A stretch of 53,378 bases of DNA, taken from Limnothrix sp. RL_2_0 (GTDB lineage Bacteria > Cyanobacteriota > Cyanobacteriia > Cyanobacteriales > MRBY01). The notes beneath the pieces are model-generated. The model was not told where the DNA came from and did no database searches. It saw nothing but the letters and a program-made list of their open reading frames with translations. Position 1 is the stretch's first letter; every line of letters starts with the position of its first letter. The stretch is from the NCBI GenBank assembly GCA_012033055.1, contig JAAUPR010000020.1, forward strand, positions 1 to 53,378. Reading direction: 5' to 3'. Positions 1 through 53,378 of the stretch are shown one piece after another. A program made the translations under genes and the position numbers.

Positions 1-591
1 CCTTTATCGGCGGGGGAAATGGATAAAAATTCCCATATCTCGCTCGGATGCAGCGGCGATCGCCTGACTATTACGCTGGAAAAAATAATAGTAGTGCAGA
101 TTAATAAACTCAAAAAAATCTGTGGCGATCGTCTTTAAAATTAAATCCAAACTGCCGTGGGTGGAAAAACCGAGGTGGCGAATTTTACCCTGTTTTTTTA
201 ACCCCAAAAGACTCGCCATCCCCCCCTGTTCCAGCCATGCGAAATGTTCCGCCGTATTCACCCCATGGACGGCAACGCAGTCAAGATAATCCGTTTGAAG
301 TTGGGCACAGGATGTTTCAATAATCTCCCGAATATGTTGGGCATTCCCTTTCGGTAAAACTTTACTGGTTAGCAAAATTTCGCTACGTTTTACCCCTAGT
401 TCTTGCAGCGATCGCCCCAAAAATAATTCGCTATTGCCGTAGCTGGGAGCCGTTTCAAAATGGTTGATCCCCAACGCCAAAGCCCGTTTCACCGTAGCCG
501 CCATGGTTTGGGGATCGGCGATCGCCCGCATCGTCCCAAGGGAAAATACCGACATCGCCAATTCTGTTCGCCCAAACCGTCGATATTTCAT
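1..591 (-). CDS. aldo/keto reductase, N-terminal half; frameshifted near the left window edge
   Basis: NADPH-dependent aldo/keto reductase of the larger cyanobacterial type, which usually runs to about 370-390 residues with a C-terminal iron-sulphur region. Starts with MKYRRFGRTELAMSVFSLG, the usual opening of this family, and has the active-site-type segment TAPSYGNSE followed by LLTSKVLP and DYLDCVAVHGV. The open frame stops at a TAA at 4-6 after 195 residues, but the family motif IISPADKG is encoded in the next frame immediately before that stop. Removing one G at about 21-22 restores it. The rest of the gene lies left of the window. The ATG at 589-591 lies 26 bp downstream of the TPR gene's stop, so the two may be cotranscribed. 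The frameshift is either a real lesion or, more likely given the pattern in this window, a sequence error. Confidence 0.85.
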
Positions 592-617
592 TGATTTTTT
601 ACTTGAATCGCAACGGA

Positions 618-1688
618 TTAACTATCGGCGATCGCCTCAAGGAGAGCGTCAATTTTTTTCATTCCCTGCTGATTGCCCTGGCGTTTGTACAGATTTTTCG
701 CAGTTGTAAGAGCTTCAATAGCTTCGCTCGTGCGGTTGCGACCTTGGAAAGCGAGACCTAAATTTTCATAGACCCCCGGATCATTCGGATACAGTTCGCT
801 CAGTTGGCGGTAGGCAATGATCGAAGTGATGTAATCTTTGTCTTGGAGAGCGGTTGCGCCGAGATTACTGAGGGCATCGGACGAGTTTGGTTCGATTTCT
901 GTGGCGCGTTGGAAAGCGGCGATCGCCTCTGGCAACAGCCCCTGGTTGACATAAACTTTGGCGACCTTAAGCTGCACCTGAAAATTTCTGGGTTCCAATT
1001 TACGAGCTTCCTCGAGTAACCGTAATGCTCTGGGGCGATCATTGAGACCAAGCCACGTAATTGCGGCGTGAATCCGAATCTGACCATCCGTGGGCAACTT
1101 GAAAAACGTCTCATCAAGTAGGGCGGCAGCTTCTTGGTTGCGTCCGATTTGAAGCATACTTGCGATCCTATTTCTGAGGGCATCGGCATTGTCGTCATCG
1201 AGAGCCAAGACCTGCTCGTAAGCATTTAAAGCTGCTGCAAAATTTTCTGATCGGAACAATACACTGGCTAAACCAAGATGATATTCCACATTATCCGGCT
1301 TCAGTTGTACTGCCCGTTGGTAGGCATTGGCCGCATTGAGATAGTCACCTTTATTTGCCAGACTAAAGCCTAGGGCGGAATAGAATTTAGGATTTTCATT
1401 GTCGAGTAGGACTGCCCGTTGATAGGCGATCGCCGCTTCCTCGAAGTTACCAAGTTGAGCGTGGGCATAGCCGAGAGCTGAATAAATGCGCGGATTTTCA
1501 CCGTCGAGCCGCACCGCCTCTTGATAGCTTTGGATCGCCTGAGAAAAATTCTGATTCTGGATCAGTTCGTTGCCCTGTTCGATGATTGCGTCTAGCTGTT
1601 GATTCGCCTGCATCACAGTCGGAAATATTGCTTGGACGGCGATCGCCATGCCCACACCCAGTAGCAAACGAGAGAAACGAATACTCAT
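618..1688 (-). CDS. exported tetratricopeptide-repeat protein
   Basis: A 356-residue protein with an N-terminal signal sequence (basic start, hydrophobic stretch LLLGVGMAIAVQAIF, probable cleavage around residue 28) followed by about nine tandem 34-residue TPR units, e.g. IYSALGYAHAQLGNFEEAA and FYSALGFSLANKGDYLNAA. TPR arrays are protein-binding scaffolds; the export signal places it in the periplasm or thylakoid lumen. The partner is not identifiable from sequence. Minus strand, upstream of the aldo/keto reductase. No enzymatic domain is seen. Confidence 0.85.
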   Translation of the reverse strand: MSIRFSRLLLGVGMAIAVQAIFPTVMQANQQLDAIIEQGNELIQNQNFSQAIQSYQEAVRLDGENPRIYSALGYAHAQLGNFEEAAIAYQRAVLLDNENPKFYSALGFSLANKGDYLNAANAYQRAVQLKPDNVEYHLGLASVLFRSENFAAALNAYEQVLALDDDNADALRNRIASMLQIGRNQEAAALLDETFFKLPTDGQIRIHAAITWLGLNDRPRALRLLEEARKLEPRNFQVQLKVAKVYVNQGLLPEAIAAFQRATEIEPNSSDALSNLGATALQDKDYITSIIAYRQLSELYPNDPGVYENLGLAFQGRNRTSEAIEALTTAKNLYKRQGNQQGMKKIDALLEAIADS

Positions 1689-1762
1689 ATTGTTTGATGT
1701 AACGTTTTTTTACAAAATTGTGTCCCTGATTTTAACATGCACGGAAAAGTAGTTGTTTCCGT

Positions 1763-1796
1763 AAAAAAAGAGGAAGTTGCCAAAAGACGCTTCCCC
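1763..1796 (-). terminator. probable rho-independent terminator downstream of recA
   Basis: Read on the minus strand: GGGGAAG, a 13-base loop, then CTTCCTC followed by seven T. One pair in the stem is a G-T wobble. It sits 130 bp beyond the recA stop and before the TPR gene, on the right strand to end recA transcription. Stem is short, so moderate confidence. Confidence 0.5.
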
Positions 1797-1926
1797 ATGA
1801 ATGGAAATATTTTGTTGTCATCAGTCAGCCTGGCGATCGCCTTTTGCTTTTAAGCTTTTTTTTAAGCCGCAAAATACTAGCGGGATCAGAAGTGAGTAGA
1901 TGGGGCGATCGCCGGACAAATTAAGC

Positions 1927-3033
1927 TTATTTTTGCTTCGACTTTTCCGCCTTCGCTTTCTCCTCTAGTACCTCAGCCTCATCCTCACGCACAATATCTT
2001 TTTCACCCGCATCATCCGCAAAACCCATCGCACTGAGATCTAGATTTTCCCGAACTTTTTGATGCATGATTGCCGCAATTTCAGGATTATCCTCTAGATA
2101 TTGCACCGCGTTATCACGACCTTGGGCAATATTTTCATCCTGATAGCTATACCAAGCGCCTTTACGATTCACAACGCCTGTTTGTTCCGCAAGGTCGAGC
2201 ATACAGCCCAGACTAGAAATCCCCTTACCAAAAATAATGTCAAACTCAGCAATGCGGAAAGGAGGTGCAACTTTATTCTTTGCCACTTTTACCTTGGCAC
2301 GAATCCCAAATTCTCCCTGAGTTCCTTTCTTCAGGGTCTGGATGCGACGAATATCAAGGCGTACCGATGCGTAGAATTTCAGCGCATTACCACCAGTTGT
2401 AACTTCGGGGCTACCGTAGCTAATGCCGATTTTTTGGCGGAGCTGGTTTAGGAAAATCACTGTACAGCCAGAGCGACCCATGTTTCCGGCAATTTTACGG
2501 AGGGCTTTACTCATTAAACGAGCTTGTAGTCCCACTTGCACATCTCCCATTTCCCCTTCGATCTCTGCGCGGGGGACGAGGGCAGCGACGGAGTCAATCA
2601 CGATTAGATCAACGGCAGCGGAACGGACAAGCTGGTCAGTAATTTCTAGGGCAGATTCCCCATTATCGGGTTGGGCAACGAGGAGATTGCCGATATCTAC
2701 GCCGAGGGCTGCGGAATAGGTGGGGTCAAGGGCGTGTTCTGCATCGACAAAGGCTGCTACGCCACCGGCTTTCTGAACTTCGGCGATCGCATGGAGGGCG
2801 ACAGTGGTTTTACCGGAGCTTTCTGGGCCATAGATTTCAATAATCCGTCCCTTCGGAAAGCCGCCTCCCATCGCGAGGTCTAGGGTGAGCGCACCACTCT
2901 GGATTGTTTCGACCCGCATCCGCGCCGCATCCCCCAATCGCATAATGGCACCTTTGCCGAAGTTGCGTTCGATTTGGTTGAGGACAAGATTTAAGGCTTT
3001 TTCTTTATCTGGATTGGTGGTAATGGCGGACAT
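1927..3033 (-). CDS. recA: recombinase RecA
   Basis: ATP-dependent strand-exchange recombinase for homologous recombination and repair. The 368-residue length is normal for cyanobacteria. Walker [10 protein letters not shown] lies at residues 69-77; the sequence then carries [39 protein letters not shown] and the [19 protein letters not shown] region, all in RecA order. The C-terminus is charged (lysine- and glutamate-rich), as in other RecA proteins. ATG start at 3031-3033. A hairpin with T-run follows at 1763-1796. A degenerate GTAC-type inverted repeat lies about 45 bp upstream (3078-3094). Confidence 0.98.
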
Positions 3034-3077
3034 TCGCTACCTCGATCAATGGGGGTCAGTGGATAAAGTGAGATCAA

Positions 3078-3094
3078 CAGTACTTATGTTACTG
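3078..3094. promoter_or_regulatory. imperfect LexA-like inverted repeat upstream of recA
   Basis: CAGTACTTATGTTACTG has 5-bp inverted arms (CAGTA/TACTG) around 7 bases. It resembles the cyanobacterial LexA consensus RGTACNNNDGTWCB but the right half reads GTTAC, not GTWC, i.e. one base too many. Could be a weak operator or chance. Confidence 0.25.
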
Positions 3095-3177
3095 TAGCTT
3101 TTCTCGAAAAAGGCGTTGGCTGTTACAAATTCTGAGCTTCCATCTTAAACGTTAATTTAGGTGCTGGAATTTTCGGC

Positions 3178-4845
3178 CTAGTTTTCCCGCTGGAAATGGT
3201 AAATGGCTTGGGGTTGTAAAGGCTTTTGGCGTACGAATTGGGTCATCTCTTCCCAGCCCATATATTGGCGATCAAGCTGAATTTGTAGTCCTGCCATGGG
3301 GTCATCGCCTCCGGTTGCCACCATTAATTCGACTTGGGTCAGGTCTGGCCATTGGGTGAGCTGTTCTAGGAGGTTGGCGATCGCCTGTAGATAGGGATGA
3401 TTTTTATCGGTGTACCAATCTGTGGCAGCTAATTTTGCTTGGTCGAAGCCAAAGTGAACTATCAAAGGCGAACCAGAAAAGACCGCATTCGCAACCGGAC
3501 GGGCTTCCTCACGAATTAATAGATGTTCCACTTCCGTTAGGATGCGCAATTTTTCGAGATAGTCGTAGCGCTCGGCGATGTCATCTTGACCTTCCCAACG
3601 GAGGGCGATCGTCGCAATGTGAGTCTGGAGCAACATATGCCCCAATTTTTTTGCCTTGGTGCTCAGGTAATGATTATTAAAGTCATTACTCTCAATTAAC
3701 AGCGGTACACGATCTACCACTTCTAAGCCATAGCCCTTCAGTCCCGCAATCTTACGGGGATTATTTGTAATTAGACGAATCGCATGAATGCCCAAGTCAT
3801 TGAGCATTTGTGCCCCCATCCCGTAATCCCGCAAATCCGCCGGGAAACCAAGACGTTCGTTCGCTTCCACCGTATCTAGACCCATATCTTGCAAGGAATA
3901 GGCTTTTAATTTATTGATGAGACCGATGCCCCGTCCCTCTTGGCGAAGATAAACTACTACCCCTTGCCCTGCATTATTAATCATTTTTAGGGCGGCAATA
4001 AGCTGCATCCGGCAGTCACAGCGTAGGGAACCGAGGGCATCCCCCGTTAAACATTCCGAGTGGACACGTACCATCACAGGCTTGTCCGAAAAATCTTTGG
4101 GGTTGCCTTTGACGATCGCCACATGTTCCGTACCATCAAGGGTATTGCGGTAGGCATAGATTTCAAACTGGCCAAACTCTGTCGGTAACTTCGTTACAGT
4201 CTCACGGTAGACAAAGCGATCATTACTGAGGCGATAGGAAATCAAGTCAGCGATGCTAATAATTTTGAGGTTGAATTTTTTCGCATAGGTAATCAGTTCT
4301 GGTAAGCGAGCCATGGAACCGTCAATATTTTGAATTTCGCAAATCACCCCCGATGGATGCAGTCCTGCGAGGCGAGATAAATCAACCGCGGCTTCCGTAT
4401 GGCCAGCTCGTTTCAGCACTCCCCCTTTTCTGGCACGCAACGGGAAAATGTGGCCGGGTCGGTTGAGATCCTCCGGTTGCGTATCCGAATTAATAGCGAC
4501 TTGGATCGTGCGGGCGCGGTCATCGGCTGAGATTCCGGTACTCACGCCTAAACGCGGGTGGGCATCAATGCTGACGGTAAAGGCTGTTTGATTGCTGTCG
4601 GTATTCTTGCGCACCATCAATGGCAAATCTAATTCGTCGAGGCGATCGCCAGTCATAGCCAGACAGATGAGACCCCGCGCTTCCACCGCCATAAAATTAA
4701 TCATGTCCGGGGTGGCAAACTGCGCCGCACAAATAATATCCCCTTCATTCTCACGATTTTCGTCATCCACCACCACAATGGCGCGTCCGGCTTTGATATC
4801 GCCTAAAGCAGCCTCGATCGAATCAAATTGCCAAGCTGTATCCAC
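3178..4845 (-). CDS. ribBA: bifunctional riboflavin enzyme RibBA (DHBP synthase / GTP cyclohydrolase II)
   Basis: Makes both precursors of riboflavin: 3,4-dihydroxy-2-butanone 4-phosphate from ribulose 5-phosphate (N-terminal half) and the pyrimidine precursor from GTP (C-terminal half). RibB domain about residues 1-205 with [12 protein letters not shown] near the start and [11 protein letters not shown]; RibA domain about 206-400 with the zinc-cysteine segment [17 protein letters not shown] and [10 protein letters not shown] further ~150-residue C-terminal extension is present; I recall similar-length (~550 aa) fusions in cyanobacteria, and its role is unknown. The start is GTG at 4843-4845: no in-frame ATG precedes the conserved DSIEAAL region. 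No FMN riboswitch is evident in the short upstream gap. Confidence 0.96.
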
Positions 4846-4923
4846 GTATTTTTAGAGTACTTAAATGTAATGTTTCTTTAAAATTCGGTCTCCATTGTAA
4901 CGTTTTGGCGGATCCGCTGTATT

Positions 4924-6630
4924 TCAAGCAATGACTTGAGGATCATCACTGAGACTCTTTTTAAGCAGAGGAATTTGATTCAGGGGCATTGAAAAAGTAA
5001 CCGTCGATCCGAGATCTTCGCCCATGCTGTAAAAGGAAACAGTGCCGCCGATAGCCTCTACTAATTTTTTGGAAATTGCCAAGCCTAAACCCGTACCACC
5101 ATATTTGCGGGTATGACCACCTGTGACTTGAGAGAAACTCTTGAACAACTTGTCCTGCATATCTAAAGCCACACCGATGCCCGTATCTTCTACTTTGATT
5201 TTCGCCATGCCGGGAAAGGTTTGACCATGGCGCTGCACTTGTTTGAAAACCAGCTCCACACTAATCATTACGCCCCCTTCATTCGTGAATTTCAGGGCAT
5301 TACTCACTAGATTTAGCAAAATCTGAAAAGTACGTTGGTAGTTGGAATAGAGCAGAATATCGTCGTAGGTGTCGGGAACAATGATGTCCCAAGTGAGGTT
5401 TTTGCTTTCGGCTTGGGGGCGGGCAAAATTTTCGACATTTTTGAGTACTTCTGAGAGGCTGACGGCATCAAGATCAATTTCAACTTTACCGGATTCGATC
5501 TTGGCAATATCGAGGATGTCATTGATCAGATTGAGCAGATGGATGGCGCTTTTGTGGGCTTCATCGACAAATTCCAGTTCTTCTTCGCGATCATCGGCCA
5601 TGTCATCCAAAATTAACTTTAGGAAGCCGATAATGCCGTTAAGGGGTGTACGTAGTTCGTGGGTGGTGCTGGCGAGGAAATCGCTTTTGAGGCGGGAGGC
5701 TTCGGTGGCGGCTTGGTTGGCTTGCTCTAGCTCATGGTAAAGGGTTGCATGGCCGATGGCTGTACCTAGTTGCTCGGCGAGTTCTTGGGTAAGTTCTTGT
5801 TCTCCTTCACTCCAATCGCGGGTGTTATCGCATTGCTGGAGGCAGATAAAGCCATTGACTTTATTTTGGTAGAGGGTTGGCACAACGAAGGCGGATTTGC
5901 TGTCTCCGAGGGCTTCGGCGAGGAAGTCAACGGTGAGGGCTTCGCGGGATTGGAGGGCGGTGGTGAGGAGGGGGCTTTCGGGCGATCGCCATTGTACTCC
6001 CAGCACTGATTTCACATCTGTGTGACGATATTCTGCCTCGACTTTAAACATTTTTTTCGCGTCGTCATAGGACAACAGCAAACAGCGACTCACTTCTAGG
6101 ACTTTGCCAAGACCAGTGACAGCTTCTTGGCGGATAGCCACAAGGTCGAGGGTGCTGCGAATATTTCGGGCAATCTTCGTTAAAACTTTTTGGTATGGAT
6201 CCGCCTGACGGGGCAAATTGGGCTGTTGGGTTAAGGCTCCATCGATTGCGGCTAATTGGTGGGCGATCGCCAAGATTTGTTGAGCACCGCCGTCCGCCGT
6301 CACAATGGGCGAGAGATTTAATTCTAGGGGGAGCGCTTGTCCCTGACATTCAAATAAACAAAAAACCTGTTCGGGTAAATGCCGTGCCAATACCCGTTCG
6401 CAGACTTCTTGTAACTTCGTGGGATTGTCCGATAAAAACCACTGAAAAATTGAAGTGCCGACGATTGCTTGGGGAGAGAGACCAAACTCTGCCGAGCGTT
6501 GCCAATAAAAAGACGAGCAAAGACCCGTTTGCTCCTGAACCCAAACCAGCTCAGCGCCTAGGGATCGCCAATACTGGATATGCAATTCATTTTGAGACGA
6601 AGACATCAGATCTGAATTCATATGATTCAT
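4924..6630 (-). CDS. GAF-domain sensor histidine kinase
   Basis: A 568-residue soluble two-component kinase. Residues ~15-125 look like a PAS-type sensor (weak), ~150-300 are GAF-like, followed by HisKA with the phospho-accepting histidine H324 in STTHELRTPLNGIIGF and HATPase_c with LLNLVSNALKFTNEGGV (N box), VEDTGIGV (G1) and YGGTGLGLAISKKLVE (G2). There is no transmembrane segment and no receiver domain. No response regulator gene lies adjacent, so the partner is unknown. The first ATG is at 6628-6630; a second in-frame ATG is 3 codons later. Confidence 0.92.
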   Translation of the reverse strand: MNHMNSDLMSSSQNELHIQYWRSLGAELVWVQEQTGLCSSFYWQRSAEFGLSPQAIVGTSIFQWFLSDNPTKLQEVCERVLARHLPEQVFCLFECQGQALPLELNLSPIVTADGGAQQILAIAHQLAAIDGALTQQPNLPRQADPYQKVLTKIARNIRSTLDLVAIRQEAVTGLGKVLEVSRCLLLSYDDAKKMFKVEAEYRHTDVKSVLGVQWRSPESPLLTTALQSREALTVDFLAEALGDSKSAFVVPTLYQNKVNGFICLQQCDNTRDWSEGEQELTQELAEQLGTAIGHATLYHELEQANQAATEASRLKSDFLASTTHELRTPLNGIIGFLKLILDDMADDREEELEFVDEAHKSAIHLLNLINDILDIAKIESGKVEIDLDAVSLSEVLKNVENFARPQAESKNLTWDIIVPDTYDDILLYSNYQRTFQILLNLVSNALKFTNEGGVMISVELVFKQVQRHGQTFPGMAKIKVEDTGIGVALDMQDKLFKSFSQVTGGHTRKYGGTGLGLAISKKLVEAIGGTVSFYSMGEDLGSTVTFSMPLNQIPLLKKSLSDDPQVIA

Positions 6631-6828
6631 CCGTCGCTCGCTGTCGGTGGTGTAAAAAGTTCTGTGGTGGTGAGTCTAACCATCATAGTTGTCGCTAAAA
6701 AACTAGGCTTTAATGCTTCTGCCATCGGCTAGGCTGATTCTCTGACCAGATAAGCTGATGTTACTGCTTTGTTGCAAAAAAAACCTTGGCGATCGCCAAG
6801 CTTAAAGATAGATCCATGCAGCCAACGC

Positions 6829-7059
6829 TCAATCGTTCCATTCGCCTTTGGGCGGCACAGGAGGATTGCGGTTAAAGCGGCGTGTTAATTCATCATCCCT
6901 TGTACGTTCGCCTCGCAACCATTGTTTAACGGCTGTTTCGATGACCTTACTCGGATCATTGGTGAGATGTTTGATTTGCTCTAAAACCTCTGGGTCGAGG
7001 TGGATAGAGATTTCCGCTTTATCAACATTTTGATCGGCTTCAGTGGGATTATTTTCCAT
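6829..7059 (-). CDS. small ribbon-helix-helix (Arc/MetJ/CopG-like) protein
   Basis: A 76-residue protein with a ribbon-helix-helix signature: a polar N-terminus, the strand AEISIHLD (about residues 15-22), helix PEVLEQIKHLTN and helix SKVIETAVKQWLRG. Such proteins bind DNA as dimers and are often antitoxins or autoregulators. No toxin-sized open frame is seen on the minus strand on either side, so it appears to be an orphan. Two inverted repeats lie just upstream (7072-7081 and 7145-7161) and could be operators. The tail ending in GEWND is unstructured. The family is inferred from pattern, not from a database. Confidence 0.7.
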   Translation of the reverse strand: MENNPTEADQNVDKAEISIHLDPEVLEQIKHLTNDPSKVIETAVKQWLRGERTRDDELTRRFNRNPPVPPKGEWND

Positions 7060-7071
7060 AAAAAAACAAGA

Positions 7072-7081
7072 GTATTAATAC
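7072..7081. promoter_or_regulatory. palindrome just upstream of the ribbon-helix-helix gene
   Basis: GTATTAATAC is a perfect 10-bp palindrome ending 13 bp before the start codon, the position expected for an autoregulatory operator of a ribbon-helix-helix protein. Function is inferred from position only. Confidence 0.35.
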
Positions 7082-7144
7082 CCTTACTTTATCAAATAGC
7101 GCTCCTTCCACCTACGTCAATGTCTGTGTTCGGAGAGTCGTCTG

Positions 7145-7161
7145 TCATCAAGGCTTGATGA
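7145..7161. repeat. 17-bp inverted repeat between speD and the ribbon-helix-helix gene
   Basis: TCATCAAG-G-CTTGATGA: two perfect 8-bp arms around one base. No T-run follows on either strand, so a protein-binding site is more likely than a terminator. Confidence 0.4.
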
Positions 7162-7193
7162 TTATCTCGAGTCTGGTGTCCTTGAATACCCGG

Positions 7194-7580
7194 CTAACAA
7201 GCGGTGGCGATCGCCTGAGATGCTGCGAGGTGAGCCGTGGGAAAGCCCCGATCAAATTCAGTCATTTTGACCTCCGTTGCCCGTAGCGCCCGTTGAAGAA
7301 AATTCATCGCTTCTACAGGTTTGCCCTGACCACAGAAAAATAAATCCGCCGCAAAATAACCATATTCCGGCCATGTGTGAATGGCGATATGAGACTCAGC
7401 TAAAGTGGCAGTAGCGGTGACGCCATGGGGACTGAATTGATGGACACAAAGATCGATAAGTGTTGCTTCGCCGACGGCGATCGCCTCCAGAATAGCCAGA
7501 CGAATCGCTTCCGAATCATTAAGGAGATCCGCTGGCGCACCCCAGCCATCCACCACGAGATGAGTTCCCAATTTTTGCAT
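7194..7580 (-). CDS. speD: S-adenosylmethionine decarboxylase proenzyme
   Basis: Pyruvoyl enzyme that decarboxylates S-adenosylmethionine to supply aminopropyl groups for spermidine. At 128 residues it has the short bacterial form. The self-cleavage site is LAESHIAIHTWPE, with Ser63 becoming the pyruvoyl group; the segments GTHLVVDGWG and FFCGQG are also typical. I chose the ATG at 7578-7580 because MQKLGTHLVVDGWG is the normal family start. A further 22 codons upstream are open (to 7646) but do not resemble the family. Confidence 0.93.
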   Translation of the reverse strand: MQKLGTHLVVDGWGAPADLLNDSEAIRLAILEAIAVGEATLIDLCVHQFSPHGVTATATLAESHIAIHTWPEYGYFAADLFFCGQGKPVEAMNFLQRALRATEVKMTEFDRGFPTAHLAASQAIATAC

Positions 7581-7802
7581 TCTCTTTATCCTTAAACTCC
7601 AAAATGTTTGCCAATATTTTTTATCAATACAACTCACATATAACACAGGAAATGTTGACCCTTTCTGATCTCACCCGATGCAACTTTTGTTTCCATCCCA
7701 TAGGAATGCCGCTATACCTTAGAACCCTAGCCGGATCAAAGGCATACCACCAACTTGTTATACTGAGCGCATAAAAACTATTTGTACCTAAATTAGCACC
7801 AG

Positions 7803-10800
7803 ATGCAGCCCACTGACTCCAGCAAATTTACAGAACAAGCTTGGGATGCGATTGTCAAATCACAAGAAGTCGCTCGCCGTTACAGGAACCAAAATCTTGA
7901 AGTAGAACACCTTTTATTATCTTTGCTAGAGCAGGAAGAAGGACTGGCTCAGACCATCCTCAAAAAGGCTACCCTTGATCCCATGCGGCTTCAACAGCAG
8001 TTAGAACGGTTTACGCAACAGCAGCCGAAACTTTTGCGGGGTGATCAGCTGTATTTAGGTCAACAACTGGATACTCTCCTTGATCGGTCAGAGGCTTGTC
8101 GGGCGAGTTGGCAGGATGACTATATTTCCGTAGAACATCTCCTTGTGGGCTTTGCGGAAGATGATCGCCTCGGTCGGAAAACATTGCGGAGCTTTAACCT
8201 CGATCCACAGGATCTAGAACTGAAGATCAAAGAAGTTCGTACAACCCGCAAGGAAGCGGAACCAGCCGGAGGGGTTGAAGAAAATCAGGAAGACCCTCGC
8301 GGTGGTGGTGGTGCGCTTAATAAGTATGGTCGAGATCTGACAGAGCAAGCGAAAGACGGCAAACTCGATCCGGTAATTGGTCGGGATGATGAAATTCGCC
8401 GAGTGATTCAAGTTCTGTCCCGTCGCTCGAAAAATAATCCGGTTTTAATCGGGGAGCCGGGGGTGGGTAAGACGGCGATCGCCGAAGGATTAGCCCAGCG
8501 CATCGTCAACGGCGACGTACCCGAATCCTTAAAAAATCGACAACTCATGTCCCTCGATATGGGATCCCTGATCGCCGGCGCAAAATATCGCGGTGAATTT
8601 GAAGCCCGTTTACGCTCCGTATTAAAAGAAGTCACCCAGTCCGACGGGCAGATCATTCTCTTCATCGACGAAGTACACACCGTGGTAGGAGCAGGTTCCG
8701 CCAACGGTTCAATGGATGCCGGGAATCTCCTAAAGCCAATGTTGGCACGGGGAGAATTGCGCTGTATCGGTGCAACCACCCTCGACGAATTCCGTAAAAA
8801 TATCGAAAAAGATCCCGCCCTAGAACGACGTTTTCAGCAAGTTTTAGTCAAACAACCCACCGCCGAAGATACGATTTCTATTCTCCGGGGTCTCAAGGAA
8901 CGCTACGAAAGACACCATGGTGTTAACATTACCGACTCCGCCCTCGTTGCCGCTGCGACCCTCTCCAACCGTTATATTACTGACCGATTTTTGCCCGATA
9001 AGGCGATCGATTTGGTGGATGAAGCCGCCGCCAAACTCAAAATGGAAATCACCTCCAAGCCCTCAGAATTAGAGGCGATCGAGCGGCGTTTAATGCAGTT
9101 ACAAATGGAGCAATTGTCCCTCAAAGGAGAAGAGCAACTCGGTACCACTTCCCCAGCCTACTTGGCATCAAAAGAACGTTTAGATCGTATCGATGATGAG
9201 ATCAAAATCCTTGAAGTTCAACAAGAAGAATTATCTTCCCAGTGGTTAGCGGAAAAGAATCTCATTGACGAAATCAACGAATTAAAAGAAGAAGAAGAAC
9301 AACTCCGCCTCCAAGTGGAGCAAGCAGAACGAGCCTACGATCTCAATAAAGCTGCTCAACTAAAATATGGTCGCCTAGAAGGTTTACAAGAAGAACTGGG
9401 CACAAAAGAAACGACCCTGATGGAGATCCAAGCATCGGGTGAAGCCATGTTGCGGGAACAAGTTACGGAAGCAGACATTGCAGAAATTGTGGCTCGCTGG
9501 ACGGGCATTCCTGTAAATCGCTTGATGGAATCAGAGCGGCAAAAATTATTACAACTCGAAGGACATTTACACCATCGGGTGATTGGTCAGCAGGAAGCGG
9601 TAGAAGCGGTATCGGCGGCGATTCGTCGGGCGCGGGCTGGCATGAAAGATCCGAGTCGTCCCATTGGCTCTTTTATGTTTATGGGGCCGACGGGTGTGGG
9701 TAAAACTGAGTTGGCACGGGCTTTGGCTGCATTTCTCTTTGATAGTGAAGAGGCGATGATTCGCATTGACATGTCTGAGTACATGGAAAAACATGCGGTC
9801 TCTCGTTTGATTGGTGCGCCTCCGGGCTATGTGGGCTATGAGGAAGGGGGACAATTATCGGAAGCGGTGCGTCGTCGTCCTTATTCGGTGGTGCTTTTGG
9901 ATGAGGTGGAGAAAGCTCATAAGGATGTTTTTAATATTCTGTTGCAGGTGTTGGATGATGGCCGGATTACGGATTCCCAAGGGCGCGTGGTGGACTTCCG
10001 CAATACGATCATTGTGATGACCAGCAATATCGGCAGTGAGGTGATTCTCAATCTGTCGAGTAATGATGCTGATTATGATGAGATGCAGAAAAAGGTGACG
10101 GGTTCGTTACGGAAGCATTTCCGCCCTGAGTTTCTGAATCGGATTGATGAGCTGATTATTTTCCATACGCTCAAGCGGGATGAGTTGCGACAGATCGTCA
10201 AAATTCAGATTAAGCGCATTGAAAAGCTGTTGGTAGATCAAAAGATTGTGCTGGAGCTGACTGATGGGGCGGTGGATCATGTGGTGGAAGTGGGTTATGA
10301 GCCGACTTTTGGGGCGAGACCTTTGAAGCGGGCGATTCAGCGGGAATTGGAAAATCCGATTGCAAATAAGATTCTGGAAGCGGACTTTGTGGATGGCGAT
10401 CGCATTGTTGTGGAGTGCGTTGATGGGCTTTTGAAGTTTGTTAAACAGGCTAAACCGAGTGAACCTGTGGCTGAAATTGAAGCGGCTCCCGAAGTGCTGG
10501 CAGTAGAGTCAGAGGCGGAAGTTATTGCTGAGTCTGAACTTGTGGATTCAATGCCGTCGGTTGTGGAGACCGTTCCTGTCGTCGAAAAGTCGGAACCTGT
10601 TATGGAAGCTGAAGCTGGAGTGGAAGATGATGGTGATGTATTCGACTCTACGATTGAGGTGGAAGTGGAAGCATTTGCTGATGAGTCTGACTCTATGGTT
10701 GAGGCGGGAGCGGGGAAATCTTTTGATGATAGTCCGGCGGATACTGATAATAGTAATTGGTTGGACGAGGATGAAGACGAAGGCGAATACTTTACTGCTG

Positions 10801-10928
10801 GCAACACTAACGAACTTCCTGCTTCAGTCAATGATGGTGGGGATATTGAGGTAGAGGTTACTGAGGTTACGGCGGGGGGTTCTGGGTTGGCGCTGGCTGG
10901 CTCGGATGCTGAGGAAAATTGGGTATAG
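7803..10928 (+). CDS. clpB: ClpB-type disaggregase with a long acidic C-terminal tail
   Basis: Hsp100 AAA+ chaperone that extracts polypeptides from aggregates. Order: N-domain (1-150), first AAA module with Walker A GEPGVGKT and Walker [11 protein letters not shown], coiled-coil middle domain (~400-530) with [18 protein letters not shown], second AAA module with GPTGVGKT and [11 protein letters not shown], then the C-terminal D2-small domain ending near FVKQAK. The family usually ends about here (~870-885 aa). This protein goes on for another 157 residues (885-1041; nt 10455-10925) rich in Asp, Glu and Ser with only two Lys and no Arg. No CIRCE element is seen upstream. Cyanobacteria usually carry two ClpB paralogues; I cannot tell which this is. 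Confidence 0.95.
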
Positions 10929-11010
10929 GCACACAAAAATCCCGTTGGATAAAAAATCTTAGGGGATTTAGGGATTTTCTAGGGTCGGCGATCGCCCACT
11001 TTATACAGTT

Positions 11011-11535
11011 CTAGTTTTCGTATGACCAAATATACCAATTGGGATAGTCATAAACCCAGTAGCCAGCGGCTCCCATTTCGCCACACCATGAGCCACCACT
11101 CCAGTAACCATAGTCGTTATATTCGCCATAGCCCCCCAGATCACTAGGGCAGCTTAATACTTGTACCAATCCTGTGTAATTGCCGTAGGCAGAAGCTTGG
11201 GCAGGGATGGTGTTGTTGTTCGATGGTGGGGGAGTGCCTGCGCCTTCGTTACCCCAGACGTACCAATTGGGATATTCGTAGACCCAGTAGCCAGCGGAAC
11301 CTTCTTCGCCACACCATGGGCCGCCTTGCCAATAACCGTAATCGTTGTAGTTGCCGTAGTGAAGATCGCTAGGGCAGTTGATGACTTGGATTAGGTTGCT
11401 ATATTTGCTGCTACTGGCGGGGGTGGGTTGTGCCTGTAGAGCTGGGGCTGTGGAAAAAAATGCTGTGCTGGCGGCGATCGCCAAGGCGGTAATTTTGCTA
11501 GAAAAAGTTTGTAGCATTGATATTAATGTCCTCAA
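11011..11535 (-). CDS. secreted Tyr/Trp/Gly-rich protein with two tandem repeats
   Basis: A 174-residue protein with a signal peptide (hydrophobic ITALAIAASTAFFSTAPALQA, cleavage after AQA likely near residue 36) and then two copies of a ~52-residue unit separated by a Pro/Asn linker (GTPPPSNNN). Each unit reads approximately (I/V)QV(I/L)xCPSDL...YNDYGYW.GG.WCGE.G.AGYWVY.YPNWY(V/I)W, with two conserved cysteines per repeat that could pair once exported. I do not recognise the family. A second in-frame Met six codons in (MLQTF) could be the start. The gene converges on clpB; no strong terminator is evident in the 82-bp gap. Confidence 0.8.
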   Translation of the reverse strand: MRTLISMLQTFSSKITALAIAASTAFFSTAPALQAQPTPASSSKYSNLIQVINCPSDLHYGNYNDYGYWQGGPWCGEEGSAGYWVYEYPNWYVWGNEGAGTPPPSNNNTIPAQASAYGNYTGLVQVLSCPSDLGGYGEYNDYGYWSGGSWCGEMGAAGYWVYDYPNWYIWSYEN

Positions 11536-11669
11536 AAAAGAAATAACTTAAATAGAGGTAGATGTCATCCTTTCCATAATATTTTCTATCATTTCCGCAG
11601 AATTATCTATTTTCTTGGTTGCACAAATATCCAATTATTGACATCGTTGATTGTTGTCTTTTGGCAAAT

Positions 11670-11702
11670 AAAAAAGAGCTTCTGGATATCCCAAAAGCCC
11701 TT
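11670..11702 (-). terminator. rho-independent terminator of prlC
   Basis: On the minus strand: AGGGCTTTTGG, loop GATAT, then CCAGAAGCTCT and a run of T. An 11-bp stem with two G-T wobbles. It lies about 40 bp past the repaired prlC stop (11743), independent support that prlC ends there rather than at 11850. Confidence 0.7.
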
Positions 11703-11742
11703 GATCCTTTACTTTGCTTAACGTCAATATTTTCTAAGCAAC

Positions 11743-13811
11743 TTACGCTGTTTGCAGTAGACCGCTGTGACGTAATAGGGGTTCAGTTTGGGGTTCGCGC
11801 CCACGGAATTTTTTGAAGACTTCCATCGGGTGTAAACTGCCGCCTAAACCTAAAACGGTGTCACGGAATTTTTTACCGACAGAGCGATCGCCTGTTCATC
11901 TTCCAAGCCAGCCTCCTCAAACGCCGCAAACGCATCAGCACTAAGCACTTCCGCCCACTTGTAGCTGTAATAGCCAGCCGCATAACCCCCCGCGAAAATA
12001 TGCCCAAACGCACAGAGGAAAGAATCTTCCGGCAAAGGTGGCATGACCGTTGTGGTCTTAGCGAGGCGATCGCGGACATCTTCAGGCGTTTCATCACTAG
12101 CCGGATCATATTTCCCATGGAGTTCGATATCCAGCAAACTGAAATGCAACTGGCGCAACATCCCAGAACCACTCATGTAGGTGCGCGCTGCAAGAAGCTT
12201 TTGGTAATAGTGCTCAGGAAGTGTTTCCCCCGTTTCATAATGTTTCGCCATGCCGAAGAGCGTCTCCCGGTGATAGCACCAATTTTCCATAAACTGACTG
12301 GGCAACTCCACCGCATCCCATTCGACATTATTAATGCCTGCCGCACCCGGAAAATCTACATGGGTGAGCATATGTTGCAAGCCGTGGCCGAACTCATGGA
12401 AGAGCGTTTCCACCTCGCCAAACGTCATCAAACTAGGCTTCCCATCTACAGGCGGAGTCTGGTTACAGATCAAATAAGCCACCGGTAAGCGCATATTGAC
12501 CTTCCCCTCCAGCATGATTTTGGCGCGACCCACACAATCATTCATCCATGCCCCACCGCGTTTTTCCGCAGGACGACTGTAGGGGTCAAGATAAAAGTTC
12601 GCAATTTGTTCGCCAGATTCATCAGAAATCTTGAAGTAGCGCACATCCTCATGCCAAATTGGCGCTTCACCATCTGCCGCCGTAATTGTCACAGAAAATA
12701 GCCGTTGAGCCAGACCAAACAAACCATCAAGCACACGGGGCAAGGAAAAATAAGGACGCAATTCCTCTGCCTTAAAACCAAACTTCGCTTCCTGCTGCTT
12801 TTCTGACCAATAGGAAATATCCCAATGTTTGAGGTCACTTTGCCCGGAAAATTGCTTTAGTTCAGCCAACTCTTTCTGAGCCGCACTAAAACTGACATCA
12901 CAGAGTTCAGTCATCAAGGTTTCAACTGCTTCCACATTGGGAGCCATCTTGCGAGCCAAGCTCAATTCTGCATAATTATCGAAACCCAACAAATTCGCCT
13001 TTTGTTTACGGAGTTCGAGGATGCGATCAATGTGGGGGTGATTATCAAATTCTCCAGAGGATGCCTTGGAGACGGCGGCTTTATAAACTTTTTCCCGCAA
13101 CTCACGATTTTCTGCGTATTTCAAAAACGGTAAGTAGCTGGGATAGTCGAGGGTGAAAACCCATGGCCCTGCTTCTGGGGTTGCTGCTTCTTCTCCTTCA
13201 CTACGGGCGGTTTGGGCGGCGAGACTGAGGGCACTTTCTGGTAAACCTGCTACATCTGCTTTATCGGTGAGCTTCAGTTTAAAAGCTTTGGTGGAATCGA
13301 GGATATTGTTAGAAAACTTGGTGGAAAGTTCGGCCAATTCTAATTGAATAGCGTTGAATTTTTCTTTGGCTTCCCCTTCTAGACCGACCCCGGCGAGTTC
13401 TGCTTCTTTGAGGGCCGATTCGATAATGCGTTGTTGGGCAGGGGCAAAACTAAGCCATTCTTTACTGCTGCGAATTGCTCGGTAGCCTGCGTAGATTGGT
13501 TGGCTCTGGCTCCAGCGGCTAATGAATTGCACAACGTTGGGCTGCATTTTTTCGTAGGCTTCCCGCAGTTCTGGACTATTTTTGACACTCATTAGATGCC
13601 CGATGATGCCCCATGTCCACATGAGTTTTTCTTCGAGGCGGGTAAGGGGTTCGACAAATTCTGCCCAGGTGGGGGTTAGGTTGGCTTCGAGATCGGTGAC
13701 GGCGGTTTCTAGTTCTGCCAAGATCTGGGCGATCGCCGGCTCGACTTGTTCTGCTTTGACTTGCTCGAAGGGGGGCAATCCTTGACCGATGAGTAGGGGA
13801 TTTTGACTCAT
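11743..13811 (-). CDS. prlC: oligopeptidase A (M3 metallopeptidase); frameshifted near the 3' end
   Basis: Cytosolic zinc oligopeptidase that degrades short peptides. The zinc motif FHEFGHGLQH and downstream FAGGYAAGYYSYKWAEVLSA are those of the thimet/oligopeptidase A family. The main frame stops at 11850 after 653 residues with the off-family ending SVKNSVTPF. In the neighbouring frame the sequence goes on as VGKKFRDTVLGLGGSLHPME... FRGREPQTEPLLRH and stops with TAA at 11743-11745, the normal family C-terminus. One base missing at about 11882 (next to a GCGATCGC) explains both; the repaired protein is 689 residues, the usual length. A good terminator follows at 11670-11702. Starts at ATG 13809-13811 with MSQNPLL. 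Confidence 0.93.
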
Positions 13812-14022
13812 GTTTACCTACTGATAATGCTATGTTTACGCTGCTTTACATTATGACAGGAACCTTTTGTGCAAGTCAGGTAGGGATATCTGGGGATAGA
13901 GGTTTGTCGCTTTTGATTGGGGGGAAATGTCATAAAAGTAAGGGTGATGATCGCGGGGGCTGTATGCTACGGTTTTGGGGAATTCAGCCCGTTGGTTAGT
14001 TCATTAAAATTGTGGTGGTTTT

Positions 14023-14544
14023 ATGTCTCAGGATTTGGATCAAAAGGCCTATTATCTGTACAAATTGGCGAAGGAAAATCCCCATGATGAAAATCTACAG
14101 TTAGCGGCCAATCTGGTGAAAAGTACGCGGCGATCGCGGGGCAGTTTGCAGAGTTGGAACCAGCGTTATCGGGAAGATATCAATGATTTGGACGCTTTGG
14201 TGCAGTCAAAGGAGGAGGCAAATATGGAACTGCAGCAAGAATTGATGGTGATGAATCAGGAGCTAGAGTTGCTGGCTCAAGAAAAGATTCGTCTCGTTGC
14301 CCAAAGAAAAAAGGCGATCGCCGAGCTTAAAAAAATTGATGATGAGGTCACTGTTGCGGTTGCCCAAGTTAAAAGCAAAAAAACATGGTTTGGCAAGTTC
14401 TCAGTACTGTGGTCATTTATGAATACATTATTTCTTGATGACGAAGACATGGGAGAAGTTGACTATTCCCTACAACCGGATCCTGATCAACCACAATTAG
14501 GTTCTAGTATTGCTGATGTCCAGAAAAGTTTATTAGATAAATAA
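14023..14544 (+). CDS. coiled-coil protein of unknown function
   Basis: A 173-residue protein, not recognised. The N-terminus (QKAYYLYKLAKENPHDENL) resembles a TPR-like helical hairpin; residues ~60-115 (EEANMELQQELMVMNQELEL and on) are a strong coiled coil; then a short hydrophobic patch (KFSVLWSFMNTLFL) and an acidic, Pro/Gln-rich end. ATG start preceded by GGTGGTTTT. It lies 15 bp before another unknown gene in the same direction, so probably an operon. Divergent from prlC. Confidence 0.7.
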   Translation: MSQDLDQKAYYLYKLAKENPHDENLQLAANLVKSTRRSRGSLQSWNQRYREDINDLDALVQSKEEANMELQQELMVMNQELELLAQEKIRLVAQRKKAIAELKKIDDEVTVAVAQVKSKKTWFGKFSVLWSFMNTLFLDDEDMGEVDYSLQPDPDQPQLGSSIADVQKSLLDK

Positions 14545-14559
14545 TAAAGAAAAACATAA

Positions 14560-14943
14560 ATGTCTAGATTCAGCAAAATCATTGATCAACTAGAAGATTT
14601 AGATCAACAAGATCTTAAAAACTCGGCCAAATTGTTTGGTATTACGGCAGAGCTATATCAAAAGCTAAGTAATCTAACTGAAGCATCTCGTCCCCCCCAA
14701 GCTTTAATAAATAGCAAAAAAGTTACTCAAAAATCTTTGACCCAGCGTTATGGTGGCTATGGGAATACTTATCAAATATATAAAGAAAAATACGGCATCA
14801 AATGTAAAACTGGCTGGAAATATTTACTGCCCCTCATTCAAGACTTGCCAATGCCTGAAACAGTGGAAGAACGCATTGCTAAACTGGAGAAGAAAGTACT
14901 TGTTTTGTCTGAGATTCTGCTGACAATGACTCAGGAAAATTAA
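14560..14943 (+). CDS. small unknown protein, second gene of a pair
   Basis: A 127-residue protein, not recognised. Helical N-terminal half (FSKIIDQLEDLDQQDLKNSA), a central basic and aromatic stretch (QRYGGYGNTYQIYKEKYGIK) that could bind nucleic acid, and a C-terminal amphipathic helix (ETVEERIAKLEKKVLVLSEI) likely to be a coiled coil. Follows the coiled-coil gene by 15 bp; the two proteins may interact through their helices. No signal peptide or membrane segment. Confidence 0.65.
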   Translation: MSRFSKIIDQLEDLDQQDLKNSAKLFGITAELYQKLSNLTEASRPPQALINSKKVTQKSLTQRYGGYGNTYQIYKEKYGIKCKTGWKYLLPLIQDLPMPETVEERIAKLEKKVLVLSEILLTMTQEN

Positions 14944-15467
14944 GGCTTTGATAGCTGTCTTTTGTGGCGCATAGTTGTCCTGACATCTTGCTCTGTGATC
15001 GACTATATTGCAGTTTGAGGGATATCGATTGTGTTATTGCAATTTGCTAAATAGTTGATTTTAAAGGCTATTGAAATCGTACCAAGCTCCTTGAGAGCCT
15101 TAACCTTAGTCTCTGCGCATATATACTTAGATCTGTTCTGGCGATCGCCTGCCGTTGGGGAATATTTGTTAAGTAAAATGTCTCAAGATAAATTTGTTCC
15201 CCTTAGCTAGACTCCGAATATAAAGTTGAGATAAAGTCGTTTTTAATTATTGGGTTGTGATATTAAAGTTTTGATGAATTTTTTTACTTTCATTCAATAT
15301 ACCTAAGTGGGATAGGTTATAAAGATATTTAGTGAAAGACAGTGGATCTCCGTAATTTAGCGGCATTAAACAAATTGATTGCTCTATCCACAACCAAAAA
15401 AATATTGCTTTATCTAATTATTTACAATACCAATTATTTATAGTCACTACCTAAGAGCATTAAAACC
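14944..15467. other. 524-bp AT-rich intergenic region
   Basis: No gene, tRNA or strong hairpin seen. One HIP1 copy near 15142. It holds the leader and presumably the promoter of the downstream surface-protein operon; I could not pick a convincing -10/-35 pair. A 10-codon frame at 15179 (MSQDKFVPLS) shows no sign of being a gene. Confidence 0.5.
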
Positions 15468-16001
15468 ATGAGCAGTTACAGTCTCTTTCCGCAATACAAA
15501 AGTTTCCTGCTTAAAAAGCTATTTGGGCATTTCTTTTGTGGTGAGGAAGACAATCAAAAACCGAAGGCTGATTTGGCTGTGACGGTGACTAATGATGTTA
15601 TGGATGTAATTCCCGGCACAGAGGTTGTTTATACAGTTACAGTGCATAATTACGGTAGCGAAAATGTTAGCGGAGCAAGTTTATCGGAAGCATTGCCTTC
15701 TGCTTTGACTAATGTTGAATACTATCGTGACGATGTTAGTCCCGGTAATTTACTAGAGGCTTCAAGTCTTGGTGATATTTCTGTTGATATTCCTGCGGGT
15801 GGCTATACGACTTATCGGATTAAAGGCTTCGTTGCTTCTGATGTGGTGGGCGAGTTGAACTATGGCGTTGAAGTGGAAGTGCCAGAAGGGTTTGTCGATC
15901 CAGATTTATCAAATAATTCGGCTAGTGATATTGGCGATCGCCTGACACCTGTTGCAGATTTATCAGTCACGGTGGATAACGCCGTGCCGTTACGGAAGTA
16001 A
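15468..16001 (+). CDS. giant surface protein, part 1: N-terminus with DUF11-type repeat
   Basis: First piece of one large gene spanning 15468-21267 (about 1,908 residues once repaired). No classical signal peptide is visible at MSSYSLFPQYKSFLLKKLFG. The first DUF11 repeat begins PKADLAVTVTNDVMDVIPGT and includes VVYTVTVHNYGSENVSGASL, a beta-sandwich module common in bacterial surface proteins. A second repeat starts at ADLSVTVDNA, then the frame is lost. One base missing in CCGTTACGG at about 15989-15991 explains the stop at 16001: the next frame continues as TEVNPGDAVTYTITVRNDG, exactly what the repeat requires. Confidence 0.8.
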   Translation: MSSYSLFPQYKSFLLKKLFGHFFCGEEDNQKPKADLAVTVTNDVMDVIPGTEVVYTVTVHNYGSENVSGASLSEALPSALTNVEYYRDDVSPGNLLEASSLGDISVDIPAGGYTTYRIKGFVASDVVGELNYGVEVEVPEGFVDPDLSNNSASDIGDRLTPVADLSVTVDNAVPLRK

Positions 16002-16033
16002 ATCCGGGTGATGCTGTTACTTACACAATTACA

Positions 16034-18070
16034 GTGCGGAATGATGGGGTCTCCGATGTGGTGGGGGCTAGCCTCTCAGAATTTCTGCCTAGTTCGCTCA
16101 CTGGGGTGACCTATTACGAAGTTAAAGATAACGACGGTGAAACTGTACTGGAAGAAATTTCCGGTTTTAGCGAACTTCAGATTGACTTGACCGCAAATAG
16201 TGATGTGACCTATCAAGTTCAGGGTATCGTTGCTGCCGAGGCGACGGGAGAGCTGGAATATGGTGTGAGTATTGCAGTCCCAGAGGATGTTACTGACCCA
16301 GACTCGTCGAATAATTTTGCCTATGACCAGGGGGATGGGGTCGATGAAGATGGTAATGAAATCGATGGCGATCGCCTTATTTCAGGCGGTGTCGATTTAG
16401 CCGTAAAGAAAACCTTCGATCTAAACACAGTTGAGGCGATCGATAACAATGGCGACGGCACAGCAGATCAATTTATTGCATCCCCCAGCGATCAATTTAC
16501 CAACAGCTTTGTCGAGTACACCCTAACAGTGACCAACAACGGCGAAGCAATGGCTAAAAATGTATTGCTCTTTGAAGATCTCACCCAGAAAAATCCCATT
16601 GGCTTAGAATTCGATCAGTTCATCAATCTTGATGGTGGCACAGCCCTAGACACAGACGAAAACGCCAATACCCTTGAAGTTAGTTTTGGCAACCTCGCTG
16701 CGGGCGAATCAAAAGAGGTGATCGTACGCGCAAAAATCGATGCCCTGAAAGCCTTTGAATTTAGTGCCCTACTCGGCAATATTGAGCCCCTAGCCAATAC
16801 TGTTAACACTGATATCCCCGAGTATCTGAATATCTTGCTAGAAGGAAAGTTTTTCCTCAGCCCAGATTTAAATAAAGAAGCTGGCAGTCAGCTCGTGACC
16901 TTTAACCAGCTCAATATCCAGAACACGGCGGAAGTGACCTCTGATAGCTTCGAACTCAACGCCTTCGACAACACCACAACTTCCCGACTGGATATCACAA
17001 CCATTGCCCTTGACGGCACACTCAATAACGGGAGCAACGTAACCATCCGCTCCATTGAACGATTGGGGGTCATTGGCTCTAAAACTGCCTACGTGATAAA
17101 CCCTGATCCGATTTTGGTGAATGGTCAGAAGCTTTTGCAGTTTGGGGTGACTAATCCTTTTACTGGCTTTGGTTTAGGGGTTGGGGGTACGGCAACTTTC
17201 GCGATTTCTGAGGTGACGGGTACGGCTGGGGCGGATGGCATTTTTGGTAATGGGGATGATAATGTCGCGGGTCGTCAACTGCTGCAAACTTTGGCGATCG
17301 CCGATGGTAGTGGCGCTGATTTGGATGCGGATGCAGCGGAGGTCAGCACGGAGTTTTTGATTGCCAAATCTCTCACAGACCCAACGAATAAAGTCTTTGC
17401 CATTACAACCTCTGTGAACGACCCCGTGTTTGGGGCGCAGCAATTTACCAACTATTTCGATATTAATGGCCAAGCGATTCCGGCGAATATCGTTGATACG
17501 ACTGGCAATAGTCTGTTTATTAATGTTGCTCTAAATACTTTTACGGTGACGAATGGGGATACGGGCTTCCCAACCTATAATAATTCTGACTTTTTGCTGT
17601 CTGGGGATCTGAATGAAGATGGCATTTTAGATCAGTTTGGGGCCTCTTTATCTGAGTTTATTTGGAATAAGATTGAAGATCAGGCTTATCTTGCGGATCT
17701 CGCGATTTGGGAAACCCTTGCTTCAGAAGCTAATGGCGATTTTGCTGACGAGCAGGCGATCGTTGATTTTCTCTACGATAAGTTCATCAGCACAGATGTT
17801 TTCGGTTTTGAGAATTTCCAACAAGGCTCCTTCACCCTCGAAAATGAAGTGGGCGATCGCACGCGACTGGAGATCCTACACGGTGAATTGCGTCAAGACG
17901 ATGGTGTACTCAGAAATACTCCCAATAGCCTTGAATTATTAGTTAATGATGATGGCGTTTTTGCTGGTGAAGCGGTCTACGGCAATCTTGAAAAAGCCCT
18001 CTCAGACTTATTCCCTGTTAACAGTGAGCCAGCCCCTCGGTTTAGGTGCTTGGACATCACCACAGGCTGA
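16034..18070 (+). CDS. giant surface protein, part 2: DUF11 repeats and middle region
   Basis: Continues part 1 after the lost base; the in-frame sequence actually begins about 45 bp upstream of the GTG at 16034. Contains the rest of the second DUF11 repeat (VRNDGVSDVVGASLSEFLPS), a third (FVEYTLTVTNNGEAMAKNV), then a long Asn/Asp-rich beta region with no signature I know. The frame stops at 18070 with CLDITTG, but a neighbouring frame takes over with LGLGAWTSPQADITSRADL. An extra C in the CCCC run at 18033-18036 accounts for the shift. Confidence 0.78.
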   Translation: MRNDGVSDVVGASLSEFLPSSLTGVTYYEVKDNDGETVLEEISGFSELQIDLTANSDVTYQVQGIVAAEATGELEYGVSIAVPEDVTDPDSSNNFAYDQGDGVDEDGNEIDGDRLISGGVDLAVKKTFDLNTVEAIDNNGDGTADQFIASPSDQFTNSFVEYTLTVTNNGEAMAKNVLLFEDLTQKNPIGLEFDQFINLDGGTALDTDENANTLEVSFGNLAAGESKEVIVRAKIDALKAFEFSALLGNIEPLANTVNTDIPEYLNILLEGKFFLSPDLNKEAGSQLVTFNQLNIQNTAEVTSDSFELNAFDNTTTSRLDITTIALDGTLNNGSNVTIRSIERLGVIGSKTAYVINPDPILVNGQKLLQFGVTNPFTGFGLGVGGTATFAISEVTGTAGADGIFGNGDDNVAGRQLLQTLAIADGSGADLDADAAEVSTEFLIAKSLTDPTNKVFAITTSVNDPVFGAQQFTNYFDINGQAIPANIVDTTGNSLFINVALNTFTVTNGDTGFPTYNNSDFLLSGDLNEDGILDQFGASLSEFIWNKIEDQAYLADLAIWETLASEANGDFADEQAIVDFLYDKFISTDVFGFENFQQGSFTLENEVGDRTRLEILHGELRQDDGVLRNTPNSLELLVNDDGVFAGEAVYGNLEKALSDLFPVNSEPAPRFRCLDITTG

Positions 18071-18563
18071 TATTACGAGTCGTGCCGATCTTGTTGTTGG
18101 TTCAGATTTGACGCTGTTGGGACGATCTTTAGATTTAGAAGGTTCTGTAGTCGCTGGTGGTCAATTAGACTTGTTCGCTGCCGATACGATTCAGATCCGC
18201 GATCGCCTCGATTATCCTTTTGCGACATTAAGTTATGGTGTCCAGACCCTTGAAGCTGAAACCATTGATATCTTTGCCCTGAGTCATCCTGATAGCGGAT
18301 TGTATGCCTACGGTGATTTAGTGCTGCGATCGCCCAACCCGATTATTATCGATGCTTATTTCAACAGTCTCGGCAATTTCCGATTAGAGAATACCAATGG
18401 CTTGGTAGGGGATGGCCTTAGCCCAAATGATCCAGTAATTCGCGCGAGTGGCGATGTGACCTTTGGGACTTATACAGGCGCTTCATTGCATGTATTGGCG
18501 GGCGGCCGTATTCGAACTGGCAGGATCACGATTAATTCTGCCGACAGTACCAATGGCTTATAG
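18037..18563 (+). CDS. giant surface protein, part 3: start of the beta-helix region
   Basis: Third in-frame piece of the same gene. Encodes GAWTSPQADITSRADLVVGS, LEGSVVAGGQLDLFAADTIQ and FGTYTGASLHVLAGGRI, the style of right-handed beta-helix repeats in cyanobacterial haemagglutinin-like exoproteins. It stops at TAG 18561-18563, right after the first copy of a 38-bp direct repeat. The second copy (18596-18633) resumes the same protein sequence in another frame, so the stop is created by a 73-bp duplication. Confidence 0.75.
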
Positions 18564-18633
18564 AAGTGCCGAGATTTGTCGTTACTGTATACCGCGGATC
18601 ACGATTAATTCTGCCGACAGTACCAATGGCTTA
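18523..18633 (+). repeat. 38-bp direct repeat (offset 73 bp) that breaks the surface-protein gene
   Basis: Identical 38-bp copies at 18523-18560 and 18596-18633 start GGATCACGATTAATTCTG and end ACCAATGGCTTA. They are separated by 35 bp that do not repeat and hold a stop. The 73-bp offset is not a multiple of three, so the frame shifts by one. Both copies encode ITINSADSTNGL, and the protein reads through smoothly (ITINSADSTNGLQETVIL) if one unit is removed. Confidence 0.9.
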
Positions 18634-21267
18634 CAAGAAACGGTTATATTATCCGATGGCTCAACCCCAGTAAATATTGATGGTCAAAATGTTGCAACAT
18701 TAGATCTTCGCGCTGGCACAAATAGTTTTGGTAGTGATGCTGTCACCGGCTTATTCAATTTCCCACCATTCCCGATCGCTACTCCTTGTAGCAATACTTT
18801 CTGTACGAATTTGAATGTATTTCCTCCCATTGGAGCGCCAACTTCAATTCTCCAGAATTTTGCAAAGGCTCCACGATCTGCCTCCGCCGACATCATCATT
18901 GGTAGCCTCAAATTTAGTAATGGTTTAGTTGATAATTTTGCGTTTATCTCTAATCAATACGATCCAAATACCACTGGTATAACTGGCGGAGATATTGTGC
19001 TTGGAAAATTGGACAATGGGGCCCCGGGCGAAATTAGTCTCAACACATCCGGTGATTTTTCTCTCGTTGTTGACTCACGTGGTGACATTGATATTTTTGG
19101 TCAAGTGACACCGGGTACTGCTGGTTTAGAGATTGGAGAGATTTTGTTGCGATCTGCTGGTGATATCTCAATTGGCAATAACGTCGGCTTTTTAAAAACA
19201 GTAGAAGACAGAAGAGTTGGAGATGTTGCTATTTATGCTGCGGGTGACGTGAGATTGAATAACATTGTTGACGCGGCGGGCAATATTTCGATTGAGGCCA
19301 ATGCGCTGATTGGTGGGGAAGGCAATCAAATTAAAGCTTCCACTACAGGTATCAAGGATGCTGGCAAGATTTTTGTACAGGCAAATCGGGTCGAGTTTTC
19401 TGGAGTGAATAATGTTGGTGTTTTTAGTGGCTTAAGTAGCATTGCTAGTGCCGGATCTACTGGGCGTGCAGGGGTAATTGAGGTCAAGACGGATTTTCTG
19501 TCTTTAAAAGATGGTGCTCAGATTCGTACCAGCACTTTGGGAGCGGGTGATGCTGGTGTGGTGAAGATTACGGCAAATGAGGCGATCGCCATTGATGGCG
19601 GCAAAGTTATCAATACTCCATCCGGTCAGGAACCCGTGCCCAGTGGCATTGTCAGCGAAGTAGCTCAGGGTAGCACCGGCAACGGCCAGTTAATCGAGAT
19701 CACGAGTAAAAATTTATTGGTAACCAATGGTGGCATCATTAGTTCCGCTACGGCTGGGGTTGGTAATGCTGGTGAGATTAAAGCCTCTGTCACAGAAACC
19801 GCGTCATTTTTAGGGAATCCCGGTGCGCCCCTGTTTCCCAGCGGGGTATTTACGCAAGTGATTGCCGGTTCGGATGGTCGTGGTGGAAATCTCGTTTTTA
19901 AGGCAGCCGATTTATCCCTTACGGACGGGGCAGAGTTTCGATCTTCTACGGCGAGTGTGGGCAAGGCGGGCGATATTACGGTGAATATTACGAAGAATTT
20001 GGCGATCGCCGGGAATGGTTCCGGTCTCTTTGCCAACGCCGCATCCGGCTCTACAGGGACTGGAGGAAATATCGTTACCACTAGCCAAAATCTTGCAGTG
20101 ACAGCAGGGGGGCGAATTAGCTCTGATACCGCTGGAGCAGGCAATGCAGGTCGTGTGGAGATCGGGGTAGAGCAACTGGCTCAGTTCGATGGGCGATCGC
20201 CCCAAAGCAATGCTCCCAGTGGCGTGTTTGTAAGTTCCTTGGCGGGTTCCGGTGGAGCTGGCGGCAACCTACGAGTGAAAGCGGCAGATCTCACCATTAC
20301 TAACGGCGCTCGTTTAGAAGCCCTCACCGCCAGTGCCCAAAATGCAGGCAATATCAAAATTGATGTGAGCAACGATGTGAGTGTCTCCGGGGAAGGATCA
20401 GGGGTCTTTGCTAATACGGCGATCGCCTCGTCCGGTAATGGCGGCAATATCGATATTGATCCAATTTTTATTCGATTGAGTGATGGTGGACGGTTTTCTG
20501 TGAGTGCCGAAGGCAGTGGTGTTGCGGGAAATATCAGAGTTGTTGGTGATTTCTTGATTTTAGATAATGGCTTTATCGATGCCTCATCTCAAGCCGGTTC
20601 TGGTGGCAACTTAAGCTTCGACATTGGGCAATATATCCAGCTGCAAAATGGCAGTAATATTACGACTAACGCAGGTCTCAGTAGTGGTGGTGGTAATGGT
20701 GGCAACATGAACATTCGCGTCCCATTTGTAATTGCCACACCAAATCAGGACAATAACATTACTGCCAATGCTTTTGATGGGAATGGCGGCAATATTGAAA
20801 TCACAGCTGATGCTTTATTAGGCATTACTTTTAATGATGCGAATATCTCAGTGAGAAACGACATTACAGTGAGTTCTAAGCTGGGTGTAGATGGTGAATT
20901 TATTCTCAATACTCCGGATGTGGATCCCAGCTCTGGGTTGGCAAAATTGATTACAAATACTAACGATCCAAGCAATAAAGTTGTCGAAGCTTGTTCTTCT
21001 GATGTAGTGAATTCCTATACCGTTACTGGTCGTGGTGGCTTGGCTGCTGATCCTGGCTCTACGGTGCGGGGCAATAACCTTGTATCCGACCTCAGGGATT
21101 TTTCTGAATCGTCTAGTGAAATGACAATAAATTTCCCTGCTGAAGCCGCGACTGCTCCACAACAAATCCAGCAAGCCACAAATTTTGTGGTAGGAGAAAA
21201 AGGAATAGAATTAGTCGCTAGTCGTACCGTTGAGCACCATGAAACTATCGCATCCAATTGTCGTTAA
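18597..21267 (+). CDS. giant surface protein, part 4: haemagglutinin-like repeats and C-terminus
   Basis: Largest piece. The ATG at 18463 in this frame is not the true start; authentic sequence begins at the second repeat copy. About a dozen beta-helix units of the type GNAGEIKASVTETASFLG, GSTGTGGNIVTTSQNLAVT and TAGAGNAGRVEIGVEQLA follow, as in filamentous-haemagglutinin-like TpsA exoproteins of cyanobacteria. The C-terminus has the family's closing segment: a cysteine (EACSSDVV), SYTVTGRGGLAADPGS and a final NCR. The N-terminal TPS secretion domain normal for TpsA is absent, and DUF11 repeats stand in its place. No TpsB/FhaC pore gene is in the window. The next gene's ATG follows 20 bp later. 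Confidence 0.85.
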
Positions 21268-21287
21268 TATCTAGAGGTTTATTGCTG

Positions 21288-23912
21288 ATGTCACAGGGTA
21301 TTAATCTACACAATAAAAGGAACTATAGTATTTGGCTCTTAGCCTCAATCGCAGTATTTGGCACATTGGATTGCCTCCTGATCTCGCCAGCTGTTGCCGG
21401 GCGATCGCCGCACATCTCCACCCCACTAACGGATTCCCTGTCCATATCTGCATCGACGACTGCTGGGTTTGAACAAGGGAAACAGTATTATCAGCAAGGT
21501 CAATTTAAGCAGGCAATTCAAGCTTGGGAGTCAGCCCTAGAAGGCTATAAAAATACTGGAGATATCCTGAAGCAGATTCAGACTTTGAACTTTTTGGCCG
21601 CCACTTATCTTGAATTGGGAGAAGTTGGCATTGCCGAAGATGCTGCGAATAAAAATGCTGTCTTATTTCAAAAACTGGGTGAAAGTAATACTCAAATAAA
21701 TTCACTCTTCGCCCAATCCCTAAATAATCAAGGCATGATTGCTTTAGCTTTGGGGAAAACCCAAGAATCTCTCCTAATCTGGAAAGAAGCGAATGCTCTC
21801 TACGCTAAAAATAATGATGAATTTGGTGTTGTGACTACCAATATTAATCAATCCCAGGCATTGCAAACGTTAGGGCAATATCGTAAGGCGAAAGATGTAC
21901 TCGAAAAATCGGTTATCCAGTTGCAAACGCAAGAAGATTCTATTTTAAAAGTGAAATCTTTGGAGAGTTTAGGGGTGGCTCTACAGAATCTAGGGGAGCC
22001 TTTGGAGTCAAAACAGGTATTAGAAGAAAGTTGGAAAGTGAGTCGTGCTATTAACTCTTCTAGTGCAACCAGTTCGGTTTTGTTTAACTTGGGTAATGTC
22101 GCCAAGGATTTAGAACAATATGATGTGGCGGCGCAATATTATCAACGTTCTTTTGAGCTAGCTGCTAATCCGATAGACCAATTAGATATTCAACTAAATC
22201 AATTGCGTTTGGCGCTCCAGATTAAGCAATTTGATCAGGCTGGGGCGATTATCCCAGATATTCAAAATAATCTGCAATTGTTGTCTACTAGTCGGCAGCG
22301 GATTTATACGAGCATTAATTTCGCTGAGAGTTTATTGCAGACATCCCAAGTGGTGGATGATGGTGACCGGAATTTGACGGCGATCGCCGATTACCAAAAC
22401 CCAGGTTTAATGATTGGTGTCTTGACCCAAGCCGTCCGTGATGCGCGGGAAATTGGTGATATTCGGGCGGAAGCCTATGCTTTGCAACAATTGGGGAAAA
22501 CCTATTTCACTTTCAATGAATTGTCTGAAGCTGCGACGATTACAAAAAAAGCTTTAGATCTCGCCCAGAGTATTAACACGAACGATCTCACAGCTCGTAC
22601 CTCTAGTCAGTTAGCGACAATTCAAAAAGCTCAGGGCAATAAAACTGAGGCGATCGCCACCTATGAATTAGCCTTTGACCAATTGCAGACATTGCGGCGG
22701 GATCTCGTGGCGGTGAATCCTGACGTGCAGTTTGAGTTTAAAGAAAATATTGAACCTATCTACCGCAGTTACGTGGATTTGTTACTCCAGCCAAATGCGA
22801 GCCAAGCAGATCTACAACAGGCCAGAGCCGTGATGGAAGCACTGCAATTAGCAGAACTCGATGACTATTTTCGGGATGCCTGCTTGGATGTATATCCAGT
22901 GAATCTAGAAGAAGTCGATCAGCAAGCGGCCATTATTTACCCAATATTGTTGGGCGATCGCCTAGAAATTATTGTTTCCCTACCCGATAAGACCCTGAAG
23001 AATTTCAGTGCGCCCGTCACAAGAGACCAGCTAGAAGCACGCCTAGAGCGTTTCCATTCCTCCTTCTCCCCCGGTTTTCCCGGCGATCGCCACCGGAACT
23101 ATGCCAAACAATTTTACGACTGGCTTATCCAACCTATCGAAGCCGAACTCCGTGCCGCAGATATTCAAACCCTTGTTTTTATTCCCGATAGCTTTCTGAG
23201 AAATATCCCGATGGCCGCCCTATACGACGGCGAACAATACTTGATCGAGAAATATAGCATTGCGATCAGCCCCGGTCTGCAACTGTTTCCCCAAGGCATT
23301 AATCAGCAGAAATTAGATGTCTTTGCCGGAGGCCTAAGCGAAGCGCGACAAGGCTTTGAATCCCTCCCCGGCCTGAATAAAGAGATTGGTCTTATTGCAG
23401 AGCAAGCAAAATCCCTCGTTCTCCTCAACCAAAATTTCACCTACGACAATCTCATTGAGACCGTTAATGACCAATCCTTTCCTGTTGTCCACCTCGCGAC
23501 CCATGGTCAATTTAGCTCCGATCCTGATCGAACCTTTTTGTTGGCTTGGGATCAACGTATTTCCTTGGAAAGTTTTGATCGTCTCTTCGAAAAAAGGAGA
23601 CTGGGTATCCTCGATCCCATCGAATTATTAGTGATGAGTGCTTGCCAAACGGCGCAGGGCGATAATCGTGCAGTGTTGGGATTGTCGGGGTTTGCGTTGA
23701 GATCGGGGGCAAAAAGTACCTTGGGCAGTTTGTGGCCTGTGAGCGATGAATCGACGACTGAATTGATGATCGAATTTTATGATCAGTTGCTCAACCAAAA
23801 CCAGTCAAAAGCGGAGGCACTGCGGCAGGCCCAACTCAAATTATTACGAGATCCCACCTATGAACACCCCTTCTTTTGGTCTGCGTTTATTCTGGTAGGC
23901 AACTGGCTATAG
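21288..23912 (+). CDS. TPR-CHAT domain protein (caspase-like protease family)
   Basis: An 874-residue exported or membrane-anchored protein. After the ATG at 21288 comes one hydrophobic segment (IWLLASIAVFGTLDCLLISP), then about eight TPR-like repeats (residues ~60-460), and a C-terminal CHAT domain, a clan CD peptidase related to caspases and separase. The catalytic pair is visible: His739 in VVHLATHGQF and Cys786 in LLVMSACQTAQGDNRAV, with LSGFALRSGAKSTLGSLWPV downstream, so activity is plausible. I prefer the ATG at 21288 over a TTG at 21258 that overlaps the previous gene. Probably cotranscribed with the surface protein upstream and DUF928 downstream; a role in processing the surface protein is a guess from context. 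Confidence 0.92.
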   Translation: MSQGINLHNKRNYSIWLLASIAVFGTLDCLLISPAVAGRSPHISTPLTDSLSISASTTAGFEQGKQYYQQGQFKQAIQAWESALEGYKNTGDILKQIQTLNFLAATYLELGEVGIAEDAANKNAVLFQKLGESNTQINSLFAQSLNNQGMIALALGKTQESLLIWKEANALYAKNNDEFGVVTTNINQSQALQTLGQYRKAKDVLEKSVIQLQTQEDSILKVKSLESLGVALQNLGEPLESKQVLEESWKVSRAINSSSATSSVLFNLGNVAKDLEQYDVAAQYYQRSFELAANPIDQLDIQLNQLRLALQIKQFDQAGAIIPDIQNNLQLLSTSRQRIYTSINFAESLLQTSQVVDDGDRNLTAIADYQNPGLMIGVLTQAVRDAREIGDIRAEAYALQQLGKTYFTFNELSEAATITKKALDLAQSINTNDLTARTSSQLATIQKAQGNKTEAIATYELAFDQLQTLRRDLVAVNPDVQFEFKENIEPIYRSYVDLLLQPNASQADLQQARAVMEALQLAELDDYFRDACLDVYPVNLEEVDQQAAIIYPILLGDRLEIIVSLPDKTLKNFSAPVTRDQLEARLERFHSSFSPGFPGDRHRNYAKQFYDWLIQPIEAELRAADIQTLVFIPDSFLRNIPMAALYDGEQYLIEKYSIAISPGLQLFPQGINQQKLDVFAGGLSEARQGFESLPGLNKEIGLIAEQAKSLVLLNQNFTYDNLIETVNDQSFPVVHLATHGQFSSDPDRTFLLAWDQRISLESFDRLFEKRRLGILDPIELLVMSACQTAQGDNRAVLGLSGFALRSGAKSTLGSLWPVSDESTTELMIEFYDQLLNQNQSKAEALRQAQLKLLRDPTYEHPFFWSAFILVGNWL

Positions 23913-23975
23913 GTTGGCTATATTCCTGCTGTCTTTGATTTTTATGAATTGTGTTTTGTCTTGAGAGATTTTCAT

Positions 23976-24995
23976 ATGAGCCAACTCCGCTATATTGCTG
24001 TCCTATTTTTGATCTTCGGAGGTAGTCTCTTGTCTGCTTCCCCTAGGGTGTTGGCGGATTCGCTTGATGGGCAAAAATCAGAGTCGGCGATCGCCCCAGA
24101 AAATTGGGTGAGTATTGACATCGAAATCCCTAACGACGTACCACCCGTCAATGCCATCGGGAGCCAGAGCCGAGGCACAATCAGATTTAGCCTGCCCGAT
24201 AAAAGTGACAATCCCAATTCCACCATCGGCGGCGGTTCGCGGGGAGCAGTACGGTTCCGTCCCTCTGGAGATATTGGTAGCCCCCGTTCCACCATTGGTG
24301 CGAGTACTCGTGGCGGTGTGCAATTCAGCTTGCCCGATGATAAAGGTAATCCTGATCTCACCGTTGGGGGCGGGAGTCGTGGCGCGGTGCAATTTGGTTT
24401 GCCCGATGATGCCGAAAATCCCAGTTCAACCATTGGGGGGGGTAGCCGTGATGCCCTAATCCAAACCCCGCTGACGGCTTTACTCCCGGACACGAATAAC
24501 GGTCGCACTGCTTCTAGTCACCCCACAATTTTTGTGTATTTGCCACCGATGGGCACAGAAGAAATCTTTTTTAGCCTGCAAGATCAAGACGGCAATTTTC
24601 TCTACGATACTTTCATTCCCGGTGTACCAAACGGCGGTGTAGTCGCTGTTTCTATTCCAGCCAATGCCCCGCCCCTCGTCGTTGATAAACCGTATTTGTG
24701 GTATTTTGCTCCCATTGAACCGGGCGGCAGATTATTGCCGAATAATTATGCGGTGACTGGCTGGGTAAAGCGAGTGGATGCGCAACTATCCCCACAGGAT
24801 ATGGCTGAAACTGCACCTATCAAACGGGCGATCGCCTATGCAGAACAAGGTCTTTGGTATGACACGCTCAAAATTTTGGCAGATGCATTAGTAGAAAATC
24901 CTGACAATGGAGAAATTCATACGGAATGGCATGACCTGTTGCAGCAAATAGATTTAGAGGTGTTGTCTACTCAATCCATTATTAAATCAAGCTAA
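23976..24995 (+). CDS. DUF928 protein with an amplified 23-residue repeat
   Basis: A 339-residue exported protein. Signal peptide MSQLRYIAVLFLIFGG to about ASPRVLA, from the ATG at 23976 (preceded by GAGAG). Residues ~61-160 are four and a half copies of a 23-residue unit, consensus IGGGSRGAVQFGLPDD plus NP..ST. Residues ~165-335 match the cyanobacterial DUF928 pattern: TIFVYLPPMGTEEIFFSLQD, PYLWYFAPIEPGGRL, VTGWVKRVD and the helical end IKRAIAYAEQGLWYDTLKIL with D...NGEIHTEW. DUF928 proteins of unknown function often neighbour CHASE2 and CHAT genes, as here. Confidence 0.85.
   Translation: MSQLRYIAVLFLIFGGSLLSASPRVLADSLDGQKSESAIAPENWVSIDIEIPNDVPPVNAIGSQSRGTIRFSLPDKSDNPNSTIGGGSRGAVRFRPSGDIGSPRSTIGASTRGGVQFSLPDDKGNPDLTVGGGSRGAVQFGLPDDAENPSSTIGGGSRDALIQTPLTALLPDTNNGRTASSHPTIFVYLPPMGTEEIFFSLQDQDGNFLYDTFIPGVPNGGVVAVSIPANAPPLVVDKPYLWYFAPIEPGGRLLPNNYAVTGWVKRVDAQLSPQDMAETAPIKRAIAYAEQGLWYDTLKILADALVENPDNGEIHTEWHDLLQQIDLEVLSTQSIIKSS
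24156..24458 (+). repeat. tandem 69-bp coding repeats in the DUF928 gene
   Basis: Four full copies and one partial copy of a 69-bp unit, in frame (23 residues each), starting IGSQSRG, IGGGSRG, IGASTRG, VGGGSRG and IGGGSRD. Copies differ by several substitutions, so this is an old amplification, not an assembly artefact. In the DUF928 proteins I know, one GG(G/A)xR-type motif is usual. Confidence 0.85.
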
Positions 24996-25024
24996 TTGAT
25001 CTTCTTCAAAATGCTGGTGTTGAG

Positions 25025-27193
25025 ATGATATGGCAAAAAATTAGGGCACAATGGCAAGCGCAAAAGCAGAATGTGGTGCTTGTTTTTTCCATGACTAGTT
25101 TTTTGGTCGCAGCGAGTAGCATGGGGCTGTTTCGTTCATTGGAATGGGCCGCTAGCGATCAGTTATTTCGGATTCGGCGAGAACAGGGTCTTGATGAAAA
25201 TATCGTGATCGTGACCATTGATGAAGATGATATTCAGTCTGTCGATCAATGGCCCATGGCGGATCGGGATTTGGCGAAGGTTCTCAGTAATATCAAAGCT
25301 CAACAACCGAGGGCGATCGCCTTAGATTTGTACCGCGATTTGGAGGTAGCACCGGGCAATGACGCATTAGTCGAGGTGTTTCAAACAACCCCTAATTTGA
25401 TCGGTGTCCAGAAAATTGCTGGTGATACCATTGACCCTTCCCCTGATCTCGCTGCCCAAGGTCAGACGGCGGCTAATGATCTCATCCTTGATGCAGACGG
25501 CAAAATTCGCCGGGGGACAGTGCTCCTGACCAAAGAAGATGACAGCCTGATTGAAGGACTTGCGATTAAATTGGCCATGATTTTCCTTGGGGAGGAAGGT
25601 ATTAACCTCGAAGTTATTGATGAGGAGAAAAGTATTTATGGGTTAGGCCAAGCCACATTTATTCCCCTATCCCCCAGCGATGGTGAGTATCGCCAAAAAG
25701 ATATGGGCGGCTATCAGATCGTTTTAAATTATCGGGGCGGCCTCGACTTTTTTCGGCATATTTCCCTCGCCGATGTTCTCGAAGGCAGCATTCCACCTGA
25801 TTTGATGACGGATAAAGTGGTGATGATTGGTCCCACCGCCCCCAGTCTCAACGATATTCACCAGACTCCCTATAACAATTCACTATTTTTCTCGGAACCC
25901 CTTGTGCCGGGTATTGTGATCCATGCCAATCTGACGAGTCAAATTATTAGTGCTGCCCTAGAAAATCGTGCCATGCTGCGCTTGTCGCCTAGGGTGATGA
26001 ATTATGCCATTATCTTGGCTTTGGTTGCTTTCAGTACCATTCTTGGGCGTATTTATCTCAGTAATCGACTACTGGCGATCGCCTACCTGTTGCTCAGCTT
26101 AGGGACTATTGTGGCGATCGCCTACGGTGCATTTTTGTTGGGCTGGATTATTCCTATTTTTACGCCATTATTCACCATTGTTACGGCAACCGCCGTTGCC
26201 ATTATTAGTAATCTTTGGCTCAATCTCAAGAATGCCTATAAAGACTTAAAACAGCAACACAAAATATTAGAGCATGTCTATCACCAGCTAGAAGAAACCA
26301 ACCATTCCTACAGCCGTTTTGTGCCGTTTGACTATTTGGATTTTCTGCAAAAAGAAAAGATTATGGATGTGAACCTCGGCGACCATGTGAACCGAGAAAT
26401 GTCGATTTTGTTTTCGGATATTCGCTCCTTTACGCCCCTCGCGGAGAGCATGACTCCTAAGGAGAATTTTGATTTTATTAATGCCTATCTCCAGCAATTG
26501 TCTCCAGAGATTCGTAACCATCGGGGTCTAATTGTGAAATTTCTTGGGGATGGGGTGATGGCGATTTTTCCGAATAGTCCAGAAGATGCCCTCGACTCGG
26601 CGATCGCCCAGTTTTATAAGTTAGATATCTTTAATCAAGAGCGTTGCAAACTAGACGACCAACCCATTCGTATTGGCTTAGCTATCCACAGCGGCAAAAT
26701 TATGGTCGGGATTGTCGGTGAAGCCTCTCGGATGCAGAGTGATATTCTCTCTGATAGCGTGAATTTGACAGCTCGCCTCGAAAGCTTGACGAAGTTTTAT
26801 GGGGTGTCACTGATTATTTCTGAGACCGTATTTTGGGGCATAGAAAACCATGAAAAATACGATATTCACTTTTTAGATCGGGTCATTGTTAAAGGCAAAA
26901 AAATGCCAATTAGTATTTATGAAGTGTTTAACTGCGACTCTGAGACTTTAAAGGTAGCGAAGCGAGCAGCCCAAACCCGTTTTACGCAGGCTTTAGAGTT
27001 CTATCATCTCGGAAAATTTCTCGAATCACGGACAATGTTTGATCTATTGAACTCGGAATATCCTGAAGATCGAGTTTTTAGAATTTATATTGCTCGACTC
27101 AATCAACTGGTGCGCGACCGTGTGAGTAATTCGCTAAGCCTTCAGGAGCAAGCTAGTTGGGATGGTATTTGGCGATTTGACGAAAAATATTAG
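25025..27193 (+). CDS. CHASE2-domain adenylate/guanylate cyclase
   Basis: A 722-residue membrane receptor cyclase. One N-terminal membrane segment (~18-36), an extracytoplasmic CHASE2 sensor (~40-320, with IVIVTIDEDDI and DKVVMIGPTAPS), three close membrane segments (~325-400), a linker coiled coil, and a class III cyclase domain (~450-650). The two metal-binding Asp are in ILFSDIRSFTP and KFLGDGVMAIF; the purine and transition-state residues lie in SDILSDSVNLTARLE. The Asp in the substrate position suggests ATP, hence cAMP. A short TPR-like tail (FTQALEFYHLGKFLESRTMF) ends the protein. ATG is 29 bp after DUF928, so the same operon. It converges on ftr1 with a 17-bp gap. Confidence 0.92.
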   Translation: MIWQKIRAQWQAQKQNVVLVFSMTSFLVAASSMGLFRSLEWAASDQLFRIRREQGLDENIVIVTIDEDDIQSVDQWPMADRDLAKVLSNIKAQQPRAIALDLYRDLEVAPGNDALVEVFQTTPNLIGVQKIAGDTIDPSPDLAAQGQTAANDLILDADGKIRRGTVLLTKEDDSLIEGLAIKLAMIFLGEEGINLEVIDEEKSIYGLGQATFIPLSPSDGEYRQKDMGGYQIVLNYRGGLDFFRHISLADVLEGSIPPDLMTDKVVMIGPTAPSLNDIHQTPYNNSLFFSEPLVPGIVIHANLTSQIISAALENRAMLRLSPRVMNYAIILALVAFSTILGRIYLSNRLLAIAYLLLSLGTIVAIAYGAFLLGWIIPIFTPLFTIVTATAVAIISNLWLNLKNAYKDLKQQHKILEHVYHQLEETNHSYSRFVPFDYLDFLQKEKIMDVNLGDHVNREMSILFSDIRSFTPLAESMTPKENFDFINAYLQQLSPEIRNHRGLIVKFLGDGVMAIFPNSPEDALDSAIAQFYKLDIFNQERCKLDDQPIRIGLAIHSGKIMVGIVGEASRMQSDILSDSVNLTARLESLTKFYGVSLIISETVFWGIENHEKYDIHFLDRVIVKGKKMPISIYEVFNCDSETLKVAKRAAQTRFTQALEFYHLGKFLESRTMFDLLNSEYPEDRVFRIYIARLNQLVRDRVSNSLSLQEQASWDGIWRFDEKY

Positions 27194-27210
27194 GGGTTTA
27201 AACCAACAGC

Positions 27211-28128
27211 CTAGGAAGATGATTTGGAATCGCTAAAGAAGCCAAGGCTGCCTAGGTAAAGACCGCCAACTGATGCAATGAATAAAATGTAGGCGATCGC
27301 CTGAGCGAGATAGAGGGTTTGACGATAGCCGAAAAACGTTTTAAGGACGATGCCGGGAAATTTTTTGTCGGGTAAAAAGTTTGACCAATCCCATAACTGA
27401 ATCCCTAAAACACAGGATGGGGCGGGGGAAATGCAGAGGGCTTGGTATTGGGGTTGGATTTGCGCCAAAACTGCGATGCCAGCATCAATATGTTTTAAAA
27501 CTCCCATCACTAATCCGGCGATAATAAGGAGTAGGAAAACGCCCATAATTTGAAAAAATGCTTTGATATTGATGCGTACACCGAGGGCAAAAAGTAATAT
27601 GCCCATAATGGTGGCGACGGATAGGCCAGACACTGCACCGAGACTGGGCATCAACCAACCCGATTGGAATTGGGCGACGATGAAAATTACCGTTTCAAAT
27701 CCTTCTCGCAATACAGCAATAAAAATTAGGCTGAAAACTGCCCAACCAGCGGATTCTGTGGAGTCTAAGGCTTTTTGAATTGTGCCTTCTACTTCGGACT
27801 TGAGGGATTTTGCTTGGCGGGTCATCCAGATCAACATCCAGCTCAACATGGCGATCGCCACAATGCCGAAACCCCCCTCAAGGATTTGTTTATAAACCGG
27901 GGTGTACAGACCTTCCCCCGACGCAACCCCCGACAAGAGACCCCAAAGACCCCAGCCCACTATGACACTGGCTGCAACTCCCGCCGCCACGCCCCCATAG
28001 ACCCAAGTTTTGAGTTGAGATTGTTCTGCTTTGTAGAGACAAGCGAGGACGATGCCGACCACCAAAGCCGCCTCAAAGCCTTCGCGTAGGGTGATCACAA
28101 ATGTCGGTAATGCTGCACTGATATCCAT
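27211..28128 (-). CDS. FTR1-family iron permease
   Basis: A 305-residue inner-membrane permease for ferric/ferrous iron uptake. Seven hydrophobic segments and two REGFE iron-binding motifs: residues 15-19 (TLREGFEAALV) and 141-145 (VLREGFETVIF), the hallmark of the Ftr1p/EfeU family. Residues ~220-250 form a larger loop with two Cys (ALCISPAPSCVLG) that is less typical. No EfeO or EfeB gene, nor a ferroxidase, is nearby. I found no clear Fur box upstream. Confidence 0.92.
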   Translation of the reverse strand: MDISAALPTFVITLREGFEAALVVGIVLACLYKAEQSQLKTWVYGGVAAGVAASVIVGWGLWGLLSGVASGEGLYTPVYKQILEGGFGIVAIAMLSWMLIWMTRQAKSLKSEVEGTIQKALDSTESAGWAVFSLIFIAVLREGFETVIFIVAQFQSGWLMPSLGAVSGLSVATIMGILLFALGVRINIKAFFQIMGVFLLLIIAGLVMGVLKHIDAGIAVLAQIQPQYQALCISPAPSCVLGIQLWDWSNFLPDKKFPGIVLKTFFGYRQTLYLAQAIAYILFIASVGGLYLGSLGFFSDSKSSS

Positions 28129-28524
28129 AGGCTCCTAGGGGATGAATTTCATAGTCTGATCCTAAATGATTTATTCCACGAAATCTGTCAGGCGATCGCC
28201 AGTGATTTGTTCCTGCATAAAACCAAGCACCGTTAACGATATAAATAACAGCCTCAAGTTACCTCTACTTCAAAACTGCTGCGGATCAATTAGACCTGAT
28301 CTGAGATCTCCCCCAAGGGCGAAACAAGCTGACTACTCAAAACTAATCTTGCCTTTTGCAAAAAATGCAGTGATTTCAGCACAAACTCATTTAGTTCATA
28401 ACTTTCAGCTCGGATAGCACTCATTCCAAAGAAGGCATATACACTCTGTATAGGCGGCTTCGTGTAATTGAATCCCCATAATATTTGCTTGTTGTTCAGT
28501 CTTTTATTCATTGCATGATGTGAC
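28129..28524. other. 396-bp divergent intergenic region (ftr1 / STAND gene)
   Basis: Holds both promoters and one HIP1 copy near 28191. No RNA gene or convincing operator seen. Open frames here (28166-28417 plus; 28290-28625 minus) have no recognisable composition or motif and I leave them out. Confidence 0.45.
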
Positions 28525-30177
28525 ATGACAAACACCACACTTTTAAAACTTTGTATTTGGCTCTGCCAGAAATGTGAAACACCAATTGACGCATTGCGAC
28601 AACAAATTTTGGTTGAAGCACTCAAAGGAGTTAAGCTAAAAAATATTAGAATTGAAGGCTTTTCCCACCGCTATATTGCACAGATTGTCGCGCCTAATTT
28701 GTGGAAACTGCTGGGAAAATGTTGCAATCAAAAGGTGACTATTCGTCGTTTGCACATGGTCTTGAATCAGGTCTATCAAAGGCTTACTCCAGACGAAAAA
28801 ATAGCCGTTGAACAAGTAGAGATCCTTGTGCCGCATGGGGATCTAGATGATGATTTTGATCCAAAAAAAAGACTGAGCGACATTTCCCCCAGTCAGATTA
28901 CCCAAAATCATAATAATATTCCTGAGTCAGCTTTAGCTTTTTACAATCAAAATCAATTTACCCAAGATTTAGCCGCGACATTACAGGCGAAACAGCACTC
29001 ATTAATCTTCATTTATGGTGGTGGCGGTATGGGTAAAACGGCTGGGGTCAGTCAAATGTTCCAGCGATCGCCCCAATTGCTCGACTCAGTGCTTTGGTGC
29101 AACCTCAGCGATGAAGCCGGTTTCCAAGAAAATTTTGAATTTATCTGTGACCAATGGGATATTGCCGACAATGATGGGGAGGCGATCGCCACTCTCCGGA
29201 ACCATTTACAAAAAAATCCCCGCATATTAGTGTTCGACCATTGGGAATTACTCTTCGAGGCCAACACCCTGTCCGGAGTCTACCAACCCCAATACCAAGA
29301 CTATGGTGCGTTGCTACAACAATTAGCCCAAGCCCGGACAAAAGGCACAGTGATCATCATTACCCGTGAGATTTCGCCATTTATGGAGGCTTCAACTGCT
29401 GCCTATCCCGTTGTCACCAGCTTGACTGTCCCCCCCCTTGATAATGTTGCCGCCCGAAAAATCCTTGCAGAATACGAGCTACAACATCCAGAATTATGGC
29501 CAGAGTTTCTGCAAACCTATCAGGGTAATCCCTTAAATCTACGCCTCATCTGTAATGCGATTAAGCATTGGTATGGCGGTTCTATGGAGACTTTTCAGCA
29601 GCAAAACACGGTGATCGGCGGCGACACATTGCGGGAGATCTTGCAAGAACTCATCCGACCAACCAATTCCCTCGAACGCAAAATTTTAAACTGGTTGATG
29701 TTGTGGGGGCAGCCCATCACCCTAGAGGATTTGCAGCAGCAATTTATCCACGAAGTCGTTTTTCCTAGCGAAGTATGGGACGAGATCCGTTCTCTCGAAC
29801 GACGATTTTTGATCGAAAAAAATGATCGAGAAACACCTTGCCTCATTGTTTTACAACCATCAATTCATCGGTATTTAACCCAACGTTTTGTACAGGAATG
29901 TAGTGAAGAAATTTGTCAGGCGATCGCCGCGAATTACACTCTCGATAATCTCCATTTACTACGAGACTTTCAGCTATCTGGCAAAAAAAAAAGTTGTCTA
30001 GAAACCTCTTCTGATATTGTGTCGCTTGTGCTCAAAACTTTGCTACAGAGAATTCCAGATCGCCAACGACTTAAACAACATTTAGCACAATTAAAACAGG
30101 CTGCCGTTGCACTGCCAAGCACAGCTAAAAATCACTATCTTTATAATCTTGATTTATTACACTATTGTTTAGCATAA
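28525..30177 (+). CDS. STAND-type NTPase with vMAP-M0-like N-terminal domain
   Basis: A 550-residue signal-transduction ATPase. Residues ~20-85 (LRQQILVEALKGVKLKNIRI, FSHRYIAQIVAPNLWKLLG, NQKVTIRRLHMVLNQV) fit the helix-turn-helix-like vWA-MoxR-associated N-terminal domain of cyanobacterial NTPases. The NB-ARC-like core follows, with Walker A GGGGMGKT (165-172), Walker B RILVFDHWE (233-241) and a winged-helix part (~380-470). Relatives usually carry WD40 or other repeats after the core; here there is only a ~75-residue helical tail, with no open frame beyond that would complete it. Such proteins are tied to signalling and to defence. The kinase gene starts 101 bp downstream. Confidence 0.85.
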   Translation: MTNTTLLKLCIWLCQKCETPIDALRQQILVEALKGVKLKNIRIEGFSHRYIAQIVAPNLWKLLGKCCNQKVTIRRLHMVLNQVYQRLTPDEKIAVEQVEILVPHGDLDDDFDPKKRLSDISPSQITQNHNNIPESALAFYNQNQFTQDLAATLQAKQHSLIFIYGGGGMGKTAGVSQMFQRSPQLLDSVLWCNLSDEAGFQENFEFICDQWDIADNDGEAIATLRNHLQKNPRILVFDHWELLFEANTLSGVYQPQYQDYGALLQQLAQARTKGTVIIITREISPFMEASTAAYPVVTSLTVPPLDNVAARKILAEYELQHPELWPEFLQTYQGNPLNLRLICNAIKHWYGGSMETFQQQNTVIGGDTLREILQELIRPTNSLERKILNWLMLWGQPITLEDLQQQFIHEVVFPSEVWDEIRSLERRFLIEKNDRETPCLIVLQPSIHRYLTQRFVQECSEEICQAIAANYTLDNLHLLRDFQLSGKKKSCLETSSDIVSLVLKTLLQRIPDRQRLKQHLAQLKQAAVALPSTAKNHYLYNLDLLHYCLA

Positions 30178-30278
30178 TAGCAATATTTTAAACCTGTATA
30201 AAAAGGAATAAAAGCAGCAATTTGCAGTAAAAAAGATTAAACTAAATAGGCAAAAAGCTTTTTCTCATCAATGTTGCC

Positions 30279-31876
30279 ATGACTAACGGTATAGCTTGCT
30301 ATTGCATTAATCCTTTCTGTCATCAACGTGCCAATTTTTACAGCTATCACAATAATGCTTGCCAAGCCTGTGGCACGTCTTTAATGATCCAGCCCCAAGG
30401 TTTCCTGTTAAAGCAGCCTCTGTATGGGGTTCAGGAAGGGGCCAACAGCGAAGTTTTTGAAATCGAAGCGTTAGGTTTTGCGGAGACAGCTTACCCTAAG
30501 ATCGTTAAAATACTCAGTCCCAATGCGGCGGCGATCGCCATCCAATTATTTCAGCAAGAAGGGGATATACTGCGGAGTCTCCGGGGGGTGGCAGTCCCAA
30601 AAGTTGAACATCAGCCATACTTCACCGTGGCGATCGCCCAGTCTCACTCAGCGCCCCAAACACTTCATTGCTTAACGATGGAAAAAATCGAGGGAAAAAC
30701 CCTTGATCATGTGCTTGAAAATCAAGATAACATCCCGCCAGATCAAGCTATTGACTGGTTGCGGCAAATGGCACAATTATTATTAGAAGTTCATCGAAAA
30801 AGTATTATTCATCGTGACCTTAAACCCGGCAACATTATGGTGCGAGAGAATGAAAATCATCCCTATGGAGAATTGATATTAATCGATTTTGGGGCGGCAC
30901 GATTATCGACATTAACCCACCTAAAAAAAATAACCCAAGACGAACCCCAAACCAAAGTTGTTTCCCTCGGTTATACTGCGCCAGAACAGAAACAAGGATT
31001 GCCGATTTTTAAGTCAGATCTATATGCCCTAGGCTGTACTTTTATTCATTTACTAACGGGTTTTAGTCCTAATAATGTGGACTATGAAAACTTGGATTTA
31101 AAGCAATTTATTCCTCATTTGAATCTTGTGAAAATACTCAGAGATTTAACCGAGATTGAACCCCAAAAACGTTTGCCAAATTGTCGAGCTTTGCTTCAGG
31201 AAATTAACCAAATTCTTGTGGTACAGGATGCCCACTTCCTCGCCCTCTATTGGACTGGCTGTTCAAGATGGTTTACTCCCAAAAAGGCGATCGCGCCCTC
31301 TTGATCTTGGGGGCTGGTTTTGGCCTCAACCCCTTACGTCTCTTCCTTGCAGATTACTTTTTCAGTAAAGCAGAAACTTATTATATGGACGGTTTAGGCC
31401 CAGAGGCGATCGCCCTCTATGACCGTTCATTATTTCTGAATCCCCACAACAGTCAAGGTCACTTTGGGAAAGCCTTTATTTGTGACGAACAAACGGATCA
31501 TGTCTGTGCAGAAAAACATTACACCAAAGTTTTAAGTGGAAGCTCAGATCGTCGGTCGGAAGAGCATATTTTTTCGACCAATAATCTGGCCTTAATTCAC
31601 ATCCAGCAAGACCGTAATTTACAGGCTGCCATTACAAATTTACAAACTATTCTCCCCTTTGCTCAAAAAATCAATAAAGAAGGCTTTATCTACAAAAATT
31701 TAGCGTTGGGCTACTTGGCTGCAAAGGATCTCGCCCAAGGAATTATTCACTTCGATCAAGCAAAGAAAACTTTAAAAGAACACCCAGATTTTGATTGTAT
31801 TCAGACTCTTATCAACGAAGCAGAGGCTACAGGAGAAATTCCCCCCATAACCCACTGCTTTGATACGCCAGATTAA
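30279..31876 (+). CDS. four-cysteine Ser/Thr protein kinase with TPR C-terminus; frameshifted
   Basis: Cyanobacterial eukaryotic-type kinase. N-terminal zinc-type cysteines (C7, C9, C14, C28, C31: CYCINPFC and CQACG), kinase domain ~45-300 with lysine in YPKIVKIL, HRD at 178-180 (IIHRDLKPGNIMV), DFG at 203-205 (LIDFGAAR) and GYTAPEQ. This frame stops at 31304, and a second frame to 31876 carries the expected membrane segment (ALLILGAGFGL) and TPRs (ALYDRSLFLNPHNSQGHFGK). One A missing from the AAAAA run at 31281-31285 joins them as KKGDRALLILG; the repaired protein has 532 residues. The glycine loop is degenerate (GVQEGANSEVF). May work with the STAND NTPase just upstream. Confidence 0.88.
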
Positions 31877-31880
31877 ATGC

Positions 31881-32066
31881 TTAAAGCGGAGCCTGCGCCA
31901 CATTAATCCGGGGACATTGCGGGCTGTTATCTGCCAAAACGGTTTGCTCTAATGATTGATCTGCTGGAGTGAAAACTGTTATCTGATCTTTGGCTACTCC
32001 ATAAAATGTGCCAATCACGAATGCAGTCAGTAGGACTTCTAGTTTAAAAAAAGACAATAGTTGCAT
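31881..32066 (-). CDS. small single-pass membrane peptide, unknown
   Basis: 61 residues: a short start, one hydrophobic segment (LEVLLTAFVIGTFYGVA) and a polar tail with one Cys. Not recognised. It ends 4 bp from the kinase stop on the opposite strand. Composition looks like a real membrane peptide, but with no homologue to compare the call is tentative. Confidence 0.4.
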   Translation of the reverse strand: MQLLSFFKLEVLLTAFVIGTFYGVAKDQITVFTPADQSLEQTVLADNSPQCPRINVAQAPL

Positions 32067-32377
32067 TGGCTATCTGTTGCTCCAAAAAAGTTGCAAAAAG
32101 TAGTGGCGAACTAGTCGCTCTAAAGGAACATCGGTATTTTCAGAGGGAGTTATGCAGATTTTGAGGCATGGCGATGATTCGGCAAATGCTCAAGTGAAAA
32201 AGTGCCGGGGCGATCGCCGAGATTAGTTGGGATATCAAGGTATTGATGATGTTCTCGAAAGTTTTTTCGGTGGATTTTCTAAGGCGATCACCCTTCTCTG
32301 ATAGACTTTGGGGAGTTTACAAAAATACTTAAACAACTGGTTTATATCAGTCGTTAGCAGTCTGGAGGATATGACAA
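32067..32377. other. 311-bp region upstream of the FBPase gene
   Basis: Leader and promoter region of the Calvin-cycle gene; one HIP1 near 32211. A strong Shine-Dalgarno GGAGG at 32364-32368 precedes the GTG start by 9 bases. No NtcA box or terminator was found. Confidence 0.5.
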
Positions 32378-33418
32378 GTGGATAGCACACTGGGTTTAGA
32401 AATCATTGAAGTCGTTGAACAAGCGGCGATCGCCTCATCCAAGTGGATGGGTATGGGTGAAAAAGATACAGCTGATGAAGTTGCGGTAGAAGCCATGCGT
32501 GAGCGCATGAACAAGATCCATATGCGTGGTCGCATCGTAATTGGTGAAGGTGAGCGCGACGAAGCACCTATGCTCTACATCGGCGAAGAAGTCGGTATCT
32601 GTACCCAACCCGGCGCAGAAAAAGTTTGTACCATCGATGAACTAATTGAAATTGACATCGCCGTTGACCCCTGTGAAGGTACCAACCTCGTAGCAAATGG
32701 TCAGCCCGGTTCCATGGCCGTACTCGCCATTTCCGAAAAAGGTGGATTATTCCACGCCCCTGACTTCTACATGCAGAAACTTGCCGCTCCCCCAGCTGCA
32801 AAAGGTAAAGTAGACATCCGTAAATCTGCCACCGAAAACATCAAAATTCTTTCCGAGTGCCTTAACCGTACTCCCCAAGAACTCGTGATCGTTGTGATGG
32901 ATCGCCCCCGTCATAAGGATTTGATTAAAGAAATCCGTGCCACTGGTGCTCGCGTACGTCTAATCAGTGATGGCGACGTTTCTGCCGCAATCTGTTGTGG
33001 ATTCGAAGGTACAAACATCCACGCGCTGATGGGCGTTGGTGCAGCACCTGAAGGAGTTATTTCTGCGGCAGCCATGCGTTGTCTCGGTGGTCACTTCCAA
33101 GGTCGTCTGATTTACGATCCTGCTGAAGTGAATACGCCTGAAAGTGAGAAGTGGACGAAAGAAGGTAACGCGGCTCGTCTCAAGGAAATGGGTGTTGAAG
33201 ATCCTGACAAAATCTATGAAGCGAATGAGCTTGCTTCTGGTGAAGAGGTTCTCTTTGCGGGTTGTGGTATCACTCCCGGTACTTTGATGAACGGTGTTCG
33301 TCTTTTCCATGGTGGTGCGCGGACTCAATCCCTGATTATCTCTAGCCAGTCCATGACGGCTCGCTTTGTGGATACAGTTCACATGTGGGAAGAACCCCAA
33401 AGAATCTCGCTCCACTAA
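32378..33418 (+). CDS. glpX: class II fructose-1,6-/sedoheptulose-1,7-bisphosphatase (GlpX type)
   Basis: Calvin-cycle phosphatase that removes the 1-phosphate of fructose 1,6- and sedoheptulose 1,7-bisphosphate to regenerate ribulose bisphosphate; the main form in cyanobacteria. 346 residues, normal. Metal and substrate motifs: [58 protein letters not shown]. Starts with GTG at 32378: GGAGG lies 9 bases upstream, and an ATG at 32371 is out of frame. A strong terminator follows. Confidence 0.97.
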
Positions 33419-33486
33419 AACTAAATGATTAGTTAGTCAAGGGTTGGATTTAGCTAGCTGCGATGCGGTTTAGCAAAAGTTTTCAG

Positions 33487-33517
33487 AAAGGCGATCGCCA
33501 ATGGTGATCGCCTTTTT
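33487..33517 (+). terminator. rho-independent terminator of the FBPase gene (HIP1 in the stem)
   Basis: AAAGGCGATC, a 9-base loop, GATCGCCTTT followed by TT: a perfect 10-bp stem ending in a T-run, 69 bp past the stop codon. The stem contains a HIP1 core. Confidence 0.85.
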
Positions 33518-33681
33518 GTCGTTATAAAGTTAAATAAATTTTCTTTACAAAACCTTTTGTTCGTCCATTTCCGAGGACTACATTGCATAGGCATATACAA
33601 AAACTTTTTTTCATCTAGCCTCTAAGCTTCCCTGGATTTTGAAGCCCTAGAGATCCTAAAAATCCCTTTAGAGAAATTTCC

Positions 33682-34959
33682 ATGAATATTGTTGTCGTTG
33701 GTCTAAGTCATAAAACAGCTCCCGTCGAGATCAGAGAAAAGCTAAGTATTCAGGAAGCCAAAATGGATGAGGCGATCGCCCACCTGAAGTCTTATCCCCA
33801 CATCGAAGAAATCTCGGTCATCAGCACCTGTAACCGCCTAGAAATTTACGCCGTCGTCCAAGAAACCGAGCAAGGTGTCCGGGAAATCTGTCAGTTCCTC
33901 GCCGAAACCGGTCAACTGCGACTCCATCAACTGCGCCCCTACCTCTTCACCCTGCTCCACCAAGACGCGATCCGCCACCTCATGCGCGTTGCTGCCGGAC
34001 TCGAAAGTTTAGTACTGGGCGAAGGACAAATTCTTGCGCAAGTCAAAGCCGCCCACAAACTCGGCCAAAAACACAAAGGCCTAGGGCGACTCCTCGACAA
34101 AATGTTTAAACAGTCCATCACCGCAGGCAAGCGCGTCCGCAGTGAAACGAATATCGGTACTGGCGCTGTGTCCATCAGTTCCGCCGCCGTTGAATTGGCT
34201 CAGATGAAAGTAGAAGATCTCTCTACCCAACGCATCGCAATTATTGGCGCAGGTAAAATGTCCCGCTTGTTAGTGCAGCACCTGTTATCCAAGGGAGCCG
34301 AAGATATTACCATCGTAAACCGTTCAGAGCGGGGTGCAAAAGATTTAGCGAAGAAATTCCCCGATGCCGATCTTCAGCTAGAACTTTTGCCAGAGATGCT
34401 GAATATTGTCGAGCAATCCGACATCGTTTTCACGAGTACTGGCGCAACCCAGCCGATCCTTAATAAGGCGAACTTGGAGGATCTCGATCTCGAAAAAGTG
34501 ATGTTGATCGATATTTCTGTGCCCCTGAACGTTGCCGCTGATGTTGAAGAATTGAAAGGGGTTCAACTTTTTAACGTCGATGCTCTGAAAGAAGTGGTCG
34601 CCCAAAACCAAGCCTCCCGCCGCAAGATGGCTGAGGAAGCAGAATTGTTATTAGAAGAGGAAGTGGAAAGCTATATTCGTTGGTGGCAATCCCTCGAAAC
34701 GGTTCCAACCATCAGTTCTCTGCGCAGCAAAGTTGAAAGTATTCGGGAACAGGAATTAGAGAAAGCGTTATCTCGTCTCGGTTCTGAGTTTGAGGAAAAG
34801 CACCAAGAAGTGATCGAAACGTTGACTCGCGGTATTGTTAATAAAATTCTCCATGAGCCGATGGTGCAATTGCGTGCCCAGAAGGATATTGAGGCGCGTC
34901 GGGTTTGTATGAATTCCCTACGGATGCTCTTCGATTTGGAGACGGAAGAAGCGATATAA
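33682..34959 (+). CDS. hemA: glutamyl-tRNA reductase
   Basis: Reduces glutamyl-tRNA to glutamate 1-semialdehyde, the first committed step of haem and chlorophyll synthesis. 425 residues, usual length. Catalytic Cys50 in [11 protein letters not shown], then [12 protein letters not shown] near the start, [14 protein letters not shown] and the Rossmann motif [14 protein letters not shown], with the C-terminal dimerisation helix. ATG at 33682, with GAGAA upstream. Confidence 0.97.
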
Positions 34960-35049
34960 GCTCTGTTGAATTTTTAGGTTTTGCTGGAGTTTTCGGTCGG
35001 ATATTCCCCGGAAGCTCCTGTTTTTTGTTGTGATGCGGAGATGTCATTA

Positions 35050-35607
35050 ATGGTTATGCAACGGTTATGGAAATCGGCGATCGCCACCTTATTTGTCCTA
35101 GTCAGTGTGGTGCTGGTGGCCTGCGGTAATGGTGCGGGCAGTCTACAGGGCTATGCAAATGGCACGTATGGCTATCAATTTCTCTATCCCAATGGCTGGA
35201 TTCCGGTCACAATTACCGATGCCTCGAAGGGCGTTGATGTCGTCTTTCGGGATTTGGTGGAATATTCCGAGAATTTAAGCGTGATTATCAGTGATGTTCC
35301 TGCCGATAAAAAGCTTAAGGAGTTGGGCACACCGACCGATGTGGGCTACCGTTTTATGCAAGAAGCCAGCCAAAACAGCGATCGCCAGCCAGAATTGATC
35401 CGTGCCGATAGCCGAGAAGACAACGGACAAACCTATTACATCCTCGAATATCAAGTCACCCTCCCCAACGGTCAAGTACGCCATGATCTTGCCACCGTCG
35501 CCGTGAAATTTGGCAAACTCTACACATTCAATCTTTCCACCCGCCAAGGCCGTTGGTCTCAGGTGGAAGGCTTATTCAATACCATGATCAAAACCTTTAA
35601 GATCTAA
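35050..35607 (+). CDS. CyanoP, PsbP-like photosystem II lipoprotein
   Basis: Lumen-facing lipoprotein of the PsbP family, thought to help photosystem II assembly. The lipobox is LVAC with Cys25 after the hydrophobic run [13 protein letters not shown]. The PsbP fold region includes [17 protein letters not shown] and [20 protein letters not shown]. 185 residues from the ATG at 35050, chosen because GGAG at 35037-35040 sits 9 bases upstream; in-frame ATGs at 35041 and 35056 also exist, and the open frame reaches back to a non-family TTG at 34981. Short gap to maf, probably cotranscribed. Confidence 0.9.
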
Positions 35608-35639
35608 GCCTCCCTCTGCCCTGCTTATCGCCAAGATTT

Positions 35640-36230
35640 ATGAGCTTTCAATTTGTTCTCGCTTCCGCTTCCCCGGCACGTCGCCGTTTACTTCAAGGCA
35701 TCGGCATTAATCCCATCGTCCATGTCAGCAATTTTGATGAAGATCAAATCCAGCAGGATGATCCAGCACGGCTTGTGGAGGCCCTTGCCCAAGCAAAAGC
35801 GCAAACTGTGGCGGCACAGCGACAAAATGCCCTGATTTTGGGTTGCGACTCTGTATTACTAGTGCAGGACGAGATTTGTGGGAAACCTGCATCTCCGGCG
35901 GCGGCGATCGCCCGTTGGCAACAGATGCGTGGCAGTTTTGGCATGCTATATACCGGCCATGCCCTCATTGACCAAACCCAAGATCAAATCCTGATCCGTC
36001 ACGGCATTACCAAAGTCCATTTTGCTAACATCTCCGATGCGGCGATCGCCGCCTATGTTGCCACAGGGGAACCAATGCAATGCGCCGGATGTTTCGCCAT
36101 CGAAGGCAAAGGAGGCCTATTTATCGAAAAAATCGAAGGCTGCCATAGTAACGTCATCGGTTTAAGCCTCCCCATACTCCATCAGATGCTCATTAAACTG
36201 GGCTATGATGTCAGCAAAATCTGGAGCTAA
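35640..36230 (+). CDS. maf: Maf-like nucleoside triphosphate pyrophosphatase
   Basis: House-cleaning enzyme that hydrolyses non-canonical nucleotides (e.g. dTTP or modified UTP/CTP) to monophosphates. 196 residues, normal. The start [14 protein letters not shown] is the phosphate-binding signature; GCDSVL and CGKPASP are present, and [18 protein letters not shown] is the substrate loop. 32 bp after cyanoP. Which subfamily (YhdE or YceF type) is not decided. Confidence 0.94.
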
Positions 36231-36396
36231 ACATCAGCCAGTGTTACATTTACCGCGATTTTTCTAAAGAAATTATTCCGATGGGATATTCTGAGAGAAA
36301 TCGCCCTAGACCCACAAAATCAACCACGGTTACCGTTCCCTACATCGACTTGTTGCCGTCAGGTTGGTAGGAGAACAGAGAGGAGAACAATCGACT

Positions 36397-39300
36397 ATGC
36401 CCGCTAGTGATGAATTTAAGAAAGCACTCCGGTCTGGAGATCTCCCCGAAGCCTTTGTGATGGCGATGGGCAGAGCAACAGAGCTAAACATTACCACTAA
36501 GGTAGTCAAGGCTGACGGCACTATCTCTGCAAGCTACAATCCAGCACAACAGCTCCACACCCGTTTAGATTTACTGAATGGCACGATTGATAACGAAGTT
36601 GGTGAAGACTTTGTCGGCAATGATAAATACCGGGAATTACAACAATTTCACCAGCAGCAAGTCGCCCTTGGCAACCGCAAGATCCAAGAAAATTTCCAGA
36701 GTCTTCAGCAGCTTTTTCGTTTGCTGGTAACGCTCCAACAATACAATCGCATTAATAATGCCGAGGAGCCTCTAGACCTCACTTTTCTCGAAGTGCCGAG
36801 CCATGCTCTACCGGCGGAACGGGTCATTTCTAGTCTCCGGGAACAGGAAGAAGCGATCCTCGAAACCGTGGCTGGTATTAGTATTCCGTCCCCTGTGGCA
36901 GATGTGGTTCCAGAACCCGAAGTCTCTCCCAAGGAACCGCCAGCGGCTGTTGAAGTGGAGCCTGAACCTGAATCTTTGGAGGAGATTGTTGAACCTGCTG
37001 CGCCTGTGGAACCGGTTAAAAGGGTGGCGATCGCCCTCCGATTCCACCACTACCTAGGCGATCGCCACCGCAGCGCCACGATGAATCCCTGAATTTTCTC
37101 GATAGCTTTGCCGCCTTAGACCTTGACGAAGCCTACGAACCAGAGATGCCCCTCTCCGAAGTGGAAGTGGATGACTGGGAAACGCCAGTGGAATTCAGCC
37201 CCGCTGAACGTTTGGCGCAAAATACTGGAGATACCTATGTCCCCAGCCTCGATGATTTTGACCAAGATGATCTTGGTGACCTGCTCGGTGATGATGATGC
37301 CATTGACGATGTTTTTGAAGATGGGGATATCGCTAAAAATGATACGAGTTCGGCGGAACCTGTCCTTATGGATGAAGATGAAGCCGCTGTTGTTGGCGAA
37401 ATGTCTGCACCTGCCGTTACTGATCCGGAGGGCATTGAACCTTTTGACGCTTCCCTCTTTGATGGTGACCTAGGGGAAGAATCCAGCGAGCTTGCACCGG
37501 AATTGGTGGTCGTTGACAGCGAGATCGACAGTGCCGTTGCCGATGTGGACACAGATGACTTGGACTTCGATGCAGACGGGCTGGATGGGCTATTGGATGA
37601 TGGGGAAGAATTTTATGATGATTCTGAGCTTGAAGTTAGTGATGCGACCACAGTTATTGAAGACAAAGAATTAACCTTCGATGCGGTTTCCCTTGAGGAA
37701 TTGTCGGAAGATGCTGATGTTGTTGCTGAGGCAGATTTAGATATTGGCGCCGGTTTTGATGCTAGTGCTGAGAATGTCATTGATGATTTTGGAGATCTGG
37801 CGATCGCCGACCATGAGGATGATTTACGCAGGGACTTGCTGGGTGAAGAAGAAAGCCCCGAAAGTACCTCAAGACCAACTTTAGAAGCGACAGAAACTTT
37901 AGAAGCGACAGATCAATCTGAGCCTTTACCCGAAGAAGAACCTGATGCTCCGGATTTGGCAGTGCCAAAAGCGTCAACGCCAGAGGCGATCGATAGTAAT
38001 GACAATACCGCGTTAATAGAACCAGAAGCAGACCCCTCAGCGGAATCCCCTATCCCCGATGACGAACTATTGCAATTTCTCGGCCAAGATTGGCAATCCT
38101 ACCCCGGTGTATCGGAAATCACCTCCCTCGATGAGGAACTGGAGAGTAATAGTGGAGAACCCGCAGTGCTCCAGCCCCTGAGCGAAGAGGAATTAGCGGA
38201 TTTAGAAGACGTTGAGGATACAGATTGGTTTGCGTCGAGCTTGGATAATAACTGGCCGCCACTGGGAGACACGGGGACGGCCTTGTCGGGGATGGATTTT
38301 TCGCCTAATTTTGTAGAAGAGCATGGCGAGAGCGGTGGTACTGGACAGTTGGAATCCCCGCAGGAAGACGATTTCGACGCAGTTGATGAACTAAATGCCG
38401 ATCTCGGTGGAGAATGGGACGCTCTCGATGGGGGGGGAACCGAGACATTTAGCGCCATAGAAGATAATGCTTTTACGCCATTAGAGTTAGAGGACGAACC
38501 TACTTTGGCGGAGGCCACAGATCCTGCTGCTGATGATTTTAGTGCGATGGATGAGCCAGATGATGGGTCAGTGCTAGGGGATGACGGCTTCGAAGCACTG
38601 GCGATGGATGATGTGGATAATTTTGATGCTGAATCTATGGACATGGCGGCGATCGCCGACGTTGGTCTTGACCCCCTCGAAACAATGGAGTTCTCCACAG
38701 ATGACATCGACTTTGAGCTGAACGAATCTGCGTCTCCAGAGGATGAAACCCTAAGCGATATCAGTGGGGAGGCGATCGTCGACGTTGATACTGAGCCAGC
38801 CATGGCAGCAGAGCAACCAGACTTCACCACATTGCCAGATCCATTCGCTGAGAATCTAGACGCTTGGATGGACCAAGACAATGACGAAAAAGAAGAAGTC
38901 GATTTAAGCCTCAACCCTGAAGCCTCAATGCCAATGGAGATTGCTGATATCGATGCAACCGAGAGTCCAGAAGAAGCTGAAAGTGACATGCTCCTTGATC
39001 CCTTCGCTGATTGGAGTGATGACGAAGATTCCATTGGTGATCTGGGCAAGGTAGACTTACCCGATTTAAACGATGCTGGAGTTGATTTCGCTGACAGTGA
39101 AATATCCACAGAGATGCCGCTTGAGTCTCTAGATATCGATGGAGAAGATGAAATCTTTGGTGATCCACTGACTGATCTGGACGAAGATGACGATACTTTC
39201 GGTGGATTTGGGGATCTAGATTTAACGAATCTCGAAGATGTTACAGACAATTTTCTGGATTCTGACAGCTCAATGGCTGGGGAAGCTGAGGCATTATCTG

Positions 39301-40691
39301 ATCCCTTCGCTGATTTAGGGGATGAAGATGGCGTTAGCAATTTGGGAGATCTGAATGTCGGCTATCTCAGTGGTGAAGACAGTGGTTTTGCTGATGATGA
39401 TTTCTCGGTCAATGCAGAGGTTGGGGATTTTTCTGAGCCGCTGGTAAATCTGGACGGAGATGGTGATGTCCTTGGCAACCTAGACGATGTCACAGGGGAT
39501 TTTAGCGATGGCAATATGGCTGATCCTTTTGCTGATTTAGGAGAAGATGACACTGATATTAGTGACCTTGACCTGTCAGATCTTGGCGATTTTGAGAATG
39601 ATGACCTTTCCATGGATGAGGTGTCGTTTGATGCAGCGGGGACTGAGCTGGGAGATGAGAGTTTTGCGGATCCCTTTGCCAATTTGGATGGCTTGGATTT
39701 AGACGGCGAGGATGACCCACAGATCGATCTCAGTGACTTGGAGGCATCCGATTTTGGTGACATGGTTGTTGATGATCCCCTCGCGGCGATGGACGATGGT
39801 GAGCTTTCGATGGGAAGTTTAGGTGGCCTCGAATTTCCAAGTTTGGGTGATGCTGATTTGGAGATGGATGATGATGATCTCAGCTCGGAAGTGCTGAATT
39901 CTATTCAAGAATTGGATGCGTCTACTGCTGAACTAAATTTGCCAAATGCTGAGGGTGATTCTGCCCTTGGTTTGATGGAGGAACTCGCTACTTCGGGGGA
40001 CTCTAATGTCGATGATGCTGGCTTGCTCCCTTTCTCGGATACTGATGATGGGTTGGATTTTGAGTCTTTAGCTCTGGAGTCAGAGTTGGAACTCACGGAT
40101 CTGGGTGATAACGACGGTATGGTGGATCTGGACTTCGACGGGATGGATGGTGCTTCGACTTTTGATGATGGTTGGGCGATCGCCGCCGATGATAATGACG
40201 GAGACACTAGTGACAGCTGGAATGACTTGGGTCTAGGGGACTCAGCAGAATTTTCACTGGCAGATGCCGACGATGAAGATAGCTATGACTCCATCGATCT
40301 AGACTTAGATCTGGACTTCACCGATGCCGAGGAACCTCTCCCTGCTATTTCCCTTGATCCGGACGCAGAGACCAACGGTGATTGGCAAGACTTAGAACTG
40401 CCAGCAACTGATGAGCCAGCCTCGGATAATGCCGATTGGGAGGCGCTCCAAAACACGGTGGAGAATAATGCTAAAAGTACTAATGGCGAAGGGCTTGATA
40501 ACTGGGCGATCGCCGACCTAGACCTAGAAGGCCTCAATGATCTTGGCGATGCCAACCTAGGAGAATTAGGAGACCTTGACCTAGATTCCTTAGGAGCAGA
40601 CGATGATACCGAAGACTTTGACCTCTTTGGCCCAGATGATGACGATGACGATACCGATATCTTTAACCTATTATTCGAATCCGAAACTTGA
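36397..40691 (+). CDS. very large Asp-rich repeat protein; frameshifted
   Basis: Unknown protein of about 1,431 residues after repair. Conserved-looking N-terminal domain (MPASDEFKKALRSGDLPEAF, helical to ~150), a Pro/Glu-rich hinge, then ~1,100 residues dominated by Asp and Glu. The ATG at 36397 is preferred over a TTG at 36364 because GGAG lies at 36382-36385. The first frame stops at 37092; a second, open to 40691, continues smoothly as KKGGDRPPIPPLPRR and DESLNFLDSFAALDLDE if one A is restored in the AAAA of 37018-37021. The acidic part contains loose repeats of DPFADLxxD...LGDLDLxxL. No signal peptide or membrane segment. Likely an anionic disordered scaffold; no function assigned. Confidence 0.8.
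38830..39880 (+). repeat. degenerate acidic coding repeats (DPFADL type)
   Basis: At least seven units begin with D-P-(F/L)-(A/T)-(D/N/A), e.g. DPFAENLDAWMD, DPFADWSDDEDSIGDLG, DPLTDLDEDDDTFGG, DPFADLGDEDGVSNLG, DPFADLGEDDTDISDLD, DPFANLDGLDLDGED, DPLAAMDDGELSMGS. Spacing is irregular (about 35-60 residues). The units are diverged at DNA level, so they are evolved protein repeats. Confidence 0.7.
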
Positions 40692-40720
40692 CGCCCGCTC
40701 CCTCAATCCCAAATAAACCT

Positions 40721-41602
40721 ATGACCACCGCCTTCGAAAACCTCCAAAACCAAGCTAAACGAGTGAAGCCCGTTTCCCCTAGCACGACCCGTAAACTCCC
40801 AGAACAGTTAAACGACTTTGTTCGTTCCCTCGGCGGCGTTTTAGTCGATGTCACAGCTCTCGAAGTGAATACCATGGTGGTGGAATATATCAGCGGTAAC
40901 AAGTTCATTCCGTGGGAAGTCTATCGAGATATTTATCCCATCTCACGGGTTTATCTAGAACAACAAGGCTATCATCCGACATTGCACAAACAATATCTCG
41001 ATTTGCGCTCCCAACTAGAACTGCAATATTCACTATTGCTCACCGATCCCGGTTCTGCCTTTTACGACTCCAGCGTGATTGATAATATTCGTGAAACCTC
41101 ACCGATTTTGACCGATCCGACCATCGACTCAATGGATCTGCCCACCCGTTTACCCGACCCCATTAATCCCACTGGCGCTGAAGAAGTCACCAAGGTGCGC
41201 CACTTGTTAAGCAGTAGTAACTTTCTCTGTCACCTCCGTAAAATGAGTGAACTGAAAGCCGCTCTCGATAGCCGTAACCGCCGCCTGTTGCGCCATGCCG
41301 TTGCCTTTGCAGATGATAGTCAATCAGATGAAGCGCTGCAAAACAGCATTTTTAACGATATTATCTACGCCCAAACTGTGATTCAGTTGGATGGCGATAT
41401 TGTGAACCGCTATGCGGAAGAATTGTTTGATCACCCCCACAGAGATGCTATTCTGGCGATCCATCGCGACAGCCTGACGACTAGTGAAAATCAGTGGCGT
41501 GGCTTACTCAGTTTTATTATCGATATTATTCAATCCACGATTGACCGGGGCATGTTCCGTGCGGCAAAGCGTCGAAAGATGCGGGAATCGAGCCGTAATT
41601 AA
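40721..41602 (+). CDS. conserved-looking unknown protein following the Asp-rich gene
   Basis: 293 residues, not recognised. Mostly helical and soluble, basic at the C-terminus (AAKRRKMRESS), the opposite charge of its neighbour. Contains YISGNKFIPWEVYRDIYPIS and a possible coiled region near KMSELKAALDSRNRRLLRH. ATG at 40721 is preferred over a TTG at 40688 that overlaps the preceding stop. The 29-bp gap suggests an operon with the Asp-rich protein, and the charge match suggests contact; both are inference. Confidence 0.75.
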   Translation: MTTAFENLQNQAKRVKPVSPSTTRKLPEQLNDFVRSLGGVLVDVTALEVNTMVVEYISGNKFIPWEVYRDIYPISRVYLEQQGYHPTLHKQYLDLRSQLELQYSLLLTDPGSAFYDSSVIDNIRETSPILTDPTIDSMDLPTRLPDPINPTGAEEVTKVRHLLSSSNFLCHLRKMSELKAALDSRNRRLLRHAVAFADDSQSDEALQNSIFNDIIYAQTVIQLDGDIVNRYAEELFDHPHRDAILAIHRDSLTTSENQWRGLLSFIIDIIQSTIDRGMFRAAKRRKMRESSRN

Positions 41603-41693
41603 GGCCATTTGTAGGAGCCGATGCCGATTTTGTGCGGTATTATCCTACGATTAGCTATTTTCCTGTCCCCTAAGCTACCGTGGATTTTTTGCT

Positions 41694-42353
41694 GTGGATT
41701 GCATCAAGCTCGACTATGAACAAATTTCTGAGACTCAGATTGTCTGTCATGGGGTTTCTTTTGTTTTAAATCAAGAGTCGCTGCTGGAATTGTTAGAGGC
41801 CAAGGAAAATCAGCATCATCCCAAGTTTACGGATGGCTTTTTGCTGGATTGGCGGCACTATGTTTTATTTCAAGCTAATAATGATTTGCAAAATGGGTGG
41901 TCTTTTACGCTGACTTACGAGGGACAGGGGATTTTTCGAACCCTGATTTCTCTGGATGGTGATGTCCTTAATCAAGTCTGTTCAGATATTTTGCCCCATA
42001 GTACGTTGTATGGTCAGTTGAGCGAAATCCACTATTGGCTCATGCAACAGTTGTTAGAGAGGCTGCGCTGGCCGCGATATCGGGGACGATGGGTTAATCC
42101 TGTGGCTTGGGGGGTGGCGATCGCCATGACTGGATGTATATTTCTGCTGTACTTCCGCACCTTGATGGCACAACGACTGTTTTTGCTGTTACTGCCCGTG
42201 AGTCTGTGGCTATTGCAACGGGGCTTGCGGTATTCGTTAAAACTGGTAGCACCCTATTTGCAAGGGATATTACTCCAGCAAATTCTGTCTGGAAAACTAT
42301 CTAGTAGCCCGGCTTCTCGCAAACAAGGCTTAACTTACCTCACGAAATTCTGA
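41694..42353 (+). CDS. unknown protein with two membrane segments
   Basis: 219 residues. A soluble N-terminal domain (1-125), then two hydrophobic segments (VAWGVAIAMTGCIFLLYF and RLFLLLLPVSLWLLQR) and a short cytosolic tail. Not recognised. Start is GTG at 41694; no in-frame ATG precedes the conserved part. It converges on rpaA with 30 bp between stops. Confidence 0.75.
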   Translation: MDCIKLDYEQISETQIVCHGVSFVLNQESLLELLEAKENQHHPKFTDGFLLDWRHYVLFQANNDLQNGWSFTLTYEGQGIFRTLISLDGDVLNQVCSDILPHSTLYGQLSEIHYWLMQQLLERLRWPRYRGRWVNPVAWGVAIAMTGCIFLLYFRTLMAQRLFLLLLPVSLWLLQRGLRYSLKLVAPYLQGILLQQILSGKLSSSPASRKQGLTYLTKF

Positions 42354-42383
42354 GGCGGGAATGTAGTTTTGACTAAGTCAACT

Positions 42384-43133
42384 CTAATTGGGAATTTGGG
42401 TCGGCACTCTAGTGGGTAATTCTAGGCAGTAACCCGCGCCATAGACGGTTTTGATGTATTGGGGGTGGCGGGCATCCGGTTCGAGCTTGGTGCGTAAATG
42501 GCGAATGTGGACGCGGATAGTCTCAATGTCATCGGAGGGATCGTAACCCCATACTTCCTTGAGAATTTCGCTGGGGGAAATCGTTTGGCCGTGGCGCTGC
42601 AAGAGACAGTGGAGCAACTCAAACTCTAGGTGGGTGAGCTTTACTGTCGCTTCGAACCAAATGACTTCAAAGCGTTCTGGCACAAGGGTTAGGGGGCCAT
42701 AGTTCAAGATTTCAGTATGTTTGGCGGCTTGGGGGATGCGATCGCTGCGGCGGAGGAGAGCACGCACCCGTACCAACATTTCTTCTACTTCAAAGGGTTT
42801 GGTGAGATAGTCATCTGCTCCGGCATTAAAACCATCTACCTTGTCTTGGGTTTGTCCGAGGGCAGTCAACATCAACACTGGGATGTCTGAAATACGCTCA
42901 TCCCGGCGAATTCTTTGGCACACTGTAAAGCCATCGACTTTCGGTAACATCAGATCTAGCATTACGAGATCCGGTTGCAGTTGGACGGCTAGGGCATGAC
43001 CTTTGAGGCCATCTTCTGCTCTATTCACATCGTACCCCGCAAGTTCGAGGTTGATCGCTACCAACTCGGCGATCGCCGGATCATCATCAATAATTAAAAT
43101 TCTGGGCATCACAACCGAGATGTAGGTACTCAT
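42384..43133 (-). CDS. rpaA: response regulator RpaA (circadian output)
   Basis: OmpR/PhoB-type regulator that relays the Kai clock, via the kinase SasA, to gene expression. Receiver domain with the acidic DDD pocket ([11 protein letters not shown]), phosphoacceptor Asp in VMLDLMLPK and Lys in [11 protein letters not shown]-terminal winged helix with [20 protein letters not shown] and [15 protein letters not shown]. This long match is to RpaA, not to the paralogue RpaB. The frame opens at ATG 43133; homologues begin at the second Met ([10 protein letters not shown], 43107-43109), which may be the true start. sasA is not in the window. Confidence 0.95.
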
Positions 43134-43344
43134 TACATCTTAGAATGAATCTTCAAAAGAGTTAAGCGATTTTCACAAAATCCTTCTGCGATAACAATAT
43201 TGCTTTTGAAATAAAACTACATAATTCTTGGTTTTACTAGGATTTACGGGGTTTTACGCTGAATTTCAATGATTACTGAAAATTTAGAGTTTGTTGATAT
43301 TTGTGTGGTTAAAGGGTGACAACCTGATTTTTTTCTCAGAATTC

Positions 43345-44567
43345 CTAGGGAGATAATCTTGCTTTTTTCGCTCTGTTCTTGTCGTACCAAGCGGCAATTT
43401 CCGGACACCAAGCGACAAAATGTTCATACATTAATTCGCACAATTGCTGAGCTTCTAGTTGCGCGTCCTTTTTCCAGCGAAGATCTAGGAGATGCATGAG
43501 CGATCGCACGTTGCAGCTCATCACGAAATGTTGACGGGCATCGAAGGGGATCAGACTTCGGGCATGTTCTTCGGAGAGGCCTTCGTCGATTCGTTGTTTG
43601 TACCGCTTGCTGGCGGCAATGCACCACTCTTTGTCTTCGTTGCGCTGGGCTTCGGAATAAAAATATTTTTGCCTTGGCGATTGTCGTATTTACCCACTGG
43701 GCGGAGATAGAAAACGTCTTCTACATCTCTTTTTCCCTCTGCAACATCTGCGATGCGTTGGCCGGTATAGCGAAAGGAGTTGTGGACAACTATGTCATTG
43801 GCTAGGAAGTTATGCCAATCTCCTTGCATTTCGATGTCATAGGTGACTCCTTGGCTCAGGAATTCTACTGCGGTTACGGCGATCGCCATTGGTTCATTAT
43901 TTTCATTTCTTGCCCAGACTTGGCAGGTTTTAGTCATCTCCACTGTGGTGTTCTGATTGTCTTGGGAGACTTCTAGACCCACTGCTTGGGACATAGTTTG
44001 CCAGCCGGTCGTGGTGTAAAGGCGATGTTTGGGGGTGCAATCTAGGGGGGGATGACCGTCGAGGTGGATGCGATAAAGCTGTTGTACGCCGCTGCATGTA
44101 ACGGATTGGAGATAGCCTGTGGTGAATTGTTGTTGGTTTTCGTTGAACACGACAAAGTTTGCATTGTCTAGGGCGTGGGGATCAGTCGTCCAAATTTCGT
44201 AGAGAGTTTGGATTTTTTTGGTGTAATGTTCGCCTGTCTGGGAATTAATCAAGGCGATCGCCGTCTCACCACTCAGGCATTGCACATCAAAACTGATACC
44301 GACCCGGTGGGTGCGGATCTGCTGCATCAGAGAATGAGGGAAATAGCCCACGTTAAATACAATCTGCGGATGCTCGATGGGGCCATAATGTCCCCGTCCA
44401 CCGGCTAACAGATGCTTGACGACCAATTCTCCAGCCTTTTTCTCGTCGGGAAAGTTATCCCGTTGTTCCCAAACGAAATCTTCACAATAATCTTGGTGCA
44501 TGGCGCTCCAGATCGTTTGTTGGGGATTGGGGGTAGATCGAAGAACTTCGACGCGAAACTTATCCAT
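43345..44567 (-). CDS. thyX: flavin-dependent thymidylate synthase with mini-intein; frameshifted in the C-extein
   Basis: ThyX makes dTMP from dUMP using FAD, NADPH and methylene-tetrahydrofolate. The N-extein is residues 1-96 up to RTHRVGISFDVQ, an intein occupies 97-263, and the C-extein resumes with SFRYTGQRIADVA, so the ThyX motif R-H-R-x-x-S...S-x-R-Y is split by the intein. The main frame ends at 43551 with junk (SGTNNESTKASPKNMPEV), but the neighbouring frame carries KKYFYSEAQRNEDKEWCIAA and DARQHFVMSCNVRSLMHLLD to TAG at 43345-43347. One T missing in TTTTT at 43666-43670 (A on the coding strand) explains this. The spliced protein would be ~240 residues, normal. dcd lies two genes upstream. 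Confidence 0.95.
43779..44279 (-). other. 167-residue mini-intein inside ThyX
   Basis: Begins at Cys97 (CLSGETAIALINSQTG), has block B near GVQQLYRIHLDGHPPLDCTP with TPKHR, and ends with the splice block NFLANDIVVHN followed by Ser. The His-Asn end and Cys/Ser splice residues are all intact. At 167 residues it is too short for a LAGLIDADG homing endonuclease, so it can splice but not home. It is inserted directly in the FAD/dUMP-binding motif of the host. Confidence 0.93.
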
Positions 44568-44750
44568 AAACTGAAGAGAAAAGAAAGTTAGAGATTAAGG
44601 CAACTTAAAGCTAAGGCGGAGCGATTGGGGGACAAGCACTGATGTTGTGGCGATCGCCGCCAATGCACTCCCAAAATTAACATCGATAGAGAGGTAGAGC
44701 TAACAAAAATAACATTTATCGAGAAAATCTATTTGCCTCTTTGCTAAGGA

Positions 44751-45566
44751 TTAACCTTCAAATAGCTCAATAAAGTCGGTCTGAACATTACGAGACTCAC
44801 GCTTCATGTCGTAGCCGTACATATCTGCCATTTGACGAATCTCGTCAGCACTAGCGTCTTTGAGATCATGGCAAATCTCCCAGTACAAAGCATCTTGTTC
44901 CTGAACCCCAGCAAAAGCATAGACCTGTGGAGAACCGCCGCTAATGTGATGGATCTCATACTGACCCGCCACTTTGTTGATGATCATGGGTCGTTCTGTT
45001 GAGCAGAGAACTTTAGTCGAATTGGGGCTGATTTCCCAGTGTCCTTCTGTTGGATTGTCTTGGGAAGAAACTTCGGTCAAAACTTCTAAATCGTAAAGGC
45101 GTTCACCGTCCAGCTCTTTCTCAAGCGAGACAAAGGTATAGAATGTTTCGTTACAAGCGCCTTGGTAGCAATAGCCGGTAAGAGATGTGATATTGCCTTC
45201 GGCGATCGCCGTTTCAATCGCCTCGTTACGCATCATCTGAACTTCCTCTGTCATGTCTATCCATCCAGCTCCATCGGTTAAGACTGGCTGTTGGGCCATC
45301 TGTTGTGATTGGGCAGAGGTTTTGACTACTGGAGATTTTTTTGACGCTTTTTTTGGGGTCTCTTCACTTGCTTCGGGAGAGGAACGGGTTTCTCCGGCGA
45401 TCGCCTCTGCCTTGTCCGGTTCTGCGGCGACTACCGCCTGAGTTGTTGTTTCTGGGGAAGTTGCTCTAACACCCGCTGACGTTTCAGCTTCATCGCAACC
45501 GAGTGCCAAGACCGACAAGCTTAAGAGGACAACTCCGAAATTTATATGTGGGGGAAAAAGAGACAT
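44751..45566 (-). CDS. lipoprotein of unknown function
   Basis: 271 residues. Signal sequence FGVVLLSLSVLALGC with a lipobox (LALGC, Cys24), then a Thr/Glu/Ala/Lys-rich low-complexity linker (~30-90) and a C-terminal domain (~98-271) with several Cys (GYCYQGACNET, VLCSTERP, YWEICHDL) and NITSLTGYCYQG. Not recognised. It lies between thyX and dcd in the same direction but with gaps of ~190 bp, so not clearly cotranscribed. Confidence 0.8.
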   Translation of the reverse strand: MSLFPPHINFGVVLLSLSVLALGCDEAETSAGVRATSPETTTQAVVAAEPDKAEAIAGETRSSPEASEETPKKASKKSPVVKTSAQSQQMAQQPVLTDGAGWIDMTEEVQMMRNEAIETAIAEGNITSLTGYCYQGACNETFYTFVSLEKELDGERLYDLEVLTEVSSQDNPTEGHWEISPNSTKVLCSTERPMIINKVAGQYEIHHISGGSPQVYAFAGVQEQDALYWEICHDLKDASADEIRQMADMYGYDMKRESRNVQTDFIELFEG

Positions 45567-45759
45567 AGTTGACCTCCATTATTTGTGAATGTTTCTTGAG
45601 AGAGAAAATACCGAGTTTTGTTTTTAATTAGGCTGGAAAATTCAAAGAATTGAAAAGATTCAAGCTTAAACCCTACAGAAAATTATGCTAGATGGTCTTC
45701 GTGATGGCGATCGCCGTTACCATTTTTTTAACCAACGCCGAAATTTCTAGCGTGCAAAC

Positions 45760-46356
45760 CTAAACTCTCGGTAAAGTGACTCGTTCTTCCTGATTTTGAT
45801 ACTTACCGCCCCGGTCTGAGTAAGTGGTTTGGCAGGGTTCCCCTTCGAAAAACAGAAGCTGTACCACACCTTCGTTGGCATAAATGCGGCAGTCGGTACT
45901 GGAAGAATTACTGAATTCTAGGGTGATAGCGCCCTGCCATGAGGCTTCGAGGGGGGTGGTATTGGCAATGAGTCCAACGCGAGCATAGGTGGACTTGCCA
46001 AGGCAAATGGCGGTGACGTTGGGGGGCATCTGAATTTTTTCGAGGGAAACACCCAAGCCGTAGGAATTGGCCGGGATGATGAAATAGTCGCCATATTCGT
46101 CCCGCTGGAGATCGACTTTTTCAAGGTTTTTGGGGCTAAAGGCTTTGGGGTTCACGACGGTGCCGGGGATGTGGCGGAAGATGAGAAATTCTTGGGGGCT
46201 GAGGCGGATATCGTAGCCATAGCTGGAGAGGCCGTAACTGAGGGCGGGGACTTCTGTTGTCTCGGTAAGGGTGATGTGCCGGATAAGTTTGGGTTCAAAG
46301 GGGGTGATCATTCCCTGTTTGGCTTGGTCTAGGATCCAAATATCGTTTTTGAGCAT
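45760..46356 (-). CDS. dcd: dCTP deaminase
   Basis: Deaminates dCTP to dUTP, feeding dUMP to thymidylate synthase. 198 residues, standard. Contains SSYGYDIRLSPQEF, the loop GKSTYARVGLIANTTPLE and the catalytic-Glu region GAITLEFSNSS, then EGVVQLLFFEGEPC and the C-terminal SDRGGKYQNQ. ATG at 46354-46356. Together with thyX it forms the dTMP supply of this region. Confidence 0.96.
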   Translation of the reverse strand: MLKNDIWILDQAKQGMITPFEPKLIRHITLTETTEVPALSYGLSSYGYDIRLSPQEFLIFRHIPGTVVNPKAFSPKNLEKVDLQRDEYGDYFIIPANSYGLGVSLEKIQMPPNVTAICLGKSTYARVGLIANTTPLEASWQGAITLEFSNSSSTDCRIYANEGVVQLLFFEGEPCQTTYSDRGGKYQNQEERVTLPRV

Positions 46357-46511
46357 ATTCCCCTCTGCAAAATTTGAACTATATATATTCCCATGTTCGT
46401 CGCGATCGCCAACTGAGAATCCCCCGTCAAAAACTCCAGAGCTGTTTTAAAATACGTTCTGTGACAAAATTTCTTTAAGAAACCTAAATTTAGATCCCAA
46501 GGAGTGACCCC

Positions 46512-46631
46512 ATGAGTGCAGAAAGCATGATGTTCAATGGCTTCATTATTTCGATTGTGGCTGTGCTGTTCGGTTTGGCTTGGGGATTTTTGATCCTCAA
46601 AATTCAGAATAAGGCGACTAAGGCAAAATAG
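46512..46631 (+). CDS. petM: cytochrome b6f complex subunit PetM
   Basis: 39-residue single-pass subunit of cytochrome b6f in the thylakoid membrane. Sequence begins [20 protein letters not shown], then the typical [12 protein letters not shown]. Starts at ATG 46512 with AAGGAG 8 bases upstream (46499-46504) and ends at TAG 46629-46631. Recognised from its start motif and length. Confidence 0.95.
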
Positions 46632-46702
46632 GCTGTGTTCGCTAGATTGTTAGGATGGGGGCTATACCAAAATTTGTTTATACCCCTCTTCCGGCGATCG
46701 CC

Positions 46703-47166
46703 ATGTTTAAGAATTTTCCTTTTTTCAAAAAAACAAGACCGACAACACTGACCAAGGGACAAAAGAGCCGACGGCGATCGCCCCAGAATCCCCCGCCGAT
46801 CCGACCCCCCGCATCGAATTTTTTAACGATATTCCCGAAGACCTGAGCAATGTAAGCCTCCGTCGTGATCCCCGCACCGGGACGAAATCCGTGGAGATGA
46901 TTTTCGAGCAACTCAACGCCCTAGAAAAATTTCAAAGTTTTACCAGCGGTTTCAGCGGCGCAATTCGACTCATTGACGAAGAAGGCGATATTGCCGTGAC
47001 CCCCTCTAGTTGTCGCATCATTTTTGCCGGAGACGAAGGCGATGATCTACGCGGTGTCACCTGTCGCTTTGAGATCGATAATGCCGATCACTGGGAACGA
47101 TTTATGCGTTTCATGCACCGCTATGCCGAAGAAAATGGCTTTGCCTACGGTGAAACCGGCGAATAG
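46703..47166 (+). CDS. psb28-2: photosystem II assembly protein Psb28-2; frameshifted
   Basis: Homologue of Psb28, which binds CP43-less photosystem II intermediates. The Psb28 core is visible: IEFFNDIPEDLSNVSLRRDP, AIRLIDEEGDI and the hallmark WERFMRFMHRYAEENGF. An N-terminal extension of ~40 residues (MFKNFPFFKK, then NKTDNTDQGTKEPTAIA) precedes it, encoded across a frameshift: one A is missing from the A7 run at 46727-46733. Repaired length 154 residues. The TAG at 47164-47166 is followed in frame by LPEDLPLPDD and a TAA at 47197-47199, so the stop may be a substitution or the tail a relic. Assigned to the second Psb28 paralogue by divergence from Psb28-1. Confidence 0.85.
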
Positions 47167-47199
47167 CTTCCGGAAGATTTGCCGCTGCCAGACGACTAA

Positions 47200-47690
47200 T
47201 GTGTCATCAATTCATGTCATCACGCTTTACTCGGATTGGGACGGCGGCGATCGCCATGCCACTGGAGAAGAAAACCCATATTTCCCGGCATTTCAAAACA
47301 TACTCCCCGCTATCGAGAATTTATTGACGTACGTATCGACGATTATTTCCATGCATAAGCAAATGTCCAATTATCCTTAAATCGCATTAGTCCCCAAAAA
47401 AAGTAACAAATAATACGAATATTTCCAAAAAAGAGTGTGATTCTGAATCCCAACTTCGGTGATGAATAGTGATATTTACTGAATTAATCAAAAAATAAAA
47501 ACCTCACCTTAGTGAATGGCTTTTTGAGTCGATTAAGTAAATCAAACAATTTGTCCCCAACTCCATAACAAATTCGATTGTTTCCAGTTGAGAAAAAGCG
47601 AGTCTTTTAGTTCGATTGGGCACATAAAAAAGAAAATGTTGTGGTTAGGTCTTATTTAGAGTCAGAACAGTTTTTTGGGGAAGGTAAAAA
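47200..47690. other. 491-bp nitrate operon control region
   Basis: AT-rich region upstream of nrtP with the perfect GTAN8TAC at 47403-47416 and a near match ATAN8TAC at 47466-47479. One HIP1 near 47247. No gene seen; the frame 47024-47380 has no family features. Confidence 0.6.
47403..47416 (+). promoter_or_regulatory. NtcA-binding site upstream of nrtP
   Basis: GTAACAAATAATAC fits the global nitrogen regulator consensus GTAN8TAC exactly. It lies 275 bp before the nrtP start. No matching -10 (TAN3T) is seen 20-24 bases downstream, so the promoter position is uncertain; a long leader would be needed. Confidence 0.55.
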
Positions 47691-49292
47691 ATGCTTGGAG
47701 AAATGTGGTCATTTAAGGGGAGATACAAAATCCTCCATATGACTTGGTTTGCGTTCTTTCTATCGTTTGTGGTGTGGTTTAACTTTCCTCCCTTCGCCAC
47801 AACGATCGGACAAGAATTTGGCTTGACACCGCCTCAGCTAGGCACAATCGGTCTTTGTAACGTTGCCCTCACCGTCCCCGCGCGGATCATCATTGGTATG
47901 CTCCTCGACAAATACGGCCCGAGGTTGACCTACTCACTCTTGTTGATGTACGCAGCAATACCCTGTCTTATTTTTGCCACGGCTCAGAGTTTCAATCAGC
48001 TCGTCCTTGGTCGTCTGTTGATGGGTGTTGTAGGTGCTGGTTTTGTAATCGGTATTCGGATGGTTGCTGAGTGGTTCCCTCCCAAAGATGTGGGTACTGC
48101 AGAAGGTATCTACGGTGGTTGGGGCAACTTCGGTTCCGCTTTCTCCGCTTTCACCATGGTTCTTTTCGCTGCGGCACTGTCTTTCATTCCCGGCGCATTT
48201 AACTTCGGTGAAGCCCAAACTTTTCAAATTCTTTTCTTCCCTGCGTTTAATACTGACATCTTGAACTGGCGGGCGGCGATCGCCGGATCCGGTATCATCG
48301 CAGCCATCTACGGTGCAATCTATCTCGTCAGCGTTAAAGACACTCCCCCCGGCAGAGAATATCGCCGCCCCAAGAGTGCCCGTGGAATGGAAGTCACCAC
48401 CAAGAGAGATTTTTGGTTCTTGATGGCAATGAACTTGCCCCTAACCCTCATTTTGATGGTATTGGCTTGGCGCTTGCAGAAAGTTCAATTCCTCGATGCA
48501 ACGGGTGTCACGATCGCCATTATTGTTCTGATTGGTCTCTACCTCTTCCAGTCCTATAACTGCTGGGAAGTAAACAAAGACCTCATGACTGGCAAGAAAC
48601 GTTACGAGCCAGAAGATCGTTACGAATTTAGCCAAGTGGCTATCCTCGAATTGACTTATATTGTGAACTTCGGTTCTGAATTAGCCGTTGTAACCATGCT
48701 TCCCGCTTTCTTTGAAGGCACATTTAGTCTTGAGAAAGCCGCAGCGGGTATTATCGCTTCCAGCTACGCCTTTATGAACCTGATGTCCCGTCCCGGTGGT
48801 GGTATCATCTCCGACAAAATGGGTAGCCGTAAATGGACAATGGTTGTCCTCACAGGTGGTATGGGTATCGGCTATCTCTTGATGAGTACTGTTACTAACA
48901 GTTGGCCCCTCGCCCTTGCAGTAATCCTAACGATGGCTTGTTCGTTCTTTGTACAGTCGTCTGAAGGTGCAACCTTTGCGATGGTTCCCCTAGTCAAGCG
49001 TCGGATTACTGGTCAGATTGCCGGTAACGTCGGTGCTTACGGTAACGTCGGTGCGGTAGCTTACTTGACTACACGCCTATTATTTACTGAGGCTTCTGGT
49101 GCTGCTAATGGTGGTGAACCTGTAATGTCTGTGGTGAATTCTCAATTCTTCGCAACCCTTGGTATTTGTGGTTTGATTGTTGCTTTCCTCTGTATTTTCT
49201 TCTTGAAAGAGCCGAAGGGTTCCTTTGCAGAATTACATGAAGGTGAAGAAGAGCTTGTCCCCGAATCTGGTGCAGAAGAAGCAACTTTTTAA
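47691..49292 (+). CDS. nrtP: nitrate/nitrite permease NrtP (MFS, NNP family)
   Basis: Single-component nitrate/nitrite transporter of the Major Facilitator Superfamily, used instead of ABC NrtABCD in PCC 7002-like and marine strains. 533 residues with 12 membrane segments. Family signatures: WFAFFLSFVVWFNFPPFATT (TM1), GIRMVAEWFPPKDVGTAEGI (TM5 region) and SRPGGGIISDKMGSRKWTMV (second signature). ATG at 47691 follows GGGGAAGG. narB follows in the same direction after 244 bp. Confidence 0.97.
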   Translation: MLGEMWSFKGRYKILHMTWFAFFLSFVVWFNFPPFATTIGQEFGLTPPQLGTIGLCNVALTVPARIIIGMLLDKYGPRLTYSLLLMYAAIPCLIFATAQSFNQLVLGRLLMGVVGAGFVIGIRMVAEWFPPKDVGTAEGIYGGWGNFGSAFSAFTMVLFAAALSFIPGAFNFGEAQTFQILFFPAFNTDILNWRAAIAGSGIIAAIYGAIYLVSVKDTPPGREYRRPKSARGMEVTTKRDFWFLMAMNLPLTLILMVLAWRLQKVQFLDATGVTIAIIVLIGLYLFQSYNCWEVNKDLMTGKKRYEPEDRYEFSQVAILELTYIVNFGSELAVVTMLPAFFEGTFSLEKAAAGIIASSYAFMNLMSRPGGGIISDKMGSRKWTMVVLTGGMGIGYLLMSTVTNSWPLALAVILTMACSFFVQSSEGATFAMVPLVKRRITGQIAGNVGAYGNVGAVAYLTTRLLFTEASGAANGGEPVMSVVNSQFFATLGICGLIVAFLCIFFLKEPKGSFAELHEGEEELVPESGAEEATF

Positions 49293-49536
49293 GTTGCTTT
49301 GGGATTGATTTAGGCAGATACCTGTAGGACATGAATCATGAAGGATGGTTCTGTTTTGCAGGTATGTTCTGATTACGAGTTGTTGTGTGTTTGGGTAAGA
49401 TCAATCACTGTTTAAGTTTGCATTTCCGATAGTCTAAGATACGAGGCGGAATAGATAATATACTTCTGAGAATTTTAAGTTTTCGGTTGGGTGGTTCCGT
49501 CAAGATTTCTGTGATCTTTTAATTGAGTTGTTAGCA

Positions 49537-51767
49537 ATGGATCAGCACAAAACAAAAACCCTTTGTCCTTACTGTGGCGTAGGCTGCGGCTTAGAAGTTT
49601 CGCATGTGGAAAAAATGATAAGCCTGCTTTAAAAGTGATGGGCGATCGCCAGCATCCTTCTAGCTTAGGAAAAGTCTGTGTCAAGGGAGCCACTATTGCT
49701 GAATCACTCGATAAAGACCGACTCCTCTATCCCATGTTTCGGCGATCGCTCCACGACAAATTTGAGCGTATTAGTTGGGATCAAGCCTTTGATTTAGTTA
49801 CAGATCGCATCCAATCAGTACGTTCAACCCTTGGGGTCGATGGCATTGCCATGTACGGTTCCGGACAGTTACAGACCGAAGATTATTACACCGCCCAAAA
49901 ATTATTGAAAGGATGTCTAAGAACCAATAATTTTGATGCCAACTCGCGTCTGTGCATGTCCTCAGCAGTGGCAGGCTATATTCAAAGTTTTGGAGCCGAT
50001 GGGCCACCCCCCTGTTACGAAGACCTAGAACTTACCGATTGCGCTTTCATTATTGGGAGCAATACAGCGGATTGTCACCCCATCGTTTTCAACCGTCTCA
50101 ATCAGCACATCAAACGCTCCAAAGCAAAATTAATTGTCGTCGATCCGCGCCTGACGAAAACGGCCGAAAATGCTGATCTACACCTCGCTATTAAGCCCGG
50201 TACAGATATTGATCTGATGAATGGCATGGCCTATCTGCTGCTTAAATGGGGCAGAATTGACACCTTTTTCATTGATGAATGTACAAGAGATTTCTCAAAA
50301 TACGCGACCCTCATCCAGAGCTATACCCCCGAAACCGTCGCCCGGCGTTGTGGGATTCGTATCGATCATTTAGAACAGGCCGCCCAATATTGGGCACAAG
50401 CGAATAGCGTTTTGTCTCTGTGGTCGATGGGAATTAATCAGTCGTCTGAAGGCACCGCCAAGGTGCGGACATTAATTAATCTGCACTTGATGACGGGGGA
50501 AATTGGCAAGCCGGGCGCTGGGCCTTTTTCGTTGACGGGACAGCCCAATGCTATGGGTGGTCGAGAGGCGGGTGGTTTAGCGCACCTATTGCCGGGTTAT
50601 CGTTTGGTGAAAAACCCTGAACACCGTCAGGCTTTAGAGCAGGCTTGGCAACTCCCAGAAAATACGATTTCGTCGGTGCCGGGTAAGGATGCTTGGTCGA
50701 TGATTACGGGTCTAGAGACGGGTGAGGTGGGTTTGCTATGGGTGGTAGCGACTAATCCGGCGGTGAGTATGCCAGATCTCGAACGGACTAAAGCGGCGTT
50801 ACTGAAGTCGGAATTTACGATCTGTCAGGATGCTTACTATCCAACGGAAACGGCGAATTATGCTCATTTATTATTGCCTGCGTTGCAGTGGGGCGAAAAG
50901 ACGGGCACGATGACCAACTCGGAGCGGGTGGTGACTTACTGTCCGCAGTTCCGCGATCGCCCGGGAGAAGCGTGGGCAGACTGGGAAATTTTTGCGGAGG
51001 TGGGTCGTCGTCTCGGTTTTAATAAACAGTTTCGGGCTGTGTCTTCGGCTCAGGTGTATGACGAATTTATTCAACTAACCGGCGATCGCCCCTGTGATAT
51101 GACGGGCTTGAGCCACGAACGCCTTGCCACGGAAGGCCCGATTCAATGGCCTTGTCCGAATGAAGAAAACGAAGCAAAAAAGGTGAAGGATGAAGTAGAT
51201 AAACGGGGTTTATTGAAAAAGATTTTGGGACAAGATGCTCCCCTCAAAGGCAAGCGGCTATACACTGATGGTCGTTTTCAAACCTCCGATGGTCGAGCAA
51301 AATTTGCGGCATATCATTCCAGAGGTTTGGCGGAGCCACCGGATACTGATTTTCCGTTTGTGCTGACGATTGGACGCTTGTATGGCCATTGGCACACGAT
51401 GACCCGCACTGGACGTATTCCGAAAATTCAAAAAATGCACCCCAATCCTTTCCTCGAAATCCATCCGAGAGATGCCCAGCGCCTGAATATTGTGGAAGGG
51501 GACATGCTCGAAGTGCGATCGCGTCGGGGTATGGCAAAGTTTCCCGCTCTGATCACCAAAAATATTACGCCGGGTACGGTATTCGCTCCTATGCACTGGG
51601 GGGCACTCTGGGGTGAAGATACGGAAGCGAATAATCTCACTCACCCTGAAGCTTGTCCTGATTCGTTGCAGCCGGAATTGAAAGCTTGTGCTGTGCAGGT
51701 GATGAAGGTGCGATCGCCGCTTTTAGAGAAAATGGTGGAAGATCAATCGGTTTTACAAAAAGTCTAA
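49537..51767 (+). CDS. narB: assimilatory ferredoxin-nitrate reductase NarB; frameshifted near the 5' end
   Basis: Reduces nitrate to nitrite with electrons from ferredoxin; molybdopterin and a 4Fe-4S cluster. The ATG at 49537 gives [20 protein letters not shown] with the N-terminal Cys motif, then the frame runs to a stop. The next frame carries [20 protein letters not shown] (fourth Cys) and the rest of the molybdopterin oxidoreductase. One A missing in the A6 run at 49610-49615 joins them; repaired length 743 residues, in line with other NarB. Also seen: [40 protein letters not shown] and the C-terminal [20 protein letters not shown] domain. Its stop is 5 bp from that of the opposite AcpH gene. 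Confidence 0.95.
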
Positions 51768-51772
51768 CTGAC

Positions 51773-52363
51773 CTATCGATAGTCCTGAGCTGGAAGTGCA
51801 TTCTGTTGCACATATTCTAAAAGCTCAGGATAAAATCGCTGGAAAGTTTCATCGATTAAGGGCTGTCGAGAACCCAGAATGTCCATGGCATTGAGCATTG
51901 GCGCAAATTTGGGACGGCGACGCACAATATGCCGCATAGACATCTCGACTCCCCTAAGCTCTGAATATTGATGCAGTAATCTTCCCTGTTGGATGCGGTG
52001 AATCGTTTGGGATGCCTGCAAAGGGATTTGATCGGTGCATTGCTGCATGTCATTTAAACGGGACTCGATAAAATCGCCTCGTGTCGTTGTGCTGTCCCAT
52101 TGGTCCCAAGATTGGGAGAGGCAGTAATCAAAAACAAGGTCTAAAATTACCGAGGAAAAACGTCTTAATTCACCGGGAAATAATCGCCGAGCCTCTAGGA
52201 CAATCGGGTGAGAATCTGTGAAGGCATCAATTTTTTTGTGTACATTAATGCCTTTGGTATACTCTGGGGAGCCAGCTTCTCTGCAGATATCCGCCACAAG
52301 ATTCGCGGCTGAGGCTACTGGTGATAGGCGATCGCCCACATGTAAATGTGCCAGTAGATTCAT
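51773..52363 (-). CDS. AcpH-like (DUF479) acyl carrier protein phosphodiesterase
   Basis: 196 residues from MNLLAHLHVGDRLS, the typical start of the DUF479/AcpH family, which removes phosphopantetheine from acyl carrier protein in E. coli. HD-type features: VHKKIDAFTDSHP and FSSVILDLVFDYCLSQSW. The ATG at 52361-52363 is preferred over one at 52373-52375. The upstream gene on the same strand ends at 52380, so the two are tightly linked. The activity itself is inferred from family. Confidence 0.85.
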   Translation of the reverse strand: MNLLAHLHVGDRLSPVASAANLVADICREAGSPEYTKGINVHKKIDAFTDSHPIVLEARRLFPGELRRFSSVILDLVFDYCLSQSWDQWDSTTTRGDFIESRLNDMQQCTDQIPLQASQTIHRIQQGRLLHQYSELRGVEMSMRHIVRRRPKFAPMLNAMDILGSRQPLIDETFQRFYPELLEYVQQNALPAQDYR

Positions 52364-52379
52364 CAGCGGTAACAACTCA

Positions 52380-53378
52380 TCACAGGTAAGTTTCCAGTAA
52401 TTTTAAAACTCCGGCGATCGCCGACAAAGAAGCCGTTTCCGTGGCAGTGTGATATTCCGTCGTGGGAATTTGTAACGTTGTGCCATTAATCGCCCCTTCC
52501 GTCGCTGTGACAATGCGCCCTAATTCCGTACGACCAAGGGGATAAGACTTGCCGCGCAGCTCATTTTGCGCCTGAATATATTCGTCCTTAAAGCCATAGG
52601 TCAAGCCTAACTCCTCGCAGCGGGTGACTAATTCATGGGTCATCGCCTCCGAAAAAGGGCCATTAGCATCCATGTGGCGTAGGGTAATTTGTTGCGCATC
52701 AGCATCCTCGCGGGTGGCGTAGGGACTCGTATCGAGCACAACTAATCTTTGGGTTGTTAATCTTTCCCGCTGGAACCAAGACAAGGCATAGCGCCAACTG
52801 CGCCCCGATTCTTCTTGGGCGGTAAACATGCCTGTTCCCTGAAAACCTTTGCGGAAAAGGTAGATGATCATCGCGGCACTGACCACATTATCCAGCTGTG
52901 CCCACATCAAACCGTCTTCTATTTGCAAACGATCTAAAAAGGAGACGGGGGTACCGGGCTGTAAAAAGTCGAGGCCATCTACTTCAAAAATCAGGTTATT
53001 GCGTTCTGGACAGATATAGGAATTAGTGATTTCGCCTTGGGCTAGATAGGTTCCGGTGTAAGGAAAATGGGCTTGAACCCGCTGTCCTTGGAAGCGATTA
53101 TCGATGGTGTTGAGCATGTGCTCTGAGACGGAATCTCCCATCACTTCACCGCGATTTCCGGCGATAAAAGCGGCATATTGAAATTCGTTTGGCCCAGTGC
53201 AAAGTAATCCGTGGCGATCGATGTGGGCAGAGAGAAATAACTCATGGGGGCGATCGCCTTGAGCAACGAGGACACCGTGGTAGAGCTGCACATTGAGATG
53301 GTCAAACTCTTCTAGCTCCCGACGCAAGACCCGAAAAAAAGAATCCTCGTTACCCACAACGGAAGGTTGTCGTATTAA
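52380..53378 (-). CDS. M42-like aminopeptidase, 5' end outside window
   Basis: Zinc aminopeptidase of the M42/M28-like group. The frame is open to the right edge. A GTG at 53357 is a possible start, but the upstream codons (LIRQPSVVGNEDSFF) match the family, so the true start lies beyond the window. Zn-ligand-type features: LFLSAHIDRHGL, LDNVVSAAMI, FTAQEESG, and TTEYHTATETASL near the end. About 330 residues are present. It overlaps nothing and may be cotranscribed with the AcpH-like gene. Confidence 0.85.
   Translation of the reverse strand, partial: LIRQPSVVGNEDSFFRVLRRELEEFDHLNVQLYHGVLVAQGDRPHELFLSAHIDRHGLLCTGPNEFQYAAFIAGNRGEVMGDSVSEHMLNTIDNRFQGQRVQAHFPYTGTYLAQGEITNSYICPERNNLIFEVDGLDFLQPGTPVSFLDRLQIEDGLMWAQLDNVVSAAMIIYLFRKGFQGTGMFTAQEESGRSWRYALSWFQRERLTTQRLVVLDTSPYATREDADAQQITLRHMDANGPFSEAMTHELVTRCEELGLTYGFKDEYIQAQNELRGKSYPLGRTELGRIVTATEGAINGTTLQIPTTEYHTATETASLSAIAGVLKLLETYL

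What the first reader, a model, noticed from the sequence alone, without database searches (positions are those of the whole stretch)
15468..27193. Accessory operon: DUF11/haemagglutinin surface protein + TPR-CHAT protease + DUF928 + CHASE2 cyclase
Four same-strand genes with gaps of about 20, 63 and 29 bp join a ~1,900-residue surface protein to an exported caspase-like CHAT protein with intact His/Cys, an exported DUF928 protein and a membrane cAMP-type cyclase. Members of this set recur together in cyanobacteria as I recall, but no function has been assigned. A testable model: CHASE2 senses an envelope state, CHAT cleaves the surface or DUF928 protein, and cAMP carries the signal. This is the best candidate for an undescribed system in the window.
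Basis: partly seen in the sequence, partly recalled or inferred. Interest (0 to 1): 0.75.

Follow-up and report, generated by a model that had tools for sequence, protein, structure and literature searches.

The report
Half-decayed cyanobacterial surface-protein signalling locus
The window carries one copy of a gene set that cyanobacteria repeatedly keep together (an exported caspase-like protease, an exported protein of unknown function and a membrane sensor that makes cAMP); the large surface-protein genes in front of them are broken in this genome, and what the set does has not been tested.

Summary
The gene order and gaps are as described, but the '~1,900-residue surface protein' is not one gene: it is the wreck of two. 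A same-genus complete genome has the intact five-gene locus: DUF11/RTX protein, TPS (haemagglutinin-type) exoprotein, TPR-CHAT, DUF928, CHASE2-cyclase. In the window both surface genes are broken by a frameshift, a deletion of about 1.47 kb that removed the exoprotein's signal peptide and TPS domain, and a 73-bp insertion. CHAT (His/Cys intact), DUF928 and the cyclase (ATP-type residues) are intact.

The families do recur together. In 60 DUF928-centred loci, CHASE2 occurs in 41 (1.8 expected), CHAT in 36 (5.5), TPS in 28 (2.8). DUF928 and CHASE2 copy numbers track each other across 80 genomes (rho 0.94; partial on genome size 0.88; kinase control 0.21), and their sequences co-vary. I found no paper describing the set as a system.

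Best model: an envelope-to-cytoplasm signalling module, with DUF928 as periplasmic partner of the CHASE2 receptor, a periplasmic CHAT peptidase and, often, a TPS exoprotein. DUF928 carries an invariant Arg in a GGx[ST]RG motif, a candidate cleavage or docking site. That CHAT cleaves the surface protein is untested, and here that substrate is gone.

The parts
15468..17993 (+). Remnant of a DUF11-repeat (C-terminal RTX-like) surface protein gene; 3' end lost
   Evidence: DUF11 Pfam hits; aligns in two frames to the intact 1214-aa gene of L074
15983..15994 (+). Frameshift in the second DUF11 repeat (reading passes from frame 0 to frame 2)
   Evidence: ORFs 15468-16001 and 16034-18070 and alignment to L074
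17994..18016 (+). Junction of a ~1.47-kb deletion that removed the end of the DUF11 gene and the start, signal peptide and TPS domain of the exoprotein gene
   Evidence: L074 5225-6024 aligns up to 17958 and L074 7512 onward aligns from 17994; missing piece absent from the rest of the assembly
18015..21267 (+). Remnant of a TPS (filamentous-haemagglutinin type) exoprotein gene without its secretion domain
   Evidence: 62-76% aa identity to L074 6915-10886, which carries PF05860 TPS
18523..18633 (+). 73-bp insertion: 38-bp perfect direct repeat with 35-bp filler, frameshifting the exoprotein remnant
   Evidence: the repeat finder D2; absent in L074
21288..23912 (+). Exported TPR-CHAT caspase-like peptidase, intact (His749 at 23502, Cys796 at 23643, ORF numbering from 21258)
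   Evidence: Pfam, 59% aa identity over nearly full length against L074, residues
23976..24995 (+). Exported DUF928 protein
   Evidence: Pfam PF06051; N-terminal hydrophobic stretch
24162..24452 (+). Five SRG/TRG/SRD motif repeats (GGGSRG type, 22-23 residue spacing) in DUF928; the motif's Arg is invariant in 70 of 70 DUF928 proteins
25025..27193 (+). CHASE2 membrane receptor with class III cyclase domain, predicted adenylate cyclase (Asp465, Lys505, Asp509, Asp573, Asn580, Arg584)
   Evidence: Pfam; alignment to Cya2 2w01 and 6fht; residue positions

Best explanation
The locus is one copy of a cyanobacterial envelope-signalling module. Its core is an exported DUF928 protein working as periplasmic partner of a CHASE2 membrane receptor, often accompanied by a periplasmic or surface TPR-CHAT peptidase and a TPS exoprotein. 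Proposed working: an exoprotein or envelope state is read in the periplasm; CHAT trims a periplasmic component; DUF928 changes the state of CHASE2; CHASE2's cytoplasmic output (here adenylate cyclase, so cAMP) carries the signal. Shown: gene content, co-inheritance, conserved CHAT dyad, ATP-type cyclase residues, and loss of both surface genes in this assembly. Inferred: physical DUF928-CHASE2 contact, CHAT's substrate, and the direction of the signal.
For: DUF928 neighbourhoods hold CHASE2 in 41/60 loci against 1.8 expected, CHAT 36 against 5.5, TPS 28 against 2.8; 19 hold all. Same-strand neighbouring DUF928/CHASE2 pairs number 34. Copy numbers across 80 genomes: DUF928-CHASE2 rho 0.94, partial 0.88 on genome size; Ser/Thr kinase control only 0.21. 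Mirror-tree r 0.60 for DUF928-CHASE2, p 0.0005 even when loci are shuffled only within genomes. Fusions join TPS to CHAT, and a cytosolic CHAT to CHASE2. CHAT His/Cys kept in 50 of 51. The same CHAT-DUF928-CHASE2 cyclase order lies in a distant named genome (L073). CHASE2 cyclases told of a signal through an outer-membrane protein are known in S. meliloti (PMC13001267).
Against: No biochemical or genetic data. Survey loci were the best-scoring DUF928 copies, so frequencies may be inflated; 11 of 60 have none of the partners, and own-genome copies on C64, C109 and C134 show none nearby. Genomes are related, so correlations are not independent. CHASE2 outputs vary. TPS-CHAT co-variation is not significant within genomes (p 0.25). 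Synteny does not prove a shared pathway.
Confidence: 0.5

Rival explanations
1. Adhesion/aggregation island: the TPS exoprotein is the business end, CHAT matures the exoprotein on its way out or at the surface, and the CHASE2 cyclase only sets expression or motility through cAMP. DUF928 is a chaperone or outer-membrane accessory.
For: TPS>CHAT adjacency with a 16-bp median gap, and TPS-CHAT single-chain fusions; TpsB (ShlB) genes near some loci.
Against: DUF928 follows CHASE2 more tightly than it follows TPS; 10 loci have DUF928 with CHASE2 alone.
Confidence: 0.25
2. Caspase-like death or conflict module (EACC2-like or polymorphic-toxin-like), in which CHAT is the effector released on a signal.
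For: Some DUF928 loci use a cytosolic CHAT-CHASE2 protein with a sigma-like gene and DUF1822, resembling the EACC2 systems of PMC8195603.
Against: The window CHAT is exported, the CHAT end is constant rather than variable, no immunity gene was seen, and PADLOC gives only generic TPR and cyclase hits.
Confidence: 0.08
3. In this genome the locus is dying: surface genes already dead, downstream genes soon to follow, with no current function.
For: Three lesions in two genes.
Against: CHAT, DUF928 and cyclase are full length, with residues intact and far more synonymous than non-synonymous change.
Confidence: 0.12
4. The lesions are assembly or sequencing errors of a 200-contig draft and the five-gene locus is intact. 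(This concerns the surface genes only and can hold together with the best explanation.)
For: Draft assembly; remnants still show strong codon constraint; the 38-bp perfect repeat with filler looks unusual.
Against: Three separate lesions of different kinds; the deleted segment is not on any other contig.
Confidence: 0.2

Closest known systems
Synechocystis Cya2, a CHASE2-regulated class III nucleotidyl cyclase (PMC5995499; PDB 2w01)
   Same: CHASE2 receptor plus membrane helices plus class III cyclase; closest solved relative of the catalytic domain
   Different: Cya2 has Glu488 and makes cGMP; the window protein has Lys at that position, as in the E488K variant that makes cAMP
S. meliloti CyaD1/CyaD2/CyaK with NsrA (PMC13001267)
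   Same: CHASE2 adenylate/guanylate cyclases told of an outside signal by an envelope protein
   Different: No CHAT, DUF928 or TPS gene named in the passages read; the envelope partner is an outer-membrane beta-barrel
Two-partner secretion exoproteins (PF05860 with ShlB/FhaC PF03865)
   Same: The intact relative's second gene has the TPS domain and the own genome holds ShlB genes
   Different: In the window the TPS domain is deleted; no ShlB gene among the ORFs of the relative's 20-kb stretch, and the own-genome ShlB genes are on other contigs
EACC2 caspase systems with ECF sigma factor and DUF1822 (PMC8195603)
   Same: Ten CHASE2 proteins of the survey carry an N-terminal CHAT; DUF1822 and a sigma-like gene lie near DUF928 in some loci
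   Different: The window CHASE2 protein has no CHAT domain, and neither DUF1822 nor a sigma-like gene was seen at the locus
DUF928/CHASE2/WD40 cluster noted in Nostoc (PMC5587647)
   Same: DUF928 next to CHASE2
   Different: Described there as a lineage-specific arrangement with WD40 genes; here the DUF928-CHASE2 pair is shown to be widespread

Membership tests
CHAT peptidases (PF12770) | CHAT domain with His and Cys dyad | tested here: met
CHAT peptidases (PF12770) | Proteolytic activity | not testable with these tools
   no assay possible
DUF928 (PF06051) | Pfam profile above cut-off | tested here: met
   151.5 bits against 26
CHASE2 class III adenylate cyclase | CHASE2 ectodomain, membrane helices, cyclase domain | tested here: met
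CHASE2 class III adenylate cyclase | Two metal Asp, ATP-type Lys/Asp, Asn/Arg pair | tested here: met
   Asp465, Asp509, Lys505, Asp573, Asn580, Arg584; Lys at the Cya2 E488 position; roles of the other residues from general knowledge of class III cyclases
CHASE2 class III adenylate cyclase | cAMP production | not testable with these tools
   no assay possible
Two-partner secretion exoprotein | N-terminal signal peptide and TPS domain | tested here: not met
   deleted in the window; present in L074
EACC2-caspase/sigma/DUF1822 system | CHASE2 protein with N-terminal caspase-like domain, DUF1822 and sigma gene alongside | tested here: not met
   window CHASE2 protein has only CHASE2 and cyclase; no DUF1822 or sigma-like hit among the adjacent genes searched
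Anti-phage defence system | Match to a known system's component set | tested here: not met
   only generic TPR and PycC-cyclase profile hits
Single operon | Co-transcription | not testable with these tools
   short gaps, and fewer terminator-like hits than in shuffles, are suggestive only

The most novel reading that the evidence does not exclude
A protease-gated envelope receptor: CHAT cleaves DUF928 at its invariant GGx[ST]R-G motif (repeated five times in the window protein), and cut or uncut DUF928 sets the state of the CHASE2 receptor. Surface events would thus be turned into cAMP, c-di-GMP or phosphorelay signals across cyanobacteria.
Probability: 0.15. Interest if true: 0.85.

Novelty: new variant of a known kind. 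Interest (0 to 1): 0.55.

Why it matters
DUF928 has no assigned function and CHASE2 ligands are unknown in cyanobacteria. Showing that the two families rise and fall together in copy number, sit side by side and diverge together gives DUF928 a concrete, testable role as the CHASE2 partner. It also ties the large cyanobacterial expansions of exported CHAT peptidases and TPS exoproteins to signalling. For this window it also corrects the record: the surface proteins are broken.

Tried and rejected
Reading 15468-21267 as one protein: rejected, three frames and a deletion. Finding the missing exoprotein segment on another contig: absent. Tracing the 35-bp filler to another fetched locus: only the window's own copies. 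Folding DUF928 from the single sequence: mean pLDDT 52; the Foldseek hits (beta-sandwich carbohydrate-binding and fn3-like domains) are too weak to use beyond 'beta-sandwich plus C-terminal helices'. I did not submit the 70-sequence DUF928 alignment for folding because its loci came from the fetch from genomes, which the folding tool's stated list does not include. Searching solved structures with the CHAT protein: TPR matches only. Polymorphic-toxin and phage-defence readings: not supported. The one genome-contig scan gave a single locus. The paper search for sll1891 gave only the paper already found.

Full report
What is there. The stretch 15468-27193 holds three intact genes and the remains of two. 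ORF listing gives the surface region as four ORFs in three frames, 15468-16001, 16034-18070, 17946-18563 and 18463-21267. Pfam finds DUF11 in the first two and nothing in the last two; CHAT with TPRs in 21258-23912, DUF928 in 23949-24995, CHASE2 plus Guanylate_cyc in 25025-27193.

The surface genes are broken. A DNA search of relatives found one same-genus complete genome (G081, single contig of 5,125,950 bp) with the whole locus. Its stretch L074 holds an M3 peptidase, as in the window, then a 1214-aa DUF11/RTX protein, a 1323-aa exoprotein with TPS domain, an 880-aa TPR-CHAT protein, a 370-aa DUF928 protein and a 723-aa CHASE2-cyclase. Against it the window shows (i) a small frameshift near 15986; (ii) a jump from L074 ~6060 to 7512 across window 17994-18016, a loss of about 1.47 kb containing the 3' end of the DUF11 gene and the exoprotein's signal peptide and TPS domain; (iii) a 73-bp insertion made of a perfect 38-bp direct repeat and a 35-bp filler. 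The lost segment is on no other contig. Remnants and intact genes all show far more synonymous than non-synonymous difference from L074, so the lesions are recent, or are errors of the draft assembly (200 contigs). I cannot separate these two with the tools.

The intact three. CHAT: His749 and Cys796 present; the dyad is kept in 50 of 51 CHAT domains of the survey, the last being a gap in the alignment. CHAT and DUF928 have signal-peptide-like N-termini. The cyclase's best solved relatives are Cya2 (2w01) and the phytochrome fusion built on it (6fht). Cya2 is itself CHASE2-regulated and turns from GTP to ATP on E488K (PMC5995499); the window protein has Lys505 at that place, so ATP is the predicted substrate. 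This is a residue-based prediction, not a measurement.

Does the set recur? DUF928 was counted in 80 genomes of the order. I read 60 loci of about 13-20 kb, each around a high-scoring DUF928 gene, from 33 genomes, and searched them with profiles grown from the window's proteins and the relative's TPS domain. CHASE2 lies in 41 of 60 (1.8 expected from genome densities, p about 1e-48), CHAT in 36 (5.5 expected using upper-bound counts, p about 1e-23), TPS in 28 (2.8, p about 1e-22); 19 have all three and 11 none. These p-values treat loci as independent, which related genomes are not. DUF928 and CHASE2 are same-strand neighbours 34 times. TPS>CHAT>DUF928>CHASE2 in that order is seen in L074, L087 and L137, and CHAT>DUF928>CHASE2-cyclase in the distant L073.

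Genome-wide, the four families' copy numbers rise and fall together: DUF928-CHASE2 rho 0.94, still 0.88 after removing genome size and 0.87 after also removing Ser/Thr kinase number, while kinases themselves reach only 0.21 with DUF928. Every one of 73 genomes with DUF928 has CHASE2; six of seven without it lack CHASE2. Pairwise divergences of neighbouring DUF928 and CHASE2 proteins correlate (r 0.60), more than when partners are shuffled only within genomes (p 0.0005); DUF928-CHAT is weaker (r 0.29, within-genome p 0.002) and TPS-CHAT not significant within genomes (p 0.25). So DUF928-CHASE2 is the tight core, CHAT and TPS looser company.

What varies. CHASE2 proteins beside DUF928 carry cyclase (18 of 43), histidine kinase (8), GGDEF (3), kinase or SpoIIE outputs, or an N-terminal CHAT domain (10). 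The last type, with DUF1822 and a sigma-like gene nearby in some loci, resembles the EACC2 caspase systems of PMC8195603. Hence cAMP is this copy's output, not the system's.

A clue in DUF928. In 70 aligned proteins an Arg in a GGx[ST]RG motif, upstream of the Pfam core, is invariant; two cysteines, one soon after the motif and one in the core, are present in 91% and 83% and tend to occur together (p 0.001). The window protein lacks both cysteines and repeats the motif five times at 22-23-residue spacing; L074 and L137 also repeat it. It may be a docking loop or a cleavage site; that some caspase-fold enzymes cut after Arg (own knowledge: metacaspases, separase) makes the second worth testing, but no cleavage was shown.

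Working model and limits. I take DUF928 as the periplasmic partner of CHASE2, CHAT as a periplasmic or surface peptidase acting on DUF928 or the exoprotein, and the second messenger as output. A precedent for a CHASE2 cyclase told of an outside signal by an envelope protein exists in S. meliloti (PMC13001267). In this genome the exoprotein can no longer be the cis substrate; other TPS exoproteins and ShlB genes exist elsewhere in the genome, as does another cluster of CHASE2, DUF928, TPS and CHAT on contig C184.

Literature. DUF928 occurs in one paper of the held library, PMC5587647, which notes a CHASE2-DUF928-WD40 cluster in Nostoc. A search joining CHAT domain, hemagglutinin and cyanobacteria found none. 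The library lacks most subscription journals, so 'undescribed' means not found there.

Noticed in passing
14023-14943: Two small genes without Pfam hits sit between the M3 peptidase gene and the broken locus; absent from the relative's locus (L074), but related DNA lies in two other same-genus genomes (G066, G027).
   Followed up: partly
L077, L079, L081 (own genome C148, C82, C137): Single open frames of about 1,520-2,160 aa that carry both a TPS secretion domain and a CHAT domain.
   Followed up: partly
L113, L123, L129 and others: CHASE2 proteins with an N-terminal cytosolic CHAT domain next to DUF928; DUF1822 and a sigma-like gene occur in some of these loci.
   Followed up: partly
18561-18595: 35-bp filler between two perfect 38-bp repeats; origin unknown, no copy in other fetched loci.
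   Followed up: partly
L001 (own genome C82:11626-12264): Another TPS exoprotein gene of this genome has an internal TAG stop in its TPS domain.
   Followed up: no
L117:7433-9208 and related loci: A transglutaminase-core protein recurs close to DUF928 in 8 survey loci (median 1.7 kb).
   Followed up: no
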